Of a stretch of DNA of 64,000 nt, positions 1 to 64,000 are shown in pieces. Positions within the stretch are counted from its first letter, which is position 1; every line of letters begins with the position of its first letter. The DNA comes from Methanocaldococcus bathoardescens. Its GTDB lineage: Archaea; AGJL01; Methanococci; Methanococcales; Methanocaldococcaceae. Under the pieces are notes generated by a model. That model was not told where the DNA came from and did not search any database. It saw nothing but the letters and a program-made list of their open reading frames with translations. A program made the translations under genes and the position numbers. The stretch lies in the NCBI RefSeq assembly GCF_000739065.1, contig NZ_CP009149.1, positions 558,001-622,000 of the forward strand. The letters run 5' to 3'.

Positions 1-901
1 TGGAAACTGCAGATTTTGTGCTTTCAGGGCTAATGAAAATGACAAACATGCTTATTTTTTAGATATAGATGAAATTGCTAAAAGGGCTGTGGAGGCAAAA
101 AAATTTGGTTGCACTGAGGTTTGTATTCAAGGGGGATTGCATCCAAAGATAGACACTTATTATCAGGCAGAGATTTTAAAGGCTGTTCATAAAGCAACAA
201 AACCTTATGGTGACATACATATACACGCATTTTCACCAATGGAAGTTTATTTTGGAGCTGAAAATGCAGGTTTAACTATTAAAGAGGCATTAAAAATATT
301 AAAAGAAAATGGACTGAATTCAATGCCAGGAACTGCGGCAGAGATTTTAGATGATGAAATTAGAGCTGAGTTATGTCCAAATAAAATAAAAACAAGAGAA
401 TGGATTAATATAATTAAAGAAGCTCATAAATTAGGAATTCCTACAACCGCTACTATGATGTATGGGCATATTGAAGAATATAAACATTGGGTTAATCATC
501 TTTTTATAATTAAAGAGATTCAGGAAGAGACAAATGGCTTTACTGAATTTGTTCCTCTCTCGTTTATGCATAGATTTGCTCCAATTTATAAAGAAAGAAG
601 AGCTAAGGCTGGAGCTACGGGAATTGAAGATTTAAAGGTGTATGCGGTTAGCAGGATAATATTTAAAGGATTGATAAAAAATATCCAGGCTTCATGGGTT
701 AAATTGGGAAAAAAGATGGTTCAAGTTGCTTTAAGATGTGGAGCTAATGATGTTGGGGGAACTTTGATAGAAGAGAATATATCAAGAAGTGCAGGAGCTG
801 AGCATGGGGTTTATATGAGTGTTGAGGAAATTAGGGATATGATTAAAAGAGTTGGGTTAATTCCTAAGGAGAGAACTACTTTATATAAAATTTTAGATTA
901 A
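1..901 (+). CDS. cofH: CofH, F420 chromophore synthase subunit 2 (5' end outside window)
   Basis: The frame is open to the left edge and reads NCRFCAF a few residues in, the end of a radical SAM CxxxCxxC cluster, so the gene began before the window. CofH joins 5-amino-6-ribitylaminouracil to a tyrosine-derived 4-hydroxyphenyl unit; with CofG this makes the 7,8-didemethyl-8-hydroxy-5-deazariboflavin chromophore of F420. The visible part has the radical SAM barrel followed by family-typical segments: [18 protein letters not shown], a PGTAAEIL motif, TATMMYGH and, near the end, [19 protein letters not shown]. These identify CofH rather than CofG. The 3' end is complete. Family assignment is firm; the true start cannot be seen. 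Confidence 0.95.
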
Positions 902-948
902 ATGGGGTAAAAATTTCTCATTCTATAAAAATATCTTAAAAGAGTGGA

Positions 949-1149
949 TTGTGGTTGGATAAAGAAATAGAGCTTCAACTGTTATTGGCAGAGGAGAGTT
1001 TAGAAAAAGCAAAAATTTTATTTGAAAGAGAGTATTATATTGGAGCTGTATCAAGGGCTTATATAGTTCTGCTTTTGAAATTAACAAAGAAAAAGCTGAC
1101 TGTCATAATATATGCTGAAGAATTCCTATATAGTGTTAAAGAATCATAA
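949..1149 (+). pseudogene. Relic of a HEPN-domain protein
   Basis: The 66-codon frame begins LDKEIELQLLLAEESLEKA and continues to EYYIGAVSRAY, the first two helices and RAY motif of HEPN proteins, which normally run about 120-140 residues. After RAY the family pattern is lost; the -1 frame gives SSAF, which fits the usual YYSAF continuation. The end, YAEEFLYSVKES, resembles the last HEPN helix. A frameshift plus internal deletion is the simplest reading. The only in-frame start is a TTG without a clear ribosome site. No MNT nucleotidyltransferase partner is adjacent. It may still be translated as a short peptide, but I consider it non-functional. Confidence 0.5.
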
Positions 1150-1172
1150 AAACTCTAAAATGAGGGAAATTA

Positions 1173-2006
1173 ATGGATATTGTTGATTATTTAAGAGATG
1201 CAATAGATTACACAAAGTCAGACATTAAAAATTTTGTAATTGGATGGATTTTATTGTCATTGACGTGGTTTCTTATATCTATAGCTAAATATACAGCAAG
1301 TTGGGAAGTGTATTTAATTTTGATGATAATTTTCTTAATTCAGTGTGGGTATTACATAAAAATCATGAAAGAGACACTTAATGGAAGCAATAAATTACCA
1401 GATTGGAACAATTGTCCTAAATTATTAATAGATGGATTGCTTTATGACATTGGAGCATTAATGCTGCTATTTATAAGCTTAATCCCAGCGTTTGTTGGGG
1501 TTGTGTTATATATTGCTGGACTTCACTTTTTAGTTAAAACATTCTCATCAATTTTTGAGATTATTATGGATATTGGAGTATGGATTGCTATCTTAGGATT
1601 TATATTTGGATGCTTAGTATTTTTAATATATCTTCCAATATCCACAGCTAATTTTGCAAATAAAGGATTTTTTGGATTCTTTGAGTTCAAAAACCTATTT
1701 AAAATGATGAACCTCAAATATATAGTTTTGGCTATTGTTGTTTATGTTTTGACGTCTTTAGTTTATTTTATTGTCTATTTAATCATAGTTTTTGGTATTA
1801 TGATTGCTTTATATCTAATATATGGAAGTTTTGAGATGGTTTATATTAAAATAGGGGTTGAGAAGGATTATCTTCTAATTGGACTAATTGCTTTCATTAG
1901 TTCTGTAATATTTGGAGTTTCTACACTAATTCTGTATATTTTATATCACAGAATCTTTGCAAACTATTATAAAAATACTATAGGGAAGGTGAGAGTTTGG
2001 AAATAA
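1173..2006 (+). CDS. DUF4013-type multipass membrane protein
   Basis: A 277-residue protein beginning with YLRDAIDYTKSDIKNF, an N-terminal signature I associate with archaeal DUF4013 membrane proteins, followed by about six to seven hydrophobic segments (roughly residues 22-44, 46-65, 88-117, 128-157, 184-220 as one or two, and 234-260). No catalytic motif is visible; function is unknown. The start ATG has GAGGGA upstream. The stop overlaps the next gene by 10 bases, so the two are probably cotranscribed. Confidence 0.75.
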   Translation: MDIVDYLRDAIDYTKSDIKNFVIGWILLSLTWFLISIAKYTASWEVYLILMIIFLIQCGYYIKIMKETLNGSNKLPDWNNCPKLLIDGLLYDIGALMLLFISLIPAFVGVVLYIAGLHFLVKTFSSIFEIIMDIGVWIAILGFIFGCLVFLIYLPISTANFANKGFFGFFEFKNLFKMMNLKYIVLAIVVYVLTSLVYFIVYLIIVFGIMIALYLIYGSFEMVYIKIGVEKDYLLIGLIAFISSVIFGVSTLILYILYHRIFANYYKNTIGKVRVWK

Positions 2007-2485
2007 GGAAGAGATATTTTTTAAGCAAAAAAGATGTCAAAAAAATAAAAAAAGAATTAGAGGAGTTTTTTGAAAATGTTGATGAAATAATTCCAAAAAA
2101 AGGTAATGTGGAGATAGCTATAACTGATGATTTTGAGATAATATTGGTTGATAAAGAGCCAATTGCATTTAAAAAAGATGATAAAGTAATTCCAACATTA
2201 AAATTGTTATTAAAAGAAGTTCCAAACAAAAATTTAGTTGTTGTTGATATGGGTGCTATAAAATTCTTAATAAATGGGGCAGATGTAATGGCCCCTGGGA
2301 TTGTAGAGGCGGATGAAAATATTAAAGAGGGAGATGTTGTTTTTGTTGTAGATGAAAACCATAAAAAGCCAATATGTGTTGGGATTGCATTAATGAATGG
2401 AAAAGAGATGAAAGAAGCAGATAAAGGGAAAGCTATTAAAAACCTTCATTATGTAGGTGACAAGATTTGGAACTTTAGGGGATAA
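1997..2485 (+). CDS. PUA-domain RNA-binding protein
   Basis: A 162-residue protein with a basic N-terminal segment (KKDVKKIKKEL) and a C-terminal PUA domain from about residue 72 to 155. Its core shows VVVDMGAIKFLINGADVMAPG, then a GDVVFVV strand and a final GKAIKNLHYVGD. This arrangement resembles archaeal relatives of MCT-1/Tma20, which bind tRNA or the ribosome in eukaryotic initiation. That role is inferred from family. The start is a TTG with GGTGAG eight bases upstream, lying inside the end of the preceding membrane gene; no ATG alternative keeps the conserved N-terminus. Confidence 0.8.
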   Translation: MEIRKRYFLSKKDVKKIKKELEEFFENVDEIIPKKGNVEIAITDDFEIILVDKEPIAFKKDDKVIPTLKLLLKEVPNKNLVVVDMGAIKFLINGADVMAPGIVEADENIKEGDVVFVVDENHKKPICVGIALMNGKEMKEADKGKAIKNLHYVGDKIWNFRG

Positions 2486-2486
2486 A

Positions 2487-3227
2487 ATGGATGATAAAAG
2501 GTATCTATTGGCAATAGGTATCTCTCTAATTTTTTTATCTGCATTAATTTATTCAATACATTTTTTAATCTTTGGAAAAGTTGATTATATATTAAACTAC
2601 TTTTTATTGCATTTGGCATTCGTTCCTATCGAAGTTTTGGTTGTAAGTTTAATCATTGAGGAAATCTTAGACCATAGAGAAAAAATGAAAAAGTTGGAAA
2701 AATTAAATATGGTTGTTGGTTCTTTTTTCAATAGTGTTGGGGAAGAGCTCTTAAAAATAATCTTAGAAGGAGATGTTGGAAATATAAGAGATTATTTAAA
2801 AATATCAGAGGATTGGGATAATAAAACCTACGAAAAAACAAAAAAATTGCTAAAGAATTATGAGTGCAACATAGATATAGAAAAAATTGATTTATATGAG
2901 CTTAAAAGTCTATTAGAGAGAAATAAAGAATTTCTTTTAAGATTGATGGAAAATCCTTTGCTATTGGAGCATGAAGATTTTACTGAATTGTTATTGGCGG
3001 TGTTTCATTTAGCTGATGAGCTACATAGAAGAAATAATTTAGATAACCTCCCAAAAAGCGATTTAGATCATTTAAAGAATGATATTATTAGAGTTTATAG
3101 ATTATTAGTTATTCAATGGTTAAACTACTTAATGCACTTAAAAGATAACTATCCATATCTCTACTCGTTATGTTTGAGAGCAAATCCATTTGATAACAAA
3201 TCTGTAATCATAAGGGATGATAAATGA
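2487..3227 (+). CDS. Membrane-anchored protein of unknown function
   Basis: I chose the ATG one base after the PUA gene's stop because AGGGGAT lies just upstream; a GTG thirty bases earlier would overlap that gene. The 246-residue product has two hydrophobic helices (about residues 8-28 and 37-58) and then a long charged, helical, probably cytoplasmic domain rich in Lys, Glu and Leu. No known motif was recognised. Its stop overlaps the following glycosylase start (ATGA), so it sits in the PUA-glycosylase transcription unit. Confidence 0.7.
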   Translation: MDDKRYLLAIGISLIFLSALIYSIHFLIFGKVDYILNYFLLHLAFVPIEVLVVSLIIEEILDHREKMKKLEKLNMVVGSFFNSVGEELLKIILEGDVGNIRDYLKISEDWDNKTYEKTKKLLKNYECNIDIEKIDLYELKSLLERNKEFLLRLMENPLLLEHEDFTELLLAVFHLADELHRRNNLDNLPKSDLDHLKNDIIRVYRLLVIQWLNYLMHLKDNYPYLYSLCLRANPFDNKSVIIRDDK

Positions 3228-3895
3228 GGGAAAATAGATTTGAGATAGTATACACCATATACAAAATTTTATTAAACTACTATGGACATCAAAATTGGTG
3301 GCCTGCTGAAACAAGGTATGAGGTTGTTGTTGGAGCAATTTTAACTCAAAATACCAGTTGGAAAAATGTGGAAAAAGCCATTAATAACTTAAAAAATGAG
3401 AATTTATTGAAAGAAGAAAAAATACTAAACGTAGATGAAGATAAATTAAAAGAGCTTATAAAACCTGCTGGATTTTATAATTTGAAAGTTAAACGTCTAA
3501 AAAATGTAACTAAATTTATTGTTAATAATTATGGAAATACAGAAGAGATGGCTAAAACAGATAAAGACATTTTAACATTAAGGGCTGAGCTCTTATCAAT
3601 AAATGGTGTTGGAAAGGAAACTGCTGATAGCATTTTGTTGTATGCGTTAGATAGAGAGAGCTTTGTTGTTGATGCATATACAAAAAGGATGTTTAGTAGG
3701 TTAGGAATAATTAATGAAAAAGCTAAATACGATGAAATTAAAGAAATATTTGAAAAATCTCTGCCAAAAGATTTGGAAATATACAAAGAATATCACGCAT
3801 TAATTGTTGAACACTGTAAAAAGTTTTGTAGGAAAAAGCCGTTGTGTGATGACTGCCCAATTATAGTTTTTTGCAAAACATCTTTGAATAAATAA
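3224..3895 (+). CDS. HhH-GPD DNA glycosylase, MagIII-like, with 4Fe-4S cluster
   Basis: A 223-residue endonuclease III superfamily member. It has the N-terminal ILTQNTSW element, the helix-hairpin-helix LLSINGVGKETADSIL, the catalytic aspartate in VVDAYTKR, and a C-terminal cysteine cluster (C-x5-C-x2-C-x5-C) for 4Fe-4S. The lysine that makes endonuclease III a bifunctional lyase (GVGRKTA) is Glu here (GVGKETA). That pattern is known from monofunctional 3-methyladenine glycosylases of the MagIII/MpgII type. Predicted role: excision of alkylated bases, important at high temperature. Substrate is inferred, not shown. A hairpin terminator follows immediately. Confidence 0.82.
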   Translation: MRENRFEIVYTIYKILLNYYGHQNWWPAETRYEVVVGAILTQNTSWKNVEKAINNLKNENLLKEEKILNVDEDKLKELIKPAGFYNLKVKRLKNVTKFIVNNYGNTEEMAKTDKDILTLRAELLSINGVGKETADSILLYALDRESFVVDAYTKRMFSRLGIINEKAKYDEIKEIFEKSLPKDLEIYKEYHALIVEHCKKFCRKKPLCDDCPIIVFCKTSLNK

Positions 3896-3946
3896 GGCAT
3901 TTATGAATGCCTACCTTTGGGAGGCGTTCAAATCTTCCTTTTTTTT
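3896..3946 (+). terminator. Overlapping hairpins plus T tract
   Basis: Directly after the glycosylase stop are two mutually exclusive stem-loops. The first pairs GGCATT (3896-3901) with AATGCC (3906-3911) across TATG. The second pairs GAATGCCT (3905-3912) with AGGCGTTC (3922-3929), one G-U pair, and can extend by two C-G pairs around a TTT loop. A run of eight T follows at 3939-3946. The second hairpin with its T run looks like a terminator; the overlap with the first is unusual. Confidence 0.6.
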
Positions 3947-3970
3947 AATTTTAATAACTTTTGCAAAAAA

Positions 3971-4030
3971 CTATATAAAAAATTCTGCCTCTCACAATAA
4001 TTTTTATAATCTTTAAAAAAGTATATATAT
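3971..4030 (+). promoter_or_regulatory. Promoter region of the Hfq-like gene
   Basis: Two TATA-like elements precede the Sm-protein gene: CTATATAAAA at 3971-3980, after an A-rich BRE-like stretch, and GTATATATAT at 4021-4030. The second, about 54 bases before the ATG, leaves room for a short leader with AAAGGTGGAG as ribosome site. Which one is used cannot be decided by eye. Confidence 0.45.
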
Positions 4031-4083
4031 GTGATTGAAAATTATAAGGGTTGATATTTATAAGATATTGAAAGGTGGAGTAA

Positions 4084-4299
<216 letters not shown>

Positions 4300-4320
4300 A
4301 TCCTCCTCTATTTTTATTTT

Positions 4321-4338
4321 TACATTTTATAAAATGTA
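4321..4338. promoter_or_regulatory. Perfect 18-bp palindrome
   Basis: TACATTTTATAAAATGTA reads identically on both strands. It lies 22 bases after the Hfq-like gene and about 85 bases before the next start. It follows a T-rich run, so it could be a weak terminator for the small gene, or an operator for a dimeric regulator of the downstream gene. Confidence 0.4.
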
Positions 4339-4422
4339 GAGCTTAACACAACTATTTTCAGTTAAGTTTAAATCTGAGAGGTTAGTATATTAATTTTTAC
4401 AACTTTAAATTAAGGGGATACT

Positions 4423-4704
4423 ATGCCAAAAATGGTTTTATTGCCAAGAATGACAATGGCTTTAGGAGGGTATATTAGAGAGACAACCTTTCCTTATGAA
4501 GGGGATGATGTAAAGCCCTTCCCATACAGAAATGTTATAGTTGGGAATCCAACTGATGAACCAATAAAGATAGAAGTCCCTGCTTATGATGAAGGCTGGA
4601 TAGAAAGGCATAGAAAATTAGGTTTGATAGTTGTTCCAGTTACAGAGGATGATGATTTTGTTGGATTGTTTCAGATGGTTAAAGAGAAGGTAAAAAAAGC
4701 ATAG
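4423..4704 (+). CDS. Probable energy-converting hydrogenase B subunit EhbP
   Basis: A 93-residue soluble protein with strongly patterned segments: ALGGYIRETTFPYEG, PYRNVIVGNPTDEPIKIEVP and RKLGLIVVPVTEDDDFVGLF. From memory this matches the small subunit EhbP of the methanogen membrane hydrogenase Ehb, which makes low-potential ferredoxin for carbon assimilation; I could not check by search. The other ehb genes here (ehbM, ehbO) lie near 33 kb, consistent with scattered ehb genes in this genus. The start has AAGGGGAT nine bases upstream. Confidence 0.55.
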   Translation: MPKMVLLPRMTMALGGYIRETTFPYEGDDVKPFPYRNVIVGNPTDEPIKIEVPAYDEGWIERHRKLGLIVVPVTEDDDFVGLFQMVKEKVKKA

Positions 4705-4757
4705 GTATGTATTAACTGAACTAATTTTAATTAAAAATGTAAAAAAGGGAATAAACC

Positions 4758-5441
4758 ATGATAAAGGGAATTTTGTTTGATTTAGACGACACTTTATATA
4801 ATTCATCGGAATTTGTAGAAATTGCAAGAAGAGAGGCTGTTAAATCAATGATAGATGCTGGTTTAAATATAAAATTTGAAGAAGCCATGGGTATATTAAA
4901 TAAAATCATTAAGGATAAAGGTTCAAACTATGGAAAGCATTTTGATGATTTGGTTAAAGCTGTTTTAGGAAGATATGACCCAAAAATAATAACCACTGGA
5001 ATAATAACATACCACAACGTTAAAGTTGCCTTATTAAGACCCTACCCCCATACAATAAAGACATTAATAGAACTAAAAGCAATGGGACTAAAATTGGGAG
5101 TTATAACTGATGGATTAACTATAAAGCAATGGGAAAAACTTATTAGGTTAGGGATACATCCATTTTTTGATGATGTTATTACTTCAGAGGAGTTTGGTTT
5201 AGGGAAGCCACATTTAGAGTTTTTTAAATATGGACTAAGTAGGATGGGATTAAAACCTGAAGAGACCGTATATGTTGGAGATAGAGTTGATAAAGATATA
5301 AAACCAGCAAAAGAATTGGGGATGATAACAGTTAGAATATTAAAAGGAAAGTATAAAGATATGGTAGATAATAAGTATAGCGATTATACTATAAAATCAC
5401 TTCAAGAGCTCGTAGATATTGTTAAAAATTTAAAACAATAA
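4758..5441 (+). CDS. HAD superfamily hydrolase
   Basis: A 227-residue phosphatase of the haloacid dehalogenase class, subfamily I. Motif I is LFDLDDTLYNS near residue 5 with nucleophile and acid Asp. A helical cap follows. Motif II is the Thr of GVITDG, motif III the Lys of LGKPHLEF, and motif IV VYVGDRVDKDI. The fold and chemistry are certain, with phosphate ester hydrolysis via an aspartyl-phosphate. The substrate is not. The cobS gene begins 15 bases after its stop, so it might supply alpha-ribazole-phosphate phosphatase activity; that is only a neighbourhood inference. Confidence 0.85.
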   Translation: MIKGILFDLDDTLYNSSEFVEIARREAVKSMIDAGLNIKFEEAMGILNKIIKDKGSNYGKHFDDLVKAVLGRYDPKIITTGIITYHNVKVALLRPYPHTIKTLIELKAMGLKLGVITDGLTIKQWEKLIRLGIHPFFDDVITSEEFGLGKPHLEFFKYGLSRMGLKPEETVYVGDRVDKDIKPAKELGMITVRILKGKYKDMVDNKYSDYTIKSLQELVDIVKNLKQ

Positions 5442-5456
5442 AATTTTGGGGATATA

Positions 5457-6215
5457 ATGTTCAAGGAGTTTAAAGCACTGTTATCATTTTTTACAAGAAT
5501 CCCTATCTATATTGAAGATTTTGATTTTGATGATGTTGCTAATCATTTTTACCTAATTATTTTAATTGGCTATGTATTTGGAATTTTTAGTTTAATAATT
5601 AGCTATATTTTTAGTTTTTTGTTTCCCAATCTTTTAGCAGCTATTTTAATTTTGTTTTTTATTGAATATTTAAATGGTTTTCACCATATTGATGGCTTAA
5701 TTGACTTTGGAGATGGATGGATGGCCGTTGGGGATAAAAGAAAGAAATTAATGGCTATGAAAGATAGATATATTGGATGTGGTGGTTTAGTTTTTGCAAT
5801 ATTTGTTAATTTAATGGCAGTTGCATCTATATCCTATATTTTAGAGATTTCTATTTTGTATTTATTGGTTGTAGAGGTTTGTGCAAAGCTTGGGATGTTG
5901 AGCTGTTCAACATTTGGAAATCCTTTAATTGAAGGAACTGGAAGATACTTTGTTAAAAAGGCAGATGAAAAGTTTTTAACAATTGGAATTATTTTATCTC
6001 TCCCGCTACTTTTAATATTTAGTGGGGTTGAAAGGAAAATCATCATAATAGCCATAATAATAGCAATAATTACTGGTTTGTGTATGGCTAAAATAGCTAA
6101 AAAGCATTTTGGTGGGGTTAATGGAGATGTTTTAGGAGCTTCAAATGAGATAACAAGAGTTGTTGTTTTAATAACAATTATAGCAAGTATTAAGATATTT
6201 TCATTAATAATCTAA
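5457..6215 (+). CDS. cobS: Cobalamin synthase (adenosylcobinamide-GDP ribazoletransferase)
   Basis: A 252-residue multipass membrane protein of the CobS family. It has [16 protein letters not shown] (about residues 75-90), [16 protein letters not shown] and a C-terminal [16 protein letters not shown], the conserved acidic motifs that bind metal and nucleotide. It joins adenosylcobinamide-GDP to alpha-ribazole, the last assembly step of cobamide synthesis. Cobamides are needed by methyltransferases in methanogenesis. A CobN-like chelatase lies at 7.8 kb. Confidence 0.93.
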
Positions 6216-6235
6216 GTTTTATATGTGGTGAGATT

Positions 6236-6823
6236 ATGAAAAAGCTTTTAATTGCTTTTATTTTGATTTCTATAAGTTTGTGTGGGTGTGTTGATTTTAA
6301 AAGTATTGAGAATTATGGAAATTATCAAAACTATAATAATTTTGTAAATACTCATGAACACTATTATGGAAAGGTCGTTAAAGTTGTAGATGGAGACACT
6401 GTTTATGTAAATGTTAATGGAGAATTATGGAAAATCAGGTTGTTAGGAGTTGATACACCCGAAACATACAAGAAAAATAACCCTCATGAATACTATCTAC
6501 TAAATGGCACACCAATAACAAATACAACCTATCTAAAAATTTGGGGAGAGAAGGCTAAATACTTTGCAAAGAAGCAATTAGAAAATAAAACAGTTATTAT
6601 TGTCTTTGACAATGAAGCCCCAAAGAAAGATAAATATGGGAGATATTTAGCTTATATCTTTATAAATAACTCTAATAATTTAATAAACTTCAATGAAGAG
6701 CTTTTAAAATATGGTTATGCAAGAGTTTATATTAGTAATTTTGAGTTGAAAGATGAATTCTTAGAAGTTGAAAGAGAAGCAAAGGAAAACAGAATTGGTC
6801 TGTGGAATTGGCACAATAACTAA
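6236..6823 (+). CDS. Secreted thermonuclease-like lipoprotein
   Basis: A 195-residue protein with a signal peptide ([18 protein letters not shown]) ending in a lipobox-like Cys at residue 18, so probably lipid-anchored outside the cell. From residue 43 it is a staphylococcal nuclease domain: [42 protein letters not shown] and [12 protein letters not shown]. These retain the Asp, Arg, Glu and second Arg of the calcium-dependent active site. Predicted to cut extracellular DNA or RNA. The start has GGTGAG nearby. Confidence 0.88.
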
Positions 6824-6836
6824 AGAGGATGATTTT

Positions 6837-7685
6837 ATGGAAGGGAGAGCTTATGCTTTAGCATCTGGAACAATAATCAATGCAATAGCAACAGGTAAAG
6901 GCTCAGCTTTTGGACTAAATTTGAAAGTCTATGCAAGAGTTAAGTTAATAGACGATGGAAAAAATAGGATAGAAGGGAAAGTTTTAGATAATCCAAATAT
7001 TAAGCCAAATTTAATAGTAAGATGTGTTAAAAACACCTTAGATTATTTTGGGCTGAATTACTCTGCCTATGTTGAAACAAAGACGGAAATTCCTATAAAA
7101 TCAGGTTTAAGCAGTAGTTCAGCCACTTCTAATGCAGTTGTTTTAGCAACACTTGATGCATTAGGGGAAAAGATAGATGATGAGCTAATATTAAATTTGG
7201 GCATAAAATCAAGTTTTGATGAAAAATTAACTGTCACTGGAGCTTATGATGATGCTACAGCTTCATACTATGGTGGAATAACCATAACTGACAATATAGA
7301 AAGGAAAATTTTAAAAAGAGATAAGATGATAGAAGATTTAAATGTTTTAGTTTTAATTCCGAATTTAGAAAAGAATGTTGATGTAAATAGAATGAAATTA
7401 ATAAAAGATTATGTTGAAATTGCCTTTAATGAAGCTATTAATGGAAACTATTTTAAAGCTTTGTTTTTGAATGGAATTCTTTATGCATCAGCTTTAAACT
7501 TTCCAACAAACATAGCAATAGATGCCTTAGAAGCTGGAGCTATAACAGCTGGCTTATCTGGAACTGGACCTTCTTATATAGCCATAGTTGAAGATGAAAA
7601 TGTTGAGAAGGTAAAAGAGAAGTTAAATAGGTACGGAAGAGTTATTTTAACTAAACCAAACAATGATGGGGCTTCTATTTACTAA
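6837..7685 (+). CDS. aroK: Archaeal shikimate kinase (GHMP family)
   Basis: The start chosen is the ATG giving [20 protein letters not shown], with GAGGAT upstream; longer in-frame starts overlap the nuclease gene. The 282-residue product has the GHMP ATP-binding motif [16 protein letters not shown] and the C-terminal [12 protein letters not shown] motif. Archaeal shikimate kinases are homoserine-kinase relatives, not related to bacterial AroK. It phosphorylates shikimate in aromatic amino acid synthesis; aroD is at 19.3 kb. Confidence 0.9.
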
Positions 7686-7777
7686 TTTTAATTTTTTATT
7701 TTTATGAAATCTATCATGATTTTTAATGACAAATTATAAATAGTAATAGTTTAGTAATAAAATCTATAGAAAATTAA

Positions 7778-7790
7778 CACTAAAGTAGTG
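7778..7790. promoter_or_regulatory. Inverted repeat in the chelatase leader
   Basis: CACTAAAGTAGTG has perfect 5-base arms around AAG. It lies 30 bases before the chelatase ATG and about 40 bases after a TATA-like ATTATAAA (7733-7740). It could be an operator or short RNA hairpin near the transcript start; chance is possible for arms this short. Confidence 0.25.
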
Positions 7791-7820
7791 ATTATAAACT
7801 CTCAATATTATGGTGGTATT

Positions 7821-10800
7821 ATGAAAATCACATTTTATATGTGGGCATCATACTGCTCAATATTAAAAAATGCATTGGATGAACTAAAACAGGAAGGAAA
7901 GGATATTGAATATAAAATATATTCTAACAGAAATCCAATCGACGATAGCTTTTTAGAGGATGTTAAAAACTCTGATTTAGTTTTTATTTATAGAACAGCA
8001 TCAAATGACATTGATTTAGAAAAAATAAAAAAATTTAATGAAAATGTTGTAGTTGTTGCCCAAGACCCAAGTTTTTGGAATTCTGAAAAATCTGCTAAAT
8101 GTTATCTCTTTACAACATATGGAGGTTTAGATAACTTCAAAAATATGGTTCTATATTTGATGGGTGAAGATAAAGATGTTGTAAAGCATCCCTTCCAAGG
8201 TATTTACTATAATGGAAAGATTTATGATGAATTAGAAGAATTTTTGAAAAATGTAGAGTTTAATAAAAAATACACAGTTGGAGTTTTATTTTCAAGGCAT
8301 TATTTAGTTAATGATGATATGGATGTGATTGAGAAGCTATTAAATAGATTAGAAAAAGAATTCAACATAATTCCTGTATTTTCCTATGGAGCTAAATGTG
8401 AGGAGTTAAATGCCTTAGGTGGGGGAGAAAGTGTTTTAAAATACTTCTTTAAGGATGATAAGCCAATAATAGATGCTCTAATCAACCTATTATCCTTTCC
8501 ATTAGGAACTGTAAAAGATGGGGGAGATTTAAATAAAATTTCTGGGGTAGAGATACTTAAAAAATTAGATGTCCCTGTATTCCATCCAATAATGAGTTAT
8601 TATAAAAGCTACAATGATTGGAAAGAAGATAAGCAGGGTTTATCAGCAGATATTGGTTGGACTATTGCTCTGCCAGAGTTTGAAGGAGTTATAGAGCCAA
8701 TTATCATTGGAACTACAGAAAATGAAGATGGATTGGAGAAGAAGTTTGGAATTGAAGAAAGAATAGATAAAGTTGTTAGAAGAATAAAGAGATGGATTGA
8801 GCTAAAATACAAACCAAAAAAAGATAGAAAAGTTATATTTGTTTTACATAACAATGCATGTGCTTCTGTTGAGGCAACTGTAGGTAGTGCCGCTCATTTA
8901 GACAGTTTTCAGAGTGTTGTAAATATTATGAGAAAGATGAAGGAAGAGGGCTATTATGTAGAAAATATCCCAAAAGATGGGGAAGAATTGGCTCAATTAA
9001 TTCTGCAAAAGAAGGCAATTTCAGAGTTTAGATGGACTACTGTAAATGAGATTATTGCTAAGGGCGGATGTTTATATTTAATGGATGAGGATGAATATTA
9101 CGAATATTTCAACAAACTGCCAGAAAATGTAAAAAATAAGGTTTTAGAGACATGGGGAGATTTAAATGGAAAAGACATTCCAGCTGGGATGATTTATAAG
9201 GTAAATGGAAAAAACAAGATAGTCATAACTGGTTTAAAGTTTGGAAACGTCTATGTTTGTGTTCAACCAAAAAGAGGATGTGCAGGAGCAAGATGTGATG
9301 GAAGAGTTTGTAAGATATTACACGACCCTTACTGCCCACCGACTCATCAGTATATCGCCAGCTATAAGTATTTCAACGATATTGGTGATGTGATAATCCA
9401 CGTTGGAACGCATGGAACGTTGGAGTTTCTGCCAGGAAAGAATGTTGGTTTATCTAATGAATGCTATCCAGATATTTGCATTGGAGATATTCCTCACCTC
9501 TACATCTACAACTCAGATAATCCACCAGAGGGGACTATAGCAAAGAGAAGGAGTTATGCAACCATAATAGACCACATGCAAACAGTTATGGTAGATGCAT
9601 TTTATGAAGAGTTAGAAACTTTAAATAGCTATATAGAGGAATATTTAAAGGAGATGGATGCTTCAAGAAGGCATCAGTTAGAGCATTTGATAATTGAGGA
9701 AGTTAAAAAAACCAATTTATTAAAAATAAAAGAAAAAATTGAGAAAATTGAGAATGAAGGAAATATTCATGAGAAATTTAAAGAGATATTTGATGAAATA
9801 AGAGATATCTTAGAGATGATAAAGAACTCAAAATGTAACGATGGAATGCATATCTTTGGAGAACTTCCAAATGGAGAGAAGAGGATTGAGTTTATAAAGA
9901 GCATTTTGGAATTTGAATATAAAGATAAAGATTTAAAGAAAAAAATTTCTGATGTATTAAATGGAAAAAATATAGAAGATAAAAAATTGGAAGAGAAAAT
10001 CAAGGATATTAATGAGAGGATTGAAAAATCAGATGAAATTGGCTCTTTATTGAGAGGGATTGATGCCAAATATATCGAACCCGGCCCTTCTGGTCTAATA
10101 ACAAGAGGAAACTACGATATTTTACCAACTGGAAGGAACTTTTATTCATTAGACCCATATAGAGTTCCTACAAAATCTGCTTACAGGGTTGGAGTTTTAT
10201 TGGCTGAAAAATTAATTAAGAGATATTTAGAGGAAGAGGGGAGATATCCAGAAAATATTGCTCTATATTGGATGGCATCTGACATAATGTGGGCTGATGG
10301 AGAAGGAATGGGGATGATATTGTATTTATTGGGAGTTAAGCCAGTTTATAGAGGAGGAAAAGTTATTGGTTTGGAAATAATTCCATTAGAGGAATTAGGA
10401 AGGCCAAGGATTGATGTTACTATAAGAGTTAGTGGAATAACAAGGGATATATTCCCAAACTGTATAGAGCTTGTTGATGAAGCAATAATGAAAGTTGCTA
10501 ACTTAGATGAGCCATTAGACATGAACTTTGTAAAAAAACATGTTGTTGAGAATTTAGAGAGAGGCTTATCATTTAGAGAATCAACATTTAGAATCTTCTG
10601 CTCTGCTCCCGGCACTTACGGAAATGGAGTTAAATATGCGGTTTATGCAAGTGCATGGGAAAATGATGAGGATTTAAAAGATGCGTTTATCCATTGGAAT
10701 TCCTATGCTTATGGAAAGGGAGTTTATGGAAAAAAGGCAGTTGAATCATTTGAGAATATATTAAAGACAGTTGATTTGACATTCAATAAAGTTGTTACTG

Positions 10801-11393
10801 ACGAATATGATTTATTTGGCTGTTGTTGTTACTTTGGGACTCATGGAGGCTTAACAAATGCTGCAAGAGTTTTAAAGGGTGGGGAGGTTAAAGCATACTA
10901 TGGAGATACAAGAAATCCAAACAATGTTGAAGTAAGAACTTTAAAAGAGGAGATTGAGAGAGTTACTTTAACAAAACTTCTAAATCCAAAGTGGATTGAA
11001 GGGATGAAGAAACATGGATACAAAGGGGCTGGAGATATAGCTAAGAGGATTGGGAGGGTTTATGGTTGGAGTGCTACAACAAAAGAGGTTGATAACTGGA
11101 TATTTGATGAAATCTTTAATACATTTGTAAAAAATGAAAATAACAGAAGGTTCTTTAAAGAACACAACATATACGCGTTAGAAGAGATTGCAAGAAGGTT
11201 GTTAGAAGCTTACCAAAGGGAATTATGGAAAACAACTGAAGAAAACATTGATGAACTTAAAATGATTTATTTAGAAATTGAAGGAGATATTGAAGAAAGC
11301 TACAGTAATATATCAGAAATTGGTGAATTCCAAGGGGGAAGTGTTGATATAGACATGGTTTGGAAGGAAAAACTTATTAGTAATGGTAAATAA
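7821..11393 (+). CDS. cobN: CobN/BchH-type chelatase large subunit
   Basis: A 1190-residue protein of the cobaltochelatase/magnesium chelatase large-subunit family. The ATG with GGTGGT upstream was preferred to a GTG 33 bases earlier. Characteristic segments include FVLHNNACASVEATVGSAA, the core QPKRGCAGARCDG, DPYCPPTHQYIASY, IHVGTHGTLEFLPGK and DNPPEGTIAKRRSYAT, then the C-terminal SAPGTYGNGVKYAV and FGTHGGLTNAARVLKGG. A charged, Lys/Glu-rich insert spans roughly residues 610-750. Such enzymes insert a divalent metal into a tetrapyrrole with ATPase partners, which are absent from this window. Cobalt for cobamide is the best guess given cobS nearby. Confidence 0.88.
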   Translation: MKITFYMWASYCSILKNALDELKQEGKDIEYKIYSNRNPIDDSFLEDVKNSDLVFIYRTASNDIDLEKIKKFNENVVVVAQDPSFWNSEKSAKCYLFTTYGGLDNFKNMVLYLMGEDKDVVKHPFQGIYYNGKIYDELEEFLKNVEFNKKYTVGVLFSRHYLVNDDMDVIEKLLNRLEKEFNIIPVFSYGAKCEELNALGGGESVLKYFFKDDKPIIDALINLLSFPLGTVKDGGDLNKISGVEILKKLDVPVFHPIMSYYKSYNDWKEDKQGLSADIGWTIALPEFEGVIEPIIIGTTENEDGLEKKFGIEERIDKVVRRIKRWIELKYKPKKDRKVIFVLHNNACASVEATVGSAAHLDSFQSVVNIMRKMKEEGYYVENIPKDGEELAQLILQKKAISEFRWTTVNEIIAKGGCLYLMDEDEYYEYFNKLPENVKNKVLETWGDLNGKDIPAGMIYKVNGKNKIVITGLKFGNVYVCVQPKRGCAGARCDGRVCKILHDPYCPPTHQYIASYKYFNDIGDVIIHVGTHGTLEFLPGKNVGLSNECYPDICIGDIPHLYIYNSDNPPEGTIAKRRSYATIIDHMQTVMVDAFYEELETLNSYIEEYLKEMDASRRHQLEHLIIEEVKKTNLLKIKEKIEKIENEGNIHEKFKEIFDEIRDILEMIKNSKCNDGMHIFGELPNGEKRIEFIKSILEFEYKDKDLKKKISDVLNGKNIEDKKLEEKIKDINERIEKSDEIGSLLRGIDAKYIEPGPSGLITRGNYDILPTGRNFYSLDPYRVPTKSAYRVGVLLAEKLIKRYLEEEGRYPENIALYWMASDIMWADGEGMGMILYLLGVKPVYRGGKVIGLEIIPLEELGRPRIDVTIRVSGITRDIFPNCIELVDEAIMKVANLDEPLDMNFVKKHVVENLERGLSFRESTFRIFCSAPGTYGNGVKYAVYASAWENDEDLKDAFIHWNSYAYGKGVYGKKAVESFENILKTVDLTFNKVVTDEYDLFGCCCYFGTHGGLTNAARVLKGGEVKAYYGDTRNPNNVEVRTLKEEIERVTLTKLLNPKWIEGMKKHGYKGAGDIAKRIGRVYGWSATTKEVDNWIFDEIFNTFVKNENNRRFFKEHNIYALEEIARRLLEAYQRELWKTTEENIDELKMIYLEIEGDIEESYSNISEIGEFQGGSVDIDMVWKEKLISNGK

Positions 11394-11416
11394 CTCTCTT
11401 TTTAAAGTTTTTTAAA

Positions 11417-11440
11417 GTATAAATTTTTTGGAATTTATAC
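11417..11440. promoter_or_regulatory. Inverted repeat next to the fen promoter
   Basis: GTATAAATT (11417-11425) and AATTTATAC (11432-11440) are perfect 9-base arms separated by six bases. The repeat lies after the chelatase stop and directly upstream of a TATA box (TTTATAAATA, 11446-11455) serving the FEN1 gene. It could terminate chelatase transcription or be an upstream operator. Confidence 0.4.
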
Positions 11441-11516
11441 CGTTTTTTATAAATATCTTTACGGTGGTAATTATGTTGTAATTATAATTTTAGTTAAGAT
11501 TAATGTAGGGGATAGT

Positions 11517-12497
11517 ATGGGAGTGCAGTTTGGTGACTTTATACCAAAAAAAATTATTTCTTTTGAAGATTTAAAAGGGAAAAAGATTGCTATTGATGGA
11601 ATGAACGCATTATATCAATTTTTAACTTCTATAAGATTGAAGGATGGTTCACCATTAAGAAATAGGAAGGGAGAGATAACTTCTGCATATAACGGAGTTT
11701 TTTATAAAACTATCCATTTGTTAGAAAATGATATAACACCAATCTGGGTTTTTGATGGTGAGCCACCTAAGTTAAAGGAGAAAACAAGAAAAGTTAGGAG
11801 GGAGATGAAAGAAAAGGCAGAAATTAAGATGAAAGAGGCAATTAAAAAAGAAGATTTTGAAGAAGCGGCTAAATATGCAAAGAGAGTTAGCTACTTAACA
11901 CCAAAAATTGTTGAAAATTGCAAATATCTATTAAGTTTAATGGGAATTCCTTATGTTGAAGCCCCTTCTGAGGGAGAGGCTCAAGCAAGCTATATGGCAA
12001 AGAAAGGTGATGTTTGGGCAGTTGTAAGTCAAGATTATGATTCTTTATTATATGGCTCACCAAGAGTTGTTAGAAATTTAACAACAACAAAAGAGATGCC
12101 AGAACTTATTGAATTAAATGAGGTTTTAGAAGATTTGAAAATCTCTTTAGATGATTTGATTGATATAGCCATATTCATGGGAACTGACTACAATCCAGGA
12201 GGGGTTAAAGGTATTGGATTTAAGAGAGCCTATGAATTAGTTAGAAGTGGAGTTGCTAAAGATGTTTTGAAAAAAGAAGTTGAAAACTATGAAGAAATAA
12301 GAAGAATATTTAAACAGCCAAAGGTTACTGACGACTACTCATTAAGTTTAAAATTACCAAATAAAGAAGGAATCATTAAATTTTTAGTTGATGAAAATGA
12401 TTTTAACTATGAGAGAGTTAAAAAGCATGTTGATAAACTCTATAATTTAATTGCAAATAAAACAAAGCAGAAAACATTAGATGCATGGTTTAAATAA
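11517..12497 (+). CDS. fen: Flap endonuclease 1
   Basis: A 326-residue structure-specific nuclease, exactly the length of the M. jannaschii enzyme. The N-domain has MGVQFGDFIPKK, KKIAIDGMNALYQF and IWVFDGEPP. The I-domain has APSEGEAQASYMAKKGDVWAVVSQDYDSLLYG and IFMGTDYNPGGVKGIG, supplying the acidic two-metal site and helix-hairpin-helix. The C-terminus QKTLDAWFK is a PCNA-binding PIP box. It removes 5' flaps during Okazaki fragment maturation and repair. Ribosome site AGGGGAT precedes the ATG. Confidence 0.97.
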   Translation: MGVQFGDFIPKKIISFEDLKGKKIAIDGMNALYQFLTSIRLKDGSPLRNRKGEITSAYNGVFYKTIHLLENDITPIWVFDGEPPKLKEKTRKVRREMKEKAEIKMKEAIKKEDFEEAAKYAKRVSYLTPKIVENCKYLLSLMGIPYVEAPSEGEAQASYMAKKGDVWAVVSQDYDSLLYGSPRVVRNLTTTKEMPELIELNEVLEDLKISLDDLIDIAIFMGTDYNPGGVKGIGFKRAYELVRSGVAKDVLKKEVENYEEIRRIFKQPKVTDDYSLSLKLPNKEGIIKFLVDENDFNYERVKKHVDKLYNLIANKTKQKTLDAWFK

Positions 12498-12513
12498 TCA
12501 TATTGTGGTATCT

Positions 12514-13038
12514 ATGGGAAAAATTTATCTCATCTCTGATACGCATTTTAACCATGCAAACATTATAAAATACTGTAACAGACCATTTTCAAATGTTGAA
12601 GAGATGAACAAAACCTTAATAAAAAATTGGAATAACATTGTTAGGGATAAGGATATCGTTTATTTCTTGGGAGATTTTGTTTTGAGCAAAAACAAGATTG
12701 AAAAGGCTAAAGAGCTTATGAAATCGTTAAATGGTAAAATAATTTTTATAAAAGGAAACCATGACAAGTTTGGTGAGAAGTTTAAAGTTATTGAATATAA
12801 AGGCTATAAATTTATGCTAATCCACAATCCAGATAGCTCTTATACTTTTAACTTTGATGGTTGGATTATACATGGACATCATCATGCAAACCACTTAGAT
12901 GAATATCCATTCATAAATCCTAAAAGAAAAAGGATAAATGTTTCTGTTGAAGTTATTGATTACAAGCCAGTTAGTTTGGATTTGATTATAAAATTGATAG
13001 AAAAAGGAGAAGTTGTTAGGACAATAAATGATTTGTAA
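12514..13038 (+). CDS. Calcineurin-like phosphoesterase
   Basis: The start is the ATG giving MGKIYLISDTHFNHANII, with GTGGTAT upstream; a start 33 bases earlier would overlap FEN1. The 174-residue protein shows the metal-binding set SDTHFNH, YFLGDF, KGNHDKF, LIHNP and IHGHHHANH of a compact metallophosphatase. The insertion CNRPFSNVEEMNKTLIKNWN is typical of small phage- and bacteria-type members. Substrate unknown. It follows FEN1 by 16 bases and may be cotranscribed. Confidence 0.87.
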   Translation: MGKIYLISDTHFNHANIIKYCNRPFSNVEEMNKTLIKNWNNIVRDKDIVYFLGDFVLSKNKIEKAKELMKSLNGKIIFIKGNHDKFGEKFKVIEYKGYKFMLIHNPDSSYTFNFDGWIIHGHHHANHLDEYPFINPKRKRINVSVEVIDYKPVSLDLIIKLIEKGEVVRTINDL

Positions 13039-13097
13039 AATTAATATAAATTTTTATTATTTTATTTCCATAGAAAATTCTAAAATTTGGTGATATC

Positions 13098-13871
13098 ATG
13101 GAAAAACCAATTATTTGCAGAATAAAGAAGATAATAGAAGAAAGTCCTACAGTAAAAACATTTATAATAGATAAAGATTTTGATTTTAAGCCAGGACAGT
13201 TTGCAATGCTTTGGATTCCAGGAGTTGATGAGAAACCATTTGGATTTTCTTCTAAAAATAGCTTTACCGTTGCGAAAGTTGGGGAATTTACCAAAAAAAT
13301 GCATGAACTAAAAGAAGGAGATATAATAGGAGTTAGAGGACCTTATGGAACATATTTTGAGCCATTGGGGGATAAAATCTTAGCTGTTGCTGGAGGTATT
13401 GGAGCTGCACCAATTATAACAGCAGTTGAGGAATTTTCAAATCAAGGGATTGAAATAACAACCATATTAGGGGCGAGAACTAAAGAAGAACTGTTATTTT
13501 TGGAGAGATTTGAAAAAGTTAGTAGATTAGAGATTTGCACAGATGATGGAAGTTTTGGATTTAAAGGTTTTACTACTGAAAAAATGAAAGAAGTTCTTAA
13601 AGAAGAGAGATTTGATTTAATTATAACTTGTGGGCCAGAGATAATGATGAAAAAGGTTGTTGATATGGCTAATGAATATAATATTCCAGTTCAGGTTTCA
13701 ATGGAGAGGTATATGAAGTGTGGTATAGGGATTTGTGGGCAGTGTTGTGTAGATGATGAAGGACTTTGTATTTGTAAGGATGGGCCAGTATTTTGGGGAG
13801 ATAAGTTGAGATTTATTAAAGAATTTGGGAAGTATAAGAGGGATGCAAGTGGAAAAATTATTAAATTTTAA
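13098..13871 (+). CDS. PyrK-like flavin/iron-sulfur electron transfer subunit
   Basis: A 257-residue ferredoxin-reductase-type protein. The N-terminal FAD barrel has PGQFAMLWIPGVDEKPFG; the NAD-binding half has ILAVAGGIGAAPIITAVE and ITCGPEIMMKKV. The C-terminal cluster MKCGIGICGQCCVDDEGLC binds 2Fe-2S. This is the electron-transfer subunit of dihydroorotate dehydrogenase B (PyrK) or a near relative. pyrD is not adjacent, so the partner is unproven; the flavoprotein at 15.1 kb is another candidate partner. Confidence 0.85.
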   Translation: MEKPIICRIKKIIEESPTVKTFIIDKDFDFKPGQFAMLWIPGVDEKPFGFSSKNSFTVAKVGEFTKKMHELKEGDIIGVRGPYGTYFEPLGDKILAVAGGIGAAPIITAVEEFSNQGIEITTILGARTKEELLFLERFEKVSRLEICTDDGSFGFKGFTTEKMKEVLKEERFDLIITCGPEIMMKKVVDMANEYNIPVQVSMERYMKCGIGICGQCCVDDEGLCICKDGPVFWGDKLRFIKEFGKYKRDASGKIIKF

Positions 13872-13895
13872 ATAAAATAGCTACAAGGGATTAAT

Positions 13896-15035
13896 ATGAT
13901 AAAATTTGGAGAAGCAGTTTTGGGAAATGAGATTAAGGCAATAGTTAATGTTGCATTGGGAAAAGATAAATACATAGAGAGTATTTTCACAAATGCTTTA
14001 ACAAGAGGCAATTGTGTTTTTGCCAATTTAAGACCTAATTTAATAGTTAAGCCATTAACTTTAGTTGTCCCAAGACATAATATTGAGAGCAACATACAAG
14101 ATGAGCTATTTCAGGGAGTTATCCAATATGCGGTTGCTAAGGCAGTTGCTGATTTGGATTTGGATGAGGATTTAAAAGTTGTTGTTAGTGTCAATGTCCC
14201 AGAACTTCCAATAACAAATTTAACAAAAAGAAAGCTCTTCCAATACTTTTATGCTTCAACAAAGTTAGCTATAAACAGAGCTTTAAATGAATATCCTTCA
14301 AAAGAAAAGGTAAAGAAGGAAAAATACAGAGCTTTGCATCCATTAGTTGGATTTAGGGATGTTAGGTTGGAATATCCACCATATCTACAAATTGCTTTGG
14401 ACGTTCCAACTATGGAGAATTTAGAGTTTTTATTACAAACAATCCCAAAGAGTGACCACATTATATTAGAGGCAGGAACTCCACTAATTAAAAAATTTGG
14501 TTTAGAGGTTATTGAAATAATGAGAGAGTATTTTGATGGCTTTATTGTTGCTGATTTAAAAACATTAGATACTGGAAGAGTTGAGGTTAGATTAGCATTT
14601 GAAAGCACAGCTAACGCGGTAGCAATAAGTGGAGTAGCACCAAAATCAACAATAATTAAAGCCATACATGAATGCCAAAAATGTGGTTTAATTAGCTATT
14701 TAGATATGATGAACGTCTCTGAACCTCAAAAATTGTATGATTCTTTAAAATTAAAGCCAGATGTTGTTATTTTGCATAGGGGGATTGATGAAGAGACATT
14801 TGGAATTAAAAAGGAATGGAAATTTAAAGGAAACTGCTTATTAGCAATTGCTGGAGGAGTTGGAGTAGAAAATGTTGAGGAGCTATTGAAGGAATATCAA
14901 ATATTAATTGTTGGTAGAGCAATTACAAAATCAAGAGACCCTGGAAGAGTAATTAGAATGTTTATAAATAAGATGGGCTATGATATAGACACATATAGAT
15001 TGTATTTTGATGAAGATGAAGATATTGACATTTAA
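13896..15035 (+). CDS. fae-hps: Bifunctional formaldehyde-activating enzyme / hexulose-6-phosphate synthase
   Basis: A 379-residue fusion. Residues 1-160 are an Fae domain (FGEAVLGNEIKAIVNVALG, NCVFANLRPNLIVKPLTLVV). Residues about 165-379 are an Hps TIM barrel of the orotidine-decarboxylase superfamily (PYLQIALDVPTMENLEFLL, EAGTPLIKKFG, FIVADLKTLDTG, AIAGGVGVENVEELL, IIVGRAITKSRDP-like end). Fae condenses formaldehyde with tetrahydromethanopterin. Run in reverse, Hps splits hexulose 6-phosphate into ribulose 5-phosphate and formaldehyde. Together they provide pentoses while recovering the C1 unit. This fusion is known in methanogens. Confidence 0.95.
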   Translation: MIKFGEAVLGNEIKAIVNVALGKDKYIESIFTNALTRGNCVFANLRPNLIVKPLTLVVPRHNIESNIQDELFQGVIQYAVAKAVADLDLDEDLKVVVSVNVPELPITNLTKRKLFQYFYASTKLAINRALNEYPSKEKVKKEKYRALHPLVGFRDVRLEYPPYLQIALDVPTMENLEFLLQTIPKSDHIILEAGTPLIKKFGLEVIEIMREYFDGFIVADLKTLDTGRVEVRLAFESTANAVAISGVAPKSTIIKAIHECQKCGLISYLDMMNVSEPQKLYDSLKLKPDVVILHRGIDEETFGIKKEWKFKGNCLLAIAGGVGVENVEELLKEYQILIVGRAITKSRDPGRVIRMFINKMGYDIDTYRLYFDEDEDIDI

Positions 15036-15057
15036 AGCCAAAATTTGTGGGATAACC

Positions 15058-16173
15058 ATGTATGATTTTGCAATTATCGGTTCAGGAGTAGCTGGAGCTA
15101 CCTTAGCTAAAGAATTAAGTGAGAAATATAGAGTGGCAGTAATAGAAAAAGGAAAGAATCCAAGTTATGCTTCAGAAGGTAAAAATATAGAGATAAATTA
15201 TGCTTATGGCTTAGGGGGAAGTGCAGTTTATTCCTTAGGAAACGCTATGAAGATGGATATTAAGGGCTATAAAATAGATAATGATATATATAAAGAAATT
15301 TGGGAAGAGCTAAAAATTAAAGCCCCAGAAGATGATTTCTTAAATGATATTGACAAAAAATTTATTGAATTAGGGTTTAAAAAGATGGAAAAGTTTATTG
15401 ACTTCAACAAATGTAATAAGTGTGGGGAATGTGCAAGAAAGCTATGTAAGGCAAAATGGACACCTTTAAATTATTTGAAACAGTCAAAAGCAGACATAAT
15501 TACTGAATTTAATATAAAAACTATAAAATATGATGGCAATTATGAAATTTTAGATGAAAATGGCAGAAAAATTAAAGCTAAAAATATAATAATCTCTGCT
15601 GGTGGAATAAATAGTCCAAGAATTTTGAAAAAATTAATTGATGATGAAAATATTGGAAAAAATCTCTTTGTAGATACTTTTGTAACTGTTGGAGGAATTT
15701 TAGAAGATAGCTATTTAAATAAAGATATATCCATGCTTGTTTATAAGAGATACAAAAATTTCATATTGGCTACTCATTATTCAAAACTCTTACTTAGCGA
15801 AATAAAAAAAGATTATAAAGATGTGAAAGAAAAAGATATTGTAGGGATTATGATAAAGATTAAAGATGAAAATAATGGGGAAGTTTTAGATAACGAGGTC
15901 AAAAAAGAAATAACTAAGGAAGATTTTAAAACTCTTGTAAGAGGTGTAGGTAAAGCAACAAAATATTTATACAAGTTGGGTGTTGATGATATATTCACAA
16001 CTATACCAAGAGGCTCACATCCCGGAGGCAGTTTAAGTTTAGTTGTTGATGAATTTGAAGTTAAAGAGGGATTGTATGTTTGCGACGCTTCTATATTTAA
16101 GGAAGCTTTAGGAGTTCCACCAATCGTCTCAATTATCGCATTAGCTAAGAAATTCGCAAGAGAGATTTTATAA
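15058..16173 (+). CDS. GMC-like FAD oxidoreductase with a cysteine cluster
   Basis: The ATG after GTGGGATAACC was chosen; an upstream ATG overlaps fae-hps. The 371-residue protein begins MYDFAIIGSGVAGATLAKEL, a dinucleotide-binding fold, and ends with a GMC-style segment, GSHPGGSLSLVVDEFEV, then LYVCDASIFKEALGVPPIVS. Around residue 120 is CNKCGECARKLC, which could bind an iron-sulfur cluster and is not usual in classic GMC enzymes. Substrate unknown. A preceding PyrK-like reductase suggests possible electron transfer, but that is inference. Confidence 0.7.
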   Translation: MYDFAIIGSGVAGATLAKELSEKYRVAVIEKGKNPSYASEGKNIEINYAYGLGGSAVYSLGNAMKMDIKGYKIDNDIYKEIWEELKIKAPEDDFLNDIDKKFIELGFKKMEKFIDFNKCNKCGECARKLCKAKWTPLNYLKQSKADIITEFNIKTIKYDGNYEILDENGRKIKAKNIIISAGGINSPRILKKLIDDENIGKNLFVDTFVTVGGILEDSYLNKDISMLVYKRYKNFILATHYSKLLLSEIKKDYKDVKEKDIVGIMIKIKDENNGEVLDNEVKKEITKEDFKTLVRGVGKATKYLYKLGVDDIFTTIPRGSHPGGSLSLVVDEFEVKEGLYVCDASIFKEALGVPPIVSIIALAKKFAREIL

Positions 16174-16220
16174 ATGGATACATTAATACATAATTATATT
16201 ATTTTATAGGGTGGGATAGC

Positions 16221-17675
16221 ATGGGAATCTTTGATGTCATCTCTGGATTATTTAAAAAGAAGCCAAAAATTGCCTACGCAAAGTCACAAAGTGTTGATTT
16301 AATTGAACTAAAAAAGCATCCTTATTATATAGTAGCGTCAGTTGAGTTAGGGAATACAACAACAAAAGCAATTATAACAGCCACAAATATGGATACGGGC
16401 AAAACATACATTGTTAGTAAGCATGTAAAAATGACAAGAGATGTTAGAAAGCCAAAAAAGGGAGAAGAAGTTTTTGGAGAAACTTTATGGGGTGTTAAAT
16501 TAACAAGAGAAGCAGTTTCAGATATGGTCAAAGAAGTTTTATTAGAAAGTTTAAAGAAAGCCGGGCTAACTGTTGATGACTTACACTTTGTTGTCAGAAG
16601 TACTGGGGTTACTGCTGGTTTTGCATCTCCAGAAGAAGTTGGAGAGATGATTATTGCTTTAGCCCAAGGATGTATGAAAGCTGGTGTCCCCCCAGCAAAG
16701 ATGACACCAGCAATGACTAAGGAGCAGATACCAAAACCATTTGACAAATACTCTTTTTTAGATAAAATTATCTTTGATGGAGCAGTTACTGGAGTTCTCC
16801 CTCCTACAGGAAAAGAAGTTGTTGCTAATGAAATGGAAGGAGAGCTTGTAACAGCAGGAATAAAGGTTGGAAGTAAATGGACTAATGTAGATTTCAGAAA
16901 CCCATGTATGAGTATTGACTTTGGAACTACATTAGCTGGAAGAATTACAAATGAAGCTTTGCCTTATGCAAAGGTTATTGGAAATTTATGTGGGTTAGCT
17001 GGAGGTATAGCAGATGCAATTGCAAGAGGTTCTGGAAAAATAGATGAAAAAACAGGAGCAGCTTTAGATTTATCAAATATTAAAGGAAAACCAAATGAAG
17101 AATTAGCGAGAGAATATGCCGAAGAAATACACAAATATATAATCATTAGAGAAGTTCCAAAGGGTGTTGATAGATTTGGGACTGTTCCAGTAGACCCAAA
17201 ATCAGCTGAAAAAGCAGGAACTACACTTATTGGATGTGATGTTGGTAAAAATGGTAGTGATTTAATAAAGTTAGAAGAGTTAGGAAGAGAGTTGGTAGAA
17301 AAAAGCGATATTCCAACATTGATGTGTTGCTTAGATTATGTTATGAGTGAAGTTGTTAGAAGATTGGTGGAGTTAGCTTATGAGAAAGGACTAATTTGTG
17401 AAAAATCGGCTATTGGAATCACTGGAAGGGCAGGAATTACTGGAAAAAAGCCAGAGTTAATTATAGAAAAACTTAAAACCTTAGAAATTTGGGATAAAGT
17501 TGAGGAAAATGTTGTGTTTGTTGAAGATGGGTTAGCTTTAGGAGCTTCAGTTATGGCAAGATGTATGAACTGTTTAGGAACACCTTCAGTACCTATTGGG
17601 GGCGTTAGAGGAGGAGGGTGTATATTAGGTCTAAGAAGAAAATGGCAAAAAGAAAGGGGAATGATAAGAGATTAA
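16221..17675 (+). CDS. Methanogenesis marker protein 14
   Basis: A 484-residue protein that I recognise as the marker-14 family, found across methanogens and related to ASKHA/EutA-type ATPases. It has VASVELGNTTTKAIITATN near residue 38 (phosphate-1-like), SIDFGTTLAGRI near residue 235 and GITGRAGITGKKPELII plus GGVRGGGCILGLRR toward the end. Role unknown; a reactivase-type function is a family-level guess. The ATG follows a GGGTGGGAT ribosome site. Confidence 0.8.
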   Translation: MGIFDVISGLFKKKPKIAYAKSQSVDLIELKKHPYYIVASVELGNTTTKAIITATNMDTGKTYIVSKHVKMTRDVRKPKKGEEVFGETLWGVKLTREAVSDMVKEVLLESLKKAGLTVDDLHFVVRSTGVTAGFASPEEVGEMIIALAQGCMKAGVPPAKMTPAMTKEQIPKPFDKYSFLDKIIFDGAVTGVLPPTGKEVVANEMEGELVTAGIKVGSKWTNVDFRNPCMSIDFGTTLAGRITNEALPYAKVIGNLCGLAGGIADAIARGSGKIDEKTGAALDLSNIKGKPNEELAREYAEEIHKYIIIREVPKGVDRFGTVPVDPKSAEKAGTTLIGCDVGKNGSDLIKLEELGRELVEKSDIPTLMCCLDYVMSEVVRRLVELAYEKGLICEKSAIGITGRAGITGKKPELIIEKLKTLEIWDKVEENVVFVEDGLALGASVMARCMNCLGTPSVPIGGVRGGGCILGLRRKWQKERGMIRD

Positions 17676-17973
17676 CATGGTAAAATTAATGTTATCTTTA
17701 ATTTTTTATATTCTGTAAATTTGTTCTGTAAAAGGTTAAAGGTTGTTTTGGGCGTAAAACCCCTCCCCATCATTATATTAAATATCCCCAATATCGAACA
17801 TTCAAATTAAAAATAGACATTCTAATGCCCCCACGTAGTAATATTATTAACCGAACCCCTATATATATTTTTTCATTTTCGAAAAATGTGAAAAATTAAT
17901 ATCCACAAGTTACGCAATTTTCAATGTTGTTAATTTATCAACATATATACAAATGTATAAATTAAGGGATAAT
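17676..17973. other. 298-bp intergenic region with repeated C runs
   Basis: No coding frame is convincing. The plus strand carries five runs of four or five C between about 17759 and 17866, striking in such AT-rich DNA, and a direct repeat of TTCTGTAAA near 17710-17730. A short near-palindrome CATTTTCGAAAAATG lies near 17872. The minus strand would give a G-run RNA, but no promoter or stable fold was established. The distal end must hold the promoter of the following methyltransferase gene. Confidence 0.4.
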
Positions 17974-18753
17974 ATGAAGTTAAAATTAAAGGTTCCACAA
18001 TGGCATTATTCTCTATTAACCGACTATGAAAGATTAGCAATCTTTAAAAACGCTATAGAGAGAATTGTAGATAAAGATGATGTTGTCTTTGATTTAGGCA
18101 CTGGCAGTGGAATTTTAGCAATGATTGCTGCAAAAAAAGCAAAAAAAGTTTATGCTATTGAGTTAGACCCATTCACTTATGATTATGCAAAGGAAAACAT
18201 AAAAGTTAATGGATTCAATAACATTGAGATTATTGAAGGAGATGCAACAACCTACAACTTTAAAGAGAAAGCTGATGTAATTATAGCCGAGCTTTTAGAC
18301 ACTGCTTTAATTACTGAACCGCAAGTTAAGGTTATAAATTCAATAATAGAAAGAGGTTTTTTAAAAGAAGATGCTAAAATTATTCCAGCTAAGACAATAT
18401 CAACTATACAACTTGTAGAGGCAAAAATGAACCATATCTATTATGATGAAGATATTAAATCAGAGGAAGTTTCTGAAGAGGTTATTTATGAGGAAGTTAA
18501 TTTCTATAAGATAAATCCTATTGAAGTAAGCTATAATATAGAGTTAGAGCTTGAAAAAAGCTGTGAAAACTTAGGAATAAAGCTAAGGACATACACAATA
18601 TTAGATGACAAACATGTAGCAGGACAAACACCAATGTTAAACCCTCCATTGGTAATTCCATTAAATAGAAGTGTAGATGAAGGAAAGGTTAGGATAAATT
18701 TATCATACAGAAGAGGAGGAGATTTGGAAAGTATAAAAGTAGATTTGGGATAA
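17974..18753 (+). CDS. SAM-dependent methyltransferase, class I
   Basis: The start MKLKLKVPQWHYSLLTDYER was chosen because AGGGATAAT lies just upstream; a start seven codons earlier has no such site. The 259-residue product has motif I VVFDLGTGSGILAMIAA, acidic motif II VYAIELDPF, and motif III/IV IIEGDATTYNF then ADVIIAELLDTALI. The AELLDT double-acid resembles protein arginine methyltransferase-type enzymes, but the substrate is unknown. The next gene begins two bases after its stop. Confidence 0.82.
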   Translation: MKLKLKVPQWHYSLLTDYERLAIFKNAIERIVDKDDVVFDLGTGSGILAMIAAKKAKKVYAIELDPFTYDYAKENIKVNGFNNIEIIEGDATTYNFKEKADVIIAELLDTALITEPQVKVINSIIERGFLKEDAKIIPAKTISTIQLVEAKMNHIYYDEDIKSEEVSEEVIYEEVNFYKINPIEVSYNIELELEKSCENLGIKLRTYTILDDKHVAGQTPMLNPPLVIPLNRSVDEGKVRINLSYRRGGDLESIKVDLG

Positions 18754-18755
18754 CT

Positions 18756-19334
18756 ATGATAAATGAAGTGGTTGTAGCAACAAGGAAAAATAATAGAGAC
18801 AACAAAGCCCCAATTGGTGTTTATTTTAAAGATAAAAAAGTTATTATGCATCTTTTTTTTGGCTCTCATACTTATGAAAATCTTTTAACTGAAGATTATT
18901 TTTCAGTTAATATAGTTCCACCAATTGAAATAGCAAAGGCAGTTTTAGATGATAATGATGAATATCTTTATTATGACAACATCCCTTATTTAAAAAACTC
19001 TTATTATACTATATTTTATAAAGTTGTTAAAAGGGAATTTGTTGAGAGAGATGATAAATTTGGAAAAAACAGATTGATGATTGTAGAAGGGGAAGAGATA
19101 AAAAGAATATATTTAGATAAAGTTCCAAAGCCATACAATAGAGCAGATGGATTATTGGTTGAGATGGCAGTTATTTATTCAAGATTGGCTAACAAAAACA
19201 TAAAAATTGATGAAGATGACAAAAAAGAGATGGAAAAAGAAATGAAGAAATATTTCTCAATAATTAAAAAAGTTGGTGGTAGAGAGCATAAACAATTGGC
19301 TGAAATTATGCTAAGGAATTTAAATTTACTTTAA
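18756..19334 (+). CDS. DUF447-family flavin-binding-like protein
   Basis: A 192-residue protein with a split-barrel pattern: [43 protein letters not shown], then a [13 protein letters not shown] strand and a helical C-terminus with [17 protein letters not shown] assign it to DUF447, whose structures resemble FMN-binding reductases. In several methanogens such genes sit near tetrahydromethanopterin synthesis genes, but no role is shown here. Cotranscribed with the methyltransferase; its 3' end overlaps convergent aroD by nine bases. Confidence 0.72.
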
Positions 19335-19988
19335 ATCCATAAGCTTCCAAATCTCTTTTAGAGTGTCAATATCAACCTGCCCAGGGGCAGAGCTTTTCCC
19401 TTTGTAAGAAGCAAAGGTTAATATTGAGCCAAAATAAACCCCTAAGATTCTTGTTAGTTTTCCTTTCTCACCCATTCCAATGCCAATAATCTTTCCAGGA
19501 TATTTATTTATAACTTCTAAAATATTGAGAACATCTTCCTTACTGTTTGCCATTGTTGCAAATTTTGCTATATCTCCAATGCTAAGAGCTTTTTCAACGA
19601 CATCTATTAATTCTTCCTTTGAAGGGGTTTTTTCAAAATCATGATAAGAGATTATAATCTTTGTTTTTGAACCAATTTCATCTCTAAATTTTACAAGTTC
19701 TTTATTTTTCTCTTCTCTCAACTCAATATCAACAAATTTAGCATTGCATTCAATTGCCTTTTTTATTAAGTTTAATCTTTCCTCCTTATTTCCTTTCCAA
19801 TAACCACCTTCCCAATCCGGTCTAACGGTTATTATGCAAGGATATTTAGCAAATTTCTCTATATCATCTTCATTTACTTCTTTAAGCATATCTATCCTAA
19901 ATTCAACAATATCTGCTATTTCTAAATACTTTTCAGCTGTTTTTATTGCTTTTTCTACACTATCTTCAACTACTGGTAGGCATATCAT
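19326..19988 (-). CDS. aroD: 3-dehydroquinate dehydratase, type I
   Basis: A 220-residue TIM-barrel enzyme that dehydrates 3-dehydroquinate in the shikimate pathway. Visible motifs are [51 protein letters not shown] (general-base His), [12 protein letters not shown] (Schiff-base Lys) and SSAPGQVDI at the C-terminus. Length is normal for archaeal AroD. It converges on and slightly overlaps the DUF447 gene. Confidence 0.95.
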
Positions 19989-20083
19989 ATTATCTACCTT
20001 TCTTTTTTGATTTATATAAAATAAAAGACAAAATATTTTAAAATTTAGTGCAATATAAAATTAAAGCTAAAAAATAGAAAAAT

Positions 20084-21001
20084 TTATTCTTCCTCTTCTG
20101 AACTCATAAATTTATAGAAATCACCATATTCAACCTGGCTCTCTTTGCTCATTAACTTATCAATGGATTTCTTCATAATCATTGCATATAAGTCAATTAA
20201 ATCCCTATACTTAACTTCTGGCAACCCAGTATAGACAAATAGAACTTTCTTAAAGCCCCCTCTTGTAGCATTATCTACTAAATATAAAGATAAAGCTTCA
20301 GTTAATGGCTCAACTGGTGGATAACCCTTACCTAAAGGAACTCTCTTCTTATAGAATCTCTTTCCATATTTTAATCCTATAACTTGTGAAAACCTGAAGT
20401 GCATTATATAATCTGATATTTTATCCATTCTTTTGAAAATCTTTAGCCACCAATCAACATCTGCCTTTTCAGCTGCTTCATCTAAATCATCCTTCTCATA
20501 AACACCCAATTCATTTAAGAATATATTTTCTAACTGTAGTGATGGAATGATTTTTATATCTTCCTCTTTAGCTGCTTTTATTAACTCTTCAAGCTCATCT
20601 AATGTTCCAAACTCACCAATGTTTGTTGCTGGCTCTGGGGAGTAAATTATATCATTATTAACTTCACTGAATTTCTTTAAAACATCCAAGTGGTAGTTTA
20701 AATCATCCCCCACTCTTTTTCCAAGATGGTAGTTGTATATCTCAGCCCCACATAATGTAGCTTTTTCTATGGCTGAAAGGTGAGCTTTTAATCCTTTCTC
20801 TGATGATAAGCTGTAATATGGACCGTGAGCTAAGATTGAAGTGAAATATTCCTTACTTAACTTTTTATAACTCTCATAGTATCCAGATGGTAATCTTCTT
20901 GATAACACTGCTGGTGGAATTTCTGTAATTCTTGTCCCCAATAATGCTGCCTGTTTTAATGTTGATAAAGCATTATAGGTCCCCCACTCAAAGAGTATCA
21001 T
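20084..21001 (-). CDS. AP endonuclease family 2-like TIM-barrel protein
   Basis: A 305-residue protein with a xylose-isomerase/endonuclease IV-type barrel: GTRITEIPPAVL, SILAHGPYYSLSS, GAEIYNYHLGKRV, SPEPATNIGEFGTLDEL, IIPSLQLENIF and IMHFRFSQVIG. Several of the acidic/His metal ligands of true endonuclease IV appear replaced by other polar residues, so DNA repair activity is uncertain. The tail has an extension ending in SSEEEE. The start has GGTGAGAGA upstream. The two paralogous genes upstream on this strand may form one operon with it. Confidence 0.65.
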   Translation of the reverse strand: MILFEWGTYNALSTLKQAALLGTRITEIPPAVLSRRLPSGYYESYKKLSKEYFTSILAHGPYYSLSSEKGLKAHLSAIEKATLCGAEIYNYHLGKRVGDDLNYHLDVLKKFSEVNNDIIYSPEPATNIGEFGTLDELEELIKAAKEEDIKIIPSLQLENIFLNELGVYEKDDLDEAAEKADVDWWLKIFKRMDKISDYIMHFRFSQVIGLKYGKRFYKKRVPLGKGYPPVEPLTEALSLYLVDNATRGGFKKVLFVYTGLPEVKYRDLIDLYAMIMKKSIDKLMSKESQVEYGDFYKFMSSEEEE

Positions 21002-21024
21002 TCTCTCACCTAAAAAATATTTGC

Positions 21025-21564
21025 TTAATCAAATTTCTTTTTTAATGGCGCAAGATGTTCAGTTAAAGTATTTAGTATTAAATTTAGCTCTTCCCTAAGT
21101 GCCTCTCTATCAACACTGTCTGATTTTATATATTTTCCCAAGTCCTTTAAATATGTTGTTGTAGCGATTATATAATTTAAGTCATGATTTATCTTAACAT
21201 TTCCAAATAATGGGATTTTAAACATATTTTTAAAATCTGTTTGATACATAACTAAAACATCATTCGGCTCAACTAACTCATTTTTAATAACCGCCTCAAA
21301 GGTTAAAATTGCTTGAGAACCAATAATCTTTGATGTTATCCCTTCAACCTTTCTATCGACTATAACTCTAAGCATATATAACACAGGATGATTTATGAAT
21401 TTGAAGGTTAAGCTATGTGAGCTTTCTGTTGGTGAGTTAATTTCTATTAAAACTGCTCCTTTTTTATACATAAAGTTTATTAGCTCTCCAACAAATATTT
21501 CATCAATACTACTTGTAAATTCTCTTGAATGTGTTATTTTTTTAGCTAAATCAAAAATTCCCAT
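21025..21564 (-). CDS. Hypothetical protein, second of two tandem paralogues
   Basis: A 179-residue protein of unknown family. It aligns with its neighbour over most of the length: IDEIFVGELINFMYKKGAVLIEI here versus IDEVFLGAVITTLTDNGYVLMDI there, KIIGSQAILTFE versus KVIGARMFIEFS, and TTTYLKDLGKYI versus CATYLLINDYI. No catalytic motif, membrane segment or signal is seen; it looks like a mixed alpha/beta soluble protein. Its ATG overlaps the stop of the paralogue by one base, suggesting translational coupling. The TIM-barrel gene follows after 23 bases. Confidence 0.7.
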   Translation of the reverse strand: MGIFDLAKKITHSREFTSSIDEIFVGELINFMYKKGAVLIEINSPTESSHSLTFKFINHPVLYMLRVIVDRKVEGITSKIIGSQAILTFEAVIKNELVEPNDVLVMYQTDFKNMFKIPLFGNVKINHDLNYIIATTTYLKDLGKYIKSDSVDREALREELNLILNTLTEHLAPLKKKFD

Positions 21565-22109
21565 TATTCCACCTTTCTATATACTTCTAAATATTCAGAA
21601 AGTGCTGAAATTATTGTATTAATATCCTCATTTAATTTTTCCCAGTTAATTTCTAAGGTATCAAAGTCAATATAGTCATTTATTAATAAGTAAGTTGCAC
21701 AATTTACAAAAGTATAATAGCCGTCATAATCATATCTAATACTTCCAATATTTGAAAGTTTTTGAGATAAATAACCTTTCAATCCCAATCCAAATAAAGA
21801 TGGGGGAATTCCCTTAATCATAACTCCATAAGAAAACTCAATAAACATTCTTGCCCCTATAACTTTAACATCTGTTAAAGAATGAGGTAAAACTTCTGCT
21901 AAAATTTTAACTCTATCCCAGTTTTCCAAATGCTCAAATAAAAAATAATGGAAATTTCCATCTGAAGCAATATCCATCAATACATAGCCATTATCAGTTA
22001 GAGTTGTTATTACTGCCCCTAAGAAAACTTCATCTATGTATGTCGCTTTGTTCTCTTCATTTTTTAGTTTCCATCCTTTTTTAATCAATTCTACAAATTT
22101 TTTGTTCAT
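21564..22109 (-). CDS. Hypothetical protein, first of two tandem paralogues
   Basis: A 181-residue relative of the next gene, sharing length, predicted alternation of helices and strands and the blocks described there, but diverged (roughly a quarter to a third identical by eye). The start has TTGGTGATTTT directly upstream. It is the promoter-proximal gene of a three-gene minus-strand run ending in the TIM-barrel protein, divergent from the His/Asp-rich membrane protein gene. No function can be assigned. Confidence 0.7.
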   Translation of the reverse strand: MNKKFVELIKKGWKLKNEENKATYIDEVFLGAVITTLTDNGYVLMDIASDGNFHYFLFEHLENWDRVKILAEVLPHSLTDVKVIGARMFIEFSYGVMIKGIPPSLFGLGLKGYLSQKLSNIGSIRYDYDGYYTFVNCATYLLINDYIDFDTLEINWEKLNEDINTIISALSEYLEVYRKVE

Positions 22110-22202
22110 AAAATCACCAAATATTCCATATTAAAATTTTTAATAAGATAAAGTATATATAACAAGTTATTAAAATTATTAATTAGATATTTATTTCTAA
22201 GG

Positions 22203-22236
22203 TATATATAAATTTCTACTGTATTACTGTATAGAA
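22203..22236 (+). promoter_or_regulatory. TATA box and tandem ACTGTAT repeats
   Basis: TATATATAAA lies at about 22203-22212. Just downstream, two copies of ACTGTAT (22218-22224 and 22226-22232) are flanked by TTCTA and TAGAA, giving a partly symmetric block where transcription of the membrane protein/lipoprotein pair would begin. This position suits a repressor site. Recognition is by eye only. Confidence 0.4.
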
Positions 22237-22299
22237 GTTTAAAATTTTATATTAATTTTATGTATAAAAATTTATTTATTTAAATATATGGGTGAAAAA

Positions 22300-22761
22300 A
22301 TGAATTTGATATGGATTTTACTAATCGGATTTGCTGTTATAGGGCTGTTAATCCTCATGGCTGGGTTGTGGATAATAAAAAAAATTCTATTTCCAAAAAA
22401 GAAACCTAAGCCATACAAGATAAGAGGTGGTGGAAAAGCTCATCATATTGGTGGTGGAAGCTATGATGTTTATCACCATCATTATGTAACAAAGGATGTT
22501 TATGTTCATGATGATGATTACGATTACTATGATGAAAAAGACAGAAAGAGGGATGATAAAGATGATTTAATAGATAAAGCCGTTGCTTTTGGAACTGGAG
22601 CTATTGCTGGCTATGGAGTGGCAGAATATGGGGAAGAAATTAAAGAAGATATTGAGGAGATTATAAGAGAAGGAGAAGAAGTTGTTGATGATGTTGTAGA
22701 TGAGATTGAAGATGCTGTAGATGACTTCATAGATGACGATGGAAGTGATGATGACTACTAA
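22300..22761 (+). CDS. Single-span membrane protein with His- and Asp-rich tail
   Basis: The ATG preceded by GGTGAAAAA was chosen over one twelve bases upstream that lies in the ribosome site. The 153-residue protein has one hydrophobic helix (about residues 4-28), then KKKPKPYK, then a His/Gly/Tyr-rich stretch ([22 protein letters not shown]), a short Gly/Ala segment [10 protein letters not shown], and a very acidic C-terminus ending DDDGSDDDY. The His and Asp clusters suggest metal or cation binding at one membrane face. The segment from FGTGAIAG onward resembles the frameshifted gene near 28.3 kb. It precedes the large lipoprotein by 13 bases. Confidence 0.7.
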
Positions 22762-22774
22762 TAGGAGGGGGATT

Positions 22775-25700
22775 ATGAAAAAGATTGTTATTGCAATAAT
22801 ATTATCAATATCAATAGCAGTATTATTTGCTGGATGTGTTTCAGAAGAGGGTGGAAACTATGAAGAAACAAAAGGTGGTGAAAAAGTTATAAGCTCACTA
22901 TTGGATGTTGTTCCAAAATCTTCTGAAAAGGTAGTATATACTGAAACTGAAGGTTTCATTAATTTGTTAGGAGAAGATAGCAAAATTGTAAATGCCTATA
23001 AAAAGTTAATTGGAAAGTATGGTTTAAGTGTGGATGATATAGAATATACAATTCAGGCAGATAATGCCTACATATTAAAAGGTTATGGTTTAGATGAGTA
23101 TAAATTTATGGATGAATTGGGGCTAAATTATAAAGAAAAAAATTACAAAGGAGCAAATATACTTGTAAATGAAGATTATGGCTATGCTGTTGCAAAATAT
23201 AAAAATTATTTAATTCATGGAAATGTGGATGATGTAGAAAGAGTTATAGATACTTTAAGTGGAGATTATCCAGCAATAACAGAAAAAGATGAAATTAAAA
23301 AAATATTGGAGAATGTGGATGATGATTATGCAGTAGCAAACATTGAAGAAGGAAATAATGCCTATTACGGAGCTTTCATATATCCTAAAGGAAGGGATGT
23401 GAAGTTTGAAATAGTTATCGTCTTTGATAATATAGATGATGCAAAAGAACAATATCAGTATATGAAAGAAGAGTTAGAGAATGAAAAAAGTGATGGGAAT
23501 ATTAAAGATTATGACATAGAAAGAGATGGAAATGTAGTTGTAGCCGATATCATAATGAGTAAAGATGAGTTTTTAGGAGAGTATGCTGATTCCTTAGGAT
23601 TAAATTTAGGAGATATTGAAAATAATGCTGAAAATCAATATGAACAAACATACCAAAATGAAGAAAATGAAAAAGAGGAATATAAGAATAAAAATACCGA
23701 GAAAGTTAATGTTGGAGAGCCATTTAATTTAATCCCTTCAGTATTCTGGGCAAGTTACGTTGATGTAGATAAATTTAGTAATGTGGTTAAAGGAGGATAT
23801 GGTTATGAAAAACTTAAAGATGTTTTAAAATGCTATGGGCTAACACCAGATGATATTGAGTTTTATTTGAGCATAGCACCTGCCGCAAATGTAATAAAAA
23901 CTAATAAACTTAATGCTTATGATTACTTAAAAAGATTGGGATGTGAGTATAAAGAAGAAAATTACAAAGGGGCTACTTTATTAATATACAAATCACCATT
24001 CTCAGCTTTGGATGAAAATGAAGCAGTTACCAACTATAGAGGATACTTCATATTTGGGTTGGAAGATAATGTAAAAAATATAATAGATGCCATAAATGGA
24101 GAAACTTCTTTGATGATTGAGAATGATAATATAAAAGAGATTATAAGTGAGATATCAAAAGGATACTTTGCGTTTAAGCTATATGATTTATTTGACTCCG
24201 ATGGAGGAGAGTTTTACTATGAAGATGGAAATGATGTTGTAATTAAAGGACTCTGGATAGCTATGGATGAAGATTATGCAAATAAAAGAGCAAACATTAT
24301 AAAAGAAGATTATGAAAGCAATGGATATAATGATTATAATGTAAAAGTTGAAGGAAATAGAGTTATCTCAGAGCTTAGAATTAGTAAGGAAGAATTTGCT
24401 GATTATTATGGAGATGAACTTGCAGATGTTCATTGGTTAGGGTTGCATGAACTTGAAAACTGTAAGAGCAGTGCTGAAACTGAAGAATTGGCTAATAATG
24501 AAGAACAAGCCAATATAGAACAGCAGATAGAAGAACAACAAACCAACATGGAAGAACAGAAAGAACAGCAGTTCGAAAATAAAGAAACTAATGTTTATGA
24601 ACTACCATTAACATGGAAAGAAGTTGAAGTTGCAGGAATGGATGGAGTTATGTTTGACTTTGGAAGTAAAAAAGTAACTTTTAATGATATATATGAATAC
24701 AGCCATTATACATCTGATTTTGAAGATCCAATAATAATTGATGGAAATAGATTATGGAGTTTTGGAGATTTTGGAGGAATCTATGGAAATTACTATATCT
24801 GGAAAAGTGTTGATGAAGGATGGGGATTTGATGCTGAAGTTGATGATATATACTTAGCAGAGATGCCTTATAATGTAAAGGCAATGTGTTATGATATGTA
24901 TGGAGCAGGGTGGTTTATAGCAGATGATAATGGGAAAATACATCATGTAATCTTTGAGGAATACAATGAAACAACAGATAAAACTGGAAATGTAAAAATA
25001 TACTTATTAAAACCAAAAGTTGATGTTGTAGTAGCAAACTTAGATGTTGATGAATTGATGGCTGGAATCTCTAACAACGGAAAAAATTATAAGATTGTCT
25101 TAGGTTGGAAAGGAAACAAACTCTATTTAATAACAATGGATGCTAAAAAGTTTGAGGATTGGGCTTATAACATCCAATATACAAAAGGATATTCAGAACC
25201 ATTTCCAAATGTAAAAATTAAGGAGTTTGATTTTGATGGCAATATAATAGATGCAAGAGGAGAATATGGTGCAGGAAACTATCAAAATTATATAGTTGTG
25301 GCAACAAATAATGGACTTTATATAATAACGGTTGAAAATAGAGAACCAGATGAGTTCAAAATAACTGATGCGTTAAAAACAAACATAAAGGTTTATGCCT
25401 TTGATGTATATTCAGGAAAGTTGGCTTGCTCAGATGGAAATAATGTATATTATACCGACATTAAAAGCAGATACGAATCAGAAAATTCAGACAGATATGT
25501 TTATTACTTTGGAAGAAACTATGAAGGGGCTTTATCTTTAAGTGGAGTAACTGGATTGTCAATAACAACAAACTATAATGAATTTGGAACGCAGTTAAAG
25601 GTCGCTGGAAATGGATATATTAAAACATACAACTTCGAATTTGAATCAAAAAAAGATGCTGAAGGAAACTACCTGTATGATGAAAACGGCGACCCAATAT

Positions 25701-25894
25701 ACATAGTCAAATTTGTGCCAAAGATTGTATATTATGATGGTGAGGTTTATGACAAATACTATGATATAAATGTTCCATTTGCTGGAAAGTATATATATAG
25801 AGAAGATTGGGGAAATTCAAAAAGTGGTAGAGTAGCATTTAGAGTTTATACAACCGATAACAAACTTTATCTATTTGGAACTGCATGGGGATAA
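22775..25894 (+). CDS. Very large repeat-containing lipoprotein
   Basis: The start with GGAGGGGGATT upstream gives a 1039-residue protein with a lipoprotein signal (MKKIVIAIILSISIAVLFAGC, Cys 21). About residues 38-280 and 310-565 are two copies of one domain; shared blocks are YGLSVDDIEYTI/YGLTPDDIEFYL, LNYKEKNYKGANILV/CEYKEENYKGATLLI and the dyads MSKDEFLGEY/ISKEEFADYY. A Gln/Glu-rich linker follows (about 568-605), then a 430-residue C-terminal region with repeated YDMYGAGWFIADDNGKIHH-like strands, suggestive of a beta-propeller. Function unknown; an extracellular sensor or binding role is inference. Cotranscribed with the preceding membrane protein. Confidence 0.75.
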   Translation: MKKIVIAIILSISIAVLFAGCVSEEGGNYEETKGGEKVISSLLDVVPKSSEKVVYTETEGFINLLGEDSKIVNAYKKLIGKYGLSVDDIEYTIQADNAYILKGYGLDEYKFMDELGLNYKEKNYKGANILVNEDYGYAVAKYKNYLIHGNVDDVERVIDTLSGDYPAITEKDEIKKILENVDDDYAVANIEEGNNAYYGAFIYPKGRDVKFEIVIVFDNIDDAKEQYQYMKEELENEKSDGNIKDYDIERDGNVVVADIIMSKDEFLGEYADSLGLNLGDIENNAENQYEQTYQNEENEKEEYKNKNTEKVNVGEPFNLIPSVFWASYVDVDKFSNVVKGGYGYEKLKDVLKCYGLTPDDIEFYLSIAPAANVIKTNKLNAYDYLKRLGCEYKEENYKGATLLIYKSPFSALDENEAVTNYRGYFIFGLEDNVKNIIDAINGETSLMIENDNIKEIISEISKGYFAFKLYDLFDSDGGEFYYEDGNDVVIKGLWIAMDEDYANKRANIIKEDYESNGYNDYNVKVEGNRVISELRISKEEFADYYGDELADVHWLGLHELENCKSSAETEELANNEEQANIEQQIEEQQTNMEEQKEQQFENKETNVYELPLTWKEVEVAGMDGVMFDFGSKKVTFNDIYEYSHYTSDFEDPIIIDGNRLWSFGDFGGIYGNYYIWKSVDEGWGFDAEVDDIYLAEMPYNVKAMCYDMYGAGWFIADDNGKIHHVIFEEYNETTDKTGNVKIYLLKPKVDVVVANLDVDELMAGISNNGKNYKIVLGWKGNKLYLITMDAKKFEDWAYNIQYTKGYSEPFPNVKIKEFDFDGNIIDARGEYGAGNYQNYIVVATNNGLYIITVENREPDEFKITDALKTNIKVYAFDVYSGKLACSDGNNVYYTDIKSRYESENSDRYVYYFGRNYEGALSLSGVTGLSITTNYNEFGTQLKVAGNGYIKTYNFEFESKKDAEGNYLYDENGDPIYIVKFVPKIVYYDGEVYDKYYDINVPFAGKYIYREDWGNSKSGRVAFRVYTTDNKLYLFGTAWG

Positions 25895-25984
25895 ATTCCA
25901 CTTTATAAATCTTTTTATATTAACCAAACAATTATATACAATCAAAACATAATAACTAAAATATACCAAAATTTTGGTGGGATT

Positions 25985-26380
25985 ATGAAATTCAAAAGCG
26001 ATATTATGCTAAAGCCTATAATAATTGGGGGAGTTATTGGAGGAATTTTGGGTTCTATTTGTAATTGTTGTTGTATTATGAATCTTGTTGCAGGGGCAAT
26101 AACCGCACACTTTATAAAAGAATCAGGAGCTATGTTAGATACTGAAAGTTACGCGTTAGCAGGAGGAATTAGTGGAGCAATTGCAGGAGTCATAAGCGGA
26201 ATATTGGGAACAATATTTGCAATGTTTATAAATATTCCATTTGCAAGTAGTTCAGAAGAAATGATGGCTTCAATGGGTTTAACAATGATTAGTGGAGTAT
26301 TGAGCATAATATTTGGCATAATTTTTGGAGCAATTATGGGAGCTGTTGGAGCTATATTGTATCTAAAAGTTAAAGAGTAA
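25985..26380 (+). CDS. Small Gly/Ala-rich membrane protein
   Basis: A 131-residue protein with about four hydrophobic segments rich in Gly, Ala and Ile (PIIIGGVIGGILGSICNCCCIMN, YALAGGISGAIAGVISGILG, ISGVLSIIFGIIFGAIMG). The CNCCC motif in the first segment is unusual. It resembles DUF5518-like archaeal membrane proteins, without certainty. The start follows TTTTGGTGGGATT. The next membrane gene begins ten bases after its stop. Confidence 0.65.
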   Translation: MKFKSDIMLKPIIIGGVIGGILGSICNCCCIMNLVAGAITAHFIKESGAMLDTESYALAGGISGAIAGVISGILGTIFAMFINIPFASSSEEMMASMGLTMISGVLSIIFGIIFGAIMGAVGAILYLKVKE

Positions 26381-26390
26381 GGGATTAATT

Positions 26391-26867
26391 ATGAAAAAAT
26401 ACTACATTATTGGGTTAATAATTTTTTCTATTTTTTATCTTGGTTTATTTTTAGCACCATACTCTGCTTACTTAGGGGAAAGTTCAAATTTTTGGAATTT
26501 TGTATCTTTTATACTCTACACAATATATTCAACAATATGTCATCAAATGCCGCAAAGAAGTTACTTTATTTTTGAACATAAAATGGCGGTTTGTGCAAGA
26601 TGCTTTGGGATTTATACAGGCTTTTTAATTGGAATGTTTATTTACCCATTTTTAAAAAAATTAAACGACTTTAAAACTCCAAATAAATGGTATTTAATAA
26701 TTGCATTAACACCGTTGGTAGTTGATGGTACTACCCAACTAATTGGATTGAGAGAGAGTTTTAATGAATTAAGGTTTGTAACTGGCTTTATTGCTGGATT
26801 TGTGGGAGTTTTTTATATTTTACCAACATTTTTAGAAGCAATATATAAATATAACCACAAAAAATAA
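26391..26867 (+). CDS. DUF2085 membrane protein
   Basis: A 158-residue protein with four membrane segments and the family signature CHQMPQRSYFIFEHKMAVCARCFGIYTGFLIG, in which His and Cys residues could bind metal. A later VVDGTTQLIGLRES motif is also typical of DUF2085. Biochemical role unknown. Likely cotranscribed with the preceding small membrane protein. Confidence 0.8.
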   Translation: MKKYYIIGLIIFSIFYLGLFLAPYSAYLGESSNFWNFVSFILYTIYSTICHQMPQRSYFIFEHKMAVCARCFGIYTGFLIGMFIYPFLKKLNDFKTPNKWYLIIALTPLVVDGTTQLIGLRESFNELRFVTGFIAGFVGVFYILPTFLEAIYKYNHKK

Positions 26868-26925
26868 TCGTAAAAATGCAAATTTTTGATAGAATATAAT
26901 TTTGCAATCTTAGAGAGGGATAATA

Positions 26926-28203
26926 ATGATAATCAAAAAAATTAAGGAATTAACAAAAGAAGAGGAAGAAAAAATAATTAATAGGAATAAAGCTAACTTT
27001 GAGGAAATATTGCCAACAGTGATGGAGATTTTGAAAGACGTTAAAGAAAAGGGGGATGAAGCATTAAAATATTACACAAAAAAGTTTGATGGTGTAGAAA
27101 TAGAAGATTTTAAAGTTACAGAAGAAGAAATAGAGGAGGCATATAACTCAGTAGATTACAAAATTATTGAGGCAATAGAAAAAGCTAAGGAAAACATTTA
27201 TTTCTTCCACAAAAAGCAAATGGAGCAAATAAAAGATTTAAATGTTAAAAATAATGGAATAATTTTAGGACAAGTTGTTAGAGCAATAGAAAAAGTTGGA
27301 TGCTATGTTCCTGGAGGAAGGGCTTTCTATCCTTCAACTGTTTTAATGACAACAATCCCTGCAAAAGTAGCTGGGTGTAGAGAGATATATATAACTTCCC
27401 CACCAACAAAAGAAGGGAAAGGAAATCCTGCCACATTAATAGCAGGAGATATTGTTGGAGTTTCAGCTATTTATAAAGTTGGAGGAGTTCAGGCTATAGG
27501 GGCTTTAGCTTATGGAACAGAAACAATTCCAAAGGTTGATATTATTGTAGGGCCTGGAAATATATATGTAACAACAGCCAAAAAAATAGTTTATGGAGAA
27601 GTTGCTATAGATTTCTTAGCAGGTCCTTCAGAGGTTTTAATTATTGCTGATGAAACAGCAGATTCAGAGTTTGTTGCTTTAGACTTTATTGCTCAAGCTG
27701 AACACGACCCTAATGCCTCTTGCATAATAACAACAACATCTGAAAAGAAAGCAGAGGAAATTAAAAATAAAATATTTGATGAGATAGAAAAAGCTGAAAG
27801 AAAAGAGATTATTTTAAAAGCCTTAGAATACTCTGCCATATTAATTGGTGATTTAGAAGAGTGTATTGAATTCTCAAATAAATACGCCCCAGAACATTTG
27901 GAAATATTAACCAAAAACCCAGAAGAAGTTTTAAATAAAATTAAACATGCTGGAAGTGTATTTTTAGGAGAGTATAGCCCAGTTCCTGTTGGAGATTATG
28001 CTTCTGGGACTAATCATGTTTTACCAACTTCACAATTTGCAAGAATGAGTTCTGGTTTGAATGTGGAGACATTTTTAAAGAAAATAACATTCCAAAAATT
28101 GGATAAAGAAAGCTTAAAAAATATTGCTGATATTGTTATAACATTAGCTGAAGCTGAAGGGTTGTTTGGACATGCTGAAGCCGTCAGAAGAAGACTAAAA
28201 TAA
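26926..28203 (+). CDS. hisD: Histidinol dehydrogenase
   Basis: A 425-residue enzyme performing the last two steps of histidine synthesis, histidinol to histidine with two NAD. Family blocks include VGCYVPGGRAFYPSTVLMT, VGGVQAIGALAYGTETIP, KVDIIVGPGNIYVTTAKK, the metal and catalytic QAEHDP, and APEHLEI followed by GSVFLGEYSPVPVGDYASGTNH. All key His and Glu residues are seen. No other his genes are adjacent. GAGAGGGAT precedes the start. Confidence 0.97.
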   Translation: MIIKKIKELTKEEEEKIINRNKANFEEILPTVMEILKDVKEKGDEALKYYTKKFDGVEIEDFKVTEEEIEEAYNSVDYKIIEAIEKAKENIYFFHKKQMEQIKDLNVKNNGIILGQVVRAIEKVGCYVPGGRAFYPSTVLMTTIPAKVAGCREIYITSPPTKEGKGNPATLIAGDIVGVSAIYKVGGVQAIGALAYGTETIPKVDIIVGPGNIYVTTAKKIVYGEVAIDFLAGPSEVLIIADETADSEFVALDFIAQAEHDPNASCIITTTSEKKAEEIKNKIFDEIEKAERKEIILKALEYSAILIGDLEECIEFSNKYAPEHLEILTKNPEEVLNKIKHAGSVFLGEYSPVPVGDYASGTNHVLPTSQFARMSSGLNVETFLKKITFQKLDKESLKNIADIVITLAEAEGLFGHAEAVRRRLK

Positions 28204-28220
28204 GTTTTTGTGTGATGGTT

Positions 28221-28489
28221 ATGACATCATTAATCTTATTAATTTTATTTGAAAGAAGGAAACTGTAAATAGAACAGCTAATAGAACAGTTGTGGTTGAA
28301 AGAGATAACAACCTATTGGGAACTGCCGCAGCTGTTGCTGGTGGAGTTATAGCTGGAGAGCTAATAGCTGATGCTATAGATGGTATGGTAGAGGGAGATA
28401 TTGGAGAAAACATAGAAGAAGGAATAGAAAATGTTAGTGAAACAATAACTGATGCTGTTGATGATTTCACTGACTTTGGAGGATTTTAA
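28221..28489 (+). pseudogene. Frameshifted small Gly/Ala-rich membrane protein gene
   Basis: A good ribosome site (GTGATGGTT) precedes ATG 28221, which opens MTSLILLILFERRKL and stops at a TAA about 28266. The -1 frame continues ETVNRTANRTVVVERDNN, then LLGTAAAVAGGVIAGELIADA and an acidic C-terminus, DAVDDFTDFGGF, stopping at 28489. Joining them across GAAAGAAGGAAAC gives one roughly 89-residue protein with an N-terminal hydrophobic segment. A one-base deletion, a sequencing error or a -1 ribosomal shift would each explain it. The C-terminal part could also start at a GTG at 28292, but without a ribosome site. Confidence 0.55.
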
Positions 28490-28601
28490 GATATATAATA
28501 AAATAAAATCTATAATCTTTAAATCTATAATCTTCTACAAAAATCAACTCATACTTTTAAAGTTTTTATATCCTAAATTACACAATTCTTAATGTGAGAG
28601 C

Positions 28602-29258
28602 ATGGAAATTGGGATAAGTATAGAAGCAGAAAACAAAGTTGGAGTTTTACACAAACTTACGGGAATTCTTTCTGAGTTAGGGGGGAATATAACTTATACT
28701 CAACAATTTATTAAAAATGATGGTGAAACTGGCTTTATTTATATGGAAGTTGAAGGTATTAAAGATATAGATGAACTAAAGAGAAGAATGGAAAGTTGTG
28801 AGTATGTAAAGAGCTTTGAAATTCATAGCTCATTAAAAAAGATTTATGGTAAGAGGGTTATTATTATTGGCGGAGGAGCTCAAGTGGCTGAAGTTGCAAG
28901 AGGAGCCATAAGTGAAGCAGACAGGCATAATATAAGGGGAGAGAGGATTAGTGTCGATACTCTCCCAATAGTTGGTGAAGACAATTTATATGAGGCAGTT
29001 AAGGCGGTGGCAACTCTACCAAGAGTGGGAATTTTGGTTTTAGCTGGCTCTTTAATGGGAGGGAAGATAACTGAAGCAGTTAAAGAGTTAAAGGAAAAGA
29101 CAGGCATTCCAGTAATAAGCTTAAAGATGTTTGGTTCTGTCCCTAAGGTTGCTGATTTAGTTGTTGGAGACCCTCTACAAGCAGGAGTTTTGGCAGTTAT
29201 GGCAATTGCTGAAACAGCAAAATTTGACATAAATAAGGTTAAAGGGAGAGTTTTATGA
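28602..29258 (+). CDS. ACT-domain protein (DUF5612-like)
   Basis: A 218-residue protein. Residues 1-80 form an ACT regulatory domain ([23 protein letters not shown] written in family style, [10 protein letters not shown]). The remainder has [38 protein letters not shown] in two blocks, then [19 protein letters not shown], resembling a Rossmann-like or ligand-binding domain. A small-molecule sensing role is likely, ligand unknown. Its stop overlaps the adenine deaminase start (ATGA), indicating a two-gene operon, so a purine link is possible. Confidence 0.7.
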
Positions 29259-30925
29259 TTGTCTTCAAAAATGCAAGGATTATTGATGTATATACTGGAG
29301 AAGTTGTTAAAGGGAATGTTGCATTTGAAAAAGATAAAATATCATTTGTAGATTTAAATAATGAAATTGATAAAATAATTGAAAAAACAAAAAAAGAAGT
29401 TAAAGTTATTGACTTAAAAGGTAAATATCTATCACCAACATTTATAGATGCTCATATCCATATAGAATCTTCCCATCTCATCCCATCAGAGTTTGAAAAA
29501 TTTGTGTTAAAAAGTGGAGTTAGCAAAGTAGTTATAGACCCGCATGAAATAGCAAATATTGCTGGAAAAGAAGGAATTTTATTTATGTTGAATGATGCCA
29601 AAATTTTGGATGTTTATGTTATGCTTCCTTCTTGTGTTCCAGCTACAAACTTAGAGACGAGTGGGGCAGAAATTACAGCAGAAGATATTGAAGAACTCAT
29701 CCTTTTAGATAAGGTTTTGGGTTTAGGAGAGGTTATGAACTATCCTTCAGTAATAAATGAAGATGAAAAGATGTTAAAAAAGATAGAAGTGGCTAAAAAA
29801 TACAATAAATTAATAGATGGGCATTGTCCAAAGTTAAGGGGCTATGAGTTAAACAAATATATATCTCACGGAATTATGAGCGACCATGAGAGTGTTGATG
29901 AAGATGAAGCTTTAGAAAAGCTTAGGTTGGGATTAAAATTAATGGTTAGGGAAGGAACAGCATCAAAAAACATCTATTTGCTTAATATATGCAAAAAGAT
30001 AAAAGATTTTAGAAATATAATGTTAGTTAGTGATGATGTCTGTGTTAGAGACTTAGACGGCCATATGCTAAATATTTTAAGGAAAGCCACCAACTACGTT
30101 TCCCCAATTGAAGCCATTCAAATGGTTACAATTAATCCAGCAAATTATTTTGGGTTTGATGTTGGAATTAAAGCTGGAAATGAGGCAAGTTTTGTAATTT
30201 TTGAAGATTTGGAGAATTTTAAAGTTTATGATATTGTTATAAAAGGAAGATTTTTAGATGATGTTTTAAATGAGCTAAATAAAAATAAAAAAAGAAAGAT
30301 TCCTGAAAAGCTCATGAATACCTTAAGATACCCATATAAAAACGAAGGCGATTTTTTAATTAAAGGGATTGATTACAAAGAGAGAGATGGATTTGTTAGG
30401 GTAATAAAACCATTAAAAGATTCTTTAATAACTGAAGAACTAATATTTAGTGTTGAGGAAGTGAAAATATTACTAAATGAAAATGCAATAAATAAAATAT
30501 TCGTTATAGAGAGACATAAAAATACTGGAAATATTGGAAAGGGTTTAATATACAACTTCTTAGAAGAGGGAGTTTTAGCGTCTTCCTATGCTCACGATTC
30601 CCATAATGTAATAGCCATAGGAAATAATGAGAAAGATTTGGCATTAGCTGTAAATAAATTAAAAGATATTGGTGGAGGATTTATAGCTGTTAAAGATGGA
30701 AAAATTGTTGAATGTCTTCCATTATCTGTTGGAGGGATAATGGGAGATGATGGAAAATATGTATTTGAGAAGATTAACGCTTTGTATAAAAAAATAGAAA
30801 ATTGGAGTTCTTTTGATAATCCATTCTTGAGCATGAGCTTCTTTTCCCTTCCAGTAATTCCAGAGTTAAAAATAACTGATAAAGGTTTAGTTAAAAATAT
30901 GCAGTTAGTTGATTTATTTATCTAA
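29255..30925 (+). CDS. ade: Adenine deaminase
   Basis: A 556-residue amidohydrolase that converts adenine to hypoxanthine for purine salvage. It has [18 protein letters not shown] (metal-binding HxH), [13 protein letters not shown], the GLGEVMNYP motif, a [16 protein letters not shown] metal-His block, VSDDVCVRD, and the C-terminal [13 protein letters not shown] and [10 protein letters not shown] segments specific to adenine deaminases. It overlaps the ACT protein gene by four bases. An inverted-repeat element begins three bases after its stop. Confidence 0.95.
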
Positions 30926-30928
30926 TTT

Positions 30929-31031
30929 ATAGAGTGTTTTTCAAAGTTATTAAAATTTTTTGATGAACTTATAAGCCCTTCGGGCTTATATAATTACCTT
31001 ATTTCTCATTATATTTTGAAAAACACTCTAT
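30929..31031. repeat. 103-bp element with 17-bp terminal inverted repeats and central hairpin
   Basis: Terminal arms ATAGAGTGTTTTTCAAA (30929-30945) and its exact complement (31015-31031) bound the whole space between two convergent genes. In the centre TATAAGCCC (30970-30978) pairs with GGGCTTATA (30982-30990). The right arm abuts the stop codon of the minus-strand gene. It could be a bidirectional terminator or a MITE-like non-autonomous element; no clear target duplication was found. Confidence 0.6.
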
Positions 31032-31280
31032 TTAATCTCCCTTACCTTCAATCTCTATAACTTTTACATAGATTGGATGTTCTTTAAGTTGCTGATAAAC
31101 TTTTTCAGCAGCTCTTCTTGACCTTGCTAACATAACAAAAGCAACATCCCCACTGTATCTTGCTTCTGTAAATGATAAGATATCCCCTCTTGCTATACCT
31201 TCCCCAATTATTTTTCTAATTAAATCTTCATACTTTGTAGCATGTTTTTCAGGAATATTCAGCAAAACACCATAAATCAT
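31032..31280 (-). CDS. Small conserved protein of unknown function
   Basis: The start ATG with GGGGTGGG upstream gives an 82-residue protein, MIYGVLLNIPEKHATKYEDL, with a compact alpha/beta pattern including GDVAFVMLARSRRAAEKVYQQL and an IYVKVIEIEGKGD end. It resembles a ferredoxin-like or ACT-sized fold but carries no recognised motif. It lies 23 bases downstream of the UPF0128-like gene and is probably cotranscribed with it. Confidence 0.7.
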   Translation of the reverse strand: MIYGVLLNIPEKHATKYEDLIRKIIGEGIARGDILSFTEARYSGDVAFVMLARSRRAAEKVYQQLKEHPIYVKVIEIEGKGD

Positions 31281-31303
31281 TTTTCCCACCCCAAATTTTT
31301 TAT

Positions 31304-32005
31304 TTATTCAGAAACCTTCAAAATTCCAATTGTATCATTAGCTTTCTTAGCTATATCTAAGTCAAATAAAGCAATTGTTGGCAATAGCCAACTAAACCAA
31401 TATCTTGGCTCACCATCTTTTGTTTCCCCATAGTAAGCAAATGATAACCTTCCAAATCCGGTCTCTTTTTCAACCTTTCTTGCACTTCTTATAAACCTTC
31501 TTGCAACGTTTGGAAGCTCATCATAAGATAGTGGCTTTCCTCCAACCCCATTTTGCATGGAAAGTTCTGAGCTAATTCCAACATTTTTTATGGCTTTAAT
31601 TAAGTTTCCTAATTTGTTCTTTTTGAAGAAAGCTAACAATAATGCAGCAGCTGGAACTCTTAAAACTTCTGTATTTTTCTCATCTTCATCTCTTAATTGG
31701 CAGACAATATATGCCCTTCCCATCTCCATCTCTATGTGTGCATATAATTCAGTGTTCTTTGGTAATTCTTCGAGAACTTCAATAACTTCGTATTCCTTTC
31801 CATCTTTTGAGAACTTATCTCCAGCTTTTCTTTCATCCAACTCAACAGTAAAGTATGTTTCCTTCCCATCTATTTTACCAAATATTAAGTCAAATCCCCA
31901 TCTTTTCAATGATTTTAACTTAAATTCCCTCTCTTTCTCTGGATTTCCCAATGTTTCAAAAACTAAAGTATTTATTATTTCTACTTCTTTTGCATCTACT
32001 GCCAA
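31304..32005 (-). CDS. UPF0128-like conserved archaeal protein
   Basis: A 233-residue protein with the TTG start placed three bases after GGTGAT; no ATG offers a comparable site. Recognisable blocks are [59 protein letters not shown] and [12 protein letters not shown] believe this is UPF0128, an archaeal family without known function. Divergent from the GTPase gene. Confidence 0.6.
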
Positions 32006-32185
32006 AATATCACCTTTTATTTATAATAATTTTTTTAAATTAAATTTTTGTTTTACAGTATAATAATGTGTTTGAAGTTCTATAAATATTTTTCTATAAT
32101 TGGCAGATTTATAAATTTGTTTAATTATATTCATTGATAAAAAATATAAATGAAAATAGTATATAACATCCTTTAGGTGATGGTT

Positions 32186-33286
32186 ATGAGATACAAGAAA
32201 GTGCCAGTAAAAAAGATAGTTAATAAGATTATTGATGAATGTGATGTCATCTTATTAGTTTTAGATGCAAGAGACCCTGAGATGACAAGAAACAGAGAGT
32301 TGGAGAAAAAAATTAAAGCCAAAGGGAAAAAACTAATTTATGTTTTAAATAAAGCTGATTTAGTTCCAAAAGATATTTTAGAAAGATGGAAAAAAATTTT
32401 TGGAGAAAATACAGTATTTGTATCTGCTAAAAGAAGATTAGGGACAAAAATTTTAAGAGAGATGATAAAAAAATCTTTAAAAGAAATGGGTAAAAAAGAA
32501 GGAAAAGTTGGAATTGTTGGTTATCCAAACGTTGGAAAATCCTCTATTATTAACGCATTAACCGGGAAGAGAAAGGCATTAACTGGAAGTGTAGCTGGTT
32601 TAACTAAAGGAGAGCAGTGGGTTAAACTAACAAAAAATATTAAGCTTATGGACACTCCTGGAGTTTTGGAGATGAGAGATGAAGATGATTTGGTTATAAG
32701 TGGAGCTTTGAGATTAGAAAAAGTAGAAAACCCTATCCCTCCAGCTCTAAAAATTTTGAGTAGGATAGATAATTTTGATAACTCAATAATAAAAGAATAT
32801 TTTGGCGTTGATTATGAAAAAGTTGATGAGGAACTGTTAAAAAAGATTGGTAATAAAAGAGGGTATTTAACTAAAGGCGGAGAGGTAGATTTAATTAGAA
32901 CAGCAAAAACAGTTATAAAAGAGTATCAAGATGGGAAACTCAACTACTACAAAGTAGATTTAAAGAAATATGGGCAAGATAGAGATAGAGATATCTCATT
33001 CATAACAAAACATTTGAAAGATTTCCCATTTATTGAAGATGCTAAAATGATTATAACTCATTTAAAAGATTTTGATGAATTATATAAAAAGATAAAAAAA
33101 CCTGTCTTAGGTTTTGAAGAAATAGATGGAAATATAGTTGTTATATCTTTTGGGGAGAAAACAAGAGATGCTTGTAGAAAGAAAGTAGAAAATCTGTGTA
33201 AAGAGAAAGATATAGAGATTTTTTCGAAGTTTGGAGATAAAATTGGAGCTAACAATATCTATGTAGCTGTTGGTAAAGCTAAATAA
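32186..33286 (+). CDS. Circularly permuted GTPase of the YlqF/YawG family
   Basis: The ATG following GGTGATGGTT was chosen. In the 366-residue protein the G motifs are in permuted order: G4 LNKAD, G5 SAK, then G1 GYPNVGKSS and G3 DTPG. That order defines the YlqF/RbgA group, whose members assist assembly of the large ribosomal subunit. The C-terminal third (GFEEIDGNIVVISFGEK and following) is archaeal-type. Predicted ribosome biogenesis factor. Confidence 0.9.
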   Translation: MRYKKVPVKKIVNKIIDECDVILLVLDARDPEMTRNRELEKKIKAKGKKLIYVLNKADLVPKDILERWKKIFGENTVFVSAKRRLGTKILREMIKKSLKEMGKKEGKVGIVGYPNVGKSSIINALTGKRKALTGSVAGLTKGEQWVKLTKNIKLMDTPGVLEMRDEDDLVISGALRLEKVENPIPPALKILSRIDNFDNSIIKEYFGVDYEKVDEELLKKIGNKRGYLTKGGEVDLIRTAKTVIKEYQDGKLNYYKVDLKKYGQDRDRDISFITKHLKDFPFIEDAKMIITHLKDFDELYKKIKKPVLGFEEIDGNIVVISFGEKTRDACRKKVENLCKEKDIEIFSKFGDKIGANNIYVAVGKAK

Positions 33287-33300
33287 AAACTACCATAACC

Positions 33301-33351
33301 TATTTATATTTTAATTATAATCAATTTGTCATTAATGATAATGATAAATTG
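33301..33351 (+). promoter_or_regulatory. ehbM promoter with operator-like inverted repeat
   Basis: A TATA-like TATTTATATTTTAA starts at 33301. Centred about 24 bases downstream of it, arms CAATTTGTCATTA (33322-33334) and TAATGATAAATTG (33339-33351) are complementary at 12 of 13 positions around ATGA. The position over the expected transcription start fits a repressor operator controlling ehbMO. Confidence 0.55.
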
Positions 33352-33373
33352 TTAATAAAGTATCGGTGGCATC

Positions 33374-33820
33374 ATGATTAAAAAAATGGCAAGGAAGAAG
33401 TGCATTCATGTTATGCTTGTTTATACTGGTGGATGTAACGCATGCGATATCGAAGTTGTTAATGCTGTGTTTTCACCTTTTTATGATGCTGAACAGTATA
33501 ATGTTTTTTTAACATTTAATCCAAGAGAAGCTGATATTTTAGTTGTTACTGGCTGTGTTACCAAGGTCGTTGCTGAATCTTTAAGAAAAATTTATGAAAA
33601 GATTCCAGAGCCAAAAGCAGTTGTTGCTGTAGGGGCTTGTGCATTAATGGGGGGAGTTTATAAAAACATTGGAGGAGATTTAGGAACTTCAGATTTTGTA
33701 GCTGGGCCTGTTGAAAATATAATTCCAGTTGATGTTAAAGTACCTGGCTGTGCCCCAAGACCTGAAGATATTATAGCTGGGATAGTTAAAGCTCTACCAA
33801 AGGTTATTGAAGGAAAATAA
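33374..33820 (+). CDS. ehbM: Energy-converting hydrogenase B small subunit
   Basis: A 148-residue NuoB/hydrogenase-small-subunit-like protein: [48 protein letters not shown] and [15 protein letters not shown]. The conserved Cys residues bind one 4Fe-4S cluster. In Ehb it passes electrons from the NiFe site to ferredoxins, driven by sodium or proton motive force, to support carbon fixation. ehbO follows after 22 bases. The catalytic large subunit is not in this window. GGTGGCATC precedes the ATG. Confidence 0.85.
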
Positions 33821-33842
33821 GATTTTTTAATGAGGGATAGTT

Positions 33843-34811
33843 ATGATTGATAAAATTATTTCAATAATTGGAATCCCTGCATTGGCTTTTGCAATCTCAA
33901 CCTATATTCCAGGAATTCAGAGAAAGATAGAAGCAAGAATACAACAAAGAATAGGACCAAGTATATTAGCCCCCGGATTTTGGGCATTTTTTAAGTTTCT
34001 ATTTAAAGAGACAAAAACACCTGATGCTAACTTGCCAAAGTTATATAATTTATTGCCTTTGTTATCTATAGCTGTTTTATGGGCTATATTAGCTATAACA
34101 TCAATAACATCTTTCTATATATTATCTAACGTTATTGGTATTGTTGGTTTGCTAAAATTGGAAGAGATGATGTATGTTATTCTTGGCTCTTTAGCATTTT
34201 CAATTATGGGTTGGAGGATGCCATTTATAGATGAGTGTAAGGGAACCCCATTTATAAAAACTTTAAAACTTTCATTGGAACAGTTAGGGGCTATAAGAAG
34301 CTTTAAAATGATAACCATTGGTTCATTTCCATTTTATTTGGCAATTTTCCTTCCATTTATTCAAAAAAATAGCATATTTTTAAAAGATATTGTTGGAGAG
34401 CCGTTTTTATTCTCATTAGCTGGAATATTTGGAGCTATATGCTATTTCATTGGCTATGTTATAATGATTAAAGAATATCCATTCTCAATAACTCACACAA
34501 AGGCGGATGTTATTGAAGGCCCTACAATGGAATTAATGGCTAAGTATAGGGCTTTATATTTAGCAAGTAAAGAGCTTTTATTAATAACCTTAGGAAGTTT
34601 ATTTGCCACTCTATATTTAGGAATAGCCCCTGACATAAATAATCCAATAACAATCATTGAAAACTTTGCTATAGCTATAGCATTTCCAATATTAGCAACA
34701 TTTGTTAGAGCATTTTCCCCAGTGCTTTTATTTAAACAAATATATCCTGTCTCATTTGTAGCAACACTAATTGGAGCTATTGGATTTATCTTTGCTTTGC
34801 TCGGGTGGTAA
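33843..34811 (+). CDS. ehbO: Energy-converting hydrogenase B membrane subunit (NuoH-like)
   Basis: A 322-residue integral membrane protein of the NuoH/HyfC family, with about eight helices. It has QRKIEARIQQRIGPSILAPG, the family quinone/ion channel loop in complex I, and EYPFSITHTKADVIEGPTMEL with conserved acids. It couples hydrogen oxidation at the EhbM/N module to ion flow. EhbO is preferred to EhaJ because of the ehbM neighbour. The last 45 bases overlap the convergent ligase-like gene. Confidence 0.82.
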   Translation: MIDKIISIIGIPALAFAISTYIPGIQRKIEARIQQRIGPSILAPGFWAFFKFLFKETKTPDANLPKLYNLLPLLSIAVLWAILAITSITSFYILSNVIGIVGLLKLEEMMYVILGSLAFSIMGWRMPFIDECKGTPFIKTLKLSLEQLGAIRSFKMITIGSFPFYLAIFLPFIQKNSIFLKDIVGEPFLFSLAGIFGAICYFIGYVIMIKEYPFSITHTKADVIEGPTMELMAKYRALYLASKELLLITLGSLFATLYLGIAPDINNPITIIENFAIAIAFPILATFVRAFSPVLLFKQIYPVSFVATLIGAIGFIFALLGW

Positions 34812-35672
34812 ATACTGCTCTTTCATCTTCACAATAACTACTGGTGTATGCTCCAATTTTTCTAAAATCTCTTCAGTTATGATATAGATATTATACTTTT
34901 CCAAAACTTCATTAATGTTTTTTATTGTTTTATGCACTCTATCACAGATAAAAGCTATTCTAACAAGCTCACCAATTGAATATTTTTTGTAATGTTTTTC
35001 ATTTCCAGCTATTGCTAATGGTGTACATCCAGCAAATCCACCAATCTTTAAAACATCTGCTAATCTTCCAAGAATAAAACCAAAAACACCAATTCCACTT
35101 AATATTCCATTTATAGCATAGGGGAGAGCAGTAACATAAAAATTTAAAACTCTATAGGTGGCATCAGTATCAGCAACCATAACAACTACATCAACACCCA
35201 ATTCCTTTTTTATCTCTTTATATAGCTCTTCAGCCCATTTTTTTGGATTTTTTGGAAGAGGACAGGCATAAGTTCCGGGAACATTTGTTAAATCAATTCC
35301 ACCTTCAGCATAAGGTTTTAAAGCATATATTAACCCAACAGTTTCTATAATTGTTTGTTTATGCTTTAATGTCTCTTCTTTTGGCATATTCCTTAAATTT
35401 TTTATTTTATCTTCTTTAACTTTCAACAACTTTCCAAGAACATATCCCCAAAGATATTTTGACCAATAGTAACAAAAATAAGCTAAAATTCCTGGTTTAA
35501 ATTTACTTTCATCAACAAAATTTCCCTCAGCAGTTGAAACCATCTTTTCACTTAATACAACAAAATCCCCATCCTCTAATTTAATTCCACTATTTTTTAT
35601 TGCTTCAACAACAGTTGGAATAAAATTTTCCCCTCTTTTTATGTATTTTGTTTTAATAGGGTAAGCTTTCAT
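34767..35672 (-). CDS. CofE-like F420-0:gamma-glutamyl ligase family protein
   Basis: A 301-residue protein with the CofE family N-terminus: AYPIKTKYIKRGENF and GDFVVLSEKMVSTAEGNFVDES. A later DVVVMVADTDATYR and GIGVFGFILGRLADVLKIGG replace the usual substrate-loop region. CofE adds glutamate to F420-0. This sequence differs enough in the middle (YYWSKYLWGYVLGKLLKVKE insertion) that it may be a paralogue with another substrate. It ends inside ehbO on the opposite strand. Confidence 0.65.
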   Translation of the reverse strand: MKAYPIKTKYIKRGENFIPTVVEAIKNSGIKLEDGDFVVLSEKMVSTAEGNFVDESKFKPGILAYFCYYWSKYLWGYVLGKLLKVKEDKIKNLRNMPKEETLKHKQTIIETVGLIYALKPYAEGGIDLTNVPGTYACPLPKNPKKWAEELYKEIKKELGVDVVVMVADTDATYRVLNFYVTALPYAINGILSGIGVFGFILGRLADVLKIGGFAGCTPLAIAGNEKHYKKYSIGELVRIAFICDRVHKTIKNINEVLEKYNIYIITEEILEKLEHTPVVIVKMKEQYLPPEQSKDKSNSSN

Positions 35673-35799
35673 ATTCTCACATGTTATAATAGCATTTTGT
35701 CTTAGCTATATTGAATTGGATAGGATATTTATAAATATACCTAATTGATAAAGTATTATTCTGTTAGAATAAAATCAAAATTTAACTATGTGGGGGAGT

Positions 35800-36087
35800 A
35801 TGCCAAGAAGGAAGATAGACAAACTATATGTAAAAGTCTATTTCGAAGGTAACACAATAGAAGGCGAATATGATTTTGATGCAGTTACACACTTAAAAAA
35901 TGGCATATTAAAATATCTATGGACTGGAAAAAAAGACCCGGTAATAATTTGGAATATGGAAAGTAAGTCATTTGCCATTATTGACCCATCAAAAGTTTGT
36001 GCTATAGAGATACAAGGTTCATTAATGTTCTTAGATGATATTCCTGAAAAGAAATTGGAAATGAGGTCATTTAGTGAGAGGGATTAA
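35800..36087 (+). CDS. Small protein preceding the KaiC-like ATPase
   Basis: The ATG after GGGGGAG was chosen, giving 95 residues: PRRKIDKLYVKVYFEGNTIEGEYDF written in family style, then KDPVIIWNMESKSFAIIDPSKVCAIEIQG in two strands. It looks like an all-beta, perhaps barrel-shaped protein. No known family could be named. The ATPase gene begins 21 bases after its stop, so they are likely cotranscribed and may interact. Confidence 0.65.
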   Translation: MPRRKIDKLYVKVYFEGNTIEGEYDFDAVTHLKNGILKYLWTGKKDPVIIWNMESKSFAIIDPSKVCAIEIQGSLMFLDDIPEKKLEMRSFSERD

Positions 36088-36108
36088 TAGGACAAAAAAG
36101 GTGATAAC

Positions 36109-36837
36109 ATGAAAAAAGTAAAAACTGGAATTCCTGGAATGGATGATATCCTACATGGTGGAATACCTGAAAGAAACGTTGTTCTATTATCTGGAGGTCC
36201 TGGAACTGGAAAATCTATATTCTGTCAGCAATTTTTATACAAAGGGACTGTTGAATACAATGAGCCAAGTGTTTTAGTAGCTTTAGAAGAACATCCAGTT
36301 CAAATTAGAGAGAATATGAAACAGTTTGGATGGGATGTTAGAAAGTTAGAAGAAGAAGGAAAATTTGCTATAATAGATGCCTTTACCTATGGTATTGGAA
36401 GTGCTGCAAAAAGAGAGAAGTATGTTGTAAATGACCCAAATGATGAAAGAGAGTTGATAGATGTCTTAAAAACTGCTATAAATGATATTGGAGCTAAGAG
36501 AATAGGGATTGATTCAGTAACCACCTTATATATAAATAAGCCAATGATGGCAAGGAGGACAGTATTTTTATTAAAGAGAGTTATCTCTGGTTTAGGATGC
36601 ACAGCTATATTCACTTCTCAAATATCTGTTGGGGAGAGGGGTTTTGGAGGGCCAGGAGTTGAGCATGCAGTAGATGGGATTATAAGATTAGATTTGGATG
36701 AAATTAATGGAGAGTTAAAGAGGAGCTTAATTGTCTGGAAGATGAGAGGAACAAGCCATTCACTGAAGAGACATCCATTTGATATAACTGATGAAGGAAT
36801 CATTGTATATTCAGATAAAGTATTGAAAGTTAGATAA
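36109..36837 (+). CDS. Single-domain KaiC-like RecA-family ATPase (UPF0273)
   Basis: A 242-residue protein with [19 protein letters not shown] at the start, Walker A GGPGTGKS, a glutamate pair in LVALEEHP, Walker B-like [12 protein letters not shown] and a C-terminal [20 protein letters not shown] strand set. This is the archaeal single-domain KaiC group, some members of which autophosphorylate. Processes controlled are unknown. Neighbours are a small beta protein before and a membrane protein and HTH regulator after. Confidence 0.9.
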
Positions 36838-36865
36838 AACCTTAAATAAAATATTTGGGATGAAT

Positions 36866-37372
36866 ATGGATGTATATTTTTATATGTTTATTTTTACTTT
36901 ACTATTTTTAGGAATTGCTTTCATTCTTGGGTTATATTTGATATTCATAAAGCTTACGGGATTAAGGTTGATAGATTATTTTCCAACATTCAAAGAGAAT
37001 CGTCTAAAAATGATTTTTAGTATTTTAAGTGTAATTCTTGCCTTTCTCATAAATTGGTTGGTTATGAAAAATCTTAGTTTTCTATTTGAGGTAATTCATC
37101 CAATTGCATCATTTGGAATATTTTTAACAGGAATATATTTTTTGCTAAGGTTTTTATTTCTCAAAAAAGTCCCATTATCTAAGTATGAAAAAAGATTTGT
37201 TGGGAATGCTATTGTGATATCAGTAATTTTAGAATCCCTTAAAATCTCTGAGTATATGGGCAAACATAATATTGCCTCTCCAATAACAGTTACTTTATTT
37301 TTTGTTATTCCTGTTGTTATATTTTTAATTGCAAGTATTGTTTATGAAATCCGCAAAAGCTTTAAATACTAA
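36866..37372 (+). CDS. Membrane protein of unknown function
   Basis: The second ATG was taken as start because GGGATGA lies just upstream. The 168-residue protein has about four to five hydrophobic segments (roughly residues 4-30, 48-72, 78-98, 115-130, 140-160) with basic loops. No motif recognised. It lies 28 bases after the KaiC-like gene and 60 before the HTH gene, on the same strand. Confidence 0.65.
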   Translation: MDVYFYMFIFTLLFLGIAFILGLYLIFIKLTGLRLIDYFPTFKENRLKMIFSILSVILAFLINWLVMKNLSFLFEVIHPIASFGIFLTGIYFLLRFLFLKKVPLSKYEKRFVGNAIVISVILESLKISEYMGKHNIASPITVTLFFVIPVVIFLIASIVYEIRKSFKY

Positions 37373-37432
37373 ACAATCTATAAAATAATATTAGAAATAA
37401 AATAAAAATAAAAGATTTTGTGGGGGATGACT

Positions 37433-37924
37433 ATGATACCATTAGTTCCAACATCTAAGACAGAAATAGACAAATTAGAGCATGTTTTAATATTGGGAAC
37501 ATTATTTAGACCTGAGATTTTAGAGTTAATAAAAGACCCTGTAGAGAAAGTTACATGGGTTGATTCTTTAGCTATTGCTTCAGGAGCTTTAGCAAGAGAG
37601 AAAGCTGGATATACAATAAGAGAAATTGCAGATGAATTAGGAAGAACTGAACAAACAATTAGAAAGCATTTAAAAGGAGAAACAAAAGCAGGAAAGCTTG
37701 TTAGAGAAACCTACGAGATGATGAAGAGAGGAGAATTAAATATTGAAGAGGTAGAGAAATTCTTAGAAGCTGTTGTTAGAAAAGAAGAGTTAGAAAAATT
37801 GTCAGATATTAAGAAGTTAGAAGAAGAAATTGAAAAACTTAAGAAAGAGAACGAACAGTTAGCTAACAAATTAGAAAAAGTTAAAGAGAAATTAAAAGAA
37901 TTATTAAGTGATTTAGAAGAATAA
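37433..37924 (+). CDS. HTH regulator with C-terminal coiled coil, near-KaiC type
   Basis: The ATG preceded by GGGGGATGACT gives 163 residues. Residues about 10-60 hold an IDKLEHVLILGTLFRPEILEL segment, followed by a helix-turn-helix (about 62-90: AGYTIREIADELGRTEQTIRKHL written in two blocks). Residues 115-163 form a heptad-rich coiled coil (LEEEIEKLKKENEQLANKL). I recall a named domain occurring beside archaeal KaiC-like genes with this architecture; the neighbouring KaiC-like ATPase supports that. DNA target unknown. Confidence 0.75.
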   Translation: MIPLVPTSKTEIDKLEHVLILGTLFRPEILELIKDPVEKVTWVDSLAIASGALAREKAGYTIREIADELGRTEQTIRKHLKGETKAGKLVRETYEMMKRGELNIEEVEKFLEAVVRKEELEKLSDIKKLEEEIEKLKKENEQLANKLEKVKEKLKELLSDLEE

Positions 37925-37989
37925 ATAAGCTTTTCATCTATTTTATCTTTTAATGTTTTAGTTATTTTTATAATTTTTAGGTGATTATA

Positions 37990-38283
37990 ATGAGAAGAGT
38001 GGTAGCTGAAGTCTCCATAATTCCTTTGGGAAAAGGAGCAAGTGTTTCAAAGTACGTTAAAAAAGCAATTGAAGTTTTTAAAAAATATGATTTAAAGGTT
38101 GAGACAAACGCTATGGGAACTGTGTTGGAAGGAGATTTAGATGAAATTTTAAAAGCTTTTAAAGAAGCTCACTCAACGGTTTTAAATGACGTTGATAGAG
38201 TTGTGAGTAATTTAAAAATTGATGAAAGGAAAGATAAAGAAAACACAATTGAAAGAAAATTGAAAGCGATTGGAGAGCTATAA
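37990..38283 (+). CDS. MTH1187/YkoF-type thiamine-binding-like protein
   Basis: The ATG with AGGTGATT upstream gives 97 residues. The sequence VAEVSIIPLGKGASVSKYVKKAIEV and the later TNAMGTVLEGDLDEILKAFKEAH match the UPF0045/MTH1187 family, ferredoxin-like fold proteins that form tetramers and in some cases bind thiamine or related ligands. Ligand here is unproven. The carbamoyltransferase gene begins 15 bases after its stop. Confidence 0.85.
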   Translation: MRRVVAEVSIIPLGKGASVSKYVKKAIEVFKKYDLKVETNAMGTVLEGDLDEILKAFKEAHSTVLNDVDRVVSNLKIDERKDKENTIERKLKAIGEL

Positions 38284-38298
38284 TTTTGTGGTGTTTGT

Positions 38299-39840
38299 AT
38301 GATTCTCGGAATTTGTGATGGGCATAATGCAAGTGCTTCTTTAATAGATAAAGATAAAATTTTATTTGCAATGAGTGAGGAGAGATTTACAAGGAAGAAA
38401 AATCAGAGAGGATTTCCAGAAAAATCAATAAATTATATTTTAAATAAAGTTAAAGATAATGAAATTGACTATGTTTCTATTGGTGGAGTTTTTAGGAGAG
38501 GAGAAAGAATAAGAAAATTAAAAGAATTTCAAAACAAAATAAATAAAAAATTTCTCTATTTTTATCACCATATGGCCCATTCATATTTATTTAAGTTGTC
38601 AGAGTTTAAAGAAGCTTTAGTTATTTCAATAGATGGGGGAGGGGATGGGTTATCTTTTTTAGCATCCATAGCAAACAAAAATAACTTGGAAATTATAGCT
38701 CAAAGTGATTTGATTGATTCCGTTGGTGATTTTTACGCATCAATAACTGAGCTTTTAGGATTCAAACCTATGGAAGATGAAGGAAAAGTTATGTCTCTAT
38801 CTTCTTACGAAGGAGAAGATGATATAGATTTGACAACTATTGACTATATAACAGAATTAAAATCATTTAAAAACTATTTAAGAGTTATTGGCTATGAAGC
38901 TACCAAAGCATTAAAAAAACTTATAGTAAAAGATAAAAGCCAATTATCTTTTGAAGATAAGGTTAGAATATCCAAATTTGCTCAAAGAACTTTAGAAAAT
39001 ATTGTTTTAAAGGCAATTGATGATTTATCTAATGAATATAATATAAATAATATCGTTTTTGTTGGTGGAGTAGCTCAAAACGTTAAATTAAATTCAAAAA
39101 TAGCCGAAAAATACAATTTATTTGTTCCACCTTTTATGGGGGATGAAGGACTTTGTTTAGGGGCAAGTTTAGCTGACAAAAAGATAGATAGGATAAACAT
39201 AAACAACACATACTTTGGATATGAGATAGATAATAAAAAAGTTGAAAAAATTTTAGATGAATTAAAAAACAAACTTAATGACTATAAAATAGATTTCATT
39301 GAAGAAAAGGAAATTCCAGAAATTATTGGAAATTTAATAGTTGAAAATAATGTTGTATGTTTAGTAAGAGGAAAAATGGAGTTTGGGCCGAGAGCTTTGG
39401 GTAATAGAAGCGTTATAGCTTTACCAACAAAAGAAAATAAAGAGAAAATTAACAAAAAGTTAAAAAGAAGTTGGTTTATGCCATTTGCTCCAACAATACT
39501 GTATGAGTTTGTAGATGAGTATTTAATAAACCCACGATACTCCCCATTTATGACCCAAATATTTAAAGTTAAAGAAGATAAGATAAAAGAAATAGAGGGA
39601 GTTATCCACGTGGATAAAACTACAAGGCCTCAAACATTAAAAAAAGAGTCAAACAAAACATACTATGAAATAATAAAATATATCTACGACTCTATAGGCA
39701 TTCCAGTTGTTTTAAATACTTCTTTTAATTTACATGGCGAGCCAATAGTTTGCAATGAGAAAGATGCAATAAATAGCTTTTTAAGGGCAGATTTTGATGC
39801 TTTGTTGTTAGGAAATTATTTAATTTCCAAGGTTAAGTAA
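38299..39840 (+). CDS. NodU/CmcH-family carbamoyltransferase
   Basis: A 513-residue protein. The N-terminal kinase-like half has ILGICDGHNASASLID, MSEERFTRKKNQRGFP, YHHMAHSYLF (metal-binding HxxxH) and VISIDGGGDGLS, plus VFVGGVAQNVKLN. The C-terminal half has VCLVRGKMEFGPRALGNRSVIA, FMPFAPTIL and LNTSFNLHGEPIVC, the conserved carbamoyl-transfer domain. Such enzymes transfer carbamoyl from carbamoyl phosphate to an alcohol on natural products or sugars. No biosynthetic cluster is nearby, so the acceptor is unknown. Its end overlaps the convergent kinase gene by 25 bases. Confidence 0.9.
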   Translation: MILGICDGHNASASLIDKDKILFAMSEERFTRKKNQRGFPEKSINYILNKVKDNEIDYVSIGGVFRRGERIRKLKEFQNKINKKFLYFYHHMAHSYLFKLSEFKEALVISIDGGGDGLSFLASIANKNNLEIIAQSDLIDSVGDFYASITELLGFKPMEDEGKVMSLSSYEGEDDIDLTTIDYITELKSFKNYLRVIGYEATKALKKLIVKDKSQLSFEDKVRISKFAQRTLENIVLKAIDDLSNEYNINNIVFVGGVAQNVKLNSKIAEKYNLFVPPFMGDEGLCLGASLADKKIDRININNTYFGYEIDNKKVEKILDELKNKLNDYKIDFIEEKEIPEIIGNLIVENNVVCLVRGKMEFGPRALGNRSVIALPTKENKEKINKKLKRSWFMPFAPTILYEFVDEYLINPRYSPFMTQIFKVKEDKIKEIEGVIHVDKTTRPQTLKKESNKTYYEIIKYIYDSIGIPVVLNTSFNLHGEPIVCNEKDAINSFLRADFDALLLGNYLISKVK

Positions 39841-40349
39841 TCAAAATATTCCTCTGTCCAATTTACAATCCCTTTCCTTTCTTTTTTATGTTTTATTGCT
39901 TCAACAATCTCATCAACTATATCTTCAACATCTCTGCTTGTTGTATCTATCTCATAAACTTTGCCTTTACTCTCACATAGGCAGACATCTAAAATCTCTG
40001 CCTGAACATTCTCTAAAACCTTTTTTGGCTTATAACCTCTCTTTTCTAACCTTTCTTTAATAATCTCTGGATTGCATCTAAGCACAATAATATAGTCAGG
40101 ATTTAAAAGATGAGATACATGGCCATCTAATATAATAGTTTTTTCTTTCTCCTCAATCTCACTAACGAATTTTTCTAATTTCTCAAAATCAATAACGTAA
40201 GAGTCCATATCTTCATCTTTTTCAGTGTATAGTTTATATTTTTTAACAGCTTCAGTTATATCAATAACTTTTATTCCTAATTTGTCTCCTAAAACTTTTG
40301 ATACCGTTGTTTTCCCAACTCCTGGAGTTCCAGTTATTGCTATTCTCAT
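39816..40349 (-). CDS. Fap7/AK6-type adenylate kinase
   Basis: A 177-residue P-loop NTPase: IAITGTPGVGKTTVSKVLG (Walker A), ILDGHVSHLLNPDYIIVLRC and a lid-region LEKRGYKPKKVLENVQAEILDVC. This pattern is that of the archaeal putative adenylate kinases related to eukaryotic Fap7/hCINAP, which act in 40S maturation. It is distinct from the main AMP kinase of methanococci. The stop overlaps the carbamoyltransferase gene. Confidence 0.88.
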   Translation of the reverse strand: MRIAITGTPGVGKTTVSKVLGDKLGIKVIDITEAVKKYKLYTEKDEDMDSYVIDFEKLEKFVSEIEEKEKTIILDGHVSHLLNPDYIIVLRCNPEIIKERLEKRGYKPKKVLENVQAEILDVCLCESKGKVYEIDTTSRDVEDIVDEIVEAIKHKKERKGIVNWTEEYFDYLTLEIK

Positions 40350-40377
40350 TTAACCACCAAATAAAAAATAAAAATTT

Positions 40378-40860
40378 TTATACATTTTCAGCGTCATCAG
40401 TAATATCTGAAATGTATTTATCCAACATTACATCATCCCTATAAGCTAACAGCACATTTTCAGCAACAAACCCCAATTTGTAATTTAAAACATTCATATA
40501 ATCCCTAAATTCATTAAGTTCTTTCAGAATAGATTCAAATGGCACCTCTTCAAAATTTACAATTACAACGTCATACTCTGGAATTCTGTCCTTTATATTT
40601 TCAAAGTCCAAAGGATGTTTAATCCTAACAACATACAATTTTGGTAGAATCTTTTCTACCTTGACAACTTCTTCTATTTCTTTTACCTCTTCCTCAGATT
40701 CTTTGGGCTCTAAAACTTCTGATTCAGTTTCTGTCTCACTCTCCAATATGTAAGCTGGCTTTTCCTCTCCAATAACTATATATTCCTCATCAGGAACTTC
40801 AACTGGTGTGGGCAAATCTTTATTCCCTCTAATCTTCTTTATAATTTTTTTTATAACCAT
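40378..40860 (-). CDS. SepF-like cell division protein (DUF552)
   Basis: The ATG giving MVIKKIIKKIRGNK was chosen; GAGGGAAGAG lies upstream, and the alternative TTG is inside it. The N-terminus can form an amphipathic membrane-binding helix. A long acidic linker (about residues 35-70) follows, then a SepF-type domain: LYVVRIKHPLDFENIKDR, DVVIVNFEEVPFESILKEL and LNYKLGFVAENVLLAY. Archaeal SepF anchors FtsZ to the membrane. The domain match is by eye. It lies between the Fap7-like kinase and glmS. Confidence 0.68.
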   Translation of the reverse strand: MVIKKIIKKIRGNKDLPTPVEVPDEEYIVIGEEKPAYILESETETESEVLEPKESEEEVKEIEEVVKVEKILPKLYVVRIKHPLDFENIKDRIPEYDVVIVNFEEVPFESILKELNEFRDYMNVLNYKLGFVAENVLLAYRDDVMLDKYISDITDDAENV

Positions 40861-40919
40861 AACTCTTCCCTCTTCCAAATTTTAAAATGTTATTTTATAT
40901 TTTATTATATAAATTTAAC

Positions 40920-43900
40920 TTATTCAACAGTAACACTCTTAGCTAAACCTCTTGGCTTATCCACATCTCTTCCAAGCTCAACAGCTTTATAATAAGCCAA
41001 TAATTGGAAAGCTGGAGCATAAACAATTGGAGAAATCTCCTCAATCACTTCTGGAACTATGATATTTTCAGCTCCCTCTATTTCAATTGGAGTTATAGCT
41101 ATAACCTTTCCTCCTCTTGCCCTAACTTCTTCAATATTTGACAATATAGAATTAAATACGGATGAATCTCTTGGAGGGACAATAGCTACAGTATCCATGT
41201 TTTTATCAATTAGAGATATAGTTCCATGCTTTAACATCCCCCCACTCATCCCCTCTGCATGTAAATAAGTTATTTCTTTAAATTTCAGAGCCCCTTCTAA
41301 TGCACTTGCAATATTTATCCCTTTAGAGATGAATATATAGTTATTTACTTTTAGATTATTGGCTATTTCTTTAATTATATCTTTTTTATCTAAAACTTGC
41401 TTTATATACTCAGGAATCTTATCAATCTCTTTTTCATATCTGCTCATATCTCTACCCAAGAGCTTTCCATATTCGATAAACAACCTGTATAATATCATCA
41501 ATTGAGAAGTGTAGGTTTTAGTTGCACAGACGGCTATCTCTATTCCTGCTCCCATCATAACTGTTATATCCACCTCTCTTGTAGCTGTACTTCCTAAAAC
41601 ATTAACTATAACCCCTGTTTTAGCTTTATTTTTCTTAGCAAATCTTAAAGCTTTTAATGTATCATAAGTTTCTCCACTTTGTGTAATTCCTATAACCAAT
41701 GTTTTATCATCAACAACCCCTTTATTTAAAAACTCGGATGCATCACAAGCAATAACAAGCTTTCCAAGTTTTGCAAATAAATACTCAGCAACCATTGCTG
41801 CATGTAAAGAGGTTCCCATAGCTACAAAATAAACCCTATCATAATCTTTGATACATTTTGCCAATTCTTTAATTTCTTCAGCAGATATCTTAGCAGAAAC
41901 CTTTAAAATCTCTGGCTGTTCCATAATTTCTTTTAGCATAAAGTGAGGATAACCCATTTTTTCAGCAGAGCTAATATCCCAATCAATTTCCATTATCTTT
42001 CTTTCAACAATATGTCCATTATTTTCTATACTTACTTCATAGCCGTTATCTTTCTTTTTAATTATCACTATATCTCCATCTTCTAAAGGAACTGCTTTAT
42101 TTGTATAATCTAAGAAAGCTGTAATATCACTCCCTAAAAAATAGCAGTTATCTCCAACGCCCAATATTAATGGGCTTTCATTTCTTGCTCCAATTAATAG
42201 ATTTGGGAAGTTTTTGTTTATTATAACTAATGCATAAGTTCCATTTAATTTTTTAACTGCATTTTTAACAGCCTTTATATAGTTTTCTTCATTAATTTCT
42301 TCAAATTTTTTTAACTCCTCTTCAATTAGATGAGGAACAATCTCTGTATCTGTTTCTGATTTAAATTTATGCCCCTTCTTTATCAACTCTTCTTTTAACT
42401 CCTTATAATTAGAGATGATTCCGTTATGAACTACTGCAATCTCTTCTTTACAGTCAGTATGAGGGTGAGCGTTTTCTTTACTTACATTTCCGTGAGTGGC
42501 CCATCTCGAGTTATGATTAATTATTAAGTTTCCAATAAAGTTATGGTAATCTTCAACCTCCAAATCATAAACATACTCAACATCTGATTCAATTTTCTCA
42601 ATCTCAAATTTTGTCCAAACTATATCTGCATCTAAGAATTTCTTGAGGTAGTTTGCTTTATCAGACAGCCCTTTGCTATTTAATTCTTCAATGATTTTTT
42701 CTATTGTGTAATCGGTGCAATAGTTATCTTCATTTTTTATTGTTTTTAATGGAACTCCTACAAATTTTCTAATTTCTTTTTTAGTCAGTGGGACTGAAAT
42801 ATACCTAAAGTTAAGCCCTTTCATTTTATTTAATATATTATTTAATTTTTCCATTTTATCCTTTGCAGTAAAGCCAATGTATTTTTTAAACAACTCAAAG
42901 GACTTTTTATCACTTATGTATAGTTTATGAGCATCATTCCAATTTTCCTCTCTTCTCTTTGTTTTTGAATATGAGGCCAAAATTCCAAATCTTAACAATA
43001 AAAACTGAATCTCTTTTATAAAGCATTCAGAAGTCATTCCTATACCAATCTGCTTAGCATTAATTCCCACATAACCTTCTGCGTCAAATATTCCCCTTAA
43101 ATATGATGCTACTAAGTCATTATTTAATCTAAATACAAATTCTGGAGTTTTCTCATAACCTGTTTTATTAAATAACTCTGGAATGTTTTCTTTAAACCAA
43201 TCAACTAAGTATTTGCTGTTTATTTCCAATATGTAATGATTACCATCTCCTTTCTTAATATTTCCTTCTAAGTTAAAGACATTTTTAAACAGTTGATTGT
43301 ATTTCTCTAAAACTTCTTTTCTTTCATCTTTCAATCTCAATATTCTATTTGAAGGGAAATATCCATCCCCAATAATATAACCAATAATTTGCATTAATTC
43401 TGGAGTAGGAGTTTTTGGAAATTTGACTGGATTTGTATAATGCAAATTATCTTTGTCTATAATCTCTTCAAAGTTGATGCCATAGAGGGAGCATAATTTC
43501 TTTAATCTCTCTTCTTCAATACTTTCCAATTTTCCATTTTCAATTTTTGCAATATATCTCTCTTTTACACCACTCAAATTCTCAACATCTTTTCTTGTTA
43601 ATCCCAATTTTTCTCTAATTTTTCTTAGTTTATTTCTTATTGTATCATCTAACTTATAATGCCTTTCAACATAAACATCTTTAAACTCAACACTATCGTC
43701 AAAGTTATAATTTAATTTTCTCACTATACCAACTAACTCATTTCCATTCAAATCTTTAACAGGTTTTTCAACTATTTTTCCATTCTCTACAACAAACAAT
43801 CTATGTTCTCCAGTGGTAATAAGCTCAGAAAATACTGTCTTTATTTTATACAACTCCTTTGGTGCTTTATGTTTAAACTTTTTAATTTTTTTATTATATA

Positions 43901-44225
43901 GTTTTAAATCCTTAAAATTAACTGATAAAACCTCCTCCTCTCTATCAATTTCAGAAATCTTCTTCATTCTTCCATCTGGGAGTATAACATAAGTATTAGG
44001 ATGCAAACAATGTCCCAATCCAATATTTCCCTCAACATCTAAAAATCCCTCTTTTTCAGCAACCTCTTCAACTTTACCCACATTTTTTTTAATAATTAAT
44101 TTATCATTATTATCAACAACTCCAATCCCACAGCTGTCATATCCTCTATATTCTAACCTTCTCAAGCCATTTAATAATATTTTTGATGCCTTATCATTAC
44201 CTATATAGCCAATAATACCACACAT
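40920..44225 (-). CDS. glmS: Glutamine-fructose-6-phosphate aminotransferase with intein
   Basis: The ATG giving MCGIIGYIGNDKASK was chosen, with GGTGAAAT just upstream, so the catalytic Cys becomes the N-terminal residue after Met removal. Excluding a 500-residue intein, the host protein is about 601 residues, normal for GlmS. The glutaminase half is interrupted within GLGH/SRWATHG and continues with VHNGIISNYKELK and SETDTEIVPHLIE. The isomerase half has two SIS domains (FVAMGTSLHAAMVAEYLF, VIGITQSGETYDTL) and ends with KPRGLAKSVTVE. It makes glucosamine 6-phosphate for UDP-GlcNAc. Splicing is needed to form the active site. Confidence 0.96.
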   Translation of the reverse strand: MCGIIGYIGNDKASKILLNGLRRLEYRGYDSCGIGVVDNNDKLIIKKNVGKVEEVAEKEGFLDVEGNIGLGHCLHPNTYVILPDGRMKKISEIDREEEVLSVNFKDLKLYNKKIKKFKHKAPKELYKIKTVFSELITTGEHRLFVVENGKIVEKPVKDLNGNELVGIVRKLNYNFDDSVEFKDVYVERHYKLDDTIRNKLRKIREKLGLTRKDVENLSGVKERYIAKIENGKLESIEEERLKKLCSLYGINFEEIIDKDNLHYTNPVKFPKTPTPELMQIIGYIIGDGYFPSNRILRLKDERKEVLEKYNQLFKNVFNLEGNIKKGDGNHYILEINSKYLVDWFKENIPELFNKTGYEKTPEFVFRLNNDLVASYLRGIFDAEGYVGINAKQIGIGMTSECFIKEIQFLLLRFGILASYSKTKRREENWNDAHKLYISDKKSFELFKKYIGFTAKDKMEKLNNILNKMKGLNFRYISVPLTKKEIRKFVGVPLKTIKNEDNYCTDYTIEKIIEELNSKGLSDKANYLKKFLDADIVWTKFEIEKIESDVEYVYDLEVEDYHNFIGNLIINHNSRWATHGNVSKENAHPHTDCKEEIAVVHNGIISNYKELKEELIKKGHKFKSETDTEIVPHLIEEELKKFEEINEENYIKAVKNAVKKLNGTYALVIINKNFPNLLIGARNESPLILGVGDNCYFLGSDITAFLDYTNKAVPLEDGDIVIIKKKDNGYEVSIENNGHIVERKIMEIDWDISSAEKMGYPHFMLKEIMEQPEILKVSAKISAEEIKELAKCIKDYDRVYFVAMGTSLHAAMVAEYLFAKLGKLVIACDASEFLNKGVVDDKTLVIGITQSGETYDTLKALRFAKKNKAKTGVIVNVLGSTATREVDITVMMGAGIEIAVCATKTYTSQLMILYRLFIEYGKLLGRDMSRYEKEIDKIPEYIKQVLDKKDIIKEIANNLKVNNYIFISKGINIASALEGALKFKEITYLHAEGMSGGMLKHGTISLIDKNMDTVAIVPPRDSSVFNSILSNIEEVRARGGKVIAITPIEIEGAENIIVPEVIEEISPIVYAPAFQLLAYYKAVELGRDVDKPRGLAKSVTVE
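42510..44009 (-). other. Intein in GlmS with embedded HTH and LAGLIDADG domains
   Basis: The 500-residue intein starts at Cys (CLHPNTYVILPDG) and ends INHN before a Ser +1. Splicing block B is ITTGEHRLF (about residue 64). Residues about 122-178 (43476-43646) form a Cro/C1-type helix-turn-helix: NKLRKIREKLGLTRKDVENL, then VKERYIAKIENGK. The homing endonuclease follows, with LAGLIDADG motifs LMQIIGYIIGDG (about 205) and LVASYLRGIFDAEG (about 299). The C-terminal splicing block is VYDLEVEDYHNFIGN. All splice-junction residues look intact, so the intein is probably active. Confidence 0.93.
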
Positions 44226-44352
44226 ATATTTCACCGATAAACCTAAATATTTCCTAAAGTAATAAATAGTTAAAGCTTACTAAACAATAATATTATCATT
44301 AACTTTAACTTCTCTTTTAAATATTATAATGTTTTGTTTGGAGGTGAGAGTT

Positions 44353-44634
44353 ATGGTATTTGGTAGTGCAGCGAGTGAGAAAACACCTGAAGAAATATTA
44401 AAAGGAGTAGCTTTGATGTTGGATGAGATAATTAACGATACAACAGTTCCAAGAAACATTAGAGCTGCTGCAGAGAAAGCTAAGGAAGCTGTTTTAAAAG
44501 AGGGGGAGGAGCCAATTGTTAGAAGTGCAACAGCAATCCACATCTTAGATGAGATTAGCAACGACCCAAACATGCCACTCCACACAAGAACACAAATATG
44601 GAGTATTGTTAGTGAGTTAGAGAGAGTTAAATAA
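44353..44634 (+). CDS. UPF0147 family protein
   Basis: The ATG with GGAGGTGAG seven bases upstream gives 93 residues. The sequence TPEEILKGVALMLDEIINDT, VPRNIRAAAEKAKEAVL and DPNMPLHTRTQIWSIVSELE is the all-helical UPF0147 family, conserved in archaea without known function. It is divergent from glmS with a TATA-like TTTAAATATTATAA upstream, and converges on the aldolase gene. Confidence 0.88.
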   Translation: MVFGSAASEKTPEEILKGVALMLDEIINDTTVPRNIRAAAEKAKEAVLKEGEEPIVRSATAIHILDEISNDPNMPLHTRTQIWSIVSELERVK

Positions 44635-44658
44635 ATAATTTAAAATTTAAAAAACATA

Positions 44659-45204
44659 TTATTCCTTTACAAGAAGCTTTAAAAGTGTGAGCTTAGCTTG
44701 TTCTTCTAAAACTTCTACTTTTATATATGCATCTATTAAATCCCTACCTAAACAAACTACCCCATGATTTTTTAATACAATTACATCTTCATCTCTCTTT
44801 GCAGCTTCTTCAGCTAATTTTAAACTACCAGCTTCAAAATAATCAACATATCCAATTTTCTTTAAAAATATCTCTCCTTCTGGTGTTAAAAGCTCAATTT
44901 CCTTATTTATTGTTGATAAAAAAGTTGAAATAAGTGAATGGGTGTGAATTATTGCATTTATATCTTCTCTCTTCTTATAAATCATTAAGTGGAGATTTTT
45001 TTCTGATGTGGGTTTTCCTTTTATAACATTACCATCTAAATCAACTTCAGCTATATCATCTTCTTTCAAAAACCCTAAAATAGAGCCAGTTGGAGTCAGA
45101 TATATTTTATCCCCTTCTCTAACAGACACATTACCTCCACTACCTACAACGTATTTCCTATCATACAATCTTTTGCAGATTTCAACAAACAACTTTTTGT
45201 TCAT
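44659..45204 (-). CDS. fucA: Class II aldolase, fuculose-1-phosphate type
   Basis: A 181-residue zinc aldolase: [47 protein letters not shown] (catalytic Glu-equivalent and zinc His pair) and [13 protein letters not shown] (third zinc His). In M. jannaschii the orthologue splits fuculose or fructose 1-phosphate, giving lactaldehyde or precursors used for lactate in F420 synthesis. A lactaldehyde dehydrogenase lies at 53 kb, consistent with that role. Its start lies eight bases after the broken coiled-coil gene upstream. Confidence 0.9.
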
Positions 45205-45212
45205 GATTTCAC

Positions 45213-45506
45213 TTAAAATATTTTTATTAGTTTTAACATCAAAATGATAACAGTTATATAAAGAAATATAATTAAAATTCCCAAGATTATGATATTAATG
45301 CGGATTATTTTTAAATTTCTTTTTAAATCATCTATAGTTTTTATGTATATTCCCAAAGCTAACAATACTTCTTATTTTAATATTTTATTAGTTTTTTCAT
45401 CTATTTTTTTCTCATTTTCTTTTAGTTTTGCATCTACTCTCTTCTCTATTTCTAAAATTTTTTTACTCAATGCTTCAAACCTCTCTTCTATCTCCTTTTC
45501 ATTCAT
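45213..45506 (-). pseudogene. Coiled-coil membrane protein gene with in-frame TAA
   Basis: Starting fourteen bases after the lon stop, ATG 45506 opens MNEKEIEERFEALSKKILEI and a Lys/Glu coiled coil of 44 residues, ending ILK at a TAA (45372-45374). The same frame continues EVLLALGIYIKTIDDLKRN, then a hydrophobic helix [20 protein letters not shown], to a stop at 45213, eight bases before the aldolase start. Read through, it is a coherent 97-residue coiled-coil protein with a C-terminal anchor. Either a nonsense mutation truncated it, the 44-residue form is the product, or the stop is an error. It fills what would otherwise be a 316-base gap. Confidence 0.6.
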
Positions 45507-45520
45507 AGTAGCCCTTTTAA

Positions 45521-47488
45521 TTATTTACTAACTTGTTCTATTTTTTCTAATTTATTTTTATTTATACTATCTAAATCAAATACAAGAGGAACTATCTCAT
45601 CTAAAGTTTTTACAGGAATAATCTCTATCCCCTCTGTCTCAATAACATCTATCATGTTTGCCTCTGGAATAATAACTCTCTTAAACCCATATCTTTTCGC
45701 TGCCTCTATCTTTTCATTAACTCCTCCAATTGCCAAAACATTTCCACTTAAATCTAAGCTTCCAGTTATGGCAAAGTCCTGTTTTAGTGGAATATCTAAT
45801 AAAGCAGAGATTATGGCTAAACAAACTGCAGCTGTAGCACTATCCCCATCAATCTTTGAATATGACTGGCTGAATTGGATATATATCTCTTTATTATTTA
45901 AGTCAATATCTTTCTTAGGTAGAGGAAGTTTTTTCTCAGCTACTAATTTCTTTGATAATGCTGAAGCTAAAGTTATTGAGTGCTTTGCAATATCTCCTGA
46001 AATATTTAATAGATGAGTTCCTGGATTCTTTGAATCTAATATTTGGACTATAATTTTTGTTACATCTCCAATTCCTCCAGCTCCTAAAACAGCTAAACCA
46101 TAGACTACTCCAACTTTTGGTTCATCATTTGGCACTATATGCTTATATCTCTTGAAGTTTTTAATGTAGTTTAATGCAACTTGCTTCTCCATACTGTAGA
46201 TTCCAGTGTCAAATACCTTTCTTATATGCTTTGCAGTGATATACACTTTGTTATTTTTATCTTTTTGAGTTTCTGGATGATATTCTCCTTTCTCATCAAA
46301 ATTACCTAATAATTCCTCAATATCTTTACCCATAGCTACATCATTTGCCATTTTTATAATATTTGCGAGCAATCTTAACCTTAAAGTTAATTTATCCTTT
46401 GAACCAGCCAAATATTGAGCAATTTTAACAACTTCACAACATCCATCGTAAGTCATTGGATTTAGGTTGTTGTTTTTTATCTCTTGGACTATAAACTGCA
46501 ATAACTTATCTCTATTTTCTAAGGTATTGTCCATCTTATTCTTTAAGACAATTTTATAGTCAATTCTATCCAACAATGGAGCTCTTAAATTATAAACATC
46601 ATCCATGTTTCCAGACATTATTAGGATGAAATCACATGGTATTGGGTTTGTTTCTACTGTAGCTCCACTTGAATTTGGATTTCTCCCACTAATTGGAAGT
46701 TGTTTATCTTGTAGAGCAGTTAAAATATAATCCTGCACTTCTAATGGCATTGTCTTTATCTCATCAACATACAAAATTCCCCTATGGGCTTCGTGAATAG
46801 CCCCCAATATAATCCTTTTATGAGGAGGGGTTCCTAACGGTGGTCTTCCACCTAATGGACAATGCTTTATATCCCCTAACAACCTTGTTACGTTATAAGC
46901 GCTTGCCCTTACAAGAGGTCTTTTTTTACACTCATATAAGAGGACAGGTTTTAAATCCATTGGGCTTAAATTATTTCCCATTGAAGCTCTTGAAGCTCCC
47001 ATTATACTTGTTAAAATAATTACGAATCCAAAGATTAAAACTATCAAAGAAGTTATAGTTACAGCTGCCAGTAGGTAATCTTGAGGTATATTTCTTAAAA
47101 GAACTTCAGATAATAGAATAGCAGTAACCATTATTAAAATTAAAGTAATAGAGCTTGGAGCTTTAAAATCTAATTTTGGGATTTCTTTTGAATCTTCTTT
47201 ATACTCTCCATCTATAACTTCAACTATTGGCCTCTCCATATTCTTTAAATTTGGTTTTGCAATTACATAATAAGGTTTAAATTCTCCAAAATCGGATAAA
47301 ATTTCTCCAACTGCTTTAACTATCATTGACTTTCCTACTCCAGGGTCTCCCAATAAAATAACATTTCTTTTATTTTTTACAGCAGATAAAACAATTTTAA
47401 CAGCTTCATCCTGTCCAATAACTTGGTCAATTAATCTTGGTGATGGTTCAGGCAATTCCTCAGTAGTTTTAAATTTTATTGAAAACAT
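45521..47488 (-). CDS. lonB: Membrane-anchored archaeal Lon protease
   Basis: The ATG giving MFSIKFKTTEELPEPSPRL was chosen because AAAGGTGTGAG is upstream; a longer start adds unrelated residues. The 655-residue LonB has Walker A LLGDPGVGKS (about residue 50), two hydrophobic helices between Walker motifs (about 114-132 and 138-162), Walker B GILYVDEIKT, and a C-terminal protease domain with the Ser of GDSATAAVC and the Lys of GGVNEKIEAAKR. It degrades misfolded proteins at the cytoplasmic membrane. Divergent from the AIR-synthase-like gene. Confidence 0.95.
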   Translation of the reverse strand: MFSIKFKTTEELPEPSPRLIDQVIGQDEAVKIVLSAVKNKRNVILLGDPGVGKSMIVKAVGEILSDFGEFKPYYVIAKPNLKNMERPIVEVIDGEYKEDSKEIPKLDFKAPSSITLILIMVTAILLSEVLLRNIPQDYLLAAVTITSLIVLIFGFVIILTSIMGASRASMGNNLSPMDLKPVLLYECKKRPLVRASAYNVTRLLGDIKHCPLGGRPPLGTPPHKRIILGAIHEAHRGILYVDEIKTMPLEVQDYILTALQDKQLPISGRNPNSSGATVETNPIPCDFILIMSGNMDDVYNLRAPLLDRIDYKIVLKNKMDNTLENRDKLLQFIVQEIKNNNLNPMTYDGCCEVVKIAQYLAGSKDKLTLRLRLLANIIKMANDVAMGKDIEELLGNFDEKGEYHPETQKDKNNKVYITAKHIRKVFDTGIYSMEKQVALNYIKNFKRYKHIVPNDEPKVGVVYGLAVLGAGGIGDVTKIIVQILDSKNPGTHLLNISGDIAKHSITLASALSKKLVAEKKLPLPKKDIDLNNKEIYIQFSQSYSKIDGDSATAAVCLAIISALLDIPLKQDFAITGSLDLSGNVLAIGGVNEKIEAAKRYGFKRVIIPEANMIDVIETEGIEIIPVKTLDEIVPLVFDLDSINKNKLEKIEQVSK

Positions 47489-47636
47489 ACTCACACCTTT
47501 TAGATTAAAAATTATTATTTGCTGTAAATTGATGATACTAAAGTGATGGTGTAATAATATTATATATATCAAAACTATTATTGAAAATGCTGAAGCTAAT
47601 ATTTATATGTTTTTATAATGATTAGTTGGTGAAAGA

Positions 47637-48989
47637 ATGGACTTAGAAGGATACGTTAGAAGATGCTTAAGGAAAAAAATTCCTGAAAATAAGATTATTG
47701 AAGACGGATTTAAGAGAATTTTAGAGATTAAAGAAGATATTGATGAGGAATTTGCAAGAAAGTTTATAAAAGCTATATTGGAAGAGGTAAAGACAACTGA
47801 AAAATTTAAAGAGATTGATGATGAGAATTTAAAAACTCTACTAAAATATCCTGAATCTAAGGTTACAATGGGAAAGATGGGAGTTGGGAGTAGAGGAGAA
47901 GGAGATTTCTTTGTGCATAGAGAGATAGCAAGGATAGTTAAAAGTACCAAAGTTAAAGCTTATGTTTCAGCTGAAGAACAGGATGATGCAGGAATTGTTA
48001 GAGCAGATGCAAAATATATAGTTGCTGCAATAGATGGAACACATTCAAGATTGAGTGATTTTCCATTTTTGGGAGGTTTTCATGTAGCAAGGGCTGCTTT
48101 AAGAGATATTTATGTTATGGGGGCAGAGGCTGTTGCTTTAATTAGTGATGTGCATTTAGCTGATGATGGAGATGTGGGAAAGATATTTGACTTCACAGCT
48201 GGAATATGTGCTGTTTCTGAGGCTGTTAATGTTCCATTGATTGGTGGAAGTACTTTAAGAGTTGGAGGAGATATGGTAATTGGAGATAGGTTGGTTAGTG
48301 CTGTTGGTGCAATAGGAGTTATTAAAGAGGGGGAGCCAACTGCAAGAAGAAATGCTGAGGTTGGGGATGTTATATTGATGACTGAAGGTGGTGGAGGAGG
48401 AACAATAACTACAACCGCTTTGTATTACGGATGGTTTGATGTAATTTATGAAACACTAAATGTAGATTTTATAAAGGCATGTCAGAATTTGATTAGAAGT
48501 GGTTTAATTAAAAAGATTCATGCAATGACTGATGTTACAAATGGTGGTTTAAGAGGAGATGCTTATGAAATTTCAAAAACAGCCAAAGTTTCTTTAATAT
48601 TTGATAAAGAGAAGGTCTATAAAACAATTAATCCAAAGGTCTTGGAGATGCTTGAGGCATTGAATATAGACCCTCTTGGAGTTTCTACAGATTCTTTAAT
48701 GATTATCTGCCCTGAAGAGTATGCTGAGGATATAAAAAAAGTTACTGGTGCTATTGAAGTTGGATATGTTGAAGAAGGTAATGAGAGTTATTTAGTTGAT
48801 GGAAACAAAAAAATGCCTTTAAAACCAATGTTTAGAGAATCTGCCTATACACCAGTTAAAAAGGTTGTTGGTGAGAAAAAACCAGAAAACTTTGAGGAGA
48901 TGAAAGAAAAGGTTAAAAAAGCATGTGATGAAGCAATTAAAAAGAAGGATTTTGTTGTTAAATTGTTGAAGAGTAGGAAGAAAAGATAA
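47637..48989 (+). CDS. AIR synthase-related protein (PurM/HypE/SelD fold)
   Basis: A 450-residue protein. An N-terminal helical extension of about 100 residues precedes a PurM-like pair of domains: GVGSRGEGDFFVHREIA, KYIVAAIDGTHSRLSDFPFLGG, MGAEAVALISDVHLADDGDVG, GGSTLRVGGD and a C-terminal AMTDVTNGGLRGDAYEI. ATP-binding residues of the superfamily are present. It is neither canonical PurM nor HypE, and its substrate is unknown. A TATA-like ATTTATATGT (47601-47610) lies 27 bases before the ATG, so the leader is very short. Confidence 0.8.
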   Translation: MDLEGYVRRCLRKKIPENKIIEDGFKRILEIKEDIDEEFARKFIKAILEEVKTTEKFKEIDDENLKTLLKYPESKVTMGKMGVGSRGEGDFFVHREIARIVKSTKVKAYVSAEEQDDAGIVRADAKYIVAAIDGTHSRLSDFPFLGGFHVARAALRDIYVMGAEAVALISDVHLADDGDVGKIFDFTAGICAVSEAVNVPLIGGSTLRVGGDMVIGDRLVSAVGAIGVIKEGEPTARRNAEVGDVILMTEGGGGGTITTTALYYGWFDVIYETLNVDFIKACQNLIRSGLIKKIHAMTDVTNGGLRGDAYEISKTAKVSLIFDKEKVYKTINPKVLEMLEALNIDPLGVSTDSLMIICPEEYAEDIKKVTGAIEVGYVEEGNESYLVDGNKKMPLKPMFRESAYTPVKKVVGEKKPENFEEMKEKVKKACDEAIKKKDFVVKLLKSRKKR

Positions 48990-49050
48990 ATATACAAAAT
49001 CTCAAATAATTAAATAATGAATCATAGCGACGTCCACATTGGGATGCCAC

Positions 49051-50145
49051 ATGAACTATTTATTAAATTGGATTAATTTGTGGCAAGTAAAAATATCTGA
49101 GAACGATATTAAAAACACCAAAGAGTTGGCATATAGGTTAAAGGGAAATGATTTAATTGAAACCTTAACAAATATTTTAAATTGGCAGGAGGAAAATATA
49201 GAATATTGGTATGAAAGGGCAGATATGCTTTTAATTTTATGTTTTGGAAGTTTTGGACTTATATTTCTAATACTTTTACAATTATCAAACTATATGGATA
49301 CTATTAGTTTTAAACATGTGGTAATGTATCTATGTATTTTACTATTATTTGGACTAATTTTTAATTTTATATATGTTATTACTTCTCTTACAATAATTAG
49401 CTTATTTGTCATCTATGCCCTCATATTTTTCTTGAATATTAAAGTATCTTTTCTAAATCTAATCACTGTTGGAATAATCGGTGCAATATTTGGTAATATG
49501 TTATACACTTATTCCAGATATTCTCATGTAATCAGAAAAAACAGAAAAAAATACACAACATTAGAAAGGTTAAAAAATATTTTAGTAATGATTTGGAAAA
49601 CTTTTGGATTAAATATAACTATAAGAGATTACGCTAAATTAACATCTGCAATACTTCATAATCTAAATATTGAACATTATTTTTTATTCATTAATCGGCA
49701 CGTAGCAGTAGGTGTGAAAATAAATGATACTTATTATGTAATTGACCAAAAACTGCCTCTGTATAGAATAGACGTCTGGCTTAAAAATCATAATGCAAAA
49801 ACTGTAAAAATTTATAATTCAAAATTAGAATACTGTGGAAAATTTAAATTTGAATATTTCAAACAAGGAACCAAAATAACGAGTGAAAATCTTCAAAAAA
49901 TAGAATCAGATATTAAAAATGAATTAAAAATTAATGAATCGAATGAAAAATGTGAATATATAAAAAGTATTCCATTTTATAATGTAATTGAGAATTATGA
50001 TGAAGTAACACACCATTCTATCGTAAGATGGATTGTTAATCAAATTTATAAAGAGTTTTTAGTCAATATAAAAAACATACGCCAAATTAAAGTTAGTATT
50101 CATAAAAATCATATAATTGCCAATGTATATTACAAAATGAATTAA
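49051..50145 (+). CDS. Membrane protein with degenerate transglutaminase-like domain
   Basis: The ATG was chosen; a TTG twelve bases earlier adds only four residues, and only a weak GGGA site is present. The 364-residue protein has a charged N-terminal helix, about four membrane segments (roughly residues 60-145), then a domain with RDYAKLTSAILHNLNIEHYF, the His of RHVAVGVKI and the Asp of YYVIDQKLPL. This order matches transglutaminase-like proteases, but the usual Cys two or three residues before the DYA motif is absent. A C-terminal KVSIHKNHIIANVYYK segment follows. It sits between unrelated housekeeping genes and may be acquired. Confidence 0.55.
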   Translation: MNYLLNWINLWQVKISENDIKNTKELAYRLKGNDLIETLTNILNWQEENIEYWYERADMLLILCFGSFGLIFLILLQLSNYMDTISFKHVVMYLCILLLFGLIFNFIYVITSLTIISLFVIYALIFFLNIKVSFLNLITVGIIGAIFGNMLYTYSRYSHVIRKNRKKYTTLERLKNILVMIWKTFGLNITIRDYAKLTSAILHNLNIEHYFLFINRHVAVGVKINDTYYVIDQKLPLYRIDVWLKNHNAKTVKIYNSKLEYCGKFKFEYFKQGTKITSENLQKIESDIKNELKINESNEKCEYIKSIPFYNVIENYDEVTHHSIVRWIVNQIYKEFLVNIKNIRQIKVSIHKNHIIANVYYKMN

Positions 50146-50177
50146 TTAATACCAGAAATTAAAGAAATTTATATAAT

Positions 50178-51281
50178 TTAATACTTCCCTTCCAAGATTT
50201 TTAAAGCAATTTCCTTTGCCTGCTCCCTCTTCTCTTTCAAATCTTTTAAAAACTCTACAACTTTTTCATAAGCCATTTTTTTACATTTACCACAAGTTAG
50301 CTCCCCACTTCTACATTTTTGATATATATCAGCAAGTTCTTTATCATCTAAGATTAAGTGATATAAGAATAACTCATAAACAACACATTCTTCTGGAATT
50401 CCTCCATATTTTTTATGCTCTTCTAAAGTTTCTCTTCCCCCGGTTTTAGCTGAGAATATCTTCTTTTTAACAGTTTTTTCATCATCAGTTAAAAATATAG
50501 CTGTCTCTGGCTTTGAAGAACTCATCTTTCCTCCTAACAATCCAGTCATAAATCTATGATAGGTTGAGGATGGCGGAATGAACTTAAATTCCTTAGCTCT
50601 ATTTGCAATATCTCTTGTTAATCTTATATGTGGGTCTTGGTCTATTCCAACAGGGACAACAACAGGTTTTGGTTCTGGATTTAAGTTCTCATCAACTTGA
50701 GGATGTAAAATATCCGCAACTTGAACTATTGGGGCAAAGACATGTCCAATGTTTGTTTCTCCCTTAAATCCATAAATTGCCTTCATCTCACTCCAATTAG
50801 TTCTTTTAGATAAAATTAAAGCCAAATCTTTAACTTTTTGATATTTTGATTGTAAATAGACATTAATTTTTTCTGGGTCTAAGCCAAGGGCTATGTAGTT
50901 GGTTATATACTCATTTAAAGCAAGTTCTTTTGTTGTTTCAAAGCTCATGTTTCTTGCCCAGTATGCCTCTAAATCAGCTATTGGGATGTTTATATTGTCA
51001 GTGTATTTTTGATAAAACTTCAATAAATCAACGACCATCTTATGCCCAAAGTGCATTTTACCAGAAGGCATCATTCCACTAACAACTGCAAACTCTTTGT
51101 TATTTTTTATTGCATCAACTATTCTCTCAAAATCCCTATGCCCCAATATAATATTTCTCCTGAAAAAATGATGCTCATTTTTCAAATTATCCAAAACATC
51201 AGCTATTGGCTTAACTCCAAACTGTTCCATTGTTTTTTTGTAATCAATAACTGCCGGTGTCTCCCATGGTGTTAATTCCAT
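50178..51281 (-). CDS. trpS: Tryptophanyl-tRNA synthetase
   Basis: The ATG giving MELTPWETPAVIDYKKTMEQ was chosen; GGTGAAACTG lies directly upstream. The 367-residue class I synthetase has the HIGH-equivalent SGMMPSGKMHFGHKMVVDL, YIALGLDPEKINVYLQS, PVGIDQDPHIRLTRDIA (tryptophan pocket region) and the KMSKS-equivalent GGKMSSSKPETAIFL. The C-terminus has SGELTCGKCKKMAYEKV. The archaeal/eukaryal type is clear. Upstream is a 291-base gap. Confidence 0.96.
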   Translation of the reverse strand: MELTPWETPAVIDYKKTMEQFGVKPIADVLDNLKNEHHFFRRNIILGHRDFERIVDAIKNNKEFAVVSGMMPSGKMHFGHKMVVDLLKFYQKYTDNINIPIADLEAYWARNMSFETTKELALNEYITNYIALGLDPEKINVYLQSKYQKVKDLALILSKRTNWSEMKAIYGFKGETNIGHVFAPIVQVADILHPQVDENLNPEPKPVVVPVGIDQDPHIRLTRDIANRAKEFKFIPPSSTYHRFMTGLLGGKMSSSKPETAIFLTDDEKTVKKKIFSAKTGGRETLEEHKKYGGIPEECVVYELFLYHLILDDKELADIYQKCRSGELTCGKCKKMAYEKVVEFLKDLKEKREQAKEIALKILEGKY

Positions 51282-51572
51282 CAGTTTCACCTTTTACTTG
51301 GTTAAATCTAAATCTTAATATTCAGTAGTGATTTAAATAAAAAGATAAAGTGAAAAAGAAATTGCTTACTAAATTATTATAAACACATTTTCCTATCATT
51401 AATGCTGCTTTTATAAATATTTGGTGTCATCAACCTTTCTATGATAATTTAGTAGTATTATATAATTAAACTGAAGAATAAGGCATCAATGTAAATTTTA
51501 ATACTATTTATATGAAAAATGTCAAAATAAATATTAAATAACCATTAAAAGCTATAAAAAGGAAAATTTATT
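51282..51572. other. Intergenic region upstream of trpS with long-range inverted repeat
   Basis: No coding frame is convincing on either strand. TACTAAATTAT (51367-51377) and ATAATTTAGTA (51444-51454) are perfect 11-base inverted repeats enclosing 66 bases. The enclosed part includes GGTGTCATCAACC, which could form a small hairpin. The trpS promoter should lie on the minus strand here; several TATA-like tracts exist and none stands out. Confidence 0.4.
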
Positions 51573-53069
51573 TTATTTTTTTAGCAATAGATAAATATCT
51601 TCCCCACTTTTAACACTTTTTAAATATTCTGCATTTTCAACTATTCTCCCAACAATGTTTGTTTTTTCAAAGCTCTCTCCTGTAGGTCCAAATTTCTCAC
51701 TTTCTCCCAATCTAACACCAATCATTCCCTTATATCTACTAACCATGTTAGTTACTCCAATAGCACATTGTTCAACTTTATCTGTTGGCGTATTTTCAGG
51801 CAACAAACCTTTCGCATACTCAGGATTTCCTTTAAACATCACAACATCCTTATGTTTGAAATAAACATGAAGCTTTCCAACTCTTTTTGTTGTTAATCCA
51901 GTAGTCTTTCTAAAATACCATGTTGTTATTGGTGCTTTATCCTCATACAACTCTATAACAACTATTTTACTCTTATCTAATCCCCTTATTTTAACTTTCT
52001 TTTCCTTTAATACATCTAAGGTATATTCTGGCTCTTGCTCAACAACAATAGCATTTTCTAAATCCCCCTCTTTCTCTACCTCTATACCATACTTTTTAAA
52101 CATCTCTTCTGCCTCTTCTATAGTTAAACCAATAGCACACAACCTCTCAGGAATTGTTTTTACAGACAAAATTCCAGAGTCAGAGAAGTCAATAAGCTCC
52201 ATCCCCTCTTTAACTCTTCCAACAACTGTGTGAGATAAAGATGAACTCCTACTTTCCCTATAGATATAAACTTTACCCTCACCAACTCCGTAATTTCTTA
52301 CTGTTATAAATCCTCTTTCTCTATCAATTAAATTCCCTTCCTCAATTTTTAATGTCTGCAATCTACAATCAGCAACATAGGTGTTTGTGTTTTCAGTTAT
52401 CTCAAATATTCCATCTTCCATTAAAGCTAAACAATGCTCTACTGCTGAAGGTGTTCCATCAAACTCAGCTATAAAGTAGGTAAAGATTTTCCAACCATCT
52501 TCTAATTTTATATTTAAATCAGTTGTTACTAAGTAATCAACAGCCTCTTTTTCCTCTCTAATTGGTTCTATATCAATAATTTTATCCCCAACTTCTAATC
52601 TATCAATAACCCACTTACCTCCAACAACAATTCCAATCTTTGGCTCTTTTAATCCATAAACTGTCTCTACTCTTTTCTTAATAAATACAATATGCCCCTC
52701 ATCCTTATCCAAACCTGATATACTTAAAGCTACATCCCATTTTTTAAACTCTTTTGGTTCTGTTGAGATGTCTAAATCGATAGTTGTTGAACCAAAGGCA
52801 ACATCAATCCCACTAACCCATCTAAGCTTTTTCACGAAATCTTTATAATTATTTATGAAAAATTTGGCAGTCTCATTATCTTCAGTTATTGCTATTGTTA
52901 TATTCCCCTTAGTTGTTTTAATTAAAAACTTCTTTGGAATTTTTTCAGCTTCTCTTTTAATTCCTTTTATAATAACAATATTTGTCCCTTCTTTGTAGTA
53001 TTCATCCTTTATAACATCTCTTAGGGTTTCTCCAACCTTTTCCTTTCCATTTACAATTACCTTAGCCAT
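51573..53069 (-). CDS. Methanogenesis marker protein 3 (UPF0288)
   Basis: A 498-residue protein I recognise as the UPF0288/marker 3 family. It starts [18 protein letters not shown], has [17 protein letters not shown] and [20 protein letters not shown], and ends with [40 protein letters not shown] and [15 protein letters not shown], an arrangement reminiscent of cyclophilin-type domains. In other methanogens marker 3 copurifies with the activation machinery of methyl-coenzyme M reductase; that role is from literature memory. Lactaldehyde dehydrogenase lies 13 bases upstream, likely same operon. Confidence 0.88.
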
Positions 53070-53082
53070 AGTTTCACCAACA

Positions 53083-54474
53083 TTATTTTGAGATTATAAT
53101 TGTTTTTATATTGCTCATCTCTTCTATTGCATATTTAATGCCCTCTCTACCCAAACCACTCTTTCTAACCCCTCCAAATGGCATATTATCCTGTCTAAAT
53201 AATGATGAATCATTTATAACTACTCCCCCAAACTCCAAATTCTCTGCAAATTTTAAAGCTTTATTTATATCATTTGTAAATATAGCTGAATGCAATCCGT
53301 ACTCTGTGCTATTGGCTATATCAATCATCTCCTCTTCAGTAGTTCTAATTATTGGAACTACTGGGGCAAAAGTCTCTGTTCTACATAAAATGTTGTCCCT
53401 ATCAACTTCCAATATTGTTGGATAAAAGAGAGCTTTATCTCTCTTCCCTCCTAAAAGCAATTTCCCTCCTTCATCAATAGCTTTTTCAACAATTTTTTCA
53501 ACCCATTCTGCATGTTCAACGCTTATTAACGGCCCAACATCAGTTTTCTCATCTAATGGATTTCCTACATTAAGTTCTTTAGCTTTATTTACAAACATCT
53601 CTATAAACTTATCTGCTATACTCTCATCAACTAAAATCATCCCTACAGAGATGCAAACCTGCCCAGCATAAATAAAACTACCTTTTATTAAAGAATTAAC
53701 TGCCTTTTCTAAGTTAGCATCTTTTAATATAATATTTGGATTAACCCCTCCCAATTCTAAGGTAATTTTTTTGAAACCAGCTTTTTTAGTTATTATCTCC
53801 CCAACTTTAACACTTCCTGTAAAGGATATCATATTAACCTTTTCATTAACAACTATCTCATCTCCAACAACCTCCCCAGCTCCAGTAAGTAAGTTATAAA
53901 CTCCCAATGGAACATTGTATTTCTTTAAAACCTTTTCTATAATTTTAGCTAATTCTATACAAACAAGAGGGGCTTTTGATGATGGATGATGAACTATAAC
54001 ATTTCCAGTAGCTATAGCTGGGGCTATCTTATGAGCTGATAAATTTAGAGGGAAATTGAATGGTGTTATTGCCCCAACTATTCCAACAGGTTCTCTCTTT
54101 GTAAAAATCAATCTATCATCAGATGGAATTACTTCATCCCTAAACTCTTTAACATAGAAAGCGGCTAATTTAAATGTTCCAATACTTCTTTCAACCTCTA
54201 CTCTTGCCTGTTTTATTGGTTTTCCTGCATCTATAGCCAATATTTTAGCAAGCTCTTCTTTCTTTTCTTTAATTTCTTTAGCTATTCTCATTAAGATGTT
54301 GTATCTTTTAGTTATGGAGAGGTTTCTCATAACTTCTTTATACTTTTCAGCTATATCTATAGCCTCTTTAACCTCCTCTCTACTTAAAGCAGGGATTTTT
54401 TTAATAACTTCTAATGAATAAGGGTTGATAACTTCAATATCTTCCCTATCTATCCACTTCCCATCAATAAACAT
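53083..54474 (-). CDS. cofA: Lactaldehyde dehydrogenase (F420 side-chain synthesis)
   Basis: A 463-residue aldehyde dehydrogenase. It has [21 protein letters not shown], the NAD-binding [12 protein letters not shown], the general-base Glu in [14 protein letters not shown], the nucleophile Cys in [12 protein letters not shown] and [10 protein letters not shown] plus [14 protein letters not shown] at the end. Its length and similarity match the M. jannaschii enzyme oxidising lactaldehyde to lactate for F420 synthesis. The matching aldolase is at 44.7 kb. TTGGTGAAATT precedes the ATG. Confidence 0.9.
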
Positions 54475-54556
54475 AATTTCACCAAATAAAAAGAATTTAG
54501 TAATTTAACTTATAGTTTTATATCTTTTTCATTTTAAATGTTTCCAGCTAAATGTA

Positions 54557-54567
54557 TTTATATAATT
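54557..54567 (+). promoter_or_regulatory. TATA box of the RuBisCO gene
   Basis: TTTATATAATT lies 59 bases before the ATG of the form III RuBisCO gene, in the space between it and the divergent dehydrogenase gene. Transcription would start about 25 bases downstream, leaving a leader of roughly 35 bases ending in GGGGGAGGTTATATT. Confidence 0.55.
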
Positions 54568-54625
54568 ATTGTCAAAAAAATAGTTGTGAGTTATATGTTG
54601 ATAATAATGTGGGGGAGGTTATATT

Positions 54626-55903
54626 ATGGACTATATAAACTTAAACTACACACCAAACGAAAATGACTTGTTGTCTTGTATGATAATCAAAGGTGAAAAC
54701 TTAGAAAAATTGGCAAATGAAATTGCTGGGGAAAGTTCTATTGGGACATGGACTAAAGTTCAAACAATGAAAAGCGATATTTATGAAAAATTAAGACCAA
54801 AAGTATATGAAATTAAAGAGATTGGGGAAGAAAATGGATACAAAGTTGGACTAATAAAAATTGCATATCCATTGTATGATTTTGAAATAAACAACATGCC
54901 AGGGGTTTTAGCAGGGATTGCAGGAAATATATTTGGAATGAAAATAGCTAAAGGTTTAAGAATATTAGACTTTAGATTCCCAGAAGAATTTGTTAAAGCT
55001 TATAAAGGGCCGAGATTTGGAATTGAAGGAGTTAGAGAAACTTTGAAGATTAAAGAGAGACCTCTATTAGGGACTATTGTTAAGCCAAAAGTTGGTTTAA
55101 AAACTGAAGAGCATGCAAAGGTAGCTTATGAAGCATGGGTTGGAGGGGTAGATGTCGTTAAAGATGATGAAAATTTAACTTCTCAAGAATTCAACAAATT
55201 TGAAGATAGGATTTATAAAACCTTAGAGATGAGAGATAAAGCAGAGGAAGAGACCGGAGAAAGAAAAGCTTATATGCCAAACATAACAGCCCCATATAGA
55301 GAGATGATTAGGAGGGCAGAGATTGCTGAAGATGCTGGAAGTGAGTATGTGATGATAGATGTTGTTGTTTGTGGATTCTCTGCAGTGCAATCATTTAGAG
55401 AAGAAGATTTCAAATTTATAATCCACGCCCATAGAGCTATGCATGCAGCAATGACAAGAAGCAAAGATTTTGGAATAGCTATGCTTGCATTGGCTAAAAT
55501 TTATAGGTTATTGGGAGTTGACCAATTGCATATAGGAACGGTTGTTGGAAAGATGGAAGGTGAAGAAAAGGAAGTTAAAGCAATTAGGGATGAGATTGTT
55601 TATGATAAAGTTGAGGCAGATAATGAAAATAAGTTCTTTAATCAAGAGTGGTTTGATATTAAATCAGTATTCCCTGTTTCTTCTGGAGGAGTTCATCCAA
55701 GATTAGTTCCAAAAATAGTTGAGATTTTAGGAAAAGATTTAATTATTCAAGCAGGGGGAGGGGTTCACGGACATCCAGATGGAACTATAGCTGGAGCTAA
55801 GGCAATGAGGGCCGCTATTGAGGCAGTCGTAGAGAAAAAATCATTAGAAGAAAAAGCAGAAGAAGTTGAAGAATTAAAAAAGGCTTTAGAGTATTGGAAA
55901 TAA
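54626..55903 (+). CDS. rbcL: Form III ribulose-bisphosphate carboxylase
   Basis: A 425-residue archaeal RuBisCO large subunit. Motifs include LLGTIVKPKVGLKTEEHAKV, the carbamylated-Lys block GGVDVVKDDENLTSQEFNKF, NITAPYREMIRR, the catalytic His in HAHRAMHAAMTRS, VDQLHIGTVVGKMEGE and SSGGVHPRLVPKI with IIQAGGGVHGHPDGT. Form III enzymes fix CO2 onto RuBP derived from nucleotides (AMP pathway) or, in some methanogens, in a reductive hexulose-phosphate route with phosphoribulokinase. Neither partner is in the window. Confidence 0.96.
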   Translation: MDYINLNYTPNENDLLSCMIIKGENLEKLANEIAGESSIGTWTKVQTMKSDIYEKLRPKVYEIKEIGEENGYKVGLIKIAYPLYDFEINNMPGVLAGIAGNIFGMKIAKGLRILDFRFPEEFVKAYKGPRFGIEGVRETLKIKERPLLGTIVKPKVGLKTEEHAKVAYEAWVGGVDVVKDDENLTSQEFNKFEDRIYKTLEMRDKAEEETGERKAYMPNITAPYREMIRRAEIAEDAGSEYVMIDVVVCGFSAVQSFREEDFKFIIHAHRAMHAAMTRSKDFGIAMLALAKIYRLLGVDQLHIGTVVGKMEGEEKEVKAIRDEIVYDKVEADNENKFFNQEWFDIKSVFPVSSGGVHPRLVPKIVEILGKDLIIQAGGGVHGHPDGTIAGAKAMRAAIEAVVEKKSLEEKAEEVEELKKALEYWK

Positions 55904-55936
55904 TCCCCAATATAATATTTAACAATAATTCTTAAC

Positions 55937-56776
55937 TTAATCTTTTGGCTTTATAGCAACAACTCCCAATGCCTCTTCAACTCTTTTAACATTTATAAAT
56001 CCAACTTTTCTCAACCTTTCCATTACTCCTTTTTGTAAATCCTTTCCTCTATATTTTTTTCCAGGGTTGCCTACATAATGAAACAACCTCCCTCCTTTCT
56101 TTAAAACTCTAAAAATTTCTTTATAAAAATCCTCGCTATATAGATGTCCAGCTAAGCTAAACCTTGGAGGGTCGTGGATAACAACATCAAACTCTTCATC
56201 TCTAAAAGTTTTAATCACATCAAATGCATCTCCTAAGATAATCTTAATGTTTCCTTTAAACAACTCTTCACTATATGGATTTATTTTAGCCAACTCTAAA
56301 ACATTTGGATTTTTTTCTATTGTTATAACCTCAGCCCCTCTTTTATATGCCTCTATAGCAGTGTATCCTAAACCCATGCAAGTGTCTAAAACCTTTTCTC
56401 CTTTTTTTACTTTTACAGAGTTTATTTTATTTAAAGTGTCTTGATAAGGATTAACTTCCTTAGTTCTATGCATTCTTATTCCATTTATCTCAATTGTTGG
56501 TGGAATTGTTGGAACTAATTTGTAATAGCCATTATTCGATATTGCAGCTTTAAAAACTTCTCCATCTTTTATAAAGTATATATGTCCTTCATCCTTAGCA
56601 ATCTTCTTTAAAATATCAAAGCTAACCTCTCCTTCAGGAAATTTAGCTACTTCTTTTTCCCTATCTATTATTATTTTCTCTTTATTTTCTGTTTTATTTA
56701 AATCTAAATTCAAAAAAATCTCTTCAGATTCTGAATTTAAAATTTCCTTAGCTATTTTTGATGTTAAATAATTCAT
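55937..56776 (-). CDS. SAM-dependent methyltransferase
   Basis: The ATG after GGGGATGATT was chosen; two upstream ATGs lie inside that ribosome site. The 279-residue protein has an N-terminal domain of about 100 residues and then a Rossmann methyltransferase: KVLDTCMGLGYTAIEAYKRG (motif I), VITIEKNPNVLEL, IKIILGDAFDVI and the catalytic-type DVVIHDPPRFSLAG. DPPR resembles RNA-modifying enzymes, but the substrate is unknown. It converges on rbcL with 33 bases between stops. Confidence 0.82.
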   Translation of the reverse strand: MNYLTSKIAKEILNSESEEIFLNLDLNKTENKEKIIIDREKEVAKFPEGEVSFDILKKIAKDEGHIYFIKDGEVFKAAISNNGYYKLVPTIPPTIEINGIRMHRTKEVNPYQDTLNKINSVKVKKGEKVLDTCMGLGYTAIEAYKRGAEVITIEKNPNVLELAKINPYSEELFKGNIKIILGDAFDVIKTFRDEEFDVVIHDPPRFSLAGHLYSEDFYKEIFRVLKKGGRLFHYVGNPGKKYRGKDLQKGVMERLRKVGFINVKRVEEALGVVAIKPKD

Positions 56777-56903
56777 AATCATCCCCATTGTTCTAAATTA
56801 AATCGTTAAGTATATATTTATTTTATTGCCATAAATATTTATCATAGATGTCAATAATCTATCATAATTTATAATCATTACTTTTTCTAATAGGGGGATT
56901 TTT

Positions 56904-57794
56904 ATGGAACTTACTGTTGTTCAAAGGGAAATATTGCAAGAACTTATAAACCTATATAGAGAAAAAAATAGGCCTATAAAAGGAACTGAAATAGCCCTTA
57001 GACTAAATAGAAATCCAGGAACTATAAGAAACCAAATGCAAGCTTTAAGGGCATTAGATTTGGTTGATGGTGTCCCTGGACCAAAAGGAGGTTATGTCCC
57101 AACAAGTAAGGCATATAGAGCTTTAGGATTGGGGGATGAAGGGGAAATAATAGTCCCAATTTACAAAGAAGGAAAAAAAGTTGAAGGTGTTAAAGTAGTA
57201 AAAATAGAGTTTGACACTGTTTCACATGAAAAATATTGCTCATCAAAGATACACATTGAAGGAGACACTAAGCATTTCAATATTGGAGATGTCATCAGAG
57301 TTGGTCCTACTTATCATAATAAAATTATCATCAATGGAAAGATTATTGGAAGAGATGATATTCATAGAATTTTATTAATAGATGTTTTGGGAGTTTCAAG
57401 TATTCCAAATATAAAGGTTGGAGAAGTTGGAATTAAAGAAGTTTATACTATAAATCCAAATGATACTTTAAAAGAAACTGCTAAGTTATTTGCTGAAAAA
57501 AATATTAGTGGGGCCCCGGTTGTTGATAACGATAATTTAGTTGGGATAATTAGCTTGCATGACATTGCTGAAAATATAGAAAATATTGATAAGAAAGTTA
57601 AAGAAGTTATGAGTAGAAATGTTCTAACAATACACAAAGATGAAAAGATATACGATGCATTAAAAATTATGAACAAAAATAACGTTGGTAGGTTGGTTAT
57701 AGTCGATGATAACAATAAAATCGTCGGAATTATAACAAGAACAGATATATTAAAGATTATAAGTGGTAAATTTCCAGAGAATTTCCATACTTAA
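56904..57794 (+). CDS. HTH-CBS transcription regulator
   Basis: A 296-residue protein. Residues 1-65 form a winged helix (VVQREILQELINLYREKNRP, then GTEIALRLNRNPGTIRNQMQ). A middle domain (about 75-165) starts EGEIIVPIYKEGKKVEGVKV. Two CBS motifs follow (about 185-292): NPNDTLKETAKLFAEKNISG, VGIISLHDIAEN, KEVMSRNVLTIHKDEKIYDA and IVGIITRTDILKI. CBS pairs bind adenosyl nucleotides, so it may sense energy state and control DNA binding. It lies directly upstream of pycB and could regulate it; that is inference. Confidence 0.88.
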   Translation: MELTVVQREILQELINLYREKNRPIKGTEIALRLNRNPGTIRNQMQALRALDLVDGVPGPKGGYVPTSKAYRALGLGDEGEIIVPIYKEGKKVEGVKVVKIEFDTVSHEKYCSSKIHIEGDTKHFNIGDVIRVGPTYHNKIIINGKIIGRDDIHRILLIDVLGVSSIPNIKVGEVGIKEVYTINPNDTLKETAKLFAEKNISGAPVVDNDNLVGIISLHDIAENIENIDKKVKEVMSRNVLTIHKDEKIYDALKIMNKNNVGRLVIVDDNNKIVGIITRTDILKIISGKFPENFHT

Positions 57795-57943
57795 TAGAAC
57801 CTAAGTAAAGCATATATATCATTTCAATCAATACTACACTACGGCTATAAACAAGGATGGGGATTTTTGTATTAATTAATTTAAACTCAATTTTATCTTT
57901 AAATCCTTGGATTTTATCAATCAATTTTTGATGAGGGATAACT

Positions 57944-57967
57944 ATGATTAAAATTATAAAACTATAA
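57944..57967 (+). CDS. Possible leader peptide MIKIIKL
   Basis: ATG and six codons end in TAA. The preceding GAGGGATAACT closely copies the pycB ribosome site GAGGGATAGCT, and MIKII parallels the pycB start MVKIV. It may be a functional leader ORF or a relic of a duplicated pycB 5' end. No amino acid bias typical of classical attenuators is present. Confidence 0.35.
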   Translation: MIKIIKL

Positions 57968-57987
57968 GCTAATCAAATAACGGAACT

Positions 57988-58019
57988 GCACTGCCGTTTT
58001 ATTTGGCGGTGCCTTTTTT
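57988..58019 (+). terminator. Terminator-like hairpin in the pycB leader
   Basis: GCACTGCC (57988-57995) pairs with GGCGGTGC (58005-58012), with one U-G pair, across a nine-base loop, followed by a run of six T at 58014-58019. It is one of the most GC-rich short segments in the window and lies 31 bases before the pycB ATG, where it could stop transcription early. Confidence 0.55.
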
Positions 58020-58050
58020 AAATCAAAATAAATATTTGTGAGGGATAGCT

Positions 58051-59754
58051 ATGGTTAAGATTGTAGATACTACTTTTAGAGATGCTCAACAGTCATTGAT
58101 AGCTACAAGAATGAGAACTGAAGATATGCTACCAATTGCGGAAAAAATGGATGAAGTTGGTTTCTATTCTATGGAAGTTTGGGGTGGAGCTACTTTTGAT
58201 GCATGTATAAGATATTTGAATGAAGACCCTTGGGAAAGGTTGAGAGCTTTAAAAAAGAGGATTCAAAACACTCCACTACAGATGCTTTTAAGGGGGCAGA
58301 ACTTAGTTGGTTATAGGCATTATCCAGATGACATAGTTGAAAAGTTTGTTATAAAAGCTCATGAGAATGGGATTGATATCTTTAGGATTTTTGATGCTTT
58401 AAACGATGTAAGAAATATGGAAACTGCAATAAAAACAGCTAAAAAGGTTGGAGCTGAAGTGCAAGGAGCTATAAGTTATACAATAAGCCCTGTCCATACA
58501 ATTGACCAATATGTAGAGTTAGCAAAAAAGTTGGAAGAGATAGGATGTGATTCAATATATATTAAAGATATGGCTGGGCTTTTAACACCTTATGAGGGAT
58601 ATGAATTAGTTAAAAGATTAAAAGAAGAAGTTTCAGTTCCAATTGGTGTTCATAGCCACTGTACAAGTGGTTTAGCACCAATGACATATTTAAAGGTTAT
58701 AGAAGCTGGAGCTGACATGGTAGATTGTGCTATCTCACCATTTGCTATGGGAACATCACAACCACCAACAGAAAGTATAGTTGTTGCATTAAAAGGAACT
58801 AAATACGATACAGGATTAGATTTGAAGCTTTTGAATGAGATTAGAGATTACTTCATGAAAGTTAGAGAGAAATATAAGATGCTATTCTCTCCAATATCCC
58901 AAATTGTCGATGCAAGAGTTTTGGTATATCAAGTTCCTGGAGGTATGTTGACAAACTTAGTTTCACAGCTTAAAGAACAAGGAGCTTTGGATAAATTAGA
59001 AGAAGTCTTGCAAGAAATTCCAAGAGTAAGAAAAGATTTAGGATATCCACCATTAGTTACACCAACATCCCAAATTGTTGGAACTCAGGCTGTTTTAAAC
59101 GTTTTAACTGAGGAAAGATACAAGATTATAACAAACGAAGTAGTTAATTACGTAAAGGGCTTTTATGGAAAGCCACCTGCCCCAATAAACCCAGAGTTGT
59201 TGAAGAGAGTTTTAGATGAAGGAGAGAAGCCAATTACCTGCAGACCTGCTGATTTATTAGAACCAGAGTGGGAGAAGGTTAAGAAAGAAGCAGAAGAAAA
59301 GGGAATTGTTAAGAAGGAAGAGGATATATTAACTTATGCCTTATATCCACAAATAGCTGTTAAGTTCTTAAGAGGAGAGTTAAAAGCTGAGCCAATACCA
59401 AAAGAGAAAGACATAGGAAAGATTTTAGAGATTCCAACAGAATATATTGTAGAAGTTGATGGAGAGAAGTTTGAAGTTAAGATAGAACCAAAGATTGGAA
59501 CAGAGTTAAAGAGAAAGAAAGAGATTGTAACTGCAGAAATGGAGGGAGCTGTTACTTCACCATTTAGAGGAATGGTAACCAAGATTAAGGTTAAAGAAGG
59601 AGATAAAGTTAAGAAAGGAGATGTGATTGTTGTATTAGAAGCGATGAAGATGGAGCACCCAATAGAAAGCCCTGTTGAAGGAACAGTTGAGAAGATATTA
59701 ATTGATGAAGGAGATGCTGTGAATGTCGGAGATGTAATTATGATTATTAAATAA
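58051..59754 (+). CDS. pycB: Pyruvate carboxylase subunit B
   Basis: A 567-residue carboxyltransferase subunit. The N-terminal TIM barrel starts VKIVDTTFRDAQQSLIATRM and has MEVWGGATFDACIRYL, YIKDMAGLLTPYEGYEL and GVHSHCTSGLAPMTYLK (metal His). A conserved PYC/OadA central domain follows. The C-terminal biotinyl domain has EAMKMEHPIESP with Lys 533 as biotin site. It transfers carboxybiotin CO2 to pyruvate, giving oxaloacetate for aspartate and 2-oxoglutarate synthesis. pycA follows after 66 bases. Confidence 0.96.
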   Translation: MVKIVDTTFRDAQQSLIATRMRTEDMLPIAEKMDEVGFYSMEVWGGATFDACIRYLNEDPWERLRALKKRIQNTPLQMLLRGQNLVGYRHYPDDIVEKFVIKAHENGIDIFRIFDALNDVRNMETAIKTAKKVGAEVQGAISYTISPVHTIDQYVELAKKLEEIGCDSIYIKDMAGLLTPYEGYELVKRLKEEVSVPIGVHSHCTSGLAPMTYLKVIEAGADMVDCAISPFAMGTSQPPTESIVVALKGTKYDTGLDLKLLNEIRDYFMKVREKYKMLFSPISQIVDARVLVYQVPGGMLTNLVSQLKEQGALDKLEEVLQEIPRVRKDLGYPPLVTPTSQIVGTQAVLNVLTEERYKIITNEVVNYVKGFYGKPPAPINPELLKRVLDEGEKPITCRPADLLEPEWEKVKKEAEEKGIVKKEEDILTYALYPQIAVKFLRGELKAEPIPKEKDIGKILEIPTEYIVEVDGEKFEVKIEPKIGTELKRKKEIVTAEMEGAVTSPFRGMVTKIKVKEGDKVKKGDVIVVLEAMKMEHPIESPVEGTVEKILIDEGDAVNVGDVIMIIK

Positions 59755-59820
59755 AATTAAACCAAAACTTTTTTGTTTTTTAGATTTTATTATACAATTA
59801 AACCCATTTTTGGTGAAAAC

Positions 59821-61326
59821 ATGTTCAACAAAGTGTTGATTGCAAATAGGGGAGAAATAGCGATTAGAATTATAAGAGCATGTTGGGAGTTGGGGATTAA
59901 AACAGTTGCAGTTTATTCTGAGGCAGATAAAAGGTCTCTACATGTCACTTTAGCTGATGAAGCTTACTGTATAGGTCCAGCTCCAGCGGCGAAGAGTTAT
60001 CTAAATATTGATGCTATTCTAAATGTTGCCGAGAAAGCTAAGGTCGATGCTATCCATCCAGGTTATGGATTTTTAGCTGAAAATGCTGAATTTGCAAGAG
60101 CTGTTAAAAAAGCAGGTTTTGAATTTATAGGGCCAAATCCTAATGCTATAGAAGCAATGGGAAGCAAAATTAACGCTAAAAAAATTATGAGAAAGGCGGG
60201 AGTTCCTTTAATTCCTGGTAGTGAGGGGGCAGTTGAAGATGTTGATGAAGCAATGGAAATAGCTGAAGCTATCGGCTTCCCTGTGGTTGTTAAGGCTTCT
60301 GCTGGCGGTGGAGGAATGGGGATGAGTGTCGCTTATAGTAAAGAAGAGTTAAAAGAAGTTATAGAGTCGGCAAGAAATATTGCAAAGAGTGCATTTGGTG
60401 ACCCAACAGTGTTTATTGAGAAATATTTAGAAAATCCAAGACATATTGAGATACAGCTATTGGGGGATAAACATGGAAATATTATCCATTTAGGAGATAG
60501 GGAGTGTTCTATTCAAAGAAGACATCAAAAGTTGATTGAAGAAGCTCCATCTCCAATAATGACTGAAGAGTTAAGAGAAAGAATGGGAGAAGCGGCTATT
60601 AAAGCAGGGAAAGCAATAAATTATGACAGTGCAGGAACTGTTGAGTTCTTGTATGAGAATGGTAATTTCTACTTCTTAGAGATGAACACAAGAATTCAGG
60701 TTGAACACACAGTTACCGAGCAGGTTACTGGAATAGACCTTGTAAAGGCGATGATTAAAATAGCCGCTGGAGAAGAGCTAAGCATAAAGCAGGAGGATGT
60801 AAAGATTAAAGGGCATGCAATTGAATGTAGAATTAATGCAGAAGACCCATTAAATGACTTTGTTCCATGTCCTGGAAAGATAAAGCTATATAGGTCTCCA
60901 GGAGGGCCAGGGGTTAGAATAGATAGTGGTGTTTGTGGAGGAGCTGAGATTCCTCCATATTATGATTCAATGATTGCAAAACTCATTACCTATGGTAATA
61001 GTAGGGAAGAAGCAATAGCAAGGATGAAGAGGGCTTTAAGAGAATATGTTATTGTAGGTGTAACAACAAATATCCCATTCCACAGGGCTGTTTTAGAGGA
61101 AGAGAACTTTTTAAAAGGAAATACCTCAACCCATTATGTTGAGCAAAATATGCATAAATTAAGAGAAAAAATGGTTAAATACACATTAGAAACAAGGGAT
61201 TTATACAGTGTTGTATCAGAGAAGGTATTTGAAAAGAACAAAAAGATAGCTGCCGTTGTTGGTGGTTTAACAATGTATATCTCCCAAATTATGAAAGAAA
61301 ATGAGAAAAATAAAAAGAAGCAGTAA
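59821..61326 (+). CDS. pycA: Pyruvate carboxylase subunit A (biotin carboxylase)
   Basis: The ATG with GGTGAAAAC directly upstream was chosen, giving [20 protein letters not shown]. The 501-residue ATP-grasp enzyme has [17 protein letters not shown], the ATP loop [34 protein letters not shown]-type segment [21 protein letters not shown] and [16 protein letters not shown]. It carboxylates the biotin on PycB using bicarbonate and ATP. Length is normal with a short Lys-rich C-terminal tail. Confidence 0.96.
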
Positions 61327-61415
61327 AATCTTCTATAACAGTAATATTTATATAACATGAGGCAATAGTTATTAAAAGCTTCCCTTTTGATGAAATTGAA
61401 TAAAAGGTGATAATA

Positions 61416-61814
61416 ATGCCAGGAACTAAGCAAGTTAACGTTGGTTCATTAAAAGTTGGTCAGTATGTTATGATTGATGGAGTTCCATGTGAGATTGTAG
61501 ATATCAGCGTTTCAAAGCCAGGAAAACACGGAGGAGCTAAAGCAAGAGTCGTAGGAATTGGAATATTTGAAAAAATTAAGAAGGAGTTTGTTGCACCAAC
61601 ATCAAGTAAGGTAGAAGTTCCAATAATTGACAGAAGAAAAGGACAAGTATTAGCTTTAATGGGAGACATGGTTCAAATTATGGACTTACAAACTTATGAA
61701 ACATTAGAATTACCAATTCCAGAAGACATTGAAGGATTAGAGCCAGGAGGAGAAGTTGAATACATTGAAGCTGTTGGACAGTACAAAATAACAAGAGTAA
61801 TTGGCGGAAAATAA
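61416..61814 (+). CDS. eif5a: Translation factor aIF5A
   Basis: The ATG after AGGTGATAATA gives 132 residues: the N-terminal SH3-like domain with ISVSKPGKHGGAKARVVGIG, whose loop Lys (residue 37) is the site modified to hypusine or deoxyhypusine, and a C-terminal OB fold (KVEVPIIDRRKGQVLALMGD). It relieves ribosome stalling and aids peptide bond formation. A TATA-like TATTTATATAA lies about 65 bases before the start. Confidence 0.96.
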   Translation: MPGTKQVNVGSLKVGQYVMIDGVPCEIVDISVSKPGKHGGAKARVVGIGIFEKIKKEFVAPTSSKVEVPIIDRRKGQVLALMGDMVQIMDLQTYETLELPIPEDIEGLEPGGEVEYIEAVGQYKITRVIGGK

Positions 61815-61830
61815 ATCTTTAAATTTTAAA

Positions 61831-62553
61831 TTAAATTTCAAAAACACCATTTACAGTCCTTATAATAACATTGTTAATATATTTCTTTGCTATTTTTCCC
61901 AATTTTATTAATTCTTCTTCTTTAGGAGGCATTATTTTTCTAAATTCTTCATCATAAGCGTCTTTTGGCTCAAACTGTTGAATTGCATATAAATCACAAT
62001 CTTTAACTGTTTTTGCTATCTCTTCAATATCCTCCTCGTTCATAATTTTTGGAACATAAGTTGTTCTACACTCAACAAAAACATTATTATTTTTGCACAA
62101 ATTAATTATTTTTAGTATTTTCTTTTTAATTTCTTCCCCATCTTCTTCACACTTTGTAAATTCTCTATATTTATCAAATTTACATTTTACATCAACTGCC
62201 ACATAGTCAATTAACTTATTTTTTACAAGTTCTTCAATAACTTCTGGATTTGTGCCGTTTGTGTCTATTTTAACTGGAAAACCTTTTTCTTTTGCATATC
62301 TTGCTATCTCTATTATAGCATCTTTTTGTAAAGTTGGTTCTCCTCCACTTATAACAATAGCATCAGCAAAGAAAAAATCAATATTATTAAAAAGCTCTTC
62401 AACTGTCATTTCCTTCTTATGCTCTAAAATGTGTTTTAAATTGTGGCAGTAAGGACATTTCATATTACAATCATATAAAAATATGACAGCAGAGCATTTT
62501 TTTGGATAATCAATTGTTGAAAAATCTACTATTCCTGAAACAAGAACTTTCAT
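61831..62553 (-). CDS. Radical SAM activating enzyme (NrdG/PflA-like)
   Basis: The ATG with GGGTGAT upstream gives a 240-residue protein: GIVDFSTIDYPKKCSAVIFL, the radical SAM cluster CNMKCPYC, ISGGEPTLQKDAIIEIARYA, KIDTNGTNPEVI and YVAVDVKCKFDKYREFT. This matches the group annotated as anaerobic ribonucleotide reductase or pyruvate formate-lyase activating enzymes. The glycyl-radical partner is not in the window; ribonucleotide reductase is the more likely target in a methanogen. Confidence 0.87.
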   Translation of the reverse strand: MKVLVSGIVDFSTIDYPKKCSAVIFLYDCNMKCPYCHNLKHILEHKKEMTVEELFNNIDFFFADAIVISGGEPTLQKDAIIEIARYAKEKGFPVKIDTNGTNPEVIEELVKNKLIDYVAVDVKCKFDKYREFTKCEEDGEEIKKKILKIINLCKNNNVFVECRTTYVPKIMNEEDIEEIAKTVKDCDLYAIQQFEPKDAYDEEFRKIMPPKEEELIKLGKIAKKYINNVIIRTVNGVFEI

Positions 62554-62613
62554 TTTATCACCCAAAATCTTTATTAAATGAACATAAAAATTTATTTAAA
62601 ATCAAGAAATTGG

Positions 62614-64000
62614 TTAATCAATTTTTATTCTTTTTAGTAAAATCATTTTAATCTCATCATTAATTAACATCCATATATGTGCATAAAGCCACATAAATAA
62701 AGCTAAATTCCATCCAATTGGTGCCATGAATATTCCCTCAGCGGCTACAATAGTCCCTATTATATTTGTTCCTATAACACCCCAAAACAATAATTTACTT
62801 GGATAAGGTTTCTTCCACAACCTATCTCTAATCCTTGTAACAAATATAGTTGCATGTCCTGCCAATATCAACTTTAAAAATACAAAACTCTGCAACTCTG
62901 CAAGTGTTAAATGGAAGAAAACATCAGATATATAGAATATTAAGAAGGAACTTACAACCCCAATAAGTCCCAATATTGTTGATATAGTTAAAATTTCCTT
63001 CATTTTCCATTTTACAGGATATCTTGGCTCAATAACATTGTCATAAGCAATTGCCAATATTGGGATATCATTTAAGATTGCCAAAAGCACTATCATCAAA
63101 GCAGTTATTGGATAAATTCCCAAGATTAATATGCATAGTTCAACAAAAAATAAGATTCTTATGGTTTCTGTTATTCTATAAATAACATAGCTTTCCATCC
63201 TTTGAAATATTCTTCTTGCCTCTTGAATGGCATCAACAATAACAGAAATTCCTGGAGATAATAAGACAATATCAGCAGCAGCTCTTGCAGCATCAGTTGC
63301 ATTAGAAACAGCAATTCCACAATCAGCTTTTTTTAATGCTGGAGCGTCATTAACCCCATCCCCGGTCATAGCAACCATATGCCCTTTTTTCTGTAATGAA
63401 TCAACAATCTTATACTTATGCTCTGGAAATACCTCAGCAAATCCATCTGCTTCTTCAATAATATCATTAAATTTCTCCTTTTTAACCTCTCCCCTTTTCA
63501 ATTTTTTTAATAATTCACTAATGGATATAATTTTGTCTCCAATTCCAAGCATCTTTGCTATATTCTTTGCTATTGCTACATGGTCCCCTGTAACCATCTT
63601 TATTTTAACTCCAAGTTCTTTAATTTTTTTAATTGCCAATGGAGCATCTTCTCTCGGTGGGTCGTATAGTGGGATTACTCCAGCAAAGTGCCATTTGTTA
63701 TTTTTATAGACAGCTACTCCTAAAGCTCTATAACCATTTTCAGCAAGCTTATCAACTATTTTATTCACTTTCTCTTTAAGTTTCTCATCTGCATTGCATA
63801 AATCTAATATAACCTGAGGAGCTCCTTTTGAAACTTTAAAGGTCTCTCCATTCGTTACCTCTGCCTCTGTCCTTTTAATAACTGGGTCAAATGGGATAAA
63901 CTTCTTTATTTTATATCTTTTTATTTTCTCTATCAACCCTAACTTTTTTGCCTCATTTAAAATTGCCATATCAATTGCATCTGCATCTTCCTCTCTTGAA
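62614..64000 (-). CDS. Plasma-membrane P-type cation ATPase (5' part outside window)
   Basis: The frame is open to the right edge; its first visible residues read SREEDADAIDMAIL, a P3A H+-ATPase nucleotide-domain motif, so at least the transmembrane N-half and DKTGT site lie beyond the window. Visible: KGAPQVILDLC, GVIPLYDPPREDAPLAI, VKIKMVTGDHVAIAKNIA and the hinge AMTGDGVNDAPALKKADCGIAV. Then come about six membrane helices including YVIYRITETIRILFFVEL. It is the archaeal proton-type ATPase subfamily; the ion is not proven. The 3' end is complete. Confidence 0.92.
   Translation of the reverse strand, partial: SREEDADAIDMAILNEAKKLGLIEKIKRYKIKKFIPFDPVIKRTEAEVTNGETFKVSKGAPQVILDLCNADEKLKEKVNKIVDKLAENGYRALGVAVYKNNKWHFAGVIPLYDPPREDAPLAIKKIKELGVKIKMVTGDHVAIAKNIAKMLGIGDKIISISELLKKLKRGEVKKEKFNDIIEEADGFAEVFPEHKYKIVDSLQKKGHMVAMTGDGVNDAPALKKADCGIAVSNATDAARAAADIVLLSPGISVIVDAIQEARRIFQRMESYVIYRITETIRILFFVELCILILGIYPITALMIVLLAILNDIPILAIAYDNVIEPRYPVKWKMKEILTISTILGLIGVVSSFLIFYISDVFFHLTLAELQSFVFLKLILAGHATIFVTRIRDRLWKKPYPSKLLFWGVIGTNIIGTIVAAEGIFMAPIGWNLALFMWLYAHIWMLINDEIKMILLKRIKID

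Follow-up and report, generated by a model that had tools for sequence, protein, structure and literature searches.

TP0453 of Treponema pallidum, a lipoprotein of 287 residues that adopts an alpha/beta/alpha fold, has been proposed to act as a carrier of lipids and glycolipids (PMC5421087). This lipoprotein of similar size (PDB 3K8G, 3K8H and 3K8J) appears to resemble, in overall fold, the predicted first domain of a much longer archaeal lipoprotein, referred to here as Lipo. Within Methanocaldococcales, the same type of domain, designated D, is found in single-domain lipoproteins such as G008:C1:564880-565629 and G016:C18:25589-26281, which also share the N-terminal design of Lipo. These proteins contain one D domain, lack the linker and C-terminal region of Lipo and, at the loci that were read, do not have the neighbours of Lipo described below (MemP, A181 and B179).

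The window analysed here is a 64,000-nucleotide stretch of Methanocaldococcus bathoardescens DNA, taken from a genome (G000) that consists of a single contig of 1,607,556 bases. It was compared with a genus sample of 14 genomes and a wider sample of 394 genomes. The window contains a real, conserved and patchily distributed cassette of four genes arranged around a two-domain archaeal lipoprotein, and the same cassette is present in a second genome, G008. The features of the locus are the following.

21002..26925, no strand: 5.9-kb segment between the endonuclease IV gene and hisD, missing at this site in eight relatives
21025..21564, minus strand: B179, 179 residues, 84% identical and syntenic in G008
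21564..22109, minus strand: A181, 181 residues, 88% identical and syntenic in G008, transcribed away from MemP
22110..22299, no strand: divergent intergenic region with a TATA-like box and ACTGTAT copies
22300..22761, plus strand: MemP, 153 residues, 68% identical in G008
22775..25894, plus strand: Lipo, open reading frame of a 1039-residue lipoprotein, 68% identical in G008
22895..23620, plus strand: Lipo domain D1, alpha/beta, with a TP0453-like predicted fold
23708..24454, plus strand: Lipo domain D2, homologous to D1
24464..24583, plus strand: Gln/Glu-rich linker of Lipo, seen in the translation and its repeats
24584..25891, plus strand: C-terminal region of Lipo, 436 residues, strand-rich

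The order of these genes, with B179 and A181 on the minus strand and MemP and Lipo on the plus strand, is identical in G000 and G008. Lipo and full-length MemP occur in the same two of the 14 genus genomes and are adjacent in both, which agrees with the co-occurrence anticipated by an earlier, sequence-only reading of this DNA, the number of carriers being two. Both open reading frames that this reading had called genes are confirmed: their products have been kept as proteins at 68% identity in the second genome and are therefore not chance reading frames. The same reading had confined the unit to MemP and Lipo; their co-occurrence held, but the boundaries did not, because the divergent paralogous pair at 21025-22109 is part of the same conserved block. 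A181 and B179 are 23% identical to each other (E 2e-9) and, on comparison, unrelated to the D domain. Three genomes of the genus carry them, including G011, which has neither MemP nor Lipo, and among the 394 genomes they were found only in G000, G008 and G011, apart from one weak partial match. The A181/B179-like pair of G011 (L071, 7701-8725) adjoins two potassium-channel-like genes. The syntenic genes in M. jannaschii may be MJ1279-MJ1282.

Lipo starts 14 bases past the stop codon of MemP, behind an AGGAGG motif, and so the two genes likely form one operon. The divergent intergenic region between A181 and MemP is conserved between G000 and G008, as is an archaeal TATA-like box at about 22203-22210 on the plus strand. 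Tandem ACTGTAT copies at 22218 and 22226 had been noted in a shared promoter region. They are present as two copies only, but a functional repeat is not borne out, since only the first copy is kept in G008; some tandem 7-mer arises in about 3.5% of shuffled intergenic sequences, which makes the repeat alone weak evidence.

Searches of Pfam, NCBIfam, PHROGs, PADLOC and PDB sequences returned no family for MemP, Lipo, A181 or B179. Matches to Tetraspanin, EbpS and AAA_8 lay far under the cut-off and were dismissed, and a weak PDB match, 5vj4 (Borrelia turicatae BTA121), was set aside as chance. Relatives were likewise not found in genome-contig, viral-contig or plasmid (by protein) collections, from which the records closest to the window's genome were possibly excluded.

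The genomic sites of the cassette differ between its two carriers. In eight relatives the endonuclease IV gene lies next to hisD, at a distance of about 75-310 bases, and in the window this site holds a 5.9-kb insert with B179, A181, MemP, Lipo, a 131-residue membrane protein and a DUF2085 protein. The last two (25985-26867, plus strand) belong to the same insertion as the cassette; the membrane protein represents a multi-copy family in Methanocaldococcales with a sub-threshold match to DUF5518, and the DUF2085 gene of G008 (79% identical) is located at another site, beside a related membrane protein. The insertion (edges at 21001-21025 and 26868-26926) has taken the place of the divergent promoter region, with its TATA element, that separates endonuclease IV from hisD in relatives. 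The endonuclease IV gene here follows A181-B179 by 23 bases, and hisD follows the DUF2085 gene. In G008, the cassette lies upstream of leuD/ilvD, where seven other genomes have a 405-residue threonine-synthase-like gene. That gene is carried elsewhere in G008 (L051), which suggests that a rearrangement rather than a simple insertion may have occurred there.

These sites bear on whether the four genes belong together at all. They could be mere neighbours, an ordinary lipoprotein operon of two genes lying next to an A/B operon with no connection to it, both retained in two close relatives by shared descent, as the confinement of the whole set to two genomes and the presence of A/B alone in G011 would allow. 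However, order, orientation and intergenic region are kept at two different sites, and a set that is intact at both has on at least one occasion acted as a unit, so that simple co-retention is judged improbable.

Divergence between G000 and G008 gives a further view of the cassette's history. The dS of its four genes is 0.91-1.52, compared with 0.33-1.02 for 17 other gene pairs, and that of the DUF2085 pair, a gene which came with the insertion, is 1.10. Values close to or beyond the upper end of the comparison range fit horizontal exchange or old divergence, dS near 1 being imprecise; composition gives no signal of foreign origin (cassette GC 29.8% versus 30.8%). A cassette for defence or exclusion, directed against viruses or competing strains, would account for the patchiness and the differing sites, and presence in two of 14 genomes at different loci, with such high dS values, is in line with it. 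Nevertheless, PADLOC gave no match for any member at E 0.1, viral or plasmid relatives were not found in the collection searches and the cassette has no mobile-element genes, so a defensive role is considered very unlikely. At the protein level, dN/dS is 0.13 for D1, 0.28 for D2, the fastest of the three Lipo domains, and 0.20 for the C-terminal region, next to 0.16 for MemP, 0.04 for A181, 0.10 for B179 and 0.02-0.16 for other genes. The fastest change in a surface protein is as expected when such a protein meets a variable environment and is not evidence of positive selection.

The architecture of Lipo agrees in most respects with what had been described from the sequence. Its signal peptide is the sole hydrophobic segment and carries a lipobox-like FAGC (residues 18-21, the last being Cys21), identical in G008, and these two elements support its assignment as a surface lipoprotein. 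The duplication of about 240 residues is also substantiated (D1 and D2 are 32% identical over 207 residues, E 1.4e-26), as are the Gln/Glu linker, at about residues 564-603, and the acidic character of the protein (pI 4.4). No internal repeat was detected within D by sequence. The C-terminal region is strand-rich; self-comparison revealed no significant internal repeat in it, and a profile search of this phylum's sample found no homologue beyond the two lipoproteins. It contains a single Asp-box-like motif, which is not conserved in the G008 counterpart. The beta-propeller suggested for this region by the sequence-only reading, a fold built of repeated four-stranded blades, is a candidate only.

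The statement that the lipoprotein has no recognisable family was overturned by profile searches, which place the D domain in a broad archaeal lipoprotein family. A profile of four sequences, built solely from D1 and D2 of the two lipoproteins, matches single-domain lipoproteins in G001, G004, G008, G012 and G016 with E of 3e-8 to 2e-14, and pairwise BLAST between D and its relatives reaches E down to 6e-11. A wider profile extends to G131, G214 and, more weakly, G263, which represent other archaeal families, with E of 1e-16 or better for all relatives except G263 (3.6e-5). The single-domain relatives are about 260-325 residues long, and most have a lipobox (SGC or CGC). Two D-domain lipoproteins of 305 and 262 residues, encoded on the minus strand in G001 (L095, 1183-2100) and G003 (L096, 1183-1971), surfaced solely via a DUF3352 search, indicating that the D profile captures only part of the family.

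Structure prediction, which had been proposed together with a fold search for each domain, was productive for D1 but not for the C-terminal region, whose single-sequence model is uninterpretable (pLDDT 35.5). The AlphaFold2 model of D1, obtained with D1 and D2 alone as input, is alpha/beta, with a pLDDT of 80.8 and a pTM of 0.75, the five models spreading from 57 to 81. In a Foldseek search of the PDB with D1, three matches had E below 0.001, each of them TP0453 (best E 3.9e-7, probability 1.00, rmsd 7.5 and a borderline TM of 0.51), and the model had no significant viral match. No TP0453 chain appeared in PDB sequence searches with the D profile or a single domain. Given this and the TM of 0.51, D1 is predicted to resemble TP0453 in fold only.

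This resemblance underlies the main rival to surface attachment and ligand binding, namely that D1 and D2 bind lipid or glycolipid and shuttle it between the membrane and the envelope in the manner suggested for TP0453. The sole strong fold match being a proposed lipid and glycolipid carrier (PMC5421087) speaks for such a role, as does the position of the D domain straight after the lipid anchor. However, the majority of the helices predicted in D1 are acidic, have poor amphipathic scores and appear unlike the membrane-inserting type in the comparison with TP0453; one of the seven passes the amphipathic discrimination score, and lipid-contacting scores are confined to about residues 28-47. Methanocaldococcus is not known to have an outer membrane, which is a further point against a shuttle. 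A lipid carrier is therefore regarded as unlikely, and attachment to the surface is retained as the favoured reading of D1 and D2.

MemP, the second member of the likely operon, had been described as a His/Asp-rich protein with a membrane span, and it does have one transmembrane segment, near the N-terminus. Its gene was correctly recognised, but the start was probably set 12 bases too far upstream, at 22288; 22300 is the better choice, as this is where the G008 orthologue starts and GGTGA lies just upstream of that ATG. The transmembrane helix is followed by a basic stretch, a conserved segment of 16 residues, a Gly/Ala-rich segment and an acidic tail. The 16-residue segment, completely identical between G000 and G008, is the best candidate for a functional site. 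There is no charge before the helix, and beyond it the 16-residue stretch K27-R42 includes eight Lys/Arg. According to the positive-inside rule, the positively charged flank of a transmembrane segment lies on the cytoplasmic side, and the His/Asp-rich tail of MemP is accordingly predicted to be cytoplasmic. In relatives, a small protein encoded downstream of hisD has the same layout of transmembrane segment, Gly-rich segment and acidic tail. It is 44% identical to the C-terminal part of MemP over 64 residues, a likeness resting on low-complexity acidic sequence, and lacks the His-rich insert of MemP. Its gene is intact downstream of hisD in G001, G006, G007 and G008, and a remnant, with the transmembrane part severed by an in-frame stop, is present in the window (28253-28474, plus strand).

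The orientation of MemP is also relevant to metal sensing or capture by MemP and Lipo, which had been suggested to take place on the outer face. The identical 16-residue stretch is a plausible metal site, yet by the positive-inside rule it would be cytoplasmic. Lipo, moreover, is poor in candidate ligands: its 1039 residues include 6 His and 6 Cys, motifs of the DxDxD or EF-hand-like kind are absent, and metal-transport genes are missing among the neighbours. Outer-face metal capture is thus weakly founded, and metal handling by the two proteins is considered quite unlikely.

The favoured reading, held with about even confidence, is that the locus is a lineage-restricted accessory cassette of four genes that serves a cell-surface lipoprotein. 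The signal peptide would export Lipo, and Cys21 would carry its lipid anchor. D1 and D2, with their TP0453/DUF3352-like alpha/beta fold, would rest on the outer face of the membrane, and the Glu/Gln linker would extend the strand-rich C-terminal region, which probably serves as a head for binding some external ligand or surface. MemP, encoded in the same operon, would cross the membrane once and keep its His/Asp tail in the cytoplasm, and is a possible inner partner of Lipo. A181 and B179 probably reside in the cytoplasm, where they might work together with MemP. Contact between MemP and Lipo and the role of A/B are suggested by synteny, in two genomes only, and the occurrence of A/B without MemP and Lipo in G011 counts against a four-part mechanism. 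A bolder version is doubtful: an undescribed archaeal envelope system, in which a lipoprotein with two TP0453-like domains and a predicted ligand-binding head would be coupled by MemP to cytoplasmic A181 and B179, and which would be exchanged between hyperthermophilic methanogens as a module.

Compared with known proteins, Lipo differs from TP0453 in having two such domains instead of one, D1 being 14% identical to TP0453. The comparison with DUF3352 (Pfam PF11832) is of another kind. D relatives match the same stretch of its model, within positions 137-216 of 536, with a best E of 1.8e-5, but all these matches remain under the curated cut-off (best 24.0 versus 26.8 bits). Whole Lipo had no DUF3352 match in the Pfam search, and none of the 394 genomes has a match above the cut-off. 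By these profile matches, the D domain is distantly related to DUF3352 and not a member of it. A D family described in this way unites uncharacterised lipoproteins of Methanocaldococcales and other archaeal families, and together with the TP0453 fold match it opens a class of surface proteins to a defined assay, that of lipid or membrane binding. The cassette adds a further case of module shuffling of fast-evolving surface genes in hyperthermophilic methanogens, and Lipo combines domains of a broad, uncharacterised archaeal family in a new architecture rather than representing a new kind of system.

Follow-up and report, generated by a model that had tools for sequence, protein, structure and literature searches.

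A conserved palindrome at the ehbM promoter as the predicted operator of a Methanococcales regulon for autotrophic two-carbon assimilation

The palindrome at the ehbM promoter

In the 64,000-nucleotide stretch of Methanocaldococcus bathoardescens DNA analysed here (the window), the promoter of ehbM contains a palindrome, which raises the question of whether a regulatory protein acts there and which other genes share the site. An earlier note, made from the sequence alone, had described 13-bp arms, complementary at 12 of 13 positions and four bases apart, just downstream of a TATA-like element. Both parts of this description were borne out: the left arm CAATTTGTCATTA (33322-33334) and the right arm TAATGATAAATTG (33339-33351) are complementary at 12/13 positions and are separated by ATGA (4 bp), and the TATA-like element TTTATATT precedes them. 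The features of the promoter and the operon are as follows.

33303..33310, plus strand: TATA-like element TTTATATT of the ehbM promoter (from sequence)
33322..33351, no strand: predicted palindromic operator with 13-nt arms and a 4-nt spacer, kept in relatives
33323-33350, no strand: 28-bp motif AATTTGTCATTAATGATAATGATAAATT within the palindromic operator
33365..33369, plus strand: GGTGG ribosome-binding site of ehbM (from sequence)
33374..33820, plus strand: ehbM (148 aa; Pfam PF01058, E 9e-30), encoding the small, NuoB-like subunit of Ehb, an energy-converting hydrogenase
33843..34811, plus strand: ehbO-like gene for a NuoH-like membrane subunit (weak NuoH matches in NCBIfam)

The inverted repeat can be followed further outward as 20-nt arms (85%; 33315-33334 and 33339-33358). 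The palindrome lies 11 bp downstream of TTTATATT and ends 13 bp before GGTGG, with the ehbM ATG at 33374. Because the TATA centre lies 30 bp ahead of the operator centre, the usual archaeal TATA-to-start distance would place the ehbM transcription start within the operator. Orthologues of ehbM are present across Methanococcales, and the ehbO-like gene follows 22 bp downstream in the same operon. Elsewhere in the window, a GlmS-like aminotransferase ORF (40920-44234, minus strand) is apparently interrupted by an intein, as judged by eye, with the junctions GHC-LHPNTYVILPDGR ... NFIGNLIINHN-SRWATHG.

Taken by itself, the palindrome is uninformative, because such structures occur at chance level in this AT-rich window: 2 palindromes with 13-nt arms, up to 1 mismatch and a spacer of 0-8 nt were found, compared to ≈1.9 expected from first-order Markov copies of the window. 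The case therefore depends on recurrence. The earlier note held that an operator should be retained before ehbM in close relatives and should be rare at random positions. The site does precede ehbM in all 13 Methanocaldococcus-genus genomes with an assembled ehbM promoter, with variation in the spacer and flanks, and it is also retained in one Methanotorris-like genome (L025). Some Methanococcaceae ehbM genes have no site, apparently because ehbM sits within a longer operon there.

Recurrence of the motif and its targets

With up to 3 mismatches allowed, the full palindrome occurs at only 2 places in the 1,607,556-bp genome, at ehbM and before an ehb operon. Genomes were scanned by pattern search with AATTTRTCATTA-N4-TAATGAYAAATT (up to 3 mismatches), which was derived from the ehbM promoters and one ehbF-operon match already seen. 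Across 14 genomes of the genus Methanocaldococcus, 72 sites (3-7 per genome) matched this pattern and 0 matched the reversed control, so that the palindrome is not frequent at random positions. Moreover, since the pattern was set from the ehbM promoters and that one ehbF-operon match, the remaining targets form an independent test of it. A refined motif with up to 2 mismatches found 2 sites in the window compared to 0.18 expected.

Relaxed settings have a non-zero background, and isolated weak sites found with them are consequently untrustworthy: the relaxed motif with up to 2 mismatches gave 170 sites in the genus compared to 50 for the control, and its longer form with up to 3 mismatches gave 148 compared to 45 in 12 Methanococcaceae. 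A short pattern with three mismatches was near background (59 compared to 40), and three-mismatch matches were accepted only where they were confirmed in relatives, as for porC. Two near-matches in the M. bathoardescens genome were set aside as probable chance hits, the first within a Rad50-like gene (284585) and the second in a repeat array (769864). The latter array looks like a CRISPR (L100:1863-2150, about 769,700-770,000 of the genome). A search of the phage collection gave no match.

The accepted sites precede a coherent set of genes, whose families were confirmed by profile matches (Pfam, NCBIfam). The earlier note had singled out the promoters of the other ehb genes and of the carbon-fixation oxidoreductases for a search, and sites were found in both groups. 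The ehb targets in M. bathoardescens are the ehbM-O operon, the ehbF operon (a gene pair for EhbF, at 790 bits against an NCBIfam cut-off of 578, and a MrpC/NuoK-like subunit), the large subunit gene ehbN, which is divergent from thiC, and the gene of an MnhG-like Ehb subunit, which adjoins that of thymidylate kinase. The carbon-fixation targets are cdhA (catalytic subunit of CODH), cdhD-cdhE and porC of pyruvate synthase. Further targets in this genome are a cobN-like gene and a tiny membrane-protein gene that carries an operator array. The cobN-like gene and its operator also lie in the window.

7708..7735, no strand: second operator AATCTATCATGATTTTTAATGACAAATT, with 0 mismatches to the degenerate motif
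7788..11393, plus strand: cobN-like cobaltochelatase gene, 1201 aa (PF02514, E 7.5e-155), downstream of the second operator

The 7708-7735 operator is conserved in the M. jannaschii-like and other genus genomes, and the conserved start of the cobN-like gene is probably at 7821. Relatives add acsB, a pair of ferredoxin and cdhC-like genes, and acs for AMP-forming acetyl-CoA synthetase. The same target classes recur in Methanococcaceae, together with the SatP acetate transporter (NCBIfam AceTr_1, 278 bits), an MnhE-like ehb gene, another porC and, in two Methanococcaceae genomes, the A1Ao ATP synthase operon. Thus, one motif precedes transcription units of related function more often than chance would give, and both site and target are conserved across species within the genus and in Methanococcaceae. 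Outside Methanococcales, a single near-consensus site was found in the outgroup genome G037, just before porC (L130:1501-1528).

These results bear on two alternatives to an operator. Chance in AT-rich DNA would explain the ehbM palindrome taken alone, since about 2 lone palindromes of such size are expected per window, but it does not account for conservation across the order, coherent targets, or 72 sites compared to 0 with the control pattern, and we consider its probability practically nil. The inverted repeat, which partially overlaps the predicted transcript, might instead act as RNA, in the form of a 5'-leader hairpin or attenuator. The 31 target sites that define the consensus AATYTRTMATKA-TT/AA-TMATKAYARATT (about 28 bits) are invariant at T7, A9, T10, A12 and the mirror positions, and the variable positions R6, M8 and K11 change independently between arms; covariation of the pairs 4/25, 6/23, 8/21 and 11/18 is at shuffle level. 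On this sequence evidence, such independent variation is the pattern that a protein dimer reading two half-sites would leave, unlike that of an RNA stem, whose compensatory changes between arms were not found. In addition, the predicted transcription start falls inside the repeat, some copies lie upstream of TATA boxes, and an Rfam search gave no match. Because the arms vary independently, the RNA hairpin is rejected; we regard it as extremely improbable.

Operator position and candidate regulator

Of 36 promoters, 31 have a TATA-like box on the upstream side of the site, within 45 bp, and 7 have one downstream, and the distance from an upstream TATA centre to the operator centre is mostly 20-43 bp. 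In most of the metabolic genes, the operator covers the predicted start or follows it closely, directly ahead of the ribosome-binding site. Lying between the TATA box and the start codon, these sites have the geometry of a repressor.

A different arrangement is found at the tiny gene, which encodes a 50-61-aa protein with one apparent membrane segment, as judged by eye, and no match in Pfam or NCBIfam. Two to three tandem operators lie directly upstream of its TATA box, and in genomes of both families the centres of the triple array are 33-36 and 26-27 bp apart.

L097:1999-2320, genome positions 964868-965189: tiny-gene array of M. bathoardescens, conserved across Methanococcales

The array with its gene was also found at L101, L106, L138, L143, L144, L136, L076 and L092, and the array alone at L110. 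In the M. jannaschii-like genome (L101), an inverted-repeat insertion, GGACTTTCGCAG...CTGCGAAAGTCC, lies between the tiny gene and its TATA box and operator array. At atpH of the A1Ao ATP synthase operon, an operator likewise lies upstream of the TATA box in the M. aeolicus-like and M. okinawensis-like genomes (L142:2001-2028 and L152:2001-2028). Because the tiny-gene and atpH sites precede the TATA box, the regulator may activate some promoters and may not be purely a repressor.

A rival reading keeps the operator and regulon as described but takes the regulator to be chiefly an activator or architectural factor, with the sites over the transcription start serving to bend DNA or recruit factors. 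The three tandem sites upstream of the tiny-gene TATA box throughout the order and the single sites upstream of the atpH TATA box are consistent with such a role, and the archaeal Lrp protein Ptr2 activates from sites in such positions upstream of the TATA box (PMC2995911). However, the TATA box is upstream of the operator in 31/36 promoters, where a bound dimer would block polymerase, and a mainly activating role appears unlikely to us. As to which protein binds, the Lrp-family protein Ptr1 (MJ0151-like) is encoded beside acsB, the CODH/ACS beta-subunit gene, in several genomes. By contrast, a true Ptr1 orthologue is present in only 9 of 36 Methanococcales genomes, and the complete genomes G006, G011, G019 and G022 have the regulon without Ptr1. 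Ptr1 was rejected on this distribution and is very unlikely to be the regulator.

The best candidate for the regulator is instead a 212-aa XRE-family protein, an assignment that we put forward tentatively. Its gene lies ahead of the eha operon in 36/36 Methanococcales genomes, and no orthologue was found in 5 outgroups. This range matches that of the motif, except in G037, which has the one porC site and no XRE orthologue. The protein contains an HTH_3 domain (PF01381, E 1.7e-10) with an almost invariant helix-turn-helix, which is identical in the 11 sequences compared. Two M. maripaludis-like genomes have a full site in the promoter of the XRE gene itself. Weaker sites, 27-57 bp ahead of the start codon, were found there in most Methanocaldococcus genomes and in Methanotorris-, aeolicus- and one okinawensis-related genome; scans of this promoter in infernus-, vannielii- and some other genomes found no site. 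In fold searches with the predicted structure (pLDDT 90), the N-terminal half matched XRE domains. Matches of the C-terminal half were weak (best Z 6.5 over 83 residues at 3.8 A), with no clear solved relative among them, and imply no particular ligand.

Proposed regulon and comparison with known systems

We conclude that the palindrome is very probably the operator of a conserved Methanococcales regulon for autotrophic two-carbon assimilation, with repression over the start site. Site recurrence, conservation, target identity and position are what we observed; from these we infer protein binding, the sign of regulation and the effector. A dimeric helix-turn-helix regulator would bind the 28-bp AATYTRTMATKA-N4-TMATKAYARATT, which can be read as two TMATKA units, each quasi-palindromic, spaced by one helical turn, and, when bound over the transcription start, would most likely block transcription. 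Its predicted targets are the ehb operons, cdhA, cdhD/E, acsB or cdhC, por, AMP-forming acs, the SatP transporter and cobN. With abundant acetyl-CoA or fixed carbon, repression would probably be strong, and scarcity would relieve it; acetyl-CoA as the effector is our guess. The earlier note had suggested a dedicated regulator of the anabolic hydrogenase Ehb at this site. The predicted operator is supported, and a scope limited to Ehb is too narrow, since genes for CODH/ACS, por, acs, acetate uptake and cobN have the same operator motif before them.

Published changes in M. maripaludis, where Ehb, CODH/ACS, Por and Acs are reported to vary together under several conditions, fit one regulon that tracks the demand for C2 units. 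In proteomics, Por, AMP-forming Acs and ATPase rise under nitrogen limitation, and CODH/ACS and Acs fall under phosphate limitation (PMC2723118). In syntrophic coculture, Ehb and CO2 fixation are lowered and Eha is raised (reviewed in PMC3600222). A broader version, which we consider doubtful, is that the XRE protein at the head of eha is a Methanococcales-specific master switch of autotrophic carbon assimilation. From start-site operators it would repress Ehb, CODH/ACS, Por, Acs and acetate uptake; from operators upstream of TATA it would activate the tiny conserved membrane protein and, in some species, ATP synthase, so that anabolic Ehb would be balanced against catabolic Eha by acetyl-CoA or energy state.

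The ehb genes are scattered, and a shared operator therefore explains how their expression could stay in step. Searches of the open-access literature found neither an operator nor a regulator described for these genes, including the ehb, cdh and por genes of Methanococcales. The 28-bp site, the target list and the candidate protein make coregulation directly testable in a genetically tractable methanogen and offer a handle for engineering CO2 fixation.

Among known systems, NrpR of Methanococcus is similar in that a repressor acting at a palindromic operator in archaeal promoters adjusts dispersed operons jointly to nutrient state. It differs in sequence (GGAA-N6-TTCC) and in its targets, which are nitrogen genes there and carbon assimilation here. 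The earlier note's view that the palindrome is unlike the NrpR pattern was correct: GGAA-N6-TTCC is absent from the ehbM promoter, and its sole match in the window, at 9168 in a gene, is at chance level (1.49 expected), so that identity with the NrpR operator was rejected. Ptr2 of M. jannaschii (Lrp family), whose operator is GGACGATTTTCGTCC, has several palindromic sites upstream of a TATA box, as in the tiny-gene triple array. Its operator and its targets are both unrelated to the present motif and regulon; known targets are fdxA, rb2 and rbr (PMC2995911). Operators of the XRE/lambda-repressor type (P22 c2, C.Esp1396I) resemble the present site in the spacing of their two half-sites, which is close to one helical turn. 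The candidate protein, whose binding is putative, shares the HTH_3 domain with regulators of this type and differs from them in being archaeal and in having an order-specific C-terminal domain.
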